From Prevotella sp. (GTDB lineage Bacteria; Bacteroidota; Bacteroidia; Bacteroidales; Bacteroidaceae): 42,792 nt of DNA. Within the stretch, counting starts at the first letter, position 1. Each line of letters starts with the position of its first letter. The notes below the pieces were generated by a model that was not told the DNA's origin, made no database searches, and saw only the letters and a list, made by a program, of their open reading frames with translations. The DNA lies in assembly GCA_017554105.1 (NCBI GenBank), contig JAFZIY010000020.1, positions 1 to 42,792 on the forward strand, written 5' to 3'. The position numbers and the translations under genes are program-made. Shown here one piece after another: positions 1-42,792 of this stretch.

Positions 1-1
1 A

Positions 2-211
2 CGCCTGGGCGAACTGGGTCTCTTCTCTCTCGGCATCAACACCAAGCCGGCACCCAGCGCAAGGGAGTTCTCCGCTGCCCAGAACGTGAAGAGCGTGCAC
101 CTGCTGGTGCGCAACACCAAGACATGGAGCAACGCGGAACTGCGCAAGAAGTGCAGCATCAGCGAACTCGAGAAGAATGCGATAGCAGAAGAGGTGACGC
201 CAGCACCGTAG
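2..211 (+). CDS. HU-family (HU-like) DNA-binding protein, 3' end only
   Basis: Only the last 69 codons are inside the window; the frame is open from base 2 to a TAG stop. The visible residues begin RLGELGLFSLGINT, the beta-arm part of the HU/IHF fold as seen in the large Bacteroidetes HU-like family. The typical 'V(N)RLG..G.FSL' stretch leads into a conserved strand and then a basic tail (NTKTWSNAELRKKC). These proteins bind DNA non-specifically or at bent sites and act in the nucleoid. The tail ends AEEVTPAP, a low-complexity end typical of the family. The start and first helices lie outside the window. The family call is inferred from this short C-terminal match, so it is moderately secure. 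Confidence 0.6.
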   Translation, partial: RLGELGLFSLGINTKPAPSAREFSAAQNVKSVHLLVRNTKTWSNAELRKKCSISELEKNAIAEEVTPAP

Positions 212-233
212 GCCCCTCCCATCCATCTGAAAG

Positions 234-291
234 CCTCCCCTCGGGGAGGTTTGGTGGGGGTTTTCTCGGGGAGGTTTGGAGGGGGTTTCTC
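234..291. repeat. GC-rich palindrome followed by two 25-bp direct repeats
   Basis: A perfect 7-bp stem (CCTCCCC at 234-240, GGGGAGG at 243-249) is followed by two near-identical 25-bp units starting at 241 and 266, each beginning TCGGGGAGG and ending in a G-run plus TTT. It sits just after the HU-like stop codon. It could end transcription (stem, then T-runs) or be a dispersed intergenic repeat. Related GC-rich hairpins occur at 5989-6010 and 6050-6085. Confidence 0.6.
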
Positions 292-424
292 ATTCTCCAT
301 CCCGCCACTTTTCGCATGTCAAAACATATACAAACAACAAAGCCGAAGATATATCAAACGCAGGGCGAAAGGACAACTCTAATCGAAATCTTTAAAAGCG
401 CCCTTCAAAAAAAAGACAAAAATG

Positions 425-455
425 TTGCGATATTTGATTGTATTGTGTATCTTTG
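425..455 (+). promoter_or_regulatory. Possible Bacteroidetes-type promoter
   Basis: TATCTTTG at 448-455 matches the TAnnTTTG -7 box exactly. A GTTG at 424-427 lies about 20 bases upstream in the -33 position. It points toward the left inverted repeat and the AT-rich cassette at 676-1753. The only reading frame it meets first is 25 codons long (474-548). Confidence 0.4.
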
Positions 456-565
456 CAGCAAACTACTAAGCCTATGGAAATAACTTGCAAGGACCATTTG
501 GGCAATGTTCTGGCAAGACGGTATTTTATTGTTCCAGTAACAATATGATATGAATATATCTTATC

Positions 566-618
566 GCATTACAAATGCTAATACTCAATGTGGGCAGATT
601 ACAAATCCGCCCGAGCGG
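566..618 (+). repeat. Left arm of 53-bp inverted repeat flanking AT-rich cassette
   Basis: This 53-bp segment equals the reverse complement of 1828-1880 with three single-base differences, at 580, 591 and 601. It contains two smaller palindromes: GCATT-aca-AATGC at 566-578, and GGGC-n-GAT...ATC-n-GCCC around 592-612. The two arms are 1.2 kb apart and enclose both genes of the cassette. Similarity stops abruptly at both ends of the 53 bp. Confidence 0.9.
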
Positions 619-675
619 AAAATCAAAACGTATTGGAACTGCTGATGAAAATTTAAATATATATAAAAAATAGAT

Positions 676-1194
676 ATGGATAAAGCAATCTACAACGATG
701 AATTTTGGTTAAAGGTGTTTAAACGGAAATTTAAAACCGGAATAGCTTACAATGCCTGTATCATGGACTTCTTATCAAGCAAACAAAGAGTCCTCTTTAC
801 AATCCGACGTCTTATGGAAATTCCTATTAGTCAAGCTCGTATTGTCATTCAATATTGGGAAAAGACTAAAACTGTAACCGATTTGCTAGACAAATATGGT
901 TTAAATAGTTATCAGGTAATAAGAGAATACAAGATAAACCATGTTAAACCTGGCTATATTAATATTGATATATCATCACAGACTTTTAATGAACTATTTT
1001 TGCACGAATTGTTAGCGCGACATTATGGTTTAGACTTTTCACGTTCTAATGCTCTTAACCTCGTTCCCTATTTCATTATTGACACAGGAAACTTGGAAAT
1101 AATTGCCATTAAATGCTATGATGACAGGGGCTTTTATCAGTATTTTATCAGGAAGGAAGATAAAAGATTCAAGAAAATCGGGGATTCTGAATGA
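676..1194 (+). CDS. Hypothetical 172 aa protein in AT-rich cassette
   Basis: I do not recognise a family. The protein is soluble-looking, with no signal peptide or membrane helix. Residues about 30-95 look helical and basic (SSKQRVLFTIRRLMEIP, then ARIVIQYWEKTKTVTDLLDKYG), followed by a mixed alpha/beta half ending in charged residues. The ATG lies 58 bases inside the left inverted repeat, after an A-rich leader, which is usual for translation starts here. The gene is followed after 31 bases by a lipoprotein gene on the same strand, so the two are probably cotranscribed. Base composition is much more AT-rich than in neighbouring housekeeping genes, suggesting transfer. A cytoplasmic effector or DNA-associated role is possible but unsupported. 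Confidence 0.65.
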   Translation: MDKAIYNDEFWLKVFKRKFKTGIAYNACIMDFLSSKQRVLFTIRRLMEIPISQARIVIQYWEKTKTVTDLLDKYGLNSYQVIREYKINHVKPGYINIDISSQTFNELFLHELLARHYGLDFSRSNALNLVPYFIIDTGNLEIIAIKCYDDRGFYQYFIRKEDKRFKKIGDSE

Positions 1195-1225
1195 TTTATG
1201 GACTAGATTGGATTAAATATACAAG

Positions 1226-1753
1226 ATGAAAATGATGAAGAGATATATGTATTATATATTTGTTATGTTGAGCATAACAAGTTGTTCTTTTGATTCTAAC
1301 TATGACTACAGATTGTCTAGTTTAAATCATAAGGAACTTGCCTATAAAGAATTACCTGACAGCGTAAGGGCACTTTTATATTCCGCAGCAGTTGGTCATA
1401 TAAAAAGAAACAACCTGCTATTTGTAAACCCTTCAGATAGTTCTATATATCATTTCAAAGTTGTTGAGTCTATATTTGTTAGTTCATGGACTGCATATTG
1501 TAAGTTAATAGATACTGACAAGAACATCATTTATAGAATTGAACGAGGTGTGCCTCTACCTTATATTATTGACAGTAATACAAACAAATTATATATACCC
1601 ACTGATTATATAATCCTTTCAAGAATCAATATAGCATTTGATAGTATTAGAAAACAAAGAGGTATATGTAGTGCTGATATCGCGGAATCTATCGTAATTG
1701 CTGCTAACGATAAAATATATAATGCTTTATTTACCGAATACGAATTAAAATGA
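1226..1753 (+). CDS. Hypothetical lipoprotein, 175 aa, in AT-rich cassette
   Basis: The N-terminus has a basic start (MKMMKRY), a hydrophobic stretch and the lipobox SITSC, so it should be lipidated at the Cys near residue 20 and anchored to an envelope membrane. The mature part (about 155 residues) is mixed charged/aromatic and matches no family I know. The start could also be M4 (1235), which leaves a shorter basic region. The gene follows the 172 aa gene by 31 bases in the same orientation and shares its AT-rich composition. A cytoplasmic protein plus an AT-rich lipoprotein resembles some effector/immunity or antagonism pairs, but nothing in the sequence proves that role. Confidence 0.7.
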   Translation: MKMMKRYMYYIFVMLSITSCSFDSNYDYRLSSLNHKELAYKELPDSVRALLYSAAVGHIKRNNLLFVNPSDSSIYHFKVVESIFVSSWTAYCKLIDTDKNIIYRIERGVPLPYIIDSNTNKLYIPTDYIILSRINIAFDSIRKQRGICSADIAESIVIAANDKIYNALFTEYELK

Positions 1754-1827
1754 GGAATGTTTACAAAATCACTTTATATCAAGGTCTATTCCATACACTA
1801 TCTGCTGGGCGGCACCGTAGTGTTCAC

Positions 1828-1880
1828 CCGCTCGGGCGGATTTGCAATCTGCCCGCATTGAGTATCAGCATTTGTAATGC
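1828..1880 (-). repeat. Right arm of 53-bp inverted repeat
   Basis: Reverse complement of 566-618 with 50 of 53 identical bases. It contains the same two nested palindromes, GCATT/AATGC and GGGCGGAT/ATCTGCCC types. It begins 75 bases after the stop of the lipoprotein gene. Confidence 0.9.
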
Positions 1881-1980
1881 ACAATAAACCAAACCTATGG
1901 CAACATTAAGTTTTACAAAAGGACTCTATATTCTGCGTGACTTTAAGAAGTTCACCAGCAAGGCAAGAAGGAACCATTCA

Positions 1981-2005
1981 GCACTGCCATAAGGCGGTGC
2001 TTTTT
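1981..2005 (+). terminator. Rho-independent terminator
   Basis: The stem GCACTGCC / GGCGGTGC (8 bp, one G-T pair) has an ATAA loop and is directly followed by TTTTT. It would end rightward transcripts leaving the cassette region. Confidence 0.7.
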
Positions 2006-2060
2006 GTTTATGGAAAATTCAACATTTCAACATTTGCCCTTTTGGGAATAATAGAATAAT

Positions 2061-2091
2061 AGCGGTTGCACCTTTGTGGATTGCAGCCGCT
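2061..2091 (-). terminator. Possible terminator after the SGNH esterase gene
   Basis: The arms AGCGGTTGCA (2061-2070) and TGCAGCCGCT (2082-2091) pair over 10 bp with one wobble. Read leftward, the hairpin lies 27 bases after the esterase stop and is followed by an AT-rich stretch (attattctattatt) rather than a clean T-run. Confidence 0.4.
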
Positions 2092-2117
2092 ATGTCATTT
2101 GTTGTTGCCCTCGGGCT

Positions 2118-3224
2118 TTATCTCTCTATCTTCACAGAACTCTCTGTTCCGTCGATGGCGGTGACGACGAAGATGAGGACCTGCTCTTTCTCGAGGCCCT
2201 TGAGGTTTACCATCATCTTGCGGTCGGCAATTCCCATAGTGTCGAACTGCGCCACTTTCTTCCCGCTGTAACTTACGATGGATATTCTGTTTATCGGCTT
2301 CTCGCTCGTGACAGTGGCACGGTTGCCTTTCTTGTTCAACTTCACGTCAACGTCAAACTGCCCGGCATCGCTGCTGTTGTCGTCGAGAGTGTCGTCTGTG
2401 ACCTTTATGCCCAAGGCGTCGAGAGCGGCAATAGCATAGCGCTTTCCTAACTTACGGTATCCCTCGGTGGAGAAATGCACGTTGTCGCTCAGTGGCGCAC
2501 AGCCCTTGCTGCTCACCACGTAACTCGTCTTTATCCATTCGGGCAGTCGCCTGATTGTGGGTATTGCGTGTGCGCATACTCCGTTGTAGGTGCTGTCGAC
2601 TGTCTCGCCTGCGATGATGGGACAGTCCTCGGCCTTGAGGTTCAGTTGGCTGAGTATGTTCTCATATACGTCTTTCACCATCTGGAGCCAGGTGTCGTTG
2701 TATGCGTCGGTCTCTCCCTGATGGAGCAGTATGCCCTTTATGACACCTTCGTTCTGTGCTTTCCTGGCGAGGGTGAGCAGTCGCTGAAGCGGGTCGCCAC
2801 CATAGCAGTTCACCTCGTTGCGCTGCCAGTCGGGCAGGTCGCCTGCCGTCCATTGCTTGCAGGAGTCGGGATGGAAGAGCCTTATCGAGCATCCGTCGAC
2901 GGCAACGATTATCGTTCCGACGCGCACGTTATCAGGGAGATGCTCCACCATCGTGCGTCCGAAGTAGTCGGTAGGACCAATCTTGGTGTACTGACGTGCG
3001 AGCGGTGGGATGGCAATGCGCCATTTCCCCATCTCGTGTATGTCGCAGTCGGATGCCGTCATATTCTGGAATCTCGGGCTTACGATGGAGTCCTCATATT
3101 CTATCGGTCCCTGTCCCACCATGTTGGACTGTCCGATGGCGAGATAGATGTAGAAGTTCTGGTCCTGTGCGTGGCAGACGGCAGTTGCCAGCATCATGAG
3201 AAACGTTATCGCAAAATGTTTCAT
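2118..3224 (-). CDS. Secreted SGNH/GDSL-type carbohydrate esterase (sialate O-acetylesterase-like)
   Basis: Probably removes acetyl groups from glycans outside the cytoplasm. Residues 1-20 form a signal peptide ending CHA-QD. The catalytic blocks of the SASA/CE6-type fold follow in order: GQSNMVG near residue 33 (nucleophile Ser), HQGETD near 167, and DNVHFSTEG near 246 (Asp and His). After about residue 270 there is an extra acidic linker (DDTLDDNSSDAG) and a roughly 80-residue beta-rich domain (RISIVSYSGKKV ... DGTESSVKIER) that resembles C-terminal sorting or adhesion tails of Bacteroidetes secreted proteins. The gene stands alone, divergent from the helicase gene. Substrate (acetyl-xylan, sialate or other) cannot be told from sequence. 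Confidence 0.82.
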   Translation of the reverse strand: MKHFAITFLMMLATAVCHAQDQNFYIYLAIGQSNMVGQGPIEYEDSIVSPRFQNMTASDCDIHEMGKWRIAIPPLARQYTKIGPTDYFGRTMVEHLPDNVRVGTIIVAVDGCSIRLFHPDSCKQWTAGDLPDWQRNEVNCYGGDPLQRLLTLARKAQNEGVIKGILLHQGETDAYNDTWLQMVKDVYENILSQLNLKAEDCPIIAGETVDSTYNGVCAHAIPTIRRLPEWIKTSYVVSSKGCAPLSDNVHFSTEGYRKLGKRYAIAALDALGIKVTDDTLDDNSSDAGQFDVDVKLNKKGNRATVTSEKPINRISIVSYSGKKVAQFDTMGIADRKMMVNLKGLEKEQVLIFVVTAIDGTESSVKIER

Positions 3225-3249
3225 AGTGTCTGTTGTTAGTAATCCGTTA

Positions 3250-3257
3250 CAAAAGTA
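3250..3257 (-). promoter_or_regulatory. -7 box for esterase gene
   Basis: On the minus strand TACTTTTG matches TAnnTTTG. It lies 25 bases before the ATG. A clear -33 TTTG is not present; TTTC is found near the right distance. Confidence 0.5.
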
Positions 3258-3310
3258 GTAATTATTCTCGAGACCGCCGAAATTAATTAGGACAATTGGA
3301 ATATTTTTAT

Positions 3311-3318
3311 TATTTTTG
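3311..3318 (+). promoter_or_regulatory. -7 box for helicase-exonuclease gene
   Basis: TATTTTTG matches TAnnTTTG and ends 10 bases before the ATG at 3329. Transcription would begin only a few bases before that ATG. This rules against the longer frame that opens with TTG at 3296. Confidence 0.6.
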
Positions 3319-3328
3319 TGGGCGAAAC

Positions 3329-5968
3329 ATGGAAGCGAAACAGTATGACGAGCGCCAGAGGGAGGTGATAGAGGCCGGCGAGGGCTATCATCTGGTGCTT
3401 GCTCCTCCCGGGTGCGGTAAGACGGAGGTTCTTGCCGAGCGAATCCTGCGTGCCCATCGTCGTGGAGTGCCCTACAGTGACATGCTCTGCCTGACCTTCA
3501 CCAACCGTGCCTCACGGGGAATGCGCGACCGTATAGAGCAGATGGCGGGCGACTCGGTGGATGAGTTGTTTGTCGGTAACATACACCGCTTCTGCTCCAA
3601 GTTCCTCTTTGAGAATGAGGTGCTGCCGATGGAGACGTCAATCCTCGACGAAGACGACAGTGCAAGCATCATCGCCGACTACATGCAGCAGGACGAACTC
3701 ACGGTGATGGGTGACGCGAAGGTGCGCCATCAGTACTCAACGATAGTCAATCTCCAGCATTTCATGCACCAGTATGCGGGTGGCTATCCCAAGGAACTGA
3801 CCGTACACAGCGAGGACCTGAACGCAAAGGCATTGCGGCAGATATGCTCGATAATGATGAAGGACTTCACCCGCGACAGCATCACGGAGTTCTATCGTAA
3901 CATAGACGACTATGGACGACTGGCGGAACTGAACCGCAACGGTGAGTTGCAGAACTTCATACGCATGATGTCGGCTGCCCGTCATTATGAGAAATACAAG
4001 AAGCAGCACAACCTCGTGGACTTCGCCGACCTTCTCCTCATTGCATACGACACGCTGAGGGACGGCTATGACGGCAAGCGCTACGGCTGGATTCAGATAG
4101 ACGAGATACAGGACCTTAGTCCCCTGCAACTGGAGATTGTCAGCCTCATTACTTCCCAGGATTCGCCGACGGTGATGTATCTTGGTGACAGCCAGCAGGC
4201 CATATACTCGTTCATGGGTGCCAAGAGTGAGACGCTAAACCAACTCGCAGGTCATTGCAAGATACACAACCTCTATACGAACTACCGCTCACCGAAGTAT
4301 CTGCTTGAGGTGTTCAACACCTACGGGCATCAGATGCTGGGACTTGACGAGCGCCTGCTGCCACAGACAAACAGGAGTGTGGAGGCACAACGGGGTGACC
4401 TTCTGATAACATGCTCGGAGAATAACATCGACGAGCAGCAGGATGTGGCGGAACTTGCGAAGCGCATACACACGCGATATCCTGACGAGACGATAGCAGT
4501 GGTGGTGAGTTATAACTCGGAGGCCGACGACATCAGCGCACGTCTCACAAACCTCGGGGTGAACCATTTCAAGGTGTCGGGGCGTGACCTCTTCTCAGAG
4601 CCCGCCGTGAAACTGCTGCTGGCTCACCTCAGTGTGTCGATGGGCGACCACGATTTCCTCGCCTGGTCGCGCATTGTGGCTGGCATAAAGGCCGTAGGCT
4701 CTAACTCTGCGGCACGTGATATGGTGCGTGACCTCGCACTGAACGGTATGACACCTGCCGACCTCATGCGTGATGACGGCATCACCTCGTTGCAGGAATT
4801 CCTTCAGGCTTATTCGCATGATGATATCGTGGTGTTCGACACCGAGACCACAGGACTGTCGATAGAGGAGGACGATGTGGTGCAGATAGCGGCCATTAAA
4901 CTGCATAAGGGCGAGTATGTGGAAGGCTCGGAGTTTAATGTCTTTATCAGGACACAGCGTGAGATACCTCGGATGCTCGGTGATATTGAGAATCCTCTGG
5001 TGGAAGAATACCAGAGACAGGAGATACTTGAGGCAGACGAGGCGATGCGGATGTTCATCGACTATGCCAAAGGGTGTGTGCTTCTGGGCCACAACTCAAT
5101 GTACGACTATCATATCATGGACAACAATATGCGTCGCCGTTGTGGGAGAAACGACTTCAGGCAACTGTTCCCACGTTGTCTCGACACGTTGCATATGGCA
5201 AGAATCATCAATCCCCGGTTGAGGAGTCATAAGTTGAAGGACCTGATAACGGAGTTTGATATTGAAGGGCAGAACTCACATCTTGCCAATGACGACATCG
5301 TGGCCACGTGGCATCTGGCGGACTTTTGTTTCAGGGAAGGACAGAAGAAGGCGGCATTGCAGGTGGATATACCGATAAAGTACAGTCGTGCGATGAAACG
5401 TCTGCGCGAGACCTACAAACCGCTTTATGACCACACCCGTAGCATCCTGTATGATGAATATGATGGGGATGAACCGGCACTGCTCGCGGAATGGCGCTAT
5501 GCCTACGAAACCCTGATATTGCTGGGACGCATAGAGCCGATAGGGAAGATGTCGTATGCGGAGCAATATATACGCGATGAGGTGATAGGTGAGGACCGCA
5601 GTCCGTTGCATGTGCAGTTGGAGCGGTATATGAACATGCTGAACACCCTGAAGGAGGCCGACCTCTGTGGTAGCGCCAGCATGCAGGAACGTGTGTTCGT
5701 CTCTACCGTACATAAGGCAAAAGGTCTGGAGTTCGACAACGTCATCGTATATGAGGTGAGCGACGGGAACTATCCCGGATTCTTCGCTCGTGACGATATG
5801 AAAAGGCAGGAAGAGGAGATGCGCCGTCTGTATGTCGCCCTGTCACGGGCAAAGCATCGCCTGATACTCACCTGGAGCCGTAAGCGGGTCACGCAATGGG
5901 GTAGGGTGTTTGACCAGAATCTGTCCCCGTTTGTCGCCTGCATCGCCCGTTTCTTCCAGAAAATGTAG
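3329..5968 (+). CDS. UvrD/PcrA-type SF1 helicase with embedded DEDDh 3'-5' exonuclease
   Basis: An 879-residue DNA repair or processing enzyme. Helicase motifs: Walker A APPGCGKT (residues about 25-32), QIDEIQDLSPLQ (DExQD, motif II), YLGDSQQAIYSF (motif III), then motif V VHKAKGLEFDNV and motif VI RRLYVALSRAKH near the C-terminus. Between the two helicase halves, residues about 498-665 form a complete DnaQ-like domain. ExoI is FDTETTGL, ExoII GHNSMYDYHIMDNN, and ExoIII HLANDD, so all DEDDh residues are present. The polypeptide therefore joins unwinding with proofreading-type 3'-5' digestion. The start is set at 3329 because a -7 promoter box lies at 3311-3318. It stands alone, flanked by a divergent esterase and GC-rich repeats. 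UvrD-exonuclease fusions occur in Bacteroidetes; their exact role is unclear. Confidence 0.9.
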   Translation: MEAKQYDERQREVIEAGEGYHLVLAPPGCGKTEVLAERILRAHRRGVPYSDMLCLTFTNRASRGMRDRIEQMAGDSVDELFVGNIHRFCSKFLFENEVLPMETSILDEDDSASIIADYMQQDELTVMGDAKVRHQYSTIVNLQHFMHQYAGGYPKELTVHSEDLNAKALRQICSIMMKDFTRDSITEFYRNIDDYGRLAELNRNGELQNFIRMMSAARHYEKYKKQHNLVDFADLLLIAYDTLRDGYDGKRYGWIQIDEIQDLSPLQLEIVSLITSQDSPTVMYLGDSQQAIYSFMGAKSETLNQLAGHCKIHNLYTNYRSPKYLLEVFNTYGHQMLGLDERLLPQTNRSVEAQRGDLLITCSENNIDEQQDVAELAKRIHTRYPDETIAVVVSYNSEADDISARLTNLGVNHFKVSGRDLFSEPAVKLLLAHLSVSMGDHDFLAWSRIVAGIKAVGSNSAARDMVRDLALNGMTPADLMRDDGITSLQEFLQAYSHDDIVVFDTETTGLSIEEDDVVQIAAIKLHKGEYVEGSEFNVFIRTQREIPRMLGDIENPLVEEYQRQEILEADEAMRMFIDYAKGCVLLGHNSMYDYHIMDNNMRRRCGRNDFRQLFPRCLDTLHMARIINPRLRSHKLKDLITEFDIEGQNSHLANDDIVATWHLADFCFREGQKKAALQVDIPIKYSRAMKRLRETYKPLYDHTRSILYDEYDGDEPALLAEWRYAYETLILLGRIEPIGKMSYAEQYIRDEVIGEDRSPLHVQLERYMNMLNTLKEADLCGSASMQERVFVSTVHKAKGLEFDNVIVYEVSDGNYPGFFARDDMKRQEEEMRRLYVALSRAKHRLILTWSRKRVTQWGRVFDQNLSPFVACIARFFQKM

Positions 5969-5988
5969 TTTCTTTACCCCGCCCCTGC

Positions 5989-6010
5989 CCCCGCCCCTCA
6001 AGGGGTGGGG
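5989..6010. repeat. GC-rich hairpin repeat, copy 1
   Basis: CCCCGCCCCT (5989-5998) pairs with AGGGGTGGGG (6001-6010) around a CA loop. It shares the core GCCCCTCAAGGGG with the second copy about 60 bases downstream. It follows the helicase stop by 21 bases. It could stall transcription but has no T-run. Confidence 0.65.
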
Positions 6011-6049
6011 AAACGTTAGTGCAGGCTCTATTACTTATCCTGATGCCTC

Positions 6050-6085
6050 CCTGCCCCTCAAGGGGAGGGGAAGGGGTGAGGTCTG
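6050..6085. repeat. GC-rich hairpin repeat, copy 2
   Basis: The same GCCCCTCAAGGGG core (6053-6065) continues into GAGGGGAAGGGGTGAGG. Together with copy 1 and the copy at 234-291 it looks like a dispersed intergenic element family. Confidence 0.6.
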
Positions 6086-6132
6086 AAATGCCGCTAATTC
6101 TCACAGGTCAAATAATATAGTGTTTCTTTTAT

Positions 6133-6163
6133 TTTGTTTTTTAGTCTCTTTTCATTAATTTTG
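6133..6163 (+). promoter_or_regulatory. Promoter of the RluA-family gene
   Basis: TTTG at 6133-6136, a 19-base spacer and TAATTTTG at 6156-6163: a full match to the Bacteroidetes consensus. The ATG begins only 7 bases after the -7 box, so the mRNA is expected to be leaderless or nearly so. Confidence 0.75.
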
Positions 6164-6170
6164 CACCGAA

Positions 6171-7061
6171 ATGAAAAGGAGAGTTATCTGTCAGAAGGGC
6201 GACTACGACACTTATGTGGTTGAGAAGGACCAGCCGTTGCTGGAGTTCCTTCTTGAGAAAGTGCAAGGTCAGAGCCGTTCGAAGATAAAGGCTACGCTGC
6301 AGGGACACGGTGTTCTTGTTGGGAAGACGTGCGTAACACAGTTCGACTACCCCCTGAAGCCAGGCATGCGGGTATCCGTAAGTAAGACAAAGCGTAACCA
6401 GAATGTGTTGCGCAGCCGTTATGTCAAGATAGTATATGAGGACCAGTATATCGTCGTTGTGGACAAGGCGGTGGGAATACTCTCTATGGCTGCCGGTCAT
6501 TCGTCGCTGAATGTAAAGGCTGTTCTCGACGACTACTTCCATATGTCAAAGCAGCATTGTCAGGCGCATGTGGTGCATCGTCTCGACCGTGATACCAGCG
6601 GGCTTATGATATACGCCAAGGACATGCAGACGGAGCAGGCACTGGAGCGCGACTGGCACGGAATAGTGTATGACCGTCGTTATGTGGCCTTGCTGTCAGG
6701 CAGGATGGAGCAGCAGGAGGGGACTATCTCCAATTGGTTAAAGGACAATGCCGCATATATCACCTTTTCTTCTCCGGTCGATAATGGCGGAAAGTATGCC
6801 GTCACACATTTCTATACCCTTGATATTATAGGCAACCGCTCGTTGGTGGAGTTCCGCCTTGAGACGGGAAGGAAGAACCAGATACGCGTGCATGCTGCCG
6901 ATATGGGACATCCTGTGTGTGGTGACGTGAAATATGGTAACGGCGATGACCCTGTAGGGCGCCTGTGCCTTCATGCCTACGTTCTGTGCTTCTACCATCC
7001 TGTTACCCATGAGCGTATGGAGTTTTCTACTCCTGTGCCACAGGTATTTATAGTGAAATAA
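6171..7061 (+). CDS. RluA-family pseudouridine synthase
   Basis: Converts uridine to pseudouridine in rRNA or tRNA in the cytoplasm. Residues about 15-75 form an S4-like RNA-binding region (LLEFLLEKVQGQSRSKIK). The catalytic domain carries HRLDRDTSGLMIY near residue 135, whose Asp is the family's catalytic residue. Further on come the conserved GRKNQIRVHAADMGHP and GDVKYG blocks. At 296 aa it is of normal length for RluA/RluD proteins. The target site cannot be assigned. Downstream, after 29 bases, comes a 58-codon membrane protein gene on the same strand, ending at a shared terminator. Confidence 0.92.
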   Translation: MKRRVICQKGDYDTYVVEKDQPLLEFLLEKVQGQSRSKIKATLQGHGVLVGKTCVTQFDYPLKPGMRVSVSKTKRNQNVLRSRYVKIVYEDQYIVVVDKAVGILSMAAGHSSLNVKAVLDDYFHMSKQHCQAHVVHRLDRDTSGLMIYAKDMQTEQALERDWHGIVYDRRYVALLSGRMEQQEGTISNWLKDNAAYITFSSPVDNGGKYAVTHFYTLDIIGNRSLVEFRLETGRKNQIRVHAADMGHPVCGDVKYGNGDDPVGRLCLHAYVLCFYHPVTHERMEFSTPVPQVFIVK

Positions 7062-7090
7062 AAATTTTTAATGAATAAAAGCAACGAACA

Positions 7091-7267
7091 ATGGATTTCA
7101 AGAATTTATTATATAGCGATTTTCTGTACTATCTGTTTGGTATAATAGTGCTGGTGACGGTCTTCTTCCTGATGAAGAAAATAACTAGTTGCCTGATAAA
7201 GACCGTAGTGATGATAGTGATTCTCGCTATATTGAGCGTGATTTATTATATCTACTTCATGCAATGA
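7091..7267 (+). CDS. Small two-helix membrane protein, 58 aa
   Basis: The reading frame starts MDFKNLLYSDFLYYL and ends YYIYFMQ. Two hydrophobic helices (about residues 12-28 and 35-54) are separated by a short basic loop with KKITS and a Lys. It lies between the RluA-type gene and a strong terminator, so it is likely cotranscribed with the former. The A-rich leader before the ATG is typical of this genome. No function is known to me; its hydrophobic pattern and placement make a real gene likely. Confidence 0.65.
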   Translation: MDFKNLLYSDFLYYLFGIIVLVTVFFLMKKITSCLIKTVVMIVILAILSVIYYIYFMQ

Positions 7268-7284
7268 CATGAAGCAGGACAAAA

Positions 7285-7310
7285 AAAGGTAAGGGAAGTC
7301 CCTTACCTTT
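7285..7310. terminator. Bidirectional terminator
   Basis: A perfect 11-bp stem AAAGGTAAGGG / CCCTTACCTTT with AAGT loop is preceded by an A-run and followed by AACTTTTT. It lies between the convergent 58-aa gene and the DUF4923 lipoprotein gene and can serve both. Confidence 0.8.
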
Positions 7311-7348
7311 AACTTTTTCCGTCTATATATCTCCTATACTCTCAAGGA

Positions 7349-7996
7349 TTATCTGTTCAGGTCGAACCCGAGGCGCACACCATCGTAATTCTTGCTTATC
7401 TCACCGATGGTTGAGAGTGTGCTGTTGCCGCTTGCTGAAGCAATCACCTGCAGCACGTTGAGAAGTTTCTTTGACTCGAAAACGAGGCTTACTCCCTTCG
7501 CGTTACGTGTTACATATCCTGTGGTGGAGAGCAGTAAGGTCTTGAACTTTATCGAACTGTCAGACTTGTCGTAGGTGTAGGTACCGCTGATCTTCGTGCC
7601 GGCGATGCTTGCCGTAAAGGTCTTGTCCTGGTTGAAGGTGAATGTAGTGTTTGACCTGTTGATACCTATCTTGGTATAAGTGTTCTGTAGTTCGTCCTCG
7701 ATTTTCTTTGCCGCTACCTCACCTCCGGCCTTAGCGAGCAGTTGGTCGCTGGTGAAGGCACATCCTGGTGACTCGTATGCCCATGTGCCATAGAGGTCTT
7801 GCTCGTTGATTTTGGATAGTCCGATGACGTTGTAGATGATGTTTGAGAGTGTCTCGCCGTCGGTTGCCGCTCCGAGAATACTACCCAGAATGCCCGTACC
7901 ATCAGAACCAGTGCCGGTTCCCAGTCCTGTAAGTCCGCCACAACTGCTTAACAGCAGTGTTGCAGAAAACGCAAAAATACTTAATTTCTTTTTCAT
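7349..7996 (-). CDS. DUF4923-type lipoprotein
   Basis: A 215 aa envelope lipoprotein. The signal peptide ends in the lipobox LLLSSC with Cys at about residue 19, then a Gly/Thr/Ser-rich linker. The body carries LYGTWAYESPGCAF and TFTFNQDKTFTASIAGTKISGTYTY-like strands, read in pieces. This gives a lipocalin-like beta-barrel pattern as in the DUF4923 family of Bacteroidales. The role is unknown; it is probably surface- or periplasm-exposed. A -7 box at 8050-8057 precedes it, and the terminator at 7285-7310 follows. It stands alone as a transcription unit. Confidence 0.75.
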   Translation of the reverse strand: MKKKLSIFAFSATLLLSSCGGLTGLGTGTGSDGTGILGSILGAATDGETLSNIIYNVIGLSKINEQDLYGTWAYESPGCAFTSDQLLAKAGGEVAAKKIEDELQNTYTKIGINRSNTTFTFNQDKTFTASIAGTKISGTYTYDKSDSSIKFKTLLLSTTGYVTRNAKGVSLVFESKKLLNVLQVIASASGNSTLSTIGEISKNYDGVRLGFDLNR

Positions 7997-8049
7997 AATG
8001 ATAGTGTTTTATGATGTTATTAGTTTGAATGATAATGGATTATATGCTG

Positions 8050-8057
8050 CAAAGATA
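8050..8057 (-). promoter_or_regulatory. -7 box for DUF4923 lipoprotein gene
   Basis: On the minus strand the sequence is TATCTTTG. It lies 53 bases before the ATG at 7996. No exact TTTG was found at the -33 position. Confidence 0.5.
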
Positions 8058-8095
8058 ATGTTTTTTATTATAAAAGAAATAAACCAGGGAAATAA

Positions 8096-8728
8096 TTAAC
8101 TGTTTTCCTCATCAAATATCCTGTCGAACACCTCTTTGAGAAGTGTTTTGTTCTCAATCAACTCTCTTATTCTCTTCAAGTTAGCCTCGTTGGGCGAGCC
8201 TGGAATCCATAGTTTTATATAGCCGTTGTGAGAGTATTTGTTCTCCATGTGCTGACAGAAGCGTTTCCATTGTCCCTCCCTGTCAAGTTCGGGATAGTTG
8301 GAAAGTCCGAACTGTATGGTACGCCGGAACACTCTGTCGGGCTCAAGGTCGCGGTCTGCCTCCGCTACAATCTTGCCGTAGATGCTGCGTGGTGCGTGGC
8401 TTGCGGAAGCACGATGGTCTTCTACTGCCTCCTTCATGATTTTCAGTTTGTCTTGTGAGAACCAGCGTTTCAGACGTGCGTCAGCAATGAGAATCTTCCC
8501 GCTTGTGATATGGTGTACGGCACGTGGACCGGAAAGACCGAGGTCGTGATATGCTGCAACGGTATAGGCCATATCGAGGTCGGCTCCCAGTTTGCGTGCG
8601 ATGTCAAGCGAACGACGCACCACAGAGGTGACATGTTCCATATTATGAGCCTTATCAAACTCGGCATATCGAGGCAGGATGTGCTTCTCAATAAACTCCA
8701 TTAAGTCGAGGCTGACGTTGTTGTCCAT
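8096..8728 (-). CDS. HD-domain metal-dependent phosphohydrolase
   Basis: A 210 aa cytoplasmic protein of the HD superfamily. Visible metal-binding elements in order are the His of AHNMEHV (residue about 30), the paired HD of AAYHDLGL (about 61-62), EDHRAS (about 104) and EADRDLE (about 123). These agree with small HD phosphohydrolases that cleave phosphate mono- or diesters, often nucleotides; the substrate is unknown. The GPRAVHHITSGKI segment between the HD and EDHR elements is also typical. It is transcribed divergently from menA, and the two promoters overlap in the 72-base gap. The ATG lies 23 bases after the -7 box. Confidence 0.8.
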   Translation of the reverse strand: MDNNVSLDLMEFIEKHILPRYAEFDKAHNMEHVTSVVRRSLDIARKLGADLDMAYTVAAYHDLGLSGPRAVHHITSGKILIADARLKRWFSQDKLKIMKEAVEDHRASASHAPRSIYGKIVAEADRDLEPDRVFRRTIQFGLSNYPELDREGQWKRFCQHMENKYSHNGYIKLWIPGSPNEANLKRIRELIENKTLLKEVFDRIFDEENS

Positions 8729-8747
8729 AACGAAAAGGCATTTTATT

Positions 8748-8779
8748 TTTGCAAATATACATATAAATGTTTATTTTTG
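8748..8779 (+). promoter_or_regulatory. Promoter of menA
   Basis: TTTG at 8748-8751, a 20-base spacer and TATTTTTG at 8772-8779, ending 21 bases before the ATG at 8801. The longer frame starting with TTG at 8777 would begin within this box and is unlikely. Confidence 0.7.
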
Positions 8780-8783
8780 CAAC
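8752..8783 (-). promoter_or_regulatory. Promoter of HD-domain gene, overlapping the menA promoter
   Basis: On the minus strand GTTG (8783-8780), a 20-base spacer and TATATTTG (8759-8752). The two opposed promoters occupy the same 32 bases, so RNA polymerase cannot sit at both at once. Confidence 0.6.
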
Positions 8784-8800
8784 GTTTTTCGGAAAGAATT

Positions 8801-9700
8801 ATGAAAGATACAGTAAAAAAGAACTCCATAAGGGCGTGGCTGCTGGCCTCTCGTCCCAAGACGCTCAGCGGTGCCGCCGTGCCTGTGATGATAGGGTTGT
8901 CCTTAGCGTATGCCGACCTTCGTTCTACGGGAGGCTTCAATTGGATTCCTGCCCTGTTGTGTATGCTCTTCGCCTTCGTGATGCAGATAGACGCTAATTT
9001 CATAAATGACTATTTCGACTTCGTTCGTGGTAATGACGATGAGACACGTCTGGGGCCCAGAAGAGCATGTGCCCAAGGGTGGGTAAGCAGCGATGCTATG
9101 CGTATAGCCATTATGATTGTTACGGCATTGGCGTGCGTCATAGGACTTCCGCTGGTTTTGTATGGAGGACTGGAGATGATACTTATAGGAGTAATATGTA
9201 TTATCTTTTGTTTTCTATATACCACAAACCTCAGTTATCTCGGTCTCGGAGATGTCCTCGTCCTTGTATTCTTCGGTATTGTTCCCGTATGTATTACATA
9301 TTATATAGAGACTCAGACGGTAACATTCCAGGTGTTCGTGGCCTCTCTTGCATGTGGTCTGGTAATTGACACGCTGCTTGTCGTGAACAACTATCGTGAC
9401 ATAGAGAACGACCGTCGTGCAGGGAAGAACACGCTTTGTGTGCGGATGGGTGAGCAGTTGAGTCGCTGTTTCTATCTGGCTCTCGGCATATTCGCCTTCC
9501 TGCTGGGCGGGATATTTCTTGTAAATGGTCATTACCTGGCCTTCGTCCTACCTCTTGTCTATCTCTTATTGCACTATTATGCCTATAGGAAAATGGTGAA
9601 GATAGTCAAGGGCCAGGCACTAAACAAAGTACTTGGCGACACCGCTCGCAATATGCTTGTCTATGGAATACTTGTGTCGTTGGGAATGCTGTTGTCTTAA
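8801..9700 (+). CDS. menA: 1,4-dihydroxy-2-naphthoate polyprenyltransferase (menaquinone synthesis)
   Basis: Attaches the polyprenyl chain to DHNA in the inner membrane to make demethylmenaquinone. The protein belongs to the UbiA family. It opens with AWLLASRPKTLSGA. The first Asp-rich motif is NFINDYFDFVRG (about residue 70) and the second VVNNYRDIENDRRAGK (about residue 200). About eight hydrophobic helices follow the usual pattern. Its length of 299 aa is normal. The ATG at 8801 is chosen because the promoter -7 box lies at 8772-8779. It converges on the porin gene, and the two stop codons overlap by 4 bases. No other men genes are in the window. Confidence 0.93.
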   Translation: MKDTVKKNSIRAWLLASRPKTLSGAAVPVMIGLSLAYADLRSTGGFNWIPALLCMLFAFVMQIDANFINDYFDFVRGNDDETRLGPRRACAQGWVSSDAMRIAIMIVTALACVIGLPLVLYGGLEMILIGVICIIFCFLYTTNLSYLGLGDVLVLVFFGIVPVCITYYIETQTVTFQVFVASLACGLVIDTLLVVNNYRDIENDRRAGKNTLCVRMGEQLSRCFYLALGIFAFLLGGIFLVNGHYLAFVLPLVYLLLHYYAYRKMVKIVKGQALNKVLGDTARNMLVYGILVSLGMLLS

Positions 9701-12030
9701 TTGAAGAAGTTCCAGGACACTCCGAATCGCAAGATACGCTCGTTAAGAGGGTAGTGGGGAGTAAGGAAATAGTTCCGCTTCCCGGAATGAGCATTCACGT
9801 GGCTCATCATTACAAAGAAACGGGCGTGCTTGAGATGGAAGTTCGCATAAACGTTTATTATGGGATAGTTGCCTATTTCCACCTTACTATCACTATTCTC
9901 CTGCACGGTATATTGTCCGAGAGACGGGCAATAGTCGGGCGCATAGTACTTGGTGAAATAGCGAACGTCGGCTCCGAGGTCGCAACGCAGCACGCGGGAT
10001 ATCATGAAGTTCAGGAAAAGGTTGGTGTAGATGTTAAGCCTCGGAACGGGCAGGACATCTGTATTGCTGGACTCCTGATAGGTGAGTACGGTCTCCCAGC
10101 ACAACGGTCCGAACCTCAGGTCTTGCGAAAGTTGTGCGGTAAACAGGCTGATGTTCCCACTATGCTGTCTTACGGCAACGTCATTACCGACGCGCAGATA
10201 CTTGTCTGTCAGGGAGTATTGCTGCCCGAAGTAAGTATAGTTCTTCAGGGTCTCTGCTGACACACGCAGCATTGTGCCGGTCTTCTTCAGGGAAAGGCGG
10301 CCTTCTATGCGTGTGCGTATCTCCTTTGACAGTTCGTCATTGTCCCACCATAGGTGACGTGCATGATAATGACGGTAATAGAAGGTGGGGTTGAGTCGAT
10401 GGAAATATGCTCTTGCAGCCAGGCTTACGGTATCTCCGAATAAGCGGAAGTTGAAGTCTGCCTTAGCATCGACGTTCAACTGCCCGGCATCCTCGCCCAC
10501 GAGCCACGTCTCGGCCGTGATGTTATAATGAAGCATGCGTCCCTCTTTCTTGCTCAGTTGTCCGCCGATGCTCAGGGAATGCTCGTTATATATGTTGTTC
10601 CCACCAAGTGAGTCAGGCAATACGAAGTGTCTGAGGTCGTGTGTGACAAAAGCCTTCAGTCCCGCTTTAGCCCATTTGTTAAATCCTTCCAGCAGCGCTA
10701 TGGCGAAGGTGTTCTTAAGGTCATAGTGCTTTGTCTTGTCATATATGGAGTCGCCGGTCAGCCTGCCAATATTATAATAATGATTTTCGTAGAAGTCCTC
10801 AGGAGTCTTATAAGCCTCATAAATACGCTTGTAGTTGTCGAAATGCAGGGTGTGGATGAAACTGGTAACAGGCACATACTCGTTCTTTAGCCACATAGAG
10901 TCTTCCTTGGCTTTAAGGTCAGCCGCGATAAGACTGTCAGCCATAGCCTTGTCAGTAATGGTTATGCGTCCGTTATCTGCTGTTGCCAAAGAGTCAACGG
11001 GCTCGTCGCCGGCTATCTTGGCATCGTCTGGTCGTCCCGAGAACGTCTTCTGATTGTCATAGGCATCCTCATCGAAGTCGCGTCCTTCGCGCAATGCTCT
11101 CCTGCGTTCCTGCTCTTTTGCCTTAGCGGAATCATTCTCCCTTCTCGACTCCATAGCAAATTTCTTTGCCTTTATCTCCTCCTCGGTCATGGGAACCTTA
11201 CGATTGAAGCCCACATTAAACCGATGAGAGAGAAATATGTGCTGATTGTCGTTACGGTTCCAGTTCTGTTCAAGCACGGTAGGTATTTCGTTTGAACGGT
11301 AGTTGTCGTCGAATAATTCCGGGTGGGTAACATACCTGTCGTCGGTAATACCTCCGTTTTCTGCTATTTTCTGATGATTGGTGGAGAGAATGAGATGAGC
11401 CTGATACCGTTCGCCAAGATAAGAGCCGAACATAGTATAGTTGAAGTGGCTCGTGCTTTGGTTCTGATAGTATCCCCGGCCATAAATGTAGTCGAACTTA
11501 AATCCCAGACCTAACTTCTTACCCGCATTAACAGCAAACAAAGCCTTAAGGTGGTCCTCGCCGTTGGTCCTGTTTCCCGCAGTGTTGAATGACAAGTTTG
11601 TTATTGGCGACAACGTGTTGGTGAAGTGCAGTCGTCCGGGTTTGGTGATGAAATAGTCGAAAGGCTGGGTGAAGATGAAATGGTCCTGTTCTTCCCTGTC
11701 GGCAAATATACGGTTAATACGTGGGGACCCCACGTTTCCCAATGAGTTATACTCTCCTCGAAGACCAGTATTGAATATCGAATTCATGTACATATGTGGC
11801 ATAGTATCGGGCTCCGCCGATTGCCTGTCACCAAAACGCTCGTCAACGGTCCATACCTTCAGTCCTCTTGGTATTTCCTTGTGAGTAACGCCCAGTGAGT
11901 CGTTACGGTTCCTTCTTTGGGTGGAATTCAATATCTCTCCATCCTCATTGATGGATGAATAGTCTTCTTGCGCCATTACATTCGTCGTAGTGGCGATGAT
12001 AAAACATAAGATTGTGAGAACCTTCTTCAT
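9697..12030 (-). CDS. Putative outer-membrane porin, Porin_10 family
   Basis: A 777 aa protein with a signal peptide (cleavage about VMA-QE, residue 21), an N-terminal periplasmic region and many amphipathic aromatic beta strands. It ends in the outer-membrane pattern RFGVSWNFF. The conserved family stretch around DYFITKPGRLHFTNT and 'SPITNLSFNTAG' supports the Porin_10 call. Residues about 275-385 form an unusually charged Lys/Glu/Arg/Asp-rich segment (TEEEIKAKKFAMESRREND) that breaks the barrel pattern and is probably a large loop. The gene is directly preceded by a small membrane protein gene with no gap, so they form an operon together with the DUF4468 gene. The substrate is unknown. Confidence 0.82.
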   Translation of the reverse strand: MKKVLTILCFIIATTTNVMAQEDYSSINEDGEILNSTQRRNRNDSLGVTHKEIPRGLKVWTVDERFGDRQSAEPDTMPHMYMNSIFNTGLRGEYNSLGNVGSPRINRIFADREEQDHFIFTQPFDYFITKPGRLHFTNTLSPITNLSFNTAGNRTNGEDHLKALFAVNAGKKLGLGFKFDYIYGRGYYQNQSTSHFNYTMFGSYLGERYQAHLILSTNHQKIAENGGITDDRYVTHPELFDDNYRSNEIPTVLEQNWNRNDNQHIFLSHRFNVGFNRKVPMTEEEIKAKKFAMESRRENDSAKAKEQERRRALREGRDFDEDAYDNQKTFSGRPDDAKIAGDEPVDSLATADNGRITITDKAMADSLIAADLKAKEDSMWLKNEYVPVTSFIHTLHFDNYKRIYEAYKTPEDFYENHYYNIGRLTGDSIYDKTKHYDLKNTFAIALLEGFNKWAKAGLKAFVTHDLRHFVLPDSLGGNNIYNEHSLSIGGQLSKKEGRMLHYNITAETWLVGEDAGQLNVDAKADFNFRLFGDTVSLAARAYFHRLNPTFYYRHYHARHLWWDNDELSKEIRTRIEGRLSLKKTGTMLRVSAETLKNYTYFGQQYSLTDKYLRVGNDVAVRQHSGNISLFTAQLSQDLRFGPLCWETVLTYQESSNTDVLPVPRLNIYTNLFLNFMISRVLRCDLGADVRYFTKYYAPDYCPSLGQYTVQENSDSKVEIGNYPIINVYANFHLKHARFFVMMSHVNAHSGKRNYFLTPHYPLNERILRFGVSWNFFN

Positions 12031-12297
12031 TTACTTCATTACGCGGAAGATGCATTCAACAAATTTCACGACCATCGAAGCCAATACGATATAGGTGCCG
12101 ATCTCTTTATTTCCAAAGAAATACATACACATACCCACTATTGCGCCGAGAATGAAAATCGAGTTCAGCCAATTTCTCAGCACGAAAAATCTGTTTGGGT
12201 CTTTTTCTTTCCGACGAGTTCTGTGTTCGGGGCGCTTTGCCAGTCCCCCCTGTTCTATATTCTCGTTGTTTATATCTTCGTAATTATCCATTTGCAT
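12031..12297 (-). CDS. Small membrane protein upstream of porin, 88 aa
   Basis: The N-terminal half is hydrophilic and basic (RPEHRTRRKEKDPNRF). Two hydrophobic helices follow (about residues 46-60 and 66-80), linked by FGNKEIG, so it is likely an inner-membrane protein with a cytoplasmic tail. The start may be M1 (12297) or M3 (12291). Its stop abuts the ATG of the porin gene with no spacing, implying translational coupling. I know no function; the tight linkage suggests a part in porin production or envelope maintenance. Confidence 0.72.
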   Translation of the reverse strand: MQMDNYEDINNENIEQGGLAKRPEHRTRRKEKDPNRFFVLRNWLNSIFILGAIVGMCMYFFGNKEIGTYIVLASMVVKFVECIFRVMK

Positions 12298-12305
12298 GTT
12301 TATGA

Positions 12306-12971
12306 CTAACCATTAATCAGGTACGACTTAATCTTGCTGAACAACTCGTCCTTACGGTCAATAGTACGACGACGGAACTTGGCACCTGGACGTACAAGTT
12401 TTGTCTTTGCCTTATTCAGCGCGTTGTCGTTAGATATCAGTTCCTCAGCCGTAAACTTCGTTGTAATATTAGGACGCTCGTCGTAGTAATAATTGATGCG
12501 GTTCATAGTTACTCTCACATGATTGTCAAAGCAATCTACGAACAACGTATAATAAAACTTCGTGCGGTCGGTTGCATAAAACGTGGAACTGAGGATAAGC
12601 CACTCGCGTACTGAAGCCGCAATCTTATGCTCCTGTTTGTTTACAAGAGAGACATTGCTGTTTTCCAGCTGGTTCTTCTCCGTAACCAGTTTATTGAGGA
12701 ACTCGAGCATCTTGTCGTAATTCTGCTGAGCAGTAGAGCCGGGAACGTCTATGTCTATTTCCCACGCTACCTTTCCGTCAATCTCGGTAACAGCGTCCTT
12801 ACTGGTGTATTTTGGATCACGATAGGCAGCCTGAGCACTTTGTTTCTCGGCTTTCTTTTCCTTTTTCACCTCTTTTTGCTTGTTGTTTCCCGCGTTTGGA
12901 ATCTCCCAATTGCTCTGTGCCATCATGCTGATGGGAAACCAAAGAGCGAGAGCGGCTAATATCTTTTTCAT
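12306..12971 (-). CDS. Secreted DUF4468-type protein
   Basis: A 221 aa protein with a signal peptide (MKKILAALALWFPISMMAQ). A Lys/Glu-rich linker (KQKEVKKEKKAEKQ) follows, then a domain starting near residue 60 with VAWEIDIDVPGSTAQQNYD and a strand-rich section (FYYTLFVDCFDNHVRVTMNRI) typical of DUF4468. The frame could start 45 bases earlier, but the ATG at 12971 begins a proper signal peptide and lies after the -7 box at 13005-13012. It sits 8 bases ahead of the small membrane protein gene, so it is the first gene of a three-gene unit ending with the porin. Function unknown. Confidence 0.72.
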   Translation of the reverse strand: MKKILAALALWFPISMMAQSNWEIPNAGNNKQKEVKKEKKAEKQSAQAAYRDPKYTSKDAVTEIDGKVAWEIDIDVPGSTAQQNYDKMLEFLNKLVTEKNQLENSNVSLVNKQEHKIAASVREWLILSSTFYATDRTKFYYTLFVDCFDNHVRVTMNRINYYYDERPNITTKFTAEELISNDNALNKAKTKLVRPGAKFRRRTIDRKDELFSKIKSYLING

Positions 12972-13004
12972 ACTTTTTAGGTGTGTGATGTTACTAATTT
13001 TCCG

Positions 13005-13012
13005 CAAAGGTA
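13005..13012 (-). promoter_or_regulatory. -7 box for DUF4468-small protein-porin unit
   Basis: On the minus strand TACCTTTG. It lies 33 bases before the chosen ATG at 12971. No good -33 element is visible. Confidence 0.5.
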
Positions 13013-13115
13013 GCAAATAAAGTTGGTTGTCGGTCGTTTTTTGCCGATTTTTTACGGATTTTTATAATGTGGCGGCTTTAGGGTATAGCATCAAAGGCAA
13101 TATCTCACCCAGCTC

Positions 13116-15149
13116 TTAATCTTCGAGCATTTCCTGAAGTCTTATTATCTCGTCACGATATTGTGCTGCTTGCAGGAAGTCGAGTTCCTTTGCCGCCTTC
13201 TTCATCAGTGCAGTCGTGTTGGCGATGCTCTTTTCTATCTGCTCACGACTCATCTTTTCGATAATCGGGTCAGCCACCTTCGCCATATTATCAGGCTCGA
13301 TATATGGTTTGTAAACCAAGTTGTTATCAGATTTCGTTAGAGCATCACTTCCAGTCTTTACGAGAGAGTTTGTATCTATGGACTTGACTATTTGCTGAGG
13401 CGTTATTCCGTGCTCCTCGTTATACTTTAACTGCTTCATGCGTCGTCGCATTGTCTCGTCAATAGTGAGTTGCATGCTTGGGGTTATGGTGTCGGCATAC
13501 ATTATCACTTTTCCGTTGACATTACGTGCTGCACGACCTGCCGTCTGTGTGAGTGAGCGGTGGGAACGGAGGAATCCTTCCTTGTCGGCATCGATAATGG
13601 CAACGAGCGACACCTCTGGAAGGTCAAGTCCTTCACGAAGAAGGTTAACGCCGACAAGTACGTCGAACACTCCCTGACGGAGGTCGGTCATTATCTTCAC
13701 CCTGTCGAGTGTGGCCACATCACTGTGTATATAGTTGGCACGAATGCCGTTGTTGAGAAGGTATTCCGTCAGTTCTTCCGCCATACGTTTAGTGAGGGTG
13801 GTGACAAGAATTCTCTCGTTGCGTTCAGAACGTTCCACTATCTCGTTCAGAAGGTCGTCAATCTGATTCTCGCTGGGACGTACTTCTATCTCAGGGTCAA
13901 GCAGTCCTGTGGGCCTGATTACTTGCTCTACTACGACACCTTCCGATTCATTCAACTCAAAATCGGCCGGGGTGGCAGAGACATAGATGACTTGGTTGAC
14001 AAGTTGCTGAAACTCCTCGAACTTCAACGGGCGGTTGTCGAATGCTGCGGGCAAGCGGAAACCATACTCCACAAGGTTCTTCTTGCGTGCCCTGTCGCCA
14101 CCATACATCGCGCTTGTCTGTGGGACGCTGACATGACTCTCATCTACGACGAGGAGATAGTCTTTCGGAAAGAAGTCGAACAGGCAATAAGGTCGCTCGC
14201 CCGCATCTCTTCCGTCAAAGTAACGGCTGTAGTTCTCGATGCCCGAGCAATGTCCGAGTTCCTTTATCATCTCCATATCATACTCTACGCGTTCCTTTAT
14301 TCTCTGGGCTTTCAGCGTGTCGCCGAGGTCATTGAAGAACTCTATCTGTTTCATCAGGTCGTCTTGAATCATGCGTATTGCCGACTCTGTCTGCTCCTTT
14401 GACGTGACAAAAAGATTGGCGGGATAAATCTGATACCCTTCAAATTGCGCCAGCCTGTGATACGTTGCGGCATCCAGTTCCTCAATGGAGTCAATCTCAT
14501 CGTCCCACCACGAGACACGAAGAACGTTGTCGCTATAAGCCATAAAGACATCGACGGTATCGCCCTTCACCCTGAAATTACCGCGTTTCAGTTCGATGTC
14601 GTTCCTGACATATAGTGCATTTACCAGTTGTCGAAGAAACATATTGCGGTCAAGTCGCTGTCCTTTCTTCACGGTGATGACGCTGTTGGCCATAGCCACA
14701 GGGCCTCCCATTCCATATATGCACGACACGGATGACACCACAACGACATCTTTCCTGCCCGAGAGCAGGGAAGATACGGCAGAAAGCCTGAGACGGTCGA
14801 TTTCCTCGTTTATTGCGAGGTCCTTCTCTATGTATGTGTCTGTCTGCGGGAGATAGGCTTCCGGCTGATAGTAGTCGTAGTAACTGACATAATACTCTAC
14901 GGCATTATCCGGGAAGAAGGCCTTCATCTCTTGGTATAGTTGTGCCGCCAGAGTCTTGTTATGACTCAGAATGAGGGTAGGGCGTTGCACTTTGGCAATT
15001 ACATTTGCCACCGTGAACGTCTTGCCCGAGCCAGTAACGCCCAAAAGCACCTGGCTTCTGTCGCCTCTCATTATGCCTTCGGTCAGTTGTTCTATAGCCT
15101 CCGGCTGGTCTCCTGTGGGCTTGTATTGTGATGTCAGCCTGAATTCCAT
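13116..15149 (-). CDS. uvrB: Excinuclease ABC subunit B
   Basis: The damage-verification helicase of nucleotide excision repair, working with UvrA and UvrC in the cytoplasm. Visible are Walker A GVTGSGKTFTVA (residue about 38), the damage-probing beta-hairpin YYDYYQPEAYLP (about 93), the DESHVS motif II (about 340), helicase motifs in VGVNLLREGLDLPEVS and QTAGRAARN, and a C-terminal UVR motif (residues about 635-675) used to bind UvrC. Its length of 677 aa is normal. The ATG lies only 4 bases after a TATATTTG -7 box, implying a leaderless transcript. It is a single gene. In this genome it may be constitutive or damage-regulated; no LexA-type operator was recognised. Confidence 0.97.
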   Translation of the reverse strand: MEFRLTSQYKPTGDQPEAIEQLTEGIMRGDRSQVLLGVTGSGKTFTVANVIAKVQRPTLILSHNKTLAAQLYQEMKAFFPDNAVEYYVSYYDYYQPEAYLPQTDTYIEKDLAINEEIDRLRLSAVSSLLSGRKDVVVVSSVSCIYGMGGPVAMANSVITVKKGQRLDRNMFLRQLVNALYVRNDIELKRGNFRVKGDTVDVFMAYSDNVLRVSWWDDEIDSIEELDAATYHRLAQFEGYQIYPANLFVTSKEQTESAIRMIQDDLMKQIEFFNDLGDTLKAQRIKERVEYDMEMIKELGHCSGIENYSRYFDGRDAGERPYCLFDFFPKDYLLVVDESHVSVPQTSAMYGGDRARKKNLVEYGFRLPAAFDNRPLKFEEFQQLVNQVIYVSATPADFELNESEGVVVEQVIRPTGLLDPEIEVRPSENQIDDLLNEIVERSERNERILVTTLTKRMAEELTEYLLNNGIRANYIHSDVATLDRVKIMTDLRQGVFDVLVGVNLLREGLDLPEVSLVAIIDADKEGFLRSHRSLTQTAGRAARNVNGKVIMYADTITPSMQLTIDETMRRRMKQLKYNEEHGITPQQIVKSIDTNSLVKTGSDALTKSDNNLVYKPYIEPDNMAKVADPIIEKMSREQIEKSIANTTALMKKAAKELDFLQAAQYRDEIIRLQEMLED

Positions 15150-15153
15150 TCTG

Positions 15154-15185
15154 CAAATATACTCATTCTTTTTTGTTGATGCAAG
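15154..15185 (-). promoter_or_regulatory. Promoter of uvrB
   Basis: On the minus strand CTTG (15185-15182), a 20-base spacer and TATATTTG (15161-15154). The ATG of uvrB begins at 15149, so the transcript start should fall at or next to the start codon. Confidence 0.65.
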
Positions 15186-15297
15186 ACTTTACTCTATTTT
15201 CCAATGACAAATACATGCCTTTTGGTTGGAAAACGACTAAAAAACACTAATTAAGGGTTGATATTGGCAATTTTTTACTAAAAAATACACAACGTGT

Positions 15298-15328
15298 TTT
15301 GTGGTTAATAGAAATATGTGTAATTTTG
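15298..15328 (+). promoter_or_regulatory. Promoter of bamD operon
   Basis: TTTG at 15298-15301, a 19-base spacer and TAATTTTG at 15321-15328, ending 18 bases before the ATG at 15347. It matches the consensus at all fixed positions. Confidence 0.78.
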
Positions 15329-15346
15329 CACCTAAATTTCCGAATA

Positions 15347-16186
15347 ATGAAGAAGAATGTCTTTTCGACTCTTGTCGCACTCTTGTTGCTTTGCAGTTGT
15401 GCAGGGGAATTCAACAAGGTGTACAAGTCAACCAATATAGATTACAGATACGAATACGCTAAGGAGTGTTTTGCAACGGGCAAGTATGTGCGTGCCGCCA
15501 CACTCCTGCAGGAACTTGTCACTATAGAGAAGGGTACTGATAACGGCGAGGAGTGTCTCTATATGCTTGCTATGTCGGAATTTATGTCCAAAGACTACGA
15601 GACGGCAGCAGAGTATTTCAAGAAGTACTTCCAGGCATATCCTCGTGGTCAATATGCGGAGATGGCATCATTCTATATCGGCGAGAGTCTCTACATGAGC
15701 ACCCCGGAGCCGCGACTTGACCAGACTCCTACCTACTCGGCGATTTCCGCTTATCAGGAATATCTTGACATGTTCCCTGATGCAGTGAAGAAGAACGAGG
15801 CACAGCGTAAGATGATGGAACTGCAGGACAAACTCATCCAGAAGGAACTTGCCACCTCGCAACTCTATTACAACCTCGGAACATATTTCGGAAACTGCAC
15901 TAGCGGAGGAAGTAACTACGAGGCATGCGTCATCACGGCGGAGAATGCACTCAAGGACTATCCTTTCTGTCAGGAGAGAGAGAAGTTCGCTATCCTGATA
16001 ATGAAGAGTAAGTACGAACTTGCCGAGCAGAGTGTCGATGAGAAGAAAGTGGAGAGATTCCGCGATGCCGAGGATGAGTGCTATGGATTTATAAACGAGT
16101 ACCCAGACTCAAAGGAAAGGGCGACCGCAGAGAAATATATTGCAAGATGCAAGAAATTCACGGGAACAGGAGAGGAAAACGATTAA
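15347..16186 (+). CDS. bamD: Outer membrane assembly lipoprotein BamD
   Basis: An essential lipoprotein of the beta-barrel assembly machine, on the periplasmic face of the outer membrane. The signal peptide ends in lipobox LLLCSC. The protein then carries TPR helices: YEYAKECFATGKYVRAATLL, LYMLAMSEFMSKDYETAAEYF and YFQAYPRGQYAEMASFYIGE-type repeats, as in BamD/YfiO. The start is set at 15347 (MKKNVFST) because an in-frame upstream extension would begin before the promoter -7 box. It is the first gene of an operon with rpoZ (18 bases downstream) and the DUF4293 gene, a conserved Bacteroidetes arrangement. Confidence 0.9.
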   Translation: MKKNVFSTLVALLLLCSCAGEFNKVYKSTNIDYRYEYAKECFATGKYVRAATLLQELVTIEKGTDNGEECLYMLAMSEFMSKDYETAAEYFKKYFQAYPRGQYAEMASFYIGESLYMSTPEPRLDQTPTYSAISAYQEYLDMFPDAVKKNEAQRKMMELQDKLIQKELATSQLYYNLGTYFGNCTSGGSNYEACVITAENALKDYPFCQEREKFAILIMKSKYELAEQSVDEKKVERFRDAEDECYGFINEYPDSKERATAEKYIARCKKFTGTGEEND

Positions 16187-16204
16187 AAAACTTATAAGAT
16201 AAAT

Positions 16205-16543
16205 ATGGATTACAAAAAGTCAAAAGCACCAGTAAACACCGTTACACGCAACATCATGGACCTTTGCGAGGATACAGGCAACATTTATGAGAGTGTTGCA
16301 ATAATCGCTAAGAGAGCCAATCAGATTTCTGCAGAGATAAAGCAGGACCTCAGCAAGAAACTTGCAGAGTTTGCCTCATATAATGACAGTCTTGAGGAAG
16401 TGTTCGAGAATCGTGAGCAGATAGAAATCTCACGTTACTACGAGAAACTGCCGAAACCTACATTGCTGGCAACAGAGGAGTTTGTAGATGGCAATGTATT
16501 CTGGCGCGATCTGAACAAAGAGGCTCAAAAAGAAGACGAGTAA
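16205..16543 (+). CDS. rpoZ: DNA-directed RNA polymerase omega subunit, Bacteroidetes type
   Basis: A small 112 aa subunit that helps RNA polymerase assembly. The core helix region is VTRNIMDLCEDTGNIYESV followed by AIIAKRANQIS, the omega/RPB6-like signature in its Bacteroidetes form. The acidic C-terminal tail (KEAQKEDE) is typical. It lies 18 bases after bamD and its stop overlaps the next ATG by one base (TAATG), so translation is coupled to the DUF4293 gene. The assignment rests on the motif plus the conserved neighbourhood. Confidence 0.85.
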   Translation: MDYKKSKAPVNTVTRNIMDLCEDTGNIYESVAIIAKRANQISAEIKQDLSKKLAEFASYNDSLEEVFENREQIEISRYYEKLPKPTLLATEEFVDGNVFWRDLNKEAQKEDE

Positions 16544-17001
16544 TGCTGCAACGCAAACAAACCATATTCCTGTTGTTGGCACTCATACTGACTGTTGTAT
16601 GCCTGTGCCTTCCCGTAGGGTTGTTCTCGCCTGAGAATATGCAGCCTTCATCACTTATGGTTAACCTGTGGGTTAATCAACCGGATGGAACGCATGATTA
16701 TTCCGTATGGCCGATGTTTGCAGTATTGTTGCTGTCATGTCCTGTGACTATAGCAGCCATCTTTGCATACAGGAACCGCATCTTTCAGAGCCGGCTGTGC
16801 CTGATGTCAATGCTTCTGATGCTTGCGTGGTATGCCGCATATGCTGTTTTCGGCTATGCTGTGCCCCGCGTGGAGAATGCCCTGTTTACTCCTTCCATAG
16901 CCGCTGCGCTACCGTTGGTGAACGTTATTCTCCTACTTATGGCAAGACGCGGTATCCTTGCAGACGAGGCGCTAGTAAGGGCGGCTGACAGGATAAGATA
17001 A
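16543..17001 (+). CDS. DUF4293 family integral membrane protein
   Basis: A 152 aa protein with four predicted transmembrane helices (about residues 7-27, 55-75, 85-105 and 118-136) and short loops; the N-terminus is MLQRKQTIF. The bamD-rpoZ-DUF4293 order is typical of Bacteroidetes. No enzymatic motif is visible. It ends 23 bases before a bidirectional terminator. Confidence 0.82.
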   Translation: MLQRKQTIFLLLALILTVVCLCLPVGLFSPENMQPSSLMVNLWVNQPDGTHDYSVWPMFAVLLLSCPVTIAAIFAYRNRIFQSRLCLMSMLLMLAWYAAYAVFGYAVPRVENALFTPSIAAALPLVNVILLLMARRGILADEALVRAADRIR

Positions 17002-17024
17002 CTATAATAATTGAGTTGAACAAA

Positions 17025-17057
17025 AAAACGCAACGGCTATTAACCGTTGCGTTTTTG
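17025..17057. terminator. Bidirectional terminator between DUF4293 gene and repeat lipoprotein gene
   Basis: A 13-bp arm AAAAACGCAACGG pairs perfectly with CCGTTGCGTTTTT around a 7-base loop. The A-run on one side and T-run on the other let it end transcripts from both directions. Confidence 0.88.
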
Positions 17058-17078
17058 TTTGCTAAATATCTTTTACTG

Positions 17079-17654
17079 TTAAAGACCGAGACCTTTGATA
17101 GCCTTATCAGCAGCCTTGTCGGCTGTCTCGTTGATCTTGTCAGCAGCCTTCTGCTTAGCAGCGTCAACAGCCTCACCTGCCTTTTCCTTTGCAGCGTCAA
17201 CAGCCTCGCCAGCCTTGTCAGCAGCAGCGTTTGCAGCGTCCTTAACATCTTCTACAGCCTCCTTGCCTGCGCCGATGGCATCAGCAGGAATAGCCTTTAC
17301 TCCTTCTACAAGTTTGTTGAGAGCCTCATTCTCGCCTACAACACTCTTTACAGCCTCTGCATTGGTGGTCAGGAAGTCCTGAACCTTCTTTACCAGAGCC
17401 TTAGCCTCTTCGAGCTTTCCTTCCTGCTTCAGAGCCTCAATCTTCTCATTGATAGTTGCCAGCGCAGCCTGCATGCCGGTAGCATCCTTTGCATCAAGCT
17501 TAGACTGGAGATCCTTTGTCATTTCCTCAGCAACCGATTCCACGTTAGGAGTTGCAGTAGAGTCTGCTGGATTAGCATCACCCTTAACAGAGTTTGTACA
17601 ACTTGCAAATGAAATTGCAGCGGCAGCAATTGCCATAAACAATACTTTCTTCAT
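17079..17654 (-). CDS. Alanine/lysine-rich 11-mer repeat lipoprotein (LEA/apolipoprotein-like)
   Basis: A 191 aa lipoprotein. The signal peptide ends in AISFASC, lipidated at about residue 19. The mature part is almost entirely helical. The C-terminal third has 11-residue repeats AGEAVDAAKEK, AGEAVDAAKQK, AADKINETADK and AADKAIKGLGL, the amphipathic 11-mer pattern of LEA-like proteins. The repeats show at DNA level as a 33-base period (17158 and 17191). Strong codon bias and its own terminator suggest high expression. It probably associates with membrane or peptidoglycan, as a stress or spacer protein. The start could be 17660 (M1) or 17654 (MKKVLF); the latter begins the signal peptide. Confidence 0.78.
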   Translation of the reverse strand: MKKVLFMAIAAAAISFASCTNSVKGDANPADSTATPNVESVAEEMTKDLQSKLDAKDATGMQAALATINEKIEALKQEGKLEEAKALVKKVQDFLTTNAEAVKSVVGENEALNKLVEGVKAIPADAIGAGKEAVEDVKDAANAAADKAGEAVDAAKEKAGEAVDAAKQKAADKINETADKAADKAIKGLGL

Positions 17655-17698
17655 AATCATGTTTGTTTTAAAGGATTGAATAAATATTAATTCGGGTG

Positions 17699-17706
17699 CA
17701 AATATA
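17699..17706 (-). promoter_or_regulatory. -7 box for repeat lipoprotein gene
   Basis: On the minus strand TATATTTG, 44 bases before the ATG at 17654. The -33 element is poor. Confidence 0.5.
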
Positions 17707-17790
17707 ATCTAAAATGATGTTCATTGTGATTTTTATTTAGAACGTTTAACATTTTATTTTTCGCACGGGAATTAATACTATAATAAAATA

Positions 17791-17817
17791 GAGGCGAGGA
17801 AACATGTTCCTCACCTC
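17791..17817 (-). terminator. Terminator after ribH
   Basis: The arms GAGGCGAGGAA (17791-17801) and TTCCTCACCTC (17807-17817) pair with one mismatch. Read leftward the stem is followed by TATTTTATT. It lies about 55 bases past the ribH stop. Confidence 0.65.
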
Positions 17818-17872
17818 TTATCTCTTGCCTCTCACCTATTATATAATATAATAAGTAGTTTAGTTTTGCTGT

Positions 17873-18349
17873 TTAGAATTTAGCCATCTTTATGGCAACG
17901 ATGGCGCACTCGTCTCCTTTGTTTCCCATCTTTCCGCCCGCACGGTCCTTGGCCTGCTGCAAGTCATTCGTGGTCAGAAGGCCATAGATAACGGGTATCT
18001 GACTTGTGGCATTCAACTGTGCGATACCTTGTGTCACTCCCTGACAGATGTAGTCAAAGTGAGGTGTCTCGCCCCTGATGACGCATCCCAGTATGATAAC
18101 GGCATCATATCCGTCGTTGAGAGTCATCTGATGAGCACCATATACGAGTTCGAAACTTCCAGGCACTGTCTTGACGTGGATGTTCTCAGGCAGAGCCCCG
18201 TGCTTCTCAAGTGTACCTACGGCACCATCGAGGAGAGCACCTGTAATCTCTGGGTTCCATTCAGCAACAACGATACCAAAGCACATGTTCGATGCGTCAG
18301 GCACTTTGCTGCAGTCGTAGTCGGAGAGGTTGTGGAGTGCTGTAGCCAT
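17873..18349 (-). CDS. ribH: 6,7-dimethyl-8-ribityllumazine synthase
   Basis: The penultimate step of riboflavin synthesis: condenses the ribityl-aminouracil with dihydroxybutanone phosphate. Conserved blocks are [45 protein letters not shown] (with the active-site His) and [12 protein letters not shown]. The 158 aa length is normal. The longer frame starting at 18415 would overlap the TPR gene by 62 bases and adds a non-conserved Ser/Thr-rich stretch, so the ATG at 18349 is chosen. That ATG lies 4 bases after the TPR gene's stop, so they form an operon. No FMN riboswitch is visible, and the other rib genes are elsewhere. Confidence 0.95.
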
Positions 18350-18353
18350 ATTG

Positions 18354-19052
18354 TTATTTTGCTGATGCGCGCTCGATGTACTTGTCAATCTCCTGCTGTA
18401 CAGGTGCGTTGACATACTTCTTCTTGATGTCCTGATAAATCTTCAGGGCCTCGTCTTTCTTTCCCTGCTGATTCAGGATGTCGGCAGCATAGAGAAGGAA
18501 CTGCGGAGACAGAGAGTTGTTGATACCGCCCTGTGCACGCTTGTCGGCAACGTCGGCTGCTTTCTTGTATGTGTCAACGGCCTTGTCCAACTGGTTGGTG
18601 TTGGCATAGGCTGCAGCCAGCGCATTGATAGCAGCGGGAGCAACGAGAGCGTCGTCGGAAGTAGAATATGCCTCAAAACTCTTCAGCGCCTCGTTCCACT
18701 TCTTCTGCTGAGCGTAGCAGATGCCGGCATAGAGGTTAGCCAAGTTGCCTGCGTCGGTATTGCTGTACTCGTCGGCAATCTTCAGGAAACCTGCGAAGGT
18801 AGCCTTGTCGCCGTTGAGAGCCTTGTCGTACTGCTCTGCGTCGAGATACTGCTGACCCTTTGCCAGTTCGGTGCTTGCCTTCTGTGCGCGTGGCTCAAGA
18901 TAGAAATTCTTGAAAAGGAAAATGGCCAATACAACCACTACGATGGCTGCGATGGCGATAAGAATAGGCTTGCGATACTTTAGGAAAAAAGCCTCACTCT
19001 TGCTCAAAGCGTCTTCTTCTACAACGCTCTTCTTAATTTGTTTTTTTGCCAT
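18354..19052 (-). CDS. TPR-repeat membrane-anchored protein
   Basis: A 232 aa protein. A short basic cytoplasmic N-terminus ([17 protein letters not shown]) leads to one transmembrane helix (about residues 28-48, [17 protein letters not shown]). An extracytoplasmic part with TPR helices follows: [38 protein letters not shown] and [19 protein letters not shown]. The layout resembles YfgM-type chaperone/assembly proteins. In Bacteroidetes it commonly sits between recF and ribH, as here. It is transcribed away from recF from a shared 127-base gap. Confidence 0.8.
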
Positions 19053-19091
19053 TATTTTTTTGTTTTATTTAATCGAACACAATTCGGGTTG

Positions 19092-19099
19092 CAAAATTA
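19092..19099 (-). promoter_or_regulatory. -7 box for TPR-ribH operon
   Basis: On the minus strand TAATTTTG, 39 bases before the ATG. TTTC lies 20 bases upstream in place of TTTG. For recF, on the other strand, only a weak GAAATTTG occurs just before the ATG. Confidence 0.5.
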
Positions 19100-19179
19100 G
19101 TCATTTTATCTCACATATTGAAAACTTTTACATGTTTTTTTTCCCTATCTCCGAAATTATTGCGAAATTTGCAAACGGA

Positions 19180-20277
19180 ATGATACTTAAGAAACTCTCA
19201 ATACTCAACTATAAGAACATCGGCGAGGCTGAACTGGAACTCTCGCCGAAACTGAATTGCCTCGTGGGAAACAACGGCGAGGGGAAGACAAATCTGCTCG
19301 ATGCCGTCTATTATCTCTCATTCTGCCGTAGTGCAACCACAAATATCGACTCGCAGATAATACGTCACGACGAGGACTTCTTCATGTTGCAAGGCACATA
19401 CGAGAATGACCTTGGCGACGAGGAACTCATCTACTGCGGGATGAAGCGGGGCACAAAGAAGCACTTCAAGCGCAACAAGAAAGAGTATCGCCGACTGTCC
19501 GAGCATATCGGACTGTTGCCACTGATAATGGTGTCGCCGTCAGACAATGCCCTGATAGAGGGATTGAGCGAGGAGCGACGGAGACTCATGGACGTCGTCA
19601 TCTCACAATACGACCGCAACTATCTCGACTCGCTGACACGTTACAACAAGGCCCTGCAGCAACGCAACTCGCTGCTAAAACTCGAGGAGGAACCCGACGT
19701 GTCGTTGCTTGAGATATGGGAGGAGCAGATGGCGCGAGAGGGTGAGTTCCTGTATGGGAAACGTGAGGAGTTCATACGTCAGTTGTCGCCCTTGTTCCAA
19801 CATATCTATCAGCGCATTTCAGAGGACAAGGAACAGGTAAGTCTGCACTATGTGTCGCATTGTCAGCGTGGCCCGTTGCTCGAAGTGATACAACGCGACC
19901 GTCCCAAAGACCGCATCATGGGCTACTCGTTGCACGGAGTACACCGTGATGATCTTGAGATGATGCTGGGTGACTATCCGATGAAGCGCGAGGGCAGTCA
20001 GGGACAGAACAAGACATTTGTCGCAGCGTTGAAACTCGCGCAATTGCGGTTCCTGAAAGAGAAGGTCGGAACATCACCGTTGCTCCTTCTCGATGACATC
20101 TTCGACAAACTCGACGCACATCGTGTGGAACAGATAATAAGGCTTGTTGGGGCAGAGGACTTTGGACAGATATTCATCACCGACACCAACCGCAGCCACA
20201 TCGACAAAATACTTGAGGGCAGTGGGGCAGACTACCGTCTCTTCGAGGTAAAACAAGGAAAGATAATTAGGAGTTAG
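19180..20277 (+). CDS. recF: DNA replication/repair protein RecF
   Basis: An SMC-like ATPase that loads RecA with RecO and RecR at gapped DNA. Walker A is GNNGEGKTNLLDA (about residue 30), then SFCRS. The signature region lies near HGVHRDDLEMMLG and SQGQNKTFVAALKLAQ, and Walker B is LLLLDDIFDKLD. The 365 aa length fits the family. The longer frame from 18910 runs through the promoter gap and the TPR gene, so the ATG at 19180 is chosen. The final residues IIRS and the TAG stop are encoded by an intergenic-type repeat (ttaggagtt). The DUF721 gene follows after 73 bases, a common association. Confidence 0.95.
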   Translation: MILKKLSILNYKNIGEAELELSPKLNCLVGNNGEGKTNLLDAVYYLSFCRSATTNIDSQIIRHDEDFFMLQGTYENDLGDEELIYCGMKRGTKKHFKRNKKEYRRLSEHIGLLPLIMVSPSDNALIEGLSEERRRLMDVVISQYDRNYLDSLTRYNKALQQRNSLLKLEEEPDVSLLEIWEEQMAREGEFLYGKREEFIRQLSPLFQHIYQRISEDKEQVSLHYVSHCQRGPLLEVIQRDRPKDRIMGYSLHGVHRDDLEMMLGDYPMKREGSQGQNKTFVAALKLAQLRFLKEKVGTSPLLLLDDIFDKLDAHRVEQIIRLVGAEDFGQIFITDTNRSHIDKILEGSGADYRLFEVKQGKIIRS

Positions 20278-20290
20278 GAGTTACGAGATT
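20265..20290 (+). repeat. TTAGGAGTT repeat overlapping the end of recF
   Basis: Two units of ttaggagtt plus a degenerate third (ttacgag). The first unit supplies the last codons and the TAG stop of recF. Similar repeats are at 23393-23418 and 26383-26421. Confidence 0.7.
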
Positions 20291-20350
20291 ATTTCGTAAT
20301 TCTTAATCGCAGCGAAGCGAGAACACTTCAACCTTCAAAATTAATATATC

Positions 20351-20641
20351 GTGTTTAAGAAAGAAGTATTACCATTATCAGAAGTCCTCAATAGGACATT
20401 GCGGCAGGAGGGTCTGGAGACTCCCATGCTGCAGTATCGTCTCCTCGACTCATGGGAGTCGGTGGTGGGGAAGACAGTGGCTGGCTATACTTCTGAGAAA
20501 TACATCCGCAACCAGGTCCTTCATGTTAAAATCCTTAATCCGGCATTGCGTTCCGACCTCAACATGATGCGTACTGATATCGTCAACCGCCTTAATCAGA
20601 CGGTAGGTTCCCGCATAATCATCGACCTTCGGATATATTAA
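20351..20641 (+). CDS. DUF721 (DciA-like) protein
   Basis: A 96 aa cytoplasmic protein with the DUF721 pattern: PLSEVLNRTLRQEGLETP, LLDSWESVVGKTVAGYTS, then VLHVKILNPALRSDLNMM. DUF721/DciA proteins help load the replicative helicase DnaB in many bacteria, which fits its place beside recF. The start is GTG at 20351; no ATG occurs upstream in frame within the gap. Operon with recF is likely. That it is a functional DciA is inference. Confidence 0.78.
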   Translation: MFKKEVLPLSEVLNRTLRQEGLETPMLQYRLLDSWESVVGKTVAGYTSEKYIRNQVLHVKILNPALRSDLNMMRTDIVNRLNQTVGSRIIIDLRIY

Positions 20642-20711
20642 TTTTTCTCTTAACGTGAATTCCCCAATAATTTAGTATTTACGTTATATTTGCGGAGTAT
20701 AAGACACGTTG

Positions 20712-21242
20712 TCAAATCACTTCGTCAACCTTGCAGTCATGTTCGTCTGCAGGTATCCCCGGAAGGCGCTGGAAGTCGAAGCAGACGCCTATCTTATATG
20801 CTTTGGTAAGGCGGGGCAGCATACGGTCGTAGTATCCCTTGCCGCGTCCTAGACGGTTGTTCTGGCTGTCGAAGGCCATTCCCGGAACTACTGCAAGGTC
20901 GATGTCCTCATAACGCTCGAATGGTTCGCCCACGGGTTCCATGATGTCGAAGAAGCCGCCCTGCAGGTCTTGTGGTCCTGTGTATCGGCGCAGTTCCATC
21001 TCTGTGTCACTGACAACGGTGGGCAAAAGCACCTGCTTATCTTGCTGCAGCAGCATGTCAACAGCGGTGTGGGTGTTCACCTCATCGTCGAGCGAGTAGT
21101 ACATCAGGACCGTCTTGGCAGCCTTCAGTTTCGGACTAGCCATCAGTCGGCCAATGATTTCGGTTGATAGTTCCTCCAGTTGTTGCTGGCTGAACATCTT
21201 CTTCTGCATCCGGATGAAGTTTCTGAGGTCTTTCTTTTCCAT
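20712..21242 (-). CDS. 5-formyltetrahydrofolate cyclo-ligase
   Basis: Converts 5-formyl-THF to methenyl-THF with ATP, returning a storage folate to one-carbon metabolism. The family motif VVPGMAFDSQNNRLGRGKGYYDR (seen in pieces around residues 115-140) is clear, including the GRGKGYYDR phosphate/ATP-binding end. The N-terminal KKDLRNFIRMQKK resembles the family's RxxxRxxR start. At 176 aa it is of usual length. Its start is 1 base after the stop of the S41 peptidase gene, so it is the last gene of that operon. Confidence 0.92.
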   Translation of the reverse strand: MEKKDLRNFIRMQKKMFSQQQLEELSTEIIGRLMASPKLKAAKTVLMYYSLDDEVNTHTAVDMLLQQDKQVLLPTVVSDTEMELRRYTGPQDLQGGFFDIMEPVGEPFERYEDIDLAVVPGMAFDSQNNRLGRGKGYYDRMLPRLTKAYKIGVCFDFQRLPGIPADEHDCKVDEVI

Positions 21243-21243
21243 A

Positions 21244-22968
21244 TCAGGTTCTTACTACAAGGTTTCTGTTCGCGGTGATGGTCATCGGCGAGCCGTATGC
21301 TCTTGCGCGTGCCACCTTCTGTTTCTTTATCTCTTCCTTGTCTGCCTCAGGTTTCTTGGGGAACGACTCACCGTTGTTGAACACCTCGAGTGCTTTCTTT
21401 ATTACGGGGTCGTCGAGGTTGAGGTATTCTGTCCACGCCTCCTCGTTCAGCATGTTATATATGATGCGGCTGTTGATGTAGCGCTCGAGCAGGTTGTGGC
21501 TTTTCTGTATCATGAGGTTGCGTCGCTGCAGTCCTCGTGTTGCCCCGTAGTTGGCGAACTGCTCCACGAGGTTCTGTCTCTTCAGGTAGTCAGACAGTTG
21601 CATCATCTCCTTGTAGTTGTTGAGTTTGATGCGGTTGTCGTCGGTATATGTGAACGCGAACTGCAGGATTAATCCGCTCATAGCCGCTTCCTTGTAGTAT
21701 GTGGTTATTCCCAGCGTGTCCTCTGGAACAAAGATATCGGGAGTTATTCCACCGCCTCCGAACACCGTTCTTCCGATGCGTGTTTTATATGGCGTGCCCT
21801 CGTGCTTTATGCTATCTTGTGAGAAGAACTCGCCGTGTTCATAGCGATGTATGATGTCCTGCTCATAGCCTGCTCCGTCGCCTATGCTGTAGGGCTTTTG
21901 GATGCATCGACCTGAAGGAGTGTAGTAACGTGCAATGGTGAGACGTATCATTGAACCGTCGTTGAATGGTATCTGTTGCTGTACGAGTCCCTTGCCGAAA
22001 GAGCGTCTGCCTATTATGGTGCCGCGGTCGTTGTCCTGTATGGCACCGGCGAGGATTTCGGAGGCGGAGGCTGACGACTCGTTTATGAGTACTACGAGCG
22101 GCATCTTCTGGAATGCACCGCGTCCGTCGCTCTTATAGTCCTGTCGTGGAGACTTGCGTCCCTCGGTGTAAACTATGAGTTGGTTTGCTGGAAGGAACTC
22201 TTGTGCCATAAGTACCGCCGACTTGAGATATCCTCCTGTATTGTCGCGCAGGTCGAGGATAAGGTTTGAGAGTCCCTCGTTGTTGAGTTTCGCAAGAGCG
22301 ATAGTCATCTCGTCGTAGGTGTGCTCACCGAAGTTTTTCACCTTTACATATCCCGTATTCTCATCGAGCATATATGCGGCAGTGACGCTCTTCATAGGTA
22401 TCTCGCCACGGGTGATGGTGAAGTATTGTGGTTTCTTCTCACCATATCGTATCACGCCAATCTTCACCTTCGTGTCCTTGGGTCCTTTCAGGCGTTTCAT
22501 TGCTTCCTCGTTGGTCACGCCCTTACCTACGAATGGTTTGTCATCGACGCTTATTATCTTGTCGCCCGCTATGACGCCCGCCTTCTCTGCTGGACCGTTG
22601 GCAATGACTGCCTGTACGTGTACGGTGTCCTCGCGGATAACGAACTCTATGCCCACGCCGAAGAACGATCCCTTTAGGTCGTCGGTGGCCAGTTGCACGT
22701 CCTTGGCACTGATATATACGGAGTGCGGGTCGAGTTCGGCAAGTATCTGCGGCATGGCCTTTTCAACGAGTGAGTCAATATTCACCTTGTCCACATACTG
22801 GTCGTCGATGATGTGCAACAGGTTATTAAGCCGGTTGCTACCACTGTTGATGATATTCAACCTGTTGCCGGAGAACCTGTTGGCAAAGAAAGTACCCATC
22901 AGGATTCCCACCATTACGCACACAGCCATCAGTAGAGGCATGTAGCGGTTGTTCTTGTTTTGCTTCAT
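21244..22968 (-). CDS. C-terminal processing peptidase, S41 family
   Basis: An envelope serine protease that trims periplasmic proteins. One N-terminal membrane anchor (LLMAVCVMVGILMGTF) is followed by a PDZ domain (FFGVGIEFVIREDT to about residue 170) and the S41 catalytic core. Core motifs are NLILDLRDNTGGYL, LINESSASASEILAG (catalytic Ser, near residue 305) and GRRSFGKGLVQ (catalytic Lys). A C-terminal helical extension of about 150 residues follows. The ATG at 22968 is used because the alternative at 22992 would overlap the deaminase gene. It lies between the dCMP deaminase and 5-formyl-THF cyclo-ligase genes in one leftward unit. Confidence 0.92.
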   Translation of the reverse strand: MKQNKNNRYMPLLMAVCVMVGILMGTFFANRFSGNRLNIINSGSNRLNNLLHIIDDQYVDKVNIDSLVEKAMPQILAELDPHSVYISAKDVQLATDDLKGSFFGVGIEFVIREDTVHVQAVIANGPAEKAGVIAGDKIISVDDKPFVGKGVTNEEAMKRLKGPKDTKVKIGVIRYGEKKPQYFTITRGEIPMKSVTAAYMLDENTGYVKVKNFGEHTYDEMTIALAKLNNEGLSNLILDLRDNTGGYLKSAVLMAQEFLPANQLIVYTEGRKSPRQDYKSDGRGAFQKMPLVVLINESSASASEILAGAIQDNDRGTIIGRRSFGKGLVQQQIPFNDGSMIRLTIARYYTPSGRCIQKPYSIGDGAGYEQDIIHRYEHGEFFSQDSIKHEGTPYKTRIGRTVFGGGGITPDIFVPEDTLGITTYYKEAAMSGLILQFAFTYTDDNRIKLNNYKEMMQLSDYLKRQNLVEQFANYGATRGLQRRNLMIQKSHNLLERYINSRIIYNMLNEEAWTEYLNLDDPVIKKALEVFNNGESFPKKPEADKEEIKKQKVARARAYGSPMTITANRNLVVRT

Positions 22969-22972
22969 ATTA

Positions 22973-23392
22973 TTATAGTTCCAGTAAAACAACTTCTATT
23001 CCAGCCCGCTTAAGCAGGTTGATGCCGTCCTCAAGACGGTATTTCTCACCATATACGACACGCTTTATACCTGCCTGAATGATGAGTTTCGCACACTCGA
23101 TGCATGGTGATGCGGTGACATAGAGCGTCGAGCCCTCGCTGTTGTTTGAACTGCGTGCCAGTTTCGTAATGGCGTTTGCTTCCGCATGCAGCACATAGGG
23201 CTTAGTCACATTTTGCTCGTCCTCGCATACGTTCTCAAATCCGCTTGGAGTACCGTTGTATCCGTCGCTGATAATCATCTTGTCCTTAACCACGAGGGCT
23301 CCTACCTGTCTCCGTTGGCAGTAACTGTTCTCTGCCCATATGCGGGCCATACGCAGGTAGCGTGTATCGAGTTTTTGCTGTTTATCTTCCAT
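22973..23392 (-). CDS. dCMP deaminase family protein
   Basis: A zinc-dependent deaminase making dUMP from dCMP for dTTP synthesis. The motifs HAEANA (zinc His and catalytic Glu, about residue 68) and SPCIECAKLI (two zinc Cys, about 97-100) are present, as are the family's QVGALVVKD and NGTPSGFENVCED. Its 139 aa length is normal. ComE-like and other cytidine/deoxycytidylate deaminases share the fold, but the NGTPSG segment favours dCMP deaminase. The start codon directly follows a TTAGGAGTT repeat that places AGGAG 2 and 11 bases upstream of the ATG, a rare Shine-Dalgarno-like context here. Confidence 0.9.
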   Translation of the reverse strand: MEDKQQKLDTRYLRMARIWAENSYCQRRQVGALVVKDKMIISDGYNGTPSGFENVCEDEQNVTKPYVLHAEANAITKLARSSNNSEGSTLYVTASPCIECAKLIIQAGIKRVVYGEKYRLEDGINLLKRAGIEVVLLEL

Positions 23393-23418
23393 AACTCCTA
23401 ACTCCTAACTTCTAACTC
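23393..23418 (-). repeat. TTAGGAGTT repeat between M3 peptidase and dCMP deaminase genes
   Basis: On the minus strand there are three tandem units, gttagaag, ttaggag and ttaggagtt, ending at the deaminase ATG. The last M3 peptidase codons (RVRS) and its TAG stop lie in the repeat, just as at the end of recF. Confidence 0.7.
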
Positions 23419-25549
23419 TTTTTATTCCATTTCTTTTCAGAAGGGCATCGATAGTTGGCTCGCTGCCCCTGAAACGCTTATAGAGTGTCATAGGGTGCTC
23501 GGTGCCGCCCTTTGACAATATGCAGTCGCGGAACCTCTGTGCCGTCTCCTGGTTGAAGATGCCGTTCTTCTTGAACACGCTGAAGGCATCGGCGTCGAGC
23601 ACCTCAGCCCACTTGTAACTATAGTAACCGGCGGCATATCCTCCAGCCATGATGTGAGAGAACTGTACCGTCATACAGGTGTTCAACTTATGGCGGTTCT
23701 TCTTCACTATGGCCTTCGCCCACGCTTTCCGCTCGAACTTCAGGATGTCTTCGTCGAATGCGTCGCGCTTGGTGTAATAGGCCATGTCGAGCAGTCCCAG
23801 GCTCACCTGACGCATGCAGCCCATTGCAGCCATAAAGTTGCGACTCTTCACGATGCGGTCTATCAGTTCGTCAGGAATAGGCTCTCCCGTCTTGTAATGG
23901 AATGCAAAAGTACGCAGGAACTCTTTCTCTATGGAGAAGTTCTCCATGAACTGTGAGGGTAGTTCCACGAAGTCCCATAGCACGTTTGTACCTGAGAGAC
24001 TCTCGAATCTTGTGTTTGCAAACATACCGTGCAACGAGTGACCGAACTCATGCAGGAATGTCTCCACCTCGTCAAGCGTAAGCAGGGCGGGCTTCTCCTC
24101 TGTGGGTTTTGTAAGGTTCATTACGACGCTGACATGTGGGCGCACGTTTGTTCCGTCGGCTTTCATACATTGTCCCTGATACTCTGTCATCCACGCTCCT
24201 CCCTGCTTGCCTTTCCTGGGGTGGAAGTCGGCATAGAAGACGGCAAGGAAGGATCCGTCCTTATCGAACACCTCATATGCTTTCACGTCGGGGTGATATA
24301 CGGGTATTTCATTGTTCGGCTTGAAAGTGATGCCATACAGACGGTTGGCAAGTCCGAAAACGCCGTCAATCACCTTTGAGAGTTCGAAGTATGGTCGCAG
24401 CATCTCGCTGTCTATGTTATACTTCTTCATCTGCAACTTATGCGAATAGAAACCGTTGTCCCAAGGCATCATCTCGAAATCCTTGCCCTCCGTGCGCTTT
24501 GCCATACGCTCCAGTTCCTCACGTTCCTTGCGGGCGGTAGGCATGTAAGCGTCAATCAGGTCGTTCAGCAACCGATAGACGCTGCGTGTATTACTTGCCA
24601 TCCTACGTTTCAACACATAGTCGGCATAGGTCTTATAGCCAAGTAACTGCGCAACCTCGCGTCTGAGGTTGACCAGTCTCTTGCATATCTCAAGATTATT
24701 CTCGCTATTGTCGTGAATACAAACGGAGTTACGGGCCATATATAGTTTCTCCCTGAGGTCGCGGCTGGTGCTGTATGTCATGAATGGTCCATAACTTGGA
24801 TAGTCGAGTGTGAACACCCATCCATCGAGATTACGTTCCTTTGCTGCCATTTTGGCTGCCTCTATTGCGGTCTCGGGCAGTCCATCGAGGTCATTTTCGT
24901 CGGTGATGTGCAGAGTGAAGGCCTTGTTTTCCTTGAGCAGATTTTGCGAGAACTGCAGCGAAAGCATCGATGCTTCCTCTGTGAGTTGCCTCAGTTTGTC
25001 CTTGCCTTCCTTGTCGAGCAGTGCACCAGAGCGCACGAAACCCTGATAACTGTTCTCCAACAATTGCTTCTCTTCAGGTGTTAACTTGCGGTGATGACGG
25101 TGCACATATTTCACTCTCTCAAACAATTTCTCGTTGAGAGCCATGTCGTTTGCGTGTTTTGTAAGCACCGGCTGCATCTTCTGTGCCAGCGCGTCCATAT
25201 CGTCGTTTGTCTCGGCACTGAGCAGATTGAAGAAAACAGTACTCACGCGTCCCAGCAAACCGTAGTAGTCTTCGTCGTCATCCTTGTTCAGAAGGGTATT
25301 GTCGAAGGTCGGCTTTTCTGGGTTATTTATAATTTTGTCCAGTTGTTCGTTGTCACGTCGTATGCCCTCCATGAACGCCTCTTCATAGTCCTCAAGCCTT
25401 ATCTTGTCGAAAGGTGCCGTTTCATGTGGGGTATCATACTTTTTGAAGAACGGGTTCTCGCGTCCTTCCTGTTTCATTTCTCCCTCTTTATTGTTGTTTT
25501 CCTTGTTGTTATCTATGCTTTTGTCGTTCATAATCATATTTCTTTCCAT
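23405..25549 (-). CDS. M3 family metallopeptidase (peptidyl-dipeptidase Dcp-like)
   Basis: A zinc oligopeptidase, probably cytoplasmic or periplasmic, cutting short peptides. The zinc site HEFGHSLHGMF is near residue 500, and the downstream glutamate lies in the LSGTNVLWDFVELPSQFMEN segment. The conserved GGYAAGYYSYKWAEVLDADAF follows near the C-terminus, in pieces. Before the conserved start (NPFFKKYDTPHETAPFDKI) there is an odd, low-complexity Asn/Lys/Glu stretch of about 30 residues (NNKENNNKEGE) without a signal peptide. The true start could be M5, M7 or the later MKQEGR. A clear promoter lies upstream. Confidence 0.92.
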   Translation of the reverse strand: MERNMIMNDKSIDNNKENNNKEGEMKQEGRENPFFKKYDTPHETAPFDKIRLEDYEEAFMEGIRRDNEQLDKIINNPEKPTFDNTLLNKDDDEDYYGLLGRVSTVFFNLLSAETNDDMDALAQKMQPVLTKHANDMALNEKLFERVKYVHRHHRKLTPEEKQLLENSYQGFVRSGALLDKEGKDKLRQLTEEASMLSLQFSQNLLKENKAFTLHITDENDLDGLPETAIEAAKMAAKERNLDGWVFTLDYPSYGPFMTYSTSRDLREKLYMARNSVCIHDNSENNLEICKRLVNLRREVAQLLGYKTYADYVLKRRMASNTRSVYRLLNDLIDAYMPTARKEREELERMAKRTEGKDFEMMPWDNGFYSHKLQMKKYNIDSEMLRPYFELSKVIDGVFGLANRLYGITFKPNNEIPVYHPDVKAYEVFDKDGSFLAVFYADFHPRKGKQGGAWMTEYQGQCMKADGTNVRPHVSVVMNLTKPTEEKPALLTLDEVETFLHEFGHSLHGMFANTRFESLSGTNVLWDFVELPSQFMENFSIEKEFLRTFAFHYKTGEPIPDELIDRIVKSRNFMAAMGCMRQVSLGLLDMAYYTKRDAFDEDILKFERKAWAKAIVKKNRHKLNTCMTVQFSHIMAGGYAAGYYSYKWAEVLDADAFSVFKKNGIFNQETAQRFRDCILSKGGTEHPMTLYKRFRGSEPTIDALLKRNGIKRVRS

Positions 25550-25566
25550 CTTTATCTCACAATTTG

Positions 25567-25597
25567 CAAAGATATAAGAAATCTGCCGAAACGCAAA
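25567..25597 (-). promoter_or_regulatory. Promoter of M3 peptidase operon
   Basis: On the minus strand TTTG (25597-25594), a 19-base spacer and TATCTTTG (25574-25567), 17 bases before the ATG at 25549. It likely also drives the dCMP deaminase, S41 and cyclo-ligase genes, which follow with gaps of 12, 4 and 1 bases. Confidence 0.75.
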
Positions 25598-25701
25598 AGA
25601 TTTTACCCTTTTTTTATGACAGTTATTAACGTTTCACATAAACACTCCACCCATAACACCTCTTACAGGACATTTGTATCGTTGTTTGGGATTATCTGGC
25701 A

Positions 25702-26364
25702 TCAGTCCATAAGTCTCTCAAGTGCTGGAATGTCCATAGTGGCACGACTATGTGTCAGAAGACCTTCTTCTTCAAGTTCGGCGAGGCATCGTGAAACGTT
25801 CAGTCTGCTTTCTCCGATATGCTCTGCAAGCACTTCCATCTTTATCTTAAGCATCTTATGCCCAGCGGGTTTGAGGCATCTCATTTCAATGAAACGGAAG
25901 ACCTTGTGACGAATGGAGTCGGGTAGTTTCCTCCAGGGCTGCCTTGAGAGCCTTTGTGTGTGAGTACTCATTATGTTGAGTAGGTTAATCCTGAATATGT
26001 CATACTCCGCCATAAGATGAGTGACATCATTCTTGTTCAGGCTTACGATGCTGCATTCGGTGATGGAAGTAAACGTTTTTGTGTATCGTTGGTTCATTCC
26101 GAAGAGACACTCCGGCTGTATCACTTCGGGTGATTTTATTATTTCTCCTATACTATAACTCCCGTCGTTGGCTTCACTTGTTGCAACGCACTCACCCTGA
26201 AGCAGGAAGCGGAGGTAGTTGCATTGTTCTCCGTCGCTGATAATTACTTTTCCCTTCCCGTATTTCGAGAATCCCAGACGTGTGTTTCCTACGACATTCT
26301 CTATGTCGTTGCGTGTCATTCCCTGAAATAGTGGGAGTAAAAGTAGCCTGTCGTGCAGACGCAT
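25702..26364 (-). CDS. Crp/Fnr family transcriptional regulator
   Basis: A 220 aa regulator with an N-terminal cyclic-nucleotide-binding-like domain (residues about 5-120; YLRFLLQGECVATSE, PEVIQPECLFGMNQ). A dimer helix comes next, then a C-terminal winged helix-turn-helix (KIKMEVLAEHIGESRLNVSR near residue 170, then CLAELEEEGLL). No Fe-S Cys cluster of the Fnr type is apparent. The effector is unknown. It is the last gene of the leftward series after apbE, separated by 58 bases holding TTAGGAGTT repeats, and could be cotranscribed. Targets cannot be read from the window. Confidence 0.87.
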   Translation of the reverse strand: MRLHDRLLLLPLFQGMTRNDIENVVGNTRLGFSKYGKGKVIISDGEQCNYLRFLLQGECVATSEANDGSYSIGEIIKSPEVIQPECLFGMNQRYTKTFTSITECSIVSLNKNDVTHLMAEYDIFRINLLNIMSTHTQRLSRQPWRKLPDSIRHKVFRFIEMRCLKPAGHKMLKIKMEVLAEHIGESRLNVSRCLAELEEEGLLTHSRATMDIPALERLMD

Positions 26365-26382
26365 GGGGGGAGGGGAATTGGG

Positions 26383-26421
26383 GTTAGGAGTTAGAAATTA
26401 GGAGTTAAAAGTTAGGAGTTT
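26383..26421 (+). repeat. TTAGGAGTT repeats between apbE and Crp-type gene
   Basis: Three units of ttaggagtt at about 13-14 base spacing, separated by AT-rich bases. They fill most of the 58-base gap, in opposite orientation to the flanking genes. Confidence 0.65.
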
Positions 26422-26422
26422 T

Positions 26423-27442
26423 CTATTGTGTTATCTTGCCTTCCAGAGATGGGGAGAACCATACCTCATTCTCTCCTTTGTCATTGGAATAAATCAAATA
26501 GACCATTAGTTCTGGATGCTTCTCAAGTACTTTCTTTGTCTCGTCCATACCGAGAACCATGAAGGCGGTTGCATAGGCATCGGCAATTGCGCAGTTCTTC
26601 GTAATCACTGTGGCCGACAAAATGCTGTGCTGTACCGGTTGTCCCGTCTTTGGGTCAATGGTGTGAGCATATTTTTTCCCGCCTTTATAGTAGAATTTAC
26701 GGTAGTTGCCACTTGTAGCCATCGCCTTGTCGGTAATGTTAAGCACGGTCTGCAGTTCATTTTCTACGCTTAGGGAGTCGTCAACGGGTTTAGTCACGCC
26801 AATCTTCCACGGCAGTCGTTTCTCACTATTGCCACAGGTTACTATTTCGCCGCCTATCTCAACCATGAAATTCTTGATGTCGTGTTTTCTCAGAAGGCGT
26901 GCGACAACATCGCTGCCATATCCTTTTGCGATGGCGCTGAAGTCGAGCATGGTCCGTTTGTCACTCTTTTGAGGAAAGTGTTTGTTACCTTCTTTTACTA
27001 CTTTAAACTTATCTTTACCGACAAATGCTAAAATACTGTCTACCTGACGTTTATCAGGCATCTCCTTTGTCTTAAAACCAAAGCCCCACGCATTAACCAA
27101 AGGAGCGACGGTTATGTCAAAAGCACCATTCGTTTCCTTGTTCACCATAGTCGCCAAATCGTACACTTCGATGAACATTTCGTTCAGTTCAGGTTTTTCA
27201 CCTCTATTGATTTTAGCTACTGTAGAGTTCTCGTTATACATTGAGAATACCGCGTCAATTTCCTTTAGTGCGGCTTCTATTTCGCTCTTCAGGTTCTTGT
27301 CAGACTGATATGTGATGTTGTAGAATGTTCCAAATACCTCGCCCTTGTCATGCTGATACGGCATAGACTGCTGTTGCCTTATGATAAGTATGGTGCCGAC
27401 GATGAGGGCAACGAGGAATAGTATTTGCAGAAAGCGTTTCAT
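26423..27442 (-). CDS. apbE: FAD:protein FMN transferase (ApbE)
   Basis: Attaches FMN to a Thr of target flavoproteins such as Nqr/Rnf subunits outside the cytoplasm. One N-terminal hydrophobic anchor (LQILFLVALIVGTILII) has no lipobox Cys. Domain motifs are GTFYNITY, DAVFSMYNENSTVAKIN, FDITVAPLVNAWGFG, DFSAIAKGYGSDVVA, MVEIGGEIVTCG, HTIDPKTGQPV and ADAYATAFMVLG (metal site). The 339 aa length is normal. It follows the DUF6048 gene by 38 bases in a leftward operon. The acceptor flavoprotein is not in this window. Confidence 0.94.
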   Translation of the reverse strand: MKRFLQILFLVALIVGTILIIRQQQSMPYQHDKGEVFGTFYNITYQSDKNLKSEIEAALKEIDAVFSMYNENSTVAKINRGEKPELNEMFIEVYDLATMVNKETNGAFDITVAPLVNAWGFGFKTKEMPDKRQVDSILAFVGKDKFKVVKEGNKHFPQKSDKRTMLDFSAIAKGYGSDVVARLLRKHDIKNFMVEIGGEIVTCGNSEKRLPWKIGVTKPVDDSLSVENELQTVLNITDKAMATSGNYRKFYYKGGKKYAHTIDPKTGQPVQHSILSATVITKNCAIADAYATAFMVLGMDETKKVLEKHPELMVYLIYSNDKGENEVWFSPSLEGKITQ

Positions 27443-27480
27443 TTGTTAGTAAGTAGGTTTTTTAGTTAGTAGTTTATATT

Positions 27481-28164
27481 TCAGAATTCAAGAATAACGT
27501 TGAATGTACCGCCCAGTCGTTTGCTTCCGTTTTTTCCGTATCCGGGCACGTACCAGGCCTTGCCGAATTCATCGTTCTTGTGTTTTATGCGACTTTTGTA
27601 TCGTGCGCTCCATCCGAGACGAATAGGTCCCCATATCTTTGCGTCCACTCCAATCAGAAGTTCGGCCCAGTGGTAGTTGCATTTTATGTCTTTTCCTCCA
27701 TACTCTACCACGTCTCCCCATACAGGGTCGACCACTCCTGGATGCTCCACATCATATTTCCATGATGTGTATGCATATCTTACGCCACCATAGAGCCGAT
27801 AGTCATCGTGCTTGTTTTTCATGAGATTAAAGTCGACACCTATTCTTCCGTATGGCGCACTTGTTTTATATCTAATGTTTGTCAGGTCGTTTTTATGGTC
27901 TGCCTTACCAATTCCTATTTCGATGATAGGGAAGTATCGGTCGCGAAGGTTTATGCGCAGGGCACCCTCATACTGTCCATAGTCACCCAGAAGTAACATT
28001 CCAGGCCCCACAAGGTCAGCAGAAACAGCAATGCCTCGGAAGAAAGGTACGGTGTCTTGTTCGACAACTATATTCTTCCGTTGCGCAAATGCCGTCTGCG
28101 GCAGCATAAGAATACTAATCGTCAGACTTAAAAAGAATTTGTATGTGTTCTTTTGTAGCATCAT
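27481..28164 (-). CDS. DUF6048-type outer membrane beta-barrel-like protein
   Basis: A 227 aa secreted protein with a signal peptide (LSLTISILMLPQTAFAQ). Many alternating aromatic strands follow (GQYEGALRINLRDRYFPIIEIGIG, YRLYGGVRYAYTSW, IRLGWSARYKSRI), ending GTFNVILEF, the pattern of a small outer-membrane barrel. It matches the DUF6048 family found beside DUF6452 in Bacteroidales. The first codons (28115-28164) overlap the end of the DUF6452 gene by 50 bases in another frame, implying coupled translation. Start 28164 or 28161 (adjacent ATGs). Confidence 0.75.
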   Translation of the reverse strand: MMLQKNTYKFFLSLTISILMLPQTAFAQRKNIVVEQDTVPFFRGIAVSADLVGPGMLLLGDYGQYEGALRINLRDRYFPIIEIGIGKADHKNDLTNIRYKTSAPYGRIGVDFNLMKNKHDDYRLYGGVRYAYTSWKYDVEHPGVVDPVWGDVVEYGGKDIKCNYHWAELLIGVDAKIWGPIRLGWSARYKSRIKHKNDEFGKAWYVPGYGKNGSKRLGGTFNVILEF

Positions 28165-28606
28165 AATTAACTTCCTTGTCGTTGATGTTTACCGATTCTA
28201 TCTTATGTCTTGTAAAGGCCACTCCTTCTATTGTGTGGAAGAATGCCGGTCCGCATTCGGTTGACTCAAAGTGCGGAGTATTTGTCTTGCTGACGGTAAT
28301 GGTGTCATATACAATATTGTCAAGCGTGTCCTTCATCATAAGTATGTATAGGTCGGAACTGCCTGTATAACTCATTTGCAGGCTGAATGTCGTGGCGTTT
28401 GCCTTGCTGTTCAGCAGAATGGTGTCCTCGTTTGTGGTATGTTTTTTCGTGAATACGGTCAACGTGTCAGCAAGCGTGTATTTGTTTCCGTCAGTATCAT
28501 ACAGGTAGTATGTCGCACAGACGGTATTGTTGAGCGGACATTCTATCGAGGAGCATGCGGCAAGCACCATTGTCATTGCCATCATCAGCAAGGGCAGTTT
28601 TTTCAT
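28115..28606 (-). CDS. DUF6452-type lipoprotein
   Basis: A 163 aa lipoprotein: signal MKKLPLLMMAMTMVLAAC, lipidated at Cys 18. The body begins SSIECPLNNTVCATYYLYD with a conserved Cys pair, then a beta-rich domain with GVAFTRHKIESVNI near the end. The C-terminus overlaps the DUF6048 gene by 50 bases. The pair is probably an envelope lipoprotein and its barrel partner; no function is established to my knowledge. Confidence 0.75.
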   Translation of the reverse strand: MKKLPLLMMAMTMVLAACSSIECPLNNTVCATYYLYDTDGNKYTLADTLTVFTKKHTTNEDTILLNSKANATTFSLQMSYTGSSDLYILMMKDTLDNIVYDTITVSKTNTPHFESTECGPAFFHTIEGVAFTRHKIESVNINDKEVNYDATKEHIQILFKSDD

Positions 28607-28630
28607 TGTCGTCAGTTTTGAGTTTAGTGC

Positions 28631-29581
28631 TTATATTTTCTCCTCAACCTGATAGTCGTTTCTTCCTTGTGAAGAGCGACTTATGAGGTCGCCAAGGAAT
28701 CCAGTTAGGAACAGTTGCGTACCTATCATCATCATCGTGAGCGAGATGTAGAAGAAAGGTGAGTCGGTTACAAGTCTTTGCTTGATGCCATTAGCAAGGC
28801 ACCATATCTTGTCGGCACCAATGTATGCGGCTGCCAGGAAACCGATTATAAACACTATTGTGCCGAGGAAACCAAAGACATGCATCGGTTTCTTGCCGAA
28901 ATTGCTCAGGAACCATAGTGTTATGAGGTCGAGATATCCATTGAAGAAGCGGTTCAGACCAAACTTCGTCTTTCCGTACTTGCGTGCCTGATGTTGCACC
29001 ACCTTCTCACCAATCTTGGTGAATCCGGCATTCTTGGCGAGATATGGGATATAGCGGTGCATCTCACCGTACACCTCAATATTCTTGACCACATCCTTGC
29101 GATAAGCCTTGAGGCCGCAGTTGAAGTCGTGAAGGTTCTTTATTCCACTTATCCTACGTGCCGTTGCATTGAACAGTTTCGTGGGAAGCGTCTTCGATAT
29201 TGGGTCATATCGTTTCTGCTTGTAGCCCGAAACAAGGTCGTAGCCGTCGACGGTTATCATCTTGTAGAGTTCTGGAATCTCGTCGGGAGAGTCCTGAAGG
29301 TCAGCATCCATCGTAATCACGACATCGCCTTGTGACTCTTCAAACCCGCAATAGAGGGCAGGACTCTTGCCGTAGTTGCGGCGGAACTTGATGCCCTTCA
29401 CCTCTGGGTTCTTTGATTTCAGGTCGCAAATAACGTTCCAGGAGTGGTCTCTTGAACCGTCGTTTACGAAAATAACCTCGTATGAGAAATTATTCTCCTT
29501 CATCACGCGCTCTATCCATCCGTAGAGTTCGGGTAACGACTCTTCCTCGTTATACAAAGGAACAACAACAGAAATATCCAT
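28631..29581 (-). CDS. Family 2 glycosyltransferase with C-terminal membrane helices (GtrB/DPM1-like)
   Basis: A 316 aa inner-membrane enzyme that likely transfers a sugar from a nucleotide donor to a polyprenyl phosphate. The GT-A fold starts SVVVPLYNEEESLPELYG. FVNDGSRDHSW, RNYGKSPALYCGF and the metal-binding DADLQDSPDEIP follow, then DFNCGLKAYR. Two transmembrane helices (about residues 228-250 and 265-290) anchor the C-terminus, as in GtrB, ArnC and dolichol-phosphate mannose synthases. It lies 47 bases after DUF4199, in the same operon. Confidence 0.88.
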   Translation of the reverse strand: MDISVVVPLYNEEESLPELYGWIERVMKENNFSYEVIFVNDGSRDHSWNVICDLKSKNPEVKGIKFRRNYGKSPALYCGFEESQGDVVITMDADLQDSPDEIPELYKMITVDGYDLVSGYKQKRYDPISKTLPTKLFNATARRISGIKNLHDFNCGLKAYRKDVVKNIEVYGEMHRYIPYLAKNAGFTKIGEKVVQHQARKYGKTKFGLNRFFNGYLDLITLWFLSNFGKKPMHVFGFLGTIVFIIGFLAAAYIGADKIWCLANGIKQRLVTDSPFFYISLTMMMIGTQLFLTGFLGDLISRSSQGRNDYQVEEKI

Positions 29582-29628
29582 ATGTTTAGTTTGTAATTAT
29601 CAATTAATATTCTGCGTTCATGGCACTC

Positions 29629-30159
29629 TCAGCTCTTTTTAGCGAATAATGCCATCGGAATGCTTAGTAACACTCCGAGAATGACGTTGCTTGAGAGGAA
29701 CTGAATGACGACCTCGATGGGGCGCATCTCGGATATGACGGCTATCGTTGAGTCGACGTCCTGTGCCGTAAGACCATAGTTCTTAGCCATCTCCATCATT
29801 TCCGGCGCCTTAAGTATGGCGGCATAGTTTTCTGCGAAATATCCATGATCGAGAAACTGGAAATAGACCAGTTGCACGCCTGCCAATATCAGAGAGGCAT
29901 AGAGCAACATCATTATGGCATAACCCAATGCACGACGGTAACTCATCTTGTCACCCAGTACCTTGCGGCGGAATCTCCTCATTCGGGAGATGCCATATAT
30001 GGGTGACGCCAGACCTATGACTACTGATGCCATAGACCACGAAGGGTTCTTGAAACCGGCTATCATGCATGCGAAGCTCACCGCCCACATCAAACCCACC
30101 AAAGCACCATCGATGCGTGAGTATTCTTTCAGCTGTGAGTATTCTTCTAGAGTTGCCAT
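29629..30159 (-). CDS. DUF4199 family membrane protein
   Basis: A 176 aa integral membrane protein with four hydrophobic helices (about residues 20-36, 42-56, 76-98 and 148-170). A soluble loop near residues 105-145 (MMEMAKNYGLTAQDVD) sits between the last two. The layout and its place directly before a GtrB-like glycosyltransferase fit DUF4199. It is the first gene of the six-gene leftward unit and has a clear promoter at 30184-30215. Confidence 0.8.
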   Translation of the reverse strand: MATLEEYSQLKEYSRIDGALVGLMWAVSFACMIAGFKNPSWSMASVVIGLASPIYGISRMRRFRRKVLGDKMSYRRALGYAIMMLLYASLILAGVQLVYFQFLDHGYFAENYAAILKAPEMMEMAKNYGLTAQDVDSTIAVISEMRPIEVVIQFLSSNVILGVLLSIPMALFAKKS

Positions 30160-30183
30160 TGTCCTCTTTTATGTTTTATGGGG

Positions 30184-30215
30184 CAAAATTACTCATTAAT
30201 TGATAAATTTCCAAA
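30184..30215 (-). promoter_or_regulatory. Promoter of DUF4199-to-apbE operon
   Basis: On the minus strand TTTG (30215-30212), a 20-base spacer and TAATTTTG (30191-30184), 24 bases before the ATG at 30159. Confidence 0.75.
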
Positions 30216-30277
30216 GAAAAACGTGCATATTTTATCCTTTCAAGGGCTCGGAAGCGCTTTGTTTGGTATATGTGATT

Positions 30278-30409
30278 GATGCTTCATGCTTTCAAAGATA
30301 TGCTTTGCTTCCGCGAAAGGCCATGTTTGACATGCTCAAAGGACACGTTTGATGAGGTCAAAGACCACGTTTAACATGTTCAAAGGTGATGTTTAGATTA
30401 AATTAACAT
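30278..30409 (+). repeat. Array of 22-bp-period imperfect palindromes (candidate operator array)
   Basis: Units of exactly 22 bases start at 30278, 30300, 30322, 30344, 30366 and 30388. The three best (30322-30387) contain TTTGA-n5-TCAAA, TTTGA-n5-TCAAA and TTTAACATGTTCAAA at the same phase; the outer units keep only parts (caaag or ttt). A period of 22 bases is about two turns of B-DNA, so dyads fall on one face. The array ends about 28 bases before the -33 box of the SpoIIE-type gene. There is no unique spacer, so it is not a CRISPR array. Confidence 0.7.
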
Positions 30410-30436
30410 CAATTTTCGGGTTATTGAAGATTGATT

Positions 30437-30468
30437 TTTGGAGGTTGAATAATTTCGTTGTAACTTTG
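30437..30468 (+). promoter_or_regulatory. Promoter of SpoIIE-type phosphatase/STAS operon
   Basis: TTTG at 30437-30440, a 20-base spacer and TAACTTTG at 30461-30468, 55 bases before the ATG at 30524. It lies just downstream of the palindrome array. Confidence 0.75.
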
Positions 30469-30523
30469 CTGACGTTTTTAGAACACCCTCCGTGTTCATC
30501 ACAAACAAGACAGGCTATAACTC

Positions 30524-32752
30524 ATGGTTATGAATAAGGAAACGATAGGAAAATGGCAGAAGTCATGGCAGACTCGTTCGAGTCTTGCAATCGTTGTGAC
30601 AGCAGCGGTTCTTATAGAACTTACTGTTGCCATCCAGTATTGGTATTCGCGTGAGGGAATACAGCATGAGGTGGAGCGACGCGCCAAGAGTGAACTGAGG
30701 GAGCAAAGCCTTGAGATTCAGAACGTGATGACGGCTGTTGAGGTTGCGGTAAAGAATCATGTGTGGGTATTTGAGAAAGCGCTGCCTTATCCTGATTCTA
30801 TTTATACCATAGAGCATCGCCTGGCGGGCCAGAATGAGCAGATATGGGGCTGTGGAGTGGCATTCATCCCTAACTATTATCCGCAGAAGGGCAAGTGGTA
30901 TGAACCATACACTTTGCTTCATGATGATGCGCCTGCAGAGTATATGCAGATAGGAGGTCCATCACACGACTATACAAAACTTGAGTTTTATACAAAATGT
31001 ATTGAGGGTGACTCTGCGTTCTGGAGTGAACCATATCTTGACCCCGATGGTGCTCATGGAATGGTGACCACCTATTCAATGCCCATACACGACAGTAACG
31101 GTCGATGTGTTGCCGTTGTTGGTGCGGATGTCGCTTTGGATTGGCTCGCCGATGTGGTCAACATGAACGAATCATATTCTTCCTCGTATGATGTTATTAT
31201 CTCCCGTAACGGAATGTTGATGGCCAGTCCTGTGGAGAGTCTTGCCATGCAACGTAATATCGATGAAATAACGTCTAAGAGTAATAATGCTTCAATGCAA
31301 GGCATTAACCAACTGTTGAAGGCAGGACAACATGGACAGACAACGGTAATAGATGAGAATGGCGAGAAGAACTACATCTTCTTTGCACCTATAAAGGGCA
31401 ACACGGGATGGTCGATGGCTGTCGTATGTCCACACAGGGAGATATTTGCCGGATTGCGAAGAATGGGTGTTTTCCTAACCCTTCTGATGCTTATAGGCCT
31501 TGCCTTGCTTACTTTCATCGTTATTCGCTCCATTCATGGGTTTAAGAAACTTCAGAAGGCAAACGCTGACAAGGAGATTATAGACAGTGAGTTGCGCATT
31601 GCTAACGAAATACAGGTGGGAATGTTGCCTAAGGTTTACCCGCCATATCCCGAACGCAATGACATAGAGGTGTATGGTTCGCTTGTGCCGGCCAAAGAGG
31701 TAGGCGGTGACCTCTACGACTTCTTCCTAAGAGACGAGAAACTGTTCTTCTGCATAGGAGACGTAAGTGGGAAGGGAGTGCCTGCCGCTCTAATGATGTC
31801 CGTCACGCGAACACTCTTCCGAACGCTCTCTGCTAATGAGGCATTGCCAGATAGGATTGTAGAGCGCATGAATGACACAATGGCGGAGATGAATGAAAGG
31901 AATATGTTCACAACGATGTTTGTTGGTGTCCTTGATCTTCCGACAGGTGTCCTGGATTATTGCAATGCAGGCCATTGTCCGCCTATATTGTTGTCGGACG
32001 GGGTGAGCAAACTCGACGTCAAGGCGAACATTCCTGTGGGGTTCATGAGTGGTAGGAAGTTCATTTCTCAACAGTTGAAAATTAATCCTGGCACCATAAT
32101 CTTCCTATATACTGACGGACTTACGGAGGCTGAGAACCATTCTCATGTCCAGTTTGGAGTAAGTGGGGTAGTGAACGAGGCTGAAAAGATGCTGACAGGT
32201 GGCTTGCCGCTTCCTAAAGAGTTTATTAACAACATGACAACGGCGGTACATGGCTTTGTTGACGGTAATGAGCAGGGCGACGACCTCACCATGTTAGCCG
32301 TAGAATACACAAAGGCTAATAAGGAGGTGACGATGTGTCGTAGCATCGTGTTGCCGAACGATATTCAGACAGTTAGTAAACTGACGCCCTTCATTGAAGA
32401 CATCGTTAATGATATGGGATACGATTCCTCAGAAACGATGAAGCTTAACCTTGCCATCGAAGAGGCTGTTGTAAACGTTATGAGTTATGCATATCCCGAA
32501 GGCTCGTATGGAGAGGTGATAGTTGAGGCTCAGGGAAGTGATGACAATATTAAGTTCGTCATTACAGATAAAGGTGTTCCTTTTGACCCTACAAAGAGCG
32601 ATGCGGCAGATACTACTCTCTCAGCAGAGGAGCGTCCTGTAGGTGGGCTGGGAATACATCTTGTAAAGAATCTGATGGACACTGTCAAATACGAACGCGT
32701 TGACGATATGAATGTGCTGACGCTGATAAAATTCTCTGGAAATAAATCATAA
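30524..32752 (+). CDS. Membrane Cache-SpoIIE (PP2C) phosphatase fused to a C-terminal HATPase kinase
   Basis: A 742 aa signal protein of a partner-switching system. Order: transmembrane helix (about residues 20-40); extracytoplasmic dCache-like sensor (about 45-310, with AFWSEPYLDPDGAHGMVTTYS and YIFFAPIKGNTGWSMAVV); second helix (about 325-346); linker; SpoIIE/PP2C domain (about 365-600). The metal Asp residues are in KEVGGDLYDFF (about 392), CIGDVSGKG (about 412), FLYTDGLTEA and GDDLTMLAVE. An RsbW-type HATPase comes last, with NLAIEEAVVNVMSYA (N-box, about 641) and GGLGIHLVKNLMD (G-box, about 706). It can thus both dephosphorylate and, in principle, phosphorylate the STAS protein encoded 26 bases downstream. 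Start 30524 or 30530. Confidence 0.9.
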   Translation: MVMNKETIGKWQKSWQTRSSLAIVVTAAVLIELTVAIQYWYSREGIQHEVERRAKSELREQSLEIQNVMTAVEVAVKNHVWVFEKALPYPDSIYTIEHRLAGQNEQIWGCGVAFIPNYYPQKGKWYEPYTLLHDDAPAEYMQIGGPSHDYTKLEFYTKCIEGDSAFWSEPYLDPDGAHGMVTTYSMPIHDSNGRCVAVVGADVALDWLADVVNMNESYSSSYDVIISRNGMLMASPVESLAMQRNIDEITSKSNNASMQGINQLLKAGQHGQTTVIDENGEKNYIFFAPIKGNTGWSMAVVCPHREIFAGLRRMGVFLTLLMLIGLALLTFIVIRSIHGFKKLQKANADKEIIDSELRIANEIQVGMLPKVYPPYPERNDIEVYGSLVPAKEVGGDLYDFFLRDEKLFFCIGDVSGKGVPAALMMSVTRTLFRTLSANEALPDRIVERMNDTMAEMNERNMFTTMFVGVLDLPTGVLDYCNAGHCPPILLSDGVSKLDVKANIPVGFMSGRKFISQQLKINPGTIIFLYTDGLTEAENHSHVQFGVSGVVNEAEKMLTGGLPLPKEFINNMTTAVHGFVDGNEQGDDLTMLAVEYTKANKEVTMCRSIVLPNDIQTVSKLTPFIEDIVNDMGYDSSETMKLNLAIEEAVVNVMSYAYPEGSYGEVIVEAQGSDDNIKFVITDKGVPFDPTKSDAADTTLSAEERPVGGLGIHLVKNLMDTVKYERVDDMNVLTLIKFSGNKS

Positions 32753-32778
32753 ACTTACAAAATCATAAACTCACAGAT

Positions 32779-33081
32779 ATGAAAACAACTTTCAAAACAG
32801 AAGACAACAACTATGTAATGTTTCTTGAGGGCAGGTTGGATACAGCCGCCAGTTCTCAGACAGAAAAGGACATGCATGCACTTAATGATTGCGAGGGACA
32901 CGACATTATCTTAGATTGCTCTGAACTTGAGTACATCTCTTCAAGTGGCTTGCGCATCTTCCTCAACGTACTGAAGAATGCGAAAAGCAAAGGTAGCACC
33001 GTATATGTCAGAGGCATTAAGGACGATATCCTCAGTGTCTTTGAGATGACGGGATTCAATAGCCTTTTCGAGTTTATCTAA
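32779..33081 (+). CDS. STAS-domain anti-sigma-factor-antagonist-like protein
   Basis: A 100 aa single-domain protein. The conserved DCSELEYISSSGLRIFL block places the phosphorylatable Ser near residue 56, followed by the YVRGIKDDILSVFEMTGF region typical of SpoIIAA/RsbV. It lies 26 bases after the phosphatase-kinase gene and before a strong terminator, so it is the natural substrate of both domains of that protein. Bacteroidetes have no sigma-B, and no sigma factor is encoded nearby, so the downstream target is unknown. Confidence 0.9.
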   Translation: MKTTFKTEDNNYVMFLEGRLDTAASSQTEKDMHALNDCEGHDIILDCSELEYISSSGLRIFLNVLKNAKSKGSTVYVRGIKDDILSVFEMTGFNSLFEFI

Positions 33082-33101
33082 AATAAGCTTATATCACAAA
33101 T

Positions 33102-33140
33102 AAAAAAGAGAACTCCACTTTTGTGGATGTTCTCTTTTTT
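33102..33140. terminator. Bidirectional terminator between STAS and Na/Pi transporter genes
   Basis: The arms AAAAAAGAGAACTCCAC (33102-33118) and GTGGATGTTCTCTTTTTT (33123-33140) pair with a one-base bulge around TTTT. It is bordered by A- and T-runs on both strands and serves the two convergent units. Confidence 0.88.
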
Positions 33141-33164
33141 GTTATGTATAATTTCTTTAATCTC

Positions 33165-34883
33165 CTATTGTCCCAAGCGCGCCTGTACGACATTGACAAC
33201 GTAGTCGCCCAGTTTCTCACACTCGCTGACCAGGTCGCTATACATAGTGCCTACCGAGTAGTCGTATTCGTGGTCATTGATGGCCTGAATGTTTTCTTCC
33301 TTCAGACGTGTGCGCGTGTTGTTTATCTCATCTTCTATGCGGAAAGTATCATTAATGCTTGTCTCTTCTCGTCTTCCCGTCATTACTCTGTTCATCTGGG
33401 TCAGAGCGTCGTCGGTCAACTGAATCATCGCATGCAGTTCTTTATACTGCTTTTCGGTGAAGTCTTTGTTCGATTGCTTTCTTCTGTTTATGGTGCGTGC
33501 GAGGTTGTAGCATGAGTCTCCAATCGATTCTATCTCGCTTATCTCTCTCATCATCTGTCTTATCTTTTGCTTTGTATCATCAGACAGGTGTGCCTCTCCA
33601 ACTTGTTCCAGATATTTCGCAATCTCTATTTCCATATTGTCGGATATGCCCTCATACTTCTCGATACGTGAATACAACTTTGAGAACTTATCTGTGTCAC
33701 GTTCTTCAAGCAGGTCGCGAACCATTCCAAACATGCGTTGTATTCTCGTTCCGAAGAGTGCAATCTCCTTTTGCGCTTGATATACGGCAATTTCAGGAGT
33801 CTTGATGATACCACTCTGTATGTACATTAGTCGTGTTTCTTCCTCTTCATCAGTTTTCTTTGACTTTATTACTTTGCACACCAGTTTCTCTATCTGTGGT
33901 ATAAACCATATGAGAATACCAGTATTGGCAAGGTTGAAACACGTATGGAATGCGGCGAGTACGAAACTCAGTTTGGCAGCATTAGCAAGAAAAACCGTTT
34001 CTCCAACGCCTTCCTTAGTCATAGTCACGTCATAGCCTACGAGACCACACACGAAATCGACGAAAGGCCTGAAGACTATGAGAATCCAGAACACTCCGAA
34101 GAGGTTGAAGAACATGTGTGCGAAGGCAGCCCTTCGTGCTTGTGTTCCGGCAGATAGTGCGACGATGTTAGACGTTACAGTGGTACCGATGTTCTCACCC
34201 ATCACAAGTGCAATACCCTGATAGATAGGCAGCACACCGCTTGAGCAAAGTATCATCGTGATGGCCATCACCGCGGCTGACGACTGTACGCACATGGTGA
34301 GCACTCCTCCGATAAGCAGGAAGAGTATCGTGGTAAGAAAACTCTGTGGGTCGAATGATGAGAAGAATGCTAATACCGACTGGTTTTCTCCAAGATTCAT
34401 GTCTATGCCCGTCTGCCTTAAGGTGCCCAGTCCGAGGAACATGAATGCGATACCGAACAGGAAATCACCCACCACGCGGTTTTTCTTTCTATATATGAGA
34501 ATGATGGCAAGGAAGAATGCAGGATATACAAAGTCGGTGATATTGAATGAGAATCCTGCCGACATTATCCATGCTGTGAGCGTGGTACCGATGTTGGCTC
34601 CCATGATTACTGATATGGCTTGCGCCAACGTAAGGAGTCCTGCCGATACGAACGACACCGTCATTACTGTGGTGGCGGTAGATGACTGTACGGCAGCAGT
34701 CACGCCCATACCGGTGAGCATTCCCGTGAAGCGATTGGTGGTCATTGCTCCAAGTACATGACGAAGTTGTGGACCAGCCATCTTTTGAAGGGCATCACTC
34801 ATGGTCTTCATACCGTACATAAGCAATGCAAGCGATCCTAACAGTCTGAAAAACAATAAAAAGTAACTTTGTGTAGTGTTCAT
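33165..34883 (-). CDS. Na/Pi cotransporter family protein with PhoU-like domain
   Basis: A 572 aa inner-membrane carrier for phosphate with sodium, or a related anion. Two inverted repeats of the Na_Pi_cotrans domain are visible: QSSTATTVMTVSFV plus GANIGTTLTAW in the first, QSSAAVMAITMIL plus GENIGTTVTSN in the second. About nine hydrophobic helices lie in residues 1-340. The C-terminal cytoplasmic part (about residues 365-570) is helical and PhoU-like, with EISEIESIGDSCYNLAR and SECEKLGDYVVNVVQA. It begins 22 bases after the stop of the TerD-like gene, so the two may be cotranscribed. It ends before the terminator at 33102-33140. Confidence 0.92.
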   Translation of the reverse strand: MNTTQSYFLLFFRLLGSLALLMYGMKTMSDALQKMAGPQLRHVLGAMTTNRFTGMLTGMGVTAAVQSSTATTVMTVSFVSAGLLTLAQAISVIMGANIGTTLTAWIMSAGFSFNITDFVYPAFFLAIILIYRKKNRVVGDFLFGIAFMFLGLGTLRQTGIDMNLGENQSVLAFFSSFDPQSFLTTILFLLIGGVLTMCVQSSAAVMAITMILCSSGVLPIYQGIALVMGENIGTTVTSNIVALSAGTQARRAAFAHMFFNLFGVFWILIVFRPFVDFVCGLVGYDVTMTKEGVGETVFLANAAKLSFVLAAFHTCFNLANTGILIWFIPQIEKLVCKVIKSKKTDEEEETRLMYIQSGIIKTPEIAVYQAQKEIALFGTRIQRMFGMVRDLLEERDTDKFSKLYSRIEKYEGISDNMEIEIAKYLEQVGEAHLSDDTKQKIRQMMREISEIESIGDSCYNLARTINRRKQSNKDFTEKQYKELHAMIQLTDDALTQMNRVMTGRREETSINDTFRIEDEINNTRTRLKEENIQAINDHEYDYSVGTMYSDLVSECEKLGDYVVNVVQARLGQ

Positions 34884-34905
34884 TTATATATTGATAATTA
34901 ATTAT

Positions 34906-37179
34906 TCAAAACCCATAATCACCCATTTTCGCCCACTCATAATCATATTTCTCGTCAGCGTCCTCAGCGTTCTCAACAATCGTGAGCCCTTGTGCCTTTG
35001 CCTTGATTTCAAGCAGGCCGCCAACCGAGAGTCTTGCCTCCAGTTTGCGAAGAAGTGCTTCGACTGACTTATTGTCAGCACCTTTTATGTTCTGGGATGT
35101 GAACGGCATTTCCAACCATATTATTTGGCGCTTGACAACATCGAGGACGCCGAATACCAGTCCTTTTGAGAGATTTGTCTGACTGATACGAACCATGTGT
35201 TGAACGCACGACGGATCATAGGCAACGCCTGTCTCTTCAGACACCTGCATGGGGAATGCAGAGTTCATCCATCCCACAACGAGATTTGGCGACAGAGCCC
35301 CCACAGAGTAGGCATTGCAAGTGAATGTCACATATTTTGCGCCGGCTGCTTCCAGTTCAGGCATTGACAGTTCTATATACTCCGCCGTACCCACCATCTC
35401 AGGTGTTGAGCGTATGTCGCCCGAGTGCTTGGCACCAGGACAGGTCAGGGAGTAGTATGCGCACTCTACAACTATATTGTCGGGTAGTGAGATGCGGCAA
35501 CTGAGGTCCATATCGAGGTGCATCGCGTGCAGTCCCTTTCCCCATTGCAGGAAAAGCCTTACCGCATCACCTTCTACTGGGAACCGAGTACCCATCAAGG
35601 CGCACGATGTGTCTTGGATGGTTTCTGAACGGTTGCCTACGCTTACGGGTATGTCGTATAGTTGTTTGTCAATGAATATAGTCTTAGACTCTGTCTTCTG
35701 TTCAGCAAATCGTCTTGCCATAGAGCGACTGAAGACGTCGCCTACGGCTTTCACCATCTTGTCCAACTCTTCTTTGTCATATAACGAGAGCATCTTGTTA
35801 GGCTCAAGGCGGTGGGTTACTCCTGTTACGGGGTGGGCGATTCGCTCACTCTCTGGGTCGAAATATATCTCAGCCGCATTGCTTAGCGATATGAGCAATC
35901 GTGCAGGCATCTTGTCTGCCACATGTTCGAATGCTGCTATAACCTTGTCACTTCCGAAGCGCAACATCGTGGCGAAGAGGCATCTGGCAAATAGTCCTGG
36001 GCGCTGCTTTAGCAGTTCGAGAGTCGTCTCTGCGTCATTTGCCCTTTGTGCCTTGTCCACATTTCCTTGCCATGTATGGTATTCTTGCTTATAGAACACG
36101 TCAAGAATCTCAGCCAGATGCTCGAAGCCTTTCTTTCGGGAGTATTCACCCAGACGCAGGGCCCTGATCATACGCACCCACATGCCTCGCTTGGGATTCA
36201 TCTGCTCGGCCGCTTGTTGTGGCGTCATAGGCAATGCGTTCATCCACCGTGCGGTCCGCATACATGCCTTGCGGTCATACTTCAGCATTAGTTTCTTTTT
36301 CATCTCTGCGCTGGCATCCGCACTCTTGTCGAGTGATCCCCACATGTGTGAGTATAGTTTTCCCGCATGCTCAACAAGCGTCTTGGGCTTTATTATCTGT
36401 ACTCGTCCTGTTTTCTCATACCATAGGAAACGAAGGATGTCGGCAGGCGACGTCATCAGCACTTGTGCCTCGTCGTATCTCCCCTTTTCAGCCAGAGTCT
36501 TTGTCACAAGCATGGCAGTCTCTTTCATCGTTATTCGAGGGTTTTCAGGAAGAGCGAAAACGTCGAGCAACTTTTCTAGAGAATCTCTTTGCGTTGCGTC
36601 GAGTGGAGTAGGCGATGCGAGAAGTTTGCCGAATAATTTCCTCATGTCGTCGAGAGTGAAGAGATTCAGCATCTTCAGTTTGCTTGCCTGACCCTTATAG
36701 ACGAAGTTGGAGGTATTAAACTGGGTGCCGCAGAAAGGACAGCCGTTGTAGCGCTCCAGTGGAAACGTTCCCTCGGGAATAAGATGGCCGCAGGGCAGGG
36801 TGGTGCCCTTGAATCCTGCCTCTTCCCCGAAGAAGTTCGCAACAAGGGTTATGATATGGTCGGCGAGACTCTCACCGGTAGGCACGTCCCATCCCTTTAC
36901 GAGTGGAGCCCAGTTGAGGTTCACACCCATAACGTCATTGATGTACTTGGTAATCTCGGCAAGTCTGTCTGTGCTGACGGTACTCAGTGCGTGAAGCAAT
37001 TCTTCGCTTACAGAATATCCATTCTCCTTCAGACGTGCAATGAAGGCCATTTCGGGTACCGACACAACCAGTCCTTTGCCACTATTATGAATGGCGCTGT
37101 TATTTACTTCCTCGCGATTAATGTCGAGGAAGACAGCACCATAGCGCAAAGCCACGCTAATAAGGTTCTTGGTGGTCAT
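34906..37179 (-). CDS. Large zinc-finger (RING-like) protein with C-terminal TerD-like domain
   Basis: A 757 aa cytoplasmic protein. Near residues 127-152, LPCGHLIPEG and NGCPFCGTQF supply a C-x-H and C-x2-C zinc site, the layout of the bacterial 'RING domain' proteins of the MXAN_6230/SCO0854 type. Residues about 190-480 are helical repeats (RMIRALRLGEYSRKKGFEHL, PGLFARCLFATMLRFG). Residues about 535-700 resemble TerD: HLDMDLSCRIS, KHSGDIRSTPEMVGTAEYIEL, then KYVTFTCNAYS. TerD domains bind calcium in tellurite/stress-response systems. The ATG at 37179 (MTTKNLIS) is preferred; an in-frame TTG at 37284 lies in the leader. A long leader with a hairpin precedes it. A Na/Pi transporter gene follows 22 bases downstream. 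The biological role is not established. Confidence 0.75.
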   Translation of the reverse strand: MTTKNLISVALRYGAVFLDINREEVNNSAIHNSGKGLVVSVPEMAFIARLKENGYSVSEELLHALSTVSTDRLAEITKYINDVMGVNLNWAPLVKGWDVPTGESLADHIITLVANFFGEEAGFKGTTLPCGHLIPEGTFPLERYNGCPFCGTQFNTSNFVYKGQASKLKMLNLFTLDDMRKLFGKLLASPTPLDATQRDSLEKLLDVFALPENPRITMKETAMLVTKTLAEKGRYDEAQVLMTSPADILRFLWYEKTGRVQIIKPKTLVEHAGKLYSHMWGSLDKSADASAEMKKKLMLKYDRKACMRTARWMNALPMTPQQAAEQMNPKRGMWVRMIRALRLGEYSRKKGFEHLAEILDVFYKQEYHTWQGNVDKAQRANDAETTLELLKQRPGLFARCLFATMLRFGSDKVIAAFEHVADKMPARLLISLSNAAEIYFDPESERIAHPVTGVTHRLEPNKMLSLYDKEELDKMVKAVGDVFSRSMARRFAEQKTESKTIFIDKQLYDIPVSVGNRSETIQDTSCALMGTRFPVEGDAVRLFLQWGKGLHAMHLDMDLSCRISLPDNIVVECAYYSLTCPGAKHSGDIRSTPEMVGTAEYIELSMPELEAAGAKYVTFTCNAYSVGALSPNLVVGWMNSAFPMQVSEETGVAYDPSCVQHMVRISQTNLSKGLVFGVLDVVKRQIIWLEMPFTSQNIKGADNKSVEALLRKLEARLSVGGLLEIKAKAQGLTIVENAEDADEKYDYEWAKMGDYGF

Positions 37180-37214
37180 AAAGCACTCAATATAAAAGGT
37201 AATTGAGAAACTGG

Positions 37215-37234
37215 AAAAAGGACCGAAGCCCTTT
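37215..37234 (-). terminator. Intrinsic-terminator-like hairpin in the leader of the TerD-like gene
   Basis: Read leftward, AAAGGGC-TTCG-GTCCTTT forms a 7-bp stem (one G-T pair) closed by a C(UUCG)G tetraloop, directly followed by a T-run of five. It lies about 36 bases before the ATG and about 75 bases after the expected transcript start. It could terminate or attenuate transcription before the gene. Confidence 0.6.
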
Positions 37235-37313
37235 CTAGAGCATTTGAAGTAAGTCTCTCTTGGACCTTTGTTATTGTTAGGCAACCATTGATATTGGCTG
37301 CATCATTTCTGTG

Positions 37314-37345
37314 CAAAGATACGTATTTTTATCTTAATCTACAAC
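37314..37345 (-). promoter_or_regulatory. Promoter of TerD-like gene
   Basis: On the minus strand GTTG (37345-37342), a 20-base spacer and TATCTTTG (37321-37314). The expected leader is about 125-130 bases, far longer than for other genes in the window. Confidence 0.65.
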
Positions 37346-37386
37346 AAATCAGCACGATTTTTTATTTATATACCAAAATAATTGAT

Positions 37387-37394
37387 TAACTTTG
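37387..37394 (+). promoter_or_regulatory. -7 box for alpha/beta hydrolase gene
   Basis: TAACTTTG, 34 bases before the ATG at 37429. The -33 region is AT-rich without an exact TTTG. Confidence 0.55.
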
Positions 37395-37428
37395 CACACA
37401 TAGTTTTATCGTTAATAAAAACATAATC

Positions 37429-38331
37429 ATGAAGAAATCTATTTTAACTACCGCAATCCTTGCCCTAGCGACGCTCGCTATGGCGCAACCACAAAAATCT
37501 CTTATAGTTGAAGATGGTGGTACAGGGATCTACAAGGCCATCATGAAGGAAGAGCCATCATTGAAGGCACACACGGTATTCGTGCCACAGGACCTCACAC
37601 CGTTTAGTGCCAAGAAGCCATTACCCGTGCTCGTATGGGGCAACGGAGCATGTACCAACTCTCCTTGGGAGCACTTTAAGTTCCTCAACGAGATAGCATC
37701 TCACGGGTACATCGTAGTCGCTACGGGATTTATTCCGATGAAGGAGGAGCCATATCGTGGTCCAATGTCCACGACACAGCAGCAAATAGAGTCAATAGAC
37801 TGGGTGATAGCACAAAACGCCAATCCCCGCTCGCCATATTACCAGAAGATAGACACGCACAATATCTGCGCGGCAGGAATGTCATGCGGAGGACTGCAGA
37901 CACTTTACAACTGTGCAGACCCTCGCATCACGTCGATAATGATCTGCAATAGCGGACTCTTCAACACAGAGAATGCCGGCTCTGCCGTTGGAGGAATGCC
38001 AATGCCACCGAAGTCGAAACTCAAGGAATTGCACACACCTATTATATATATTCTTGGAGGAAAGGAAGACATTGCTTACGAGAATGGAATGAACGACTTC
38101 CACCTTATAAGTCATGTTCCAGCATGTGCGACGAACTATCCCGTTGGTCATGGTGGCACTTATCGCCAGCCACATGGAGGAGAGTTCTCCGTAGTTGCAA
38201 TAGCATGGCTCGACTGGCAACTGAAGCATGACAAGAAGGCAGGCAAGATGTTCAAGGGCAAGAAATGCCAACTTGCTTCTCGCAAAGACTGGACGATAGA
38301 GAAGAACAAGAAGTTCGGGAAGTTGAAGTAA
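37429..38331 (+). CDS. Secreted alpha/beta hydrolase (esterase, dienelactone hydrolase-like)
   Basis: A 300 aa secreted hydrolase. The signal peptide ends ATLAMA-QPQ. The catalytic triad can be read: nucleophile Ser in GMSCGGLQ (about residue 152), Asp in LGGKEDIA (about 214) and His in PVGHGGTY (about 241). The oxyanion-hole region is LPVLVWGNGACTNSP, as in chlorophyllase/PET-hydrolase-like esterases. The substrate is probably an ester of plant or microbial origin, but this is not determinable. It is a single gene, divergent from the TerD-like gene, and ends at its own terminator. Confidence 0.85.
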   Translation: MKKSILTTAILALATLAMAQPQKSLIVEDGGTGIYKAIMKEEPSLKAHTVFVPQDLTPFSAKKPLPVLVWGNGACTNSPWEHFKFLNEIASHGYIVVATGFIPMKEEPYRGPMSTTQQQIESIDWVIAQNANPRSPYYQKIDTHNICAAGMSCGGLQTLYNCADPRITSIMICNSGLFNTENAGSAVGGMPMPPKSKLKELHTPIIYILGGKEDIAYENGMNDFHLISHVPACATNYPVGHGGTYRQPHGGEFSVVAIAWLDWQLKHDKKAGKMFKGKKCQLASRKDWTIEKNKKFGKLK

Positions 38332-38366
38332 TCTGCGCTTTCACTTTGTAATAGGAAATATAAATT

Positions 38367-38407
38367 AAGGTGCGTACTCTGATATTAATGGAGCACGCAC
38401 CTTTTTT
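38367..38407. terminator. Terminator between alpha/beta hydrolase and DUF4380 genes
   Basis: AAGGTGCGT (38367-38375) pairs with ACGCACCTT (38395-38403), extended by further weak pairing, then a T-run to 38407. It lies between two convergent genes; the T-run favours the rightward transcript. Confidence 0.75.
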
Positions 38408-38441
38408 ATTCTAATTAAGTCTTCGTAAGCCTGTCAAATAA

Positions 38442-39302
38442 TTAAATTGCTTTCATGACAATGTCCTTAAGACTCTTTGAAGGCGAGGCGTCTGCATCAC
38501 AAGGAAGCACAATCCACCTCACAGCCCATGAAAGTGTCTCGCCGGGCTTCAGACTGGTGTAAGCACCTTGGCTTTCCAGTTCGATATAAGTCTTGCCACG
38601 ATTGACATACACTTGCACCTCAGCCTCATCGGGAGCCGGTTCTGATGGCATAAGGTCGGCGAACTTCTTGATGAGCAGCACACCATCGTTGGCATAGGCC
38701 AGCCATCCCTTCGCGTCAGCATTTATCTTGCGGTTCTCGTTTGTGGCGTCAGGCTGATACCATGATATTCCCTCTGACGCGCGGAAGTCCATGAGTCCTG
38801 CAGGAGTGATAGCCTCTGTCGGAGCATCGAAGAAGATGAGTCCCGCATTTGGCACTCTTGTTATCTCCCAAGGGGCAACACGTCGTTCCTCGTCGCCCTC
38901 ATTGGTGATGCTGTAAGTGATGTCGATGGCATTTGCTTTCTCATCGACGGAGAATTTCTTCTCAATGCGATACTTCATTCTTTGCGATACGTTGCTGGTC
39001 ATGATGAGCGTACCATTCTCCTCACGTACGTTATATGGCTGCTTGTCATACTCGGGTACTGGTGGCCAGTTCCATTCCTTCTGAGGACTTGTCCAGAAGG
39101 TGCTGCCGAACGACTCAGGCCATCTCAGTTGGGAAATCACTTCTTTGTCACCATACTTCAGTGATGTTATCCTTGCACCATGCTCCGCATCTATCGTCAT
39201 GCTGACATCGCCTGTTGTCAATACGTATGTAGATGGTGTCTGGGCCATCATCTGGCAAGATAGCATTGCTGCTATTGCCATTATGCATGTTTTCTTGATC
39301 AT
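38442..39302 (-). CDS. Secreted DUF4380-type protein (aldose-epimerase-like fold)
   Basis: A 286 aa exported protein with signal peptide MIKKTCIMAIAAMLSCQMMAQ (in pieces; a Cys lies near its end but not in a clean lipobox). The body is a beta-sandwich like mutarotases: MTIDAEHGARITSLKYGDKEV, FGSTFWTSPQKEWNWPP, ITYSITNEGDEERRVAPWEITRV-type strands, then SLKPGETLSWAVRWIV. DUF4380 proteins are linked to carbohydrate use in Bacteroidetes. It starts 33 bases after the GH3 gene's stop in the same orientation, so it is probably an accessory protein of that operon. Confidence 0.75.
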   Translation of the reverse strand: MIKKTCIMAIAAMLSCQMMAQTPSTYVLTTGDVSMTIDAEHGARITSLKYGDKEVISQLRWPESFGSTFWTSPQKEWNWPPVPEYDKQPYNVREENGTLIMTSNVSQRMKYRIEKKFSVDEKANAIDITYSITNEGDEERRVAPWEITRVPNAGLIFFDAPTEAITPAGLMDFRASEGISWYQPDATNENRKINADAKGWLAYANDGVLLIKKFADLMPSEPAPDEAEVQVYVNRGKTYIELESQGAYTSLKPGETLSWAVRWIVLPCDADASPSKSLKDIVMKAI

Positions 39303-39335
39303 ATCCATTTAGTCTTAATTACTTAATTTTAAACA

Positions 39336-42278
39336 CTAATTGACCTTAAACATCAGACTCTGCAGGTCTTCCTCTCTTGACGAACTGCCATAGAGAATCT
39401 CATATCGTCCCGGACGCATTGAGAGTTCATCGATGGTGGGGTCGTAATACTCGAAAGCCTCTTCGTCGAGGGATATTGTTGCTTTGGCCGTCTCGCCTGC
39501 TGCCAGATTCAGTTTCTGGAATCCGCGGAGCGACTTGATTGGAGCCTCAGGATAGTCGAGAGCCTTCACATATACCTGTACAATCTCAGAGCCGTCTTTC
39601 TTGCCCGTGTTTGTCACTGGAACGGTCAATGTCACGCTCTGTCCCTTTTTCATTGACTTGCGAGACAGGCGTCCCTTGCCATATTGGAAGGTAGTGTATG
39701 ACAGTCCGTAGCCGAACGCATAGAGTGGAGTGCCGCGGAAATAGCGGTATGTGCGGTTCTCCATGCTATAGTCGAGGAAGTCGGGAAGGTCGTTGTTGGA
39801 GCGGTAGAAGGTCACAGGGAGTTTTCCACTCGGGTTATAGTCGCCGAAGAGAACGTCGGCCAGAGCCTTTGCTCCTCCCTGACCAGCATACCATGCCTGT
39901 AGCAGTGCATCATATTGGTCCTCGATGCTGCCGAAGGCAATGGCCGAGCCAGAGCAGTTGACCATTATCACGGGACGTCCTGTCTGGTGCATTGCCCTTA
40001 CCAGACGCTGCTGTACGCTTGGCAGTTCGATGTCAGCCTTGTCGCCGCCTTCTCCTTCCATCCTTGCCGAGATACCACCTATTACTATTATGGCGTCTGC
40101 CTGTGCCACCTCTTTTGCAAGTGGTTCGAAGTCGATGAGTTTGCGCTCGCAGATGTCACCTCTCAGGAGTGCGAAGTTGCCGTTGCCCCTGCGATACTCT
40201 ATCTGTATGTCGTATGTCTTTCCCTTCTCCACGGGGAACGACTTATACTCAACCCTCCTGTTGAAGAATCCTCCGCGACGTGGTTCGGGCTTGGCATCCT
40301 CAATCACCTCTCCATTCACACGTAACACATAGCCGTTGTCGGTGGCAAGGGTATATTTCATCTCGCCGGAGAAGTCGGAAACATACTTTCCGCTGATTCT
40401 CACCGACAGATTATTGTTGTCGACACCCTGGGCAAATCCCCATGCACCGAAGGTGGAGAAGTTCAGTTCGTTGTAATAGCCGGTCACCGCGGGGTCGCCG
40501 CTCAGTTCCTTGTTATTATAGAACTCCACGAACGCACCCTTGCCATCGTTGAATTCAGGAAGATGACGTATGGTGGCATAGTCGTCGTTGAGTTCACATG
40601 CCTTGTGGTAGATTATGTTGGCTCCCGGCACGGCTGCACGAATACCTGACAGCAGCGAGTGTGTGTGGGCTTCCGTTGGGGTTCCGCCATAGTTACCGTT
40701 GAGCAGTTCGGTATCATCAGCATTAGGTCCTACCACAGCAATCGTCTTTATCGACTTTGAGAGAGGCAGTATACCGTTGTTCTTGAGAAGAACCATCGAC
40801 TCGCGTGCTGCCTGTGTGGCAAGCGCGTCGTTCTTCTCGCTGCTGATAACATCCTCGCCAAGATTGTTCCAAGGCAGACGGTCGGCAGGGTCGAACATAC
40901 CGAGTTCGAAGCGTCCCATCAGGGTCTTGCGGAGATGGTCATCGAGAACCGACTCCTTGATGAGTCCCTTCTGCAATGCCTCGGTGAGCACCATGAACAC
41001 CTTGCCGCACTCGAGGTCGGTACCGTTAAGCACGGCGTCCACCGATGCTGAGAGCGGGTCGGGATGTGTCTCGTGCTGTCCTTTGTTGTAGAAGTTGTTT
41101 ATCGCGTCACAGTCGGTCAGCACTATGGCGTCATAGCCCCACTTGCGTCTTAGGATATCTACAAGCAGACGGTCGCTGGCACAGCATGGAGTTCCCTCGT
41201 AGCGGTTGTAGGCGCACATCACCTCACGGACGTTGCCTTTCTTCACCAGTGCCTTGAAGGCAGGCAGGTATGTCTCCCACAGGTCGCGCATCGAGACGCT
41301 TGCGTTATAGGTGTGTCGCAAAGGCTCTGGACCGCTATGTACAGCATAGTGCTTTGCACATGCGTGTGTCTTGAAGTATTGTGAGTCGTTGCCTTGCATT
41401 CCCAGCACCGTCTGCACGCCAAGTACGGCATTCAGATATGGGTCCTCGCCGCATGTCTCCTGACCGCGTCCCCAGCGAGGATCACGGAAGATGTTCACGT
41501 TGGGGCACCAGAATGTGAGTTCCGGATTGCCGGGATAGTATGTTACGCCCATTGGAACGTTGAACACATTATGGTCGGAACGGTTCCAGTTGGCGCGTGC
41601 CTCATCACTGACGGCGCTGAAGACGTCATAAACCTGCTGCGCATTGAAGGCTGCCGCCATACCTATAGGCTGTGGGAACACGGTGTAGCCGCCCTGACGC
41701 ACACCGTGACATGCCTCGCTCCACCAGTTGTATGAAGGGATGCCTAAACGGTCGACAGACACCGACTTGTTCATCATCAAACCTACCTTCTCCTCGGGCG
41801 TAAGCAGAGATATAAGATTCTCTACGCGCTCCTCATTGCTCAGTGTGTAGTCGAGGAAAGGGTAGTGGGGCTTCTGTCCCTGTGCGATACTGCCGTTGTT
41901 GACATTCGCCTTTATCGTCAGCGCACCCAGTGTAGAGCCGTTGCCGTCAAGGAACTCGACACTACGATAGGTCTTGCCCTCAGACTTCGACGGAGTGAAG
42001 ACCACCAGCACACGGGCATCGCCTCCTGGCTCTATGGCTTTCTGCGCATAGCGCGCCTGAATACACTCGCAACTGGGTATCGCCTTGCCAATGCTGATGG
42101 CTTGCTTTGAAGCGTTGTGAAGTGTGAATGTGTGGCATACGGCACCCAGTGATGATTCCACATTGCCGAAGTCCCACTCATAGGCGTCGAAAACGGCTTT
42201 CGCGCCATTGCGATTCTGCGCTCCCATAGGCAGACAAGCCAATAGGCAACACGCAAGGGTAAAGATTGTCTTTTTCAT
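39336..42278 (-). CDS. Glycoside hydrolase family 3 beta-glycosidase with N-terminal DUF1573 and PA14 insert
   Basis: A 980 aa secreted enzyme, likely a beta-xylosidase or beta-glucosidase. Signal peptide (CCLLACLPMGA-QN), then a DUF1573 domain (about residues 25-125; WDFGNVESSLGAVCHTF, IPSCECIQARY). The GH3 barrel carries VSVDRLGIPSYNWWSEACHGV and the nucleophile Asp in VLTDCDAINNF (about residue 388); EACHGV and FWCPNVNIFRDPRWGRG are typical of the xylosidase-like subgroup. The second GH3 domain is split by a PA14-like lectin module (about residues 590-730; GYVLRVNGEVIEDA). A fibronectin III-like end (GSEIVQVYV) closes it. The ATG at 42278 is chosen over 42329, which lies before the promoter. 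Confidence 0.92.
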   Translation of the reverse strand: MKKTIFTLACCLLACLPMGAQNRNGAKAVFDAYEWDFGNVESSLGAVCHTFTLHNASKQAISIGKAIPSCECIQARYAQKAIEPGGDARVLVVFTPSKSEGKTYRSVEFLDGNGSTLGALTIKANVNNGSIAQGQKPHYPFLDYTLSNEERVENLISLLTPEEKVGLMMNKSVSVDRLGIPSYNWWSEACHGVRQGGYTVFPQPIGMAAAFNAQQVYDVFSAVSDEARANWNRSDHNVFNVPMGVTYYPGNPELTFWCPNVNIFRDPRWGRGQETCGEDPYLNAVLGVQTVLGMQGNDSQYFKTHACAKHYAVHSGPEPLRHTYNASVSMRDLWETYLPAFKALVKKGNVREVMCAYNRYEGTPCCASDRLLVDILRRKWGYDAIVLTDCDAINNFYNKGQHETHPDPLSASVDAVLNGTDLECGKVFMVLTEALQKGLIKESVLDDHLRKTLMGRFELGMFDPADRLPWNNLGEDVISSEKNDALATQAARESMVLLKNNGILPLSKSIKTIAVVGPNADDTELLNGNYGGTPTEAHTHSLLSGIRAAVPGANIIYHKACELNDDYATIRHLPEFNDGKGAFVEFYNNKELSGDPAVTGYYNELNFSTFGAWGFAQGVDNNNLSVRISGKYVSDFSGEMKYTLATDNGYVLRVNGEVIEDAKPEPRRGGFFNRRVEYKSFPVEKGKTYDIQIEYRRGNGNFALLRGDICERKLIDFEPLAKEVAQADAIIVIGGISARMEGEGGDKADIELPSVQQRLVRAMHQTGRPVIMVNCSGSAIAFGSIEDQYDALLQAWYAGQGGAKALADVLFGDYNPSGKLPVTFYRSNNDLPDFLDYSMENRTYRYFRGTPLYAFGYGLSYTTFQYGKGRLSRKSMKKGQSVTLTVPVTNTGKKDGSEIVQVYVKALDYPEAPIKSLRGFQKLNLAAGETAKATISLDEEAFEYYDPTIDELSMRPGRYEILYGSSSREEDLQSLMFKVN

Positions 42279-42326
42279 TGTTTTCTTTATATTTTCAAAA
42301 ATGCTATAATCCCTTTTTCTGTGATG

Positions 42327-42357
42327 CAAATATAATACTTTTTCCTCACATTACAAA
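42327..42357 (-). promoter_or_regulatory. Promoter of GH3-DUF4380 operon
   Basis: On the minus strand TTTG (42357-42354), a 19-base spacer and TATATTTG (42334-42327), 48 bases before the ATG. It matches the consensus at all fixed positions. The rest of the 42358-42550 gap shows nothing I recognise. Confidence 0.78.
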
Positions 42358-42556
42358 CACTTCACTCGAGTATTCCATTCCAAAACCCGAATAAAAACAT
42401 TTTTGATACGTACAGAAAAACATATGTTACCAATTCTTCCCGCACATGTACTGTTGTGACTTGTAAAATATGGATAGGAAGCACGGTCGTTTGTTAATTT
42501 GTCTTAATTGAGAGGAAATTCTTATGTCATATTTCTTCATTCTTGTTTTTTCATAT

Positions 42557-42564
42557 TACCTTTG
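42557..42564 (+). promoter_or_regulatory. -7 box for tRNA-Ser
   Basis: TACCTTTG, 36 bases before the mature tRNA 5' end. The -33 region holds TTCT rather than TTTG. Confidence 0.5.
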
Positions 42565-42600
42565 CACTCGCTTTTCGGAAATCGACCGATAAAAAAGCAA

Positions 42601-42685
42601 GGAGAGATGGTAGAGTGGTCGATTACAACGGTCTTGAAAACCGTCGTGCTGAGAGGCACCGGGGGTTCGAATCCCTCTCTCTCCG
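42601..42685 (+). tRNA. tRNA-Ser (anticodon TGA)
   Basis: An 85-base cloverleaf. The acceptor arms GGAGAGA and TCTCTCC pair over 7 bp, with discriminator G at 42685. The anticodon stem CGGTC...AACCG encloses the loop with TGA. A long variable arm (CGTGCTGAGAGGCACC region) marks the serine type, and the T-arm has GGGGG-TTCGAAT-CCCTC. CCA is not encoded. Confidence 0.95.
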
Positions 42686-42692
42686 CAAAAAG

Positions 42693-42727
42693 AGACGTCA
42701 GGCTTTTGCTTGACGTCTATTTTTTTG
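42693..42727 (+). terminator. Terminator after tRNA-Ser
   Basis: AGACGTCA (42693-42700) and TGACGTCT (42711-42718) form a perfect 8-bp stem, followed by an AT8-type T-run. It starts 7 bases after the tRNA end. Confidence 0.85.
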
Positions 42728-42792
42728 CGGCTGCGAACCGGGTTCTCACGTTCTTTCAGTCGCTGCGCTTTATGAAAGCGCCCCTGCGGGTC

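Follow-up and report, generated by a model that had tools for sequence, protein, structure and literature searches.

The 53-bp inverted repeat that brackets a pair of small AT-rich genes near the left end of this Prevotella contig (the window, that is, the whole stretch of 42,792 nucleotides analysed) is best explained as the facing termini of two decayed elements of the REP-associated tyrosine transposase (RAYT) type, both of which read in the same direction. According to this explanation, to which a probability of about 0.75 is assigned, the pair lying between them would be a leftover of Rhs polymorphic-toxin modules, and the two genes are likely orphan immunity genes.

Orphan immunity genes help to decide which cells survive toxin attack in gut communities, and little is known of how they part from their toxins and how they are disseminated. 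At this locus, a transposase family that is said not to appear to move as a unit seems to have left multicopy ends, as well as a captured Rhs core, at the edges of such genes. Two questions can therefore be put to the test: do RAYT elements move as units, and do they contribute to the building of orphan immunity sets? The features to which the text refers are the following:

448..455, plus strand: putative promoter element (TATCTTTG) upstream of the cassette, proposed from the sequence
474..548, plus strand: 24-codon leader ORF (MEITCKDHLGNVLARRYFIVPVTI, then stop), apparently running from an Rhs-core piece (KDHLGN..) into a RAYT 3' end (..VTI, then stop), by comparison with the Rhs gene of locus L122 and the RAYT end of locus L079
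532..565, plus strand: flank A, probably a 3'-end remnant from a RAYT element; in L079, the RAYT gene is followed by the same bases (10 copies aligned)
566..618, plus strand: left arm (arm+), predicted double-hairpin REP terminus of a RAYT element, from arm alignments and folding
620..673, plus strand: end of the gene for an Ntox21-like Rhs toxin, 17 codons (KSKRIGTADENLNIYKK, then stop), by comparison with the toxin ends at loci L147 and L148
676..1194, plus strand: ORF1, 172 aa, proposed cytoplasmic orphan immunity protein against an Ntox21-like toxin, from homologues located behind toxins
1200..1229, plus strand: tail of a lipase-type Rhs toxin, about 8 codons (GLDWIKYTR, then stop), by comparison with the toxin end at locus L130
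1226..1753, plus strand: ORF2, 175 aa, lipoprotein, proposed orphan immunity protein against a lipase-type Rhs toxin, from its homologues
1790..1828, plus strand: Rhs-core scrap (SIHYLLGGTVVFT) before the right arm, which by eye resembles TDYLLGGSLTLKNGRI in L079
1828..1880, minus strand: right arm (arm-), predicted REP terminus of a second RAYT-derived element, from arm alignments and folding
1881..1965, plus strand: flank B, internally deleted 5' end of a RAYT gene (MATLSFTKGLYILRDFKKFTSKA), by comparison with the intact MATLSFTKELYFTTST.. in L122; the middle of the RAYT protein P0001 reads DFKKFTSKAV..
1980..2006, plus strand: terminator-like hairpin (AGCACTGCC..GGCGGTGCT, then T-rich), recognised by eye

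The inverted repeat and its outer flanks

Positions 566-618 and the reverse complement of 1828-1880 share 50 of 53 bases, with no pairing immediately beyond the arms, so that the repeat is as long and as sharply delimited as the first-pass annotation had described it; across 20 block-shuffled versions of window positions 1-6000, the best 53-base inverted match is 34. The same annotation was right about the AT-rich nature of the insert (31.3% GC at 619-1827 versus 49.6% at 2118-12000) and about the absence of a transposase between the arms, where two ORFs were found. When folded as a single strand, each arm forms two hairpins, GCATT-ACA-AATGC and GGGC.GATT-NNN-AATC.GCCC, with z scores of -2.27 and -2.09 (6 and 7 of 200 shuffles, respectively, fold equally well).

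In the genome to which the window belongs (G000, 3.12 Mb), seven copies of the arm were found at five loci: two in the window itself (contig C18), two at C29:269.5-270.5k, and one each at C13:29995, C29:131029, and C29:221373. With this copy number, a high-copy intergenic repeat was rejected for this genome. A search of viral contigs gave no exact match to the arm pattern. Related double-hairpin repeats were observed in a Prevotellaceae MAG (CAMIYC, L058), in which opposed pairs located between ordinary genes look like scattered REPs or REPINs, with no Rhs genes visible nearby. The Rfam scan of the window yielded a single match, a tRNA gene at 42601-42685, near the right end of the contig. At positions 240-288, CTCGGGGAGGTTTGGnGGGGGTTT occurs twice in tandem; this is probably another dispersed intergenic repeat, since similar bases recur between genes in the relative G028 (L164:679-712 and 4050-4083).

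The sequence flanking each window arm on the outside is also repeated elsewhere in the same genome, and the left and right flanks differ. These outer flanks are of two kinds: A, located to the left of the left arm, ends in ..TGAATATATCTT[AG]TC, and B, located to the right of the right arm, begins with ACAATAAACCAAACCTATGGCAACATTAAG. In G028, kind A corresponds to the 3' end of a RAYT gene (encoding P0001, which ends in ..YIHMNPVRQEFVDKPEDYLYSSARDYCGGKGLIDVTVTI and a stop), and kind B to the 5' end of a RAYT gene (MATLSFTKELYFTTSTIIDWMDVF..MTNHLHMIVG..). RAYT homologues (E up to 1e-20) are present in 21 of the 398 genomes of the genus, and 9 of the 22 RAYT loci are flanked on each side by arms in inverted orientation (L091, L092, L095, L097, L098, L099, L101, L102, and L103), the other loci being cut by contig ends, one-sided, or without a match. 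The protein at L092 matches both REP_Tyr_transpos (NF047646, 2.3e-29) and Y1_Tnp (7.6e-8) over the cut-off. Because the outer flanks correspond to RAYT 3' and 5' ends and RAYT loci have arms on both sides, the arms are, as judged from these alignments, the REP termini of a RAYT element, whose transposase is of the HUH type. The elements that they bound are external to the two genes, which therefore do not form the interior of one transposon and lie instead between the 3' end of one RAYT element and the 5' end of another.

The own genome holds only remnants of these elements, and no cognate RAYT was found in it at E up to 1e-20. Its two Y1_Tnp genes were rejected as cognate transposases because their inverted repeats differ from the arm; these RAYT-like genes, L023 (C29:321500-324500) and L024 (C15:247000-250000), are each located near their own inverted repeats, which represent further REP families.

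The borders of the arms were analysed in 20 copies, comprising the full set of 7 from G000 and 13 of the 18 detected in G028, after leaving out four tandem or partial copies (in which further element DNA takes the place of cargo) and L076 (whose RAYT side is cut). Mean pairwise identity for kinds A and B is 0.90 and 0.94 over the last 20 bases on the RAYT side and 0.94 for both in the arm, and it falls to 0.31 and 0.30 in bases 4-23 of the cargo side, which reveals a sharp border. In kind B, the cargo starts with a G in 10 of the 10 copies used, and in 12 of 13 when the three B copies left out are included (L076 is the exception). This recurrent G, from few copies, hints at a preferred target adjoining the RAYT 5' end; in the sections available of PMC6006769, IS200/IS605 elements are described as having a preferred target at their left end.

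The same sections describe RAYT subclass 2.6 as mostly from Bacteroidetes, with unusual REPs that lack GT[AG]G, proteins of about 179 aa, and the motifs NH[LIV]H, WQ, YIH[QN]NP, and SS (PMC6006769). Of these traits, NHLH and SS are present in the RAYTs studied here, the protein at L092 has 181 aa versus about 179 aa, WQ is found in P0001 and WK in L092, and YIHMNP stands in the position of YIH[QN]NP.

The gene pair and the Rhs remnants around it

The first-pass annotation described the pair as an unrecognised cytoplasmic protein plus a lipoprotein. Both ORFs are present, neither of them has a Pfam or NCBIfam match near the cut-off or a PADLOC match, and ORF2 contains ..SITSC, which is lipobox-like by eye. 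Matches of ORF2 to a tetracycline-resistance leader peptide are weak and far under the cut-off, and this candidate was rejected. The two genes are co-oriented, with GC contents of 33.1% and 29.7%.

Counting the own genome, homologues of ORF1 occur in 8 and those of ORF2 in 13 of the 398 genomes. ORF1 homologues are encoded directly behind toxin C-termini at L147 (ending in ..RIGTADKNLKIFKK and a stop) and L148 (ending in ..RIGTADKNLNIFKK and a stop), and both toxins match Ntox21 (5.3e-6 and 5.7e-9, respectively). At L130, an ORF2 homologue with 65% identity is located directly behind a toxin that ends in ..VQDWIKYTKTK and a stop, matches Lipase_3 (1.1e-5), and exhibits the Rhs-core motifs DHLGN, YPYG, NGKE, and YDYGAR. 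All Pfam RHS models are under the cut-off at L147 and L130, so the Rhs label at these loci rests on the core motifs. Inspection by eye of about 1.5 kb on each side revealed that, of 12 loci with an ORF2 homologue, 6 have Rhs pieces upstream (L130, L131, L134, L138, L140, and L142; the own genome and G028 are not counted) and the other 6 have none, and that a toxin tail is located directly upstream in only 2 of 7 ORF1 homologue loci; these counts speak against a link to Rhs alone. The scrap before the right arm has also been likened by eye to the core sequence TDYLLGGSLTLKN. With two toxin tails, two immunity homologues, and core scraps on both sides, the locus belongs with the orphan modules of Rhs polymorphic toxins, and the cargo resembles two Rhs immunity modules that have been orphaned by the near-complete loss of their toxin genes.

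Upstream of the cassette, the putative promoter element can be read against TAnnTTTG, a -7 element of Bacteroidota. The stretch from this element to the left arm is common to the window, C29:270k (90%), and C13 (86%). In uninterrupted form, the leader is found in contig C5 of G028 as a short Rhs gene (L122:6563-7042; MEIKNYISFQERYKDHLGNNR.., MEIKNYISFQERYKDHLGNNRMVIDSEGN.., Rhs_assc_core 7.6e-12), behind which are found a lipoprotein-like gene, then arm-, and then a RAYT remnant. This gene (L122:7045-8160), located directly behind the short Rhs gene in the position of an immunity gene, encodes a lipoprotein-like product of 372 aa that has a TonB_C domain (9e-11).

The most probable course of events is that Rhs loci received RAYT-derived elements, by insertion or by recombination, and that most of the toxin sequence then disappeared. 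Of the toxin genes, 17 and about 8 codons would have remained at the 3' ends, while the reading frames of both immunity genes were preserved. These genes would now sit behind a promoter-leader block of Rhs origin, from which they may be expressed. ORF1 would likely function in the cytoplasm as an orphan immunity protein against an Ntox21-like toxin of neighbouring cells, and ORF2 in the envelope against a lipase toxin of neighbouring cells. Several results weigh against this explanation: neither a cognate RAYT nor a complete Rhs core was found in the own genome, many homologue loci show no Rhs piece or toxin tail upstream, the cargo of C29:270k is unassigned, and the comparison with G028 yielded no empty site.

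The truncation of the RAYT and Rhs pieces also agrees with plain decay, in which the region would be a dying Rhs locus riddled with REP elements and without present function, as does the fact that no complete Rhs core was found in the own genome (TIGR03696, E up to 0.01), G028 having three matches. Nevertheless, both immunity ORFs are open at full length and the promoter-leader block has been kept at C18, C29:270k, and C13, which makes this explanation unlikely.

Recurrence of the layout

The first-pass annotation had proposed a search for the same arms around other gene pairs, and they do flank other small genes in both the own genome and G028. Including the window, six two-armed cassettes are known from the two genomes (C18 and C29:270k in G000; C1, C5, C20, and C34 in G028), all with the layout (A)-arm+ cargo arm-(B) and with the cargo gene directed from arm+ towards arm-. 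The cargo of G028 C20 is a homologue of ORF2, about 41% identical to that of the window, which has its own toxin tail (..FHNSHNQVSTWINKIK, then stop). Rhs-core-like scraps precede arm- in G028 C5 (NRGITGITYDYGH) and C1 (RIDYDMMNNPVRIQF), and the cargo of G028 C34 is similar by eye to an ORF of L140 that follows an ORF2 homologue and an Rhs C-terminus. The cargo of C29:270k has no recognisable identity and no homologue outside its own genome among 319. Among the one-armed loci, that at C29:131k carries Imm-NTF2-2 (8.6e-21), and the cargo at C13 has weak homologues in 3 other genomes of the 319 (E 3e-8 to 1e-4; L153, L154, and L155), all of them in or beside Rhs-like genes by eye. An ORF fragment at L119:3-971 (G000 C29, about 262.0-263.0 kb) looks by eye like a reverse transcriptase (..YKLDIHNYFNSIS..).

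The common polarity bears on the suggestion, made in the first-pass annotation, that the segment 566-1880 is an invertible switch flipped by a recombinase. The long and nearly perfect inverted arms would suit such a switch, but the six cassettes share one polarity relative to their flanks and genes, and no recombinase was found among the 19 window ORFs scanned, all left of 34.9 kb (43 ORFs of at least 150 aa are listed); this suggestion appears highly improbable. An integron-like or shufflon reading was dropped once the outer flanks had been read as RAYT and Rhs-core DNA.

The cassettes could also be non-autonomous mobile units, in which a RAYT acting in trans would move arm+, cargo, and arm- together, the RAYT remnants being merely old neighbours. 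Six cassettes with differing cargo and one polarity are consistent with this, as are the sharp borders between arm and cargo. However, in both flank types conservation extends outward across the arm and on into the RAYT sequence, which indicates that the arms end elements located outside the cargo. Moreover, no cargo was found twice between arms, the closest pair being ORF2 of the window and its G028 C20 homologue, and no arm was detected, with up to 13 mismatches allowed, at any of the 19 homologue loci elsewhere (12 for ORF2 and 7 for ORF1). Such units are unlikely. Of the earlier proposal of a mobile unit or cargo cassette, what survives is that the arms are ends of mobile-element DNA and bracket other small genes; what counts against it is that these elements lie outside the pair and that the homologues are armless. 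The bounded-cassette idea had been said to fail if the arms were repeated at hundreds of positions and orthologues occurred without them, and the second circumstance was found but the first was not. No empty site was found in the comparison with G028, in which synteny is intact from window position 2118 rightward (77% over 3.4 kb) and the left neighbour is a different gene.

Known systems and a chimeric RAYT/Rhs-core element

The explanation based on two facing RAYT elements combines known parts in a new way. REPtrons (RAYT or TnpA-REP genes flanked by REPs) are said, in the text available from PMC6006769, not to appear to transpose as a unit. The elements described here resemble them in the HUH-type RAYT gene, the inverted hairpin repeats on both sides, and the repeat copies elsewhere in the genome; in contrast to the REPtrons described there, RAYT ends are here multicopy, sharp-bordered, and located beside genes proposed as orphan immunity genes, and one derivative holds an Rhs core. 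The recombinase-associated acquired interbacterial defence (rAID) systems, as presented in the part consulted of a preprint (PMC12247911), are arrays of orphan immunity genes with a tyrosine recombinase. The window shares with them co-oriented, AT-rich, putative orphan immunity genes in Bacteroidales, with a GC content under the 41% used for rAID. Unlike rAID arrays, which are headed by the tyrosine recombinase, it shows two genes with RAYT/REP boundaries and no recombinase among the 19 ORFs scanned of the 43 listed.

Polymorphic toxin loci with standalone toxin cassettes and polyimmunity loci, as surveyed in 2012 (PMC3482391, consulted in part), are similar in their series of toxin tails, immunity genes, and core fragments. 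That survey lists Ntox21 as a polymorphic toxin and treats lipoprotein immunity as rare. In the loci that it describes, toxin domains are exchanged by recombination, whereas here the cassette edges appear to be RAYT termini and a core patch is found inside a RAYT-derived element. A literature search, thin on subscription journals, returned nothing joining RAYT or REP sequences with orphan or Rhs immunity; in the available text of PMC10210955, which deals with Neisseria CREE repeats, the REP phrase occurs once, in a reference title, and the present arrangement is not described.

The derivative that holds an Rhs core is located in contig C34 of G028 (L079:1068-1550, 483 bp) and consists of arm-, a RAYT 5' end, an Rhs core (VPNITVAIGSTREFIPSEI..KDHLGN), a RAYT 3' end, and arm+. 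The joint between the internally deleted RAYT 5' end and the Rhs core (..SKA|VPNIT) recurs at five loci of two genomes (C29:221k in G000; C1, C17, C34, and C5:8k in G028). It is tempting to speculate that a RAYT-derived element with an Rhs core captured between its REP arms could act as a mobile homology block, which, by landing in Rhs loci, would sever toxins, keep immunity genes, and give a portable recombination handle for swapping them, although this should be regarded as a tentative possibility. If true, it would represent a further route to acquired interbacterial defence beside AID-1 and rAID, as well as an instance in which a RAYT element travels as one unit.

The window shares the internal RAYT deletion, but it departs from the joint pattern right after SKA. 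In G028, four contig ends carry RAYT 5' ends without the deletion and two others carry RAYT 3' ends; their outer neighbours differ, which indicates that RAYT is probably multicopy in this genome and breaks its assembly.
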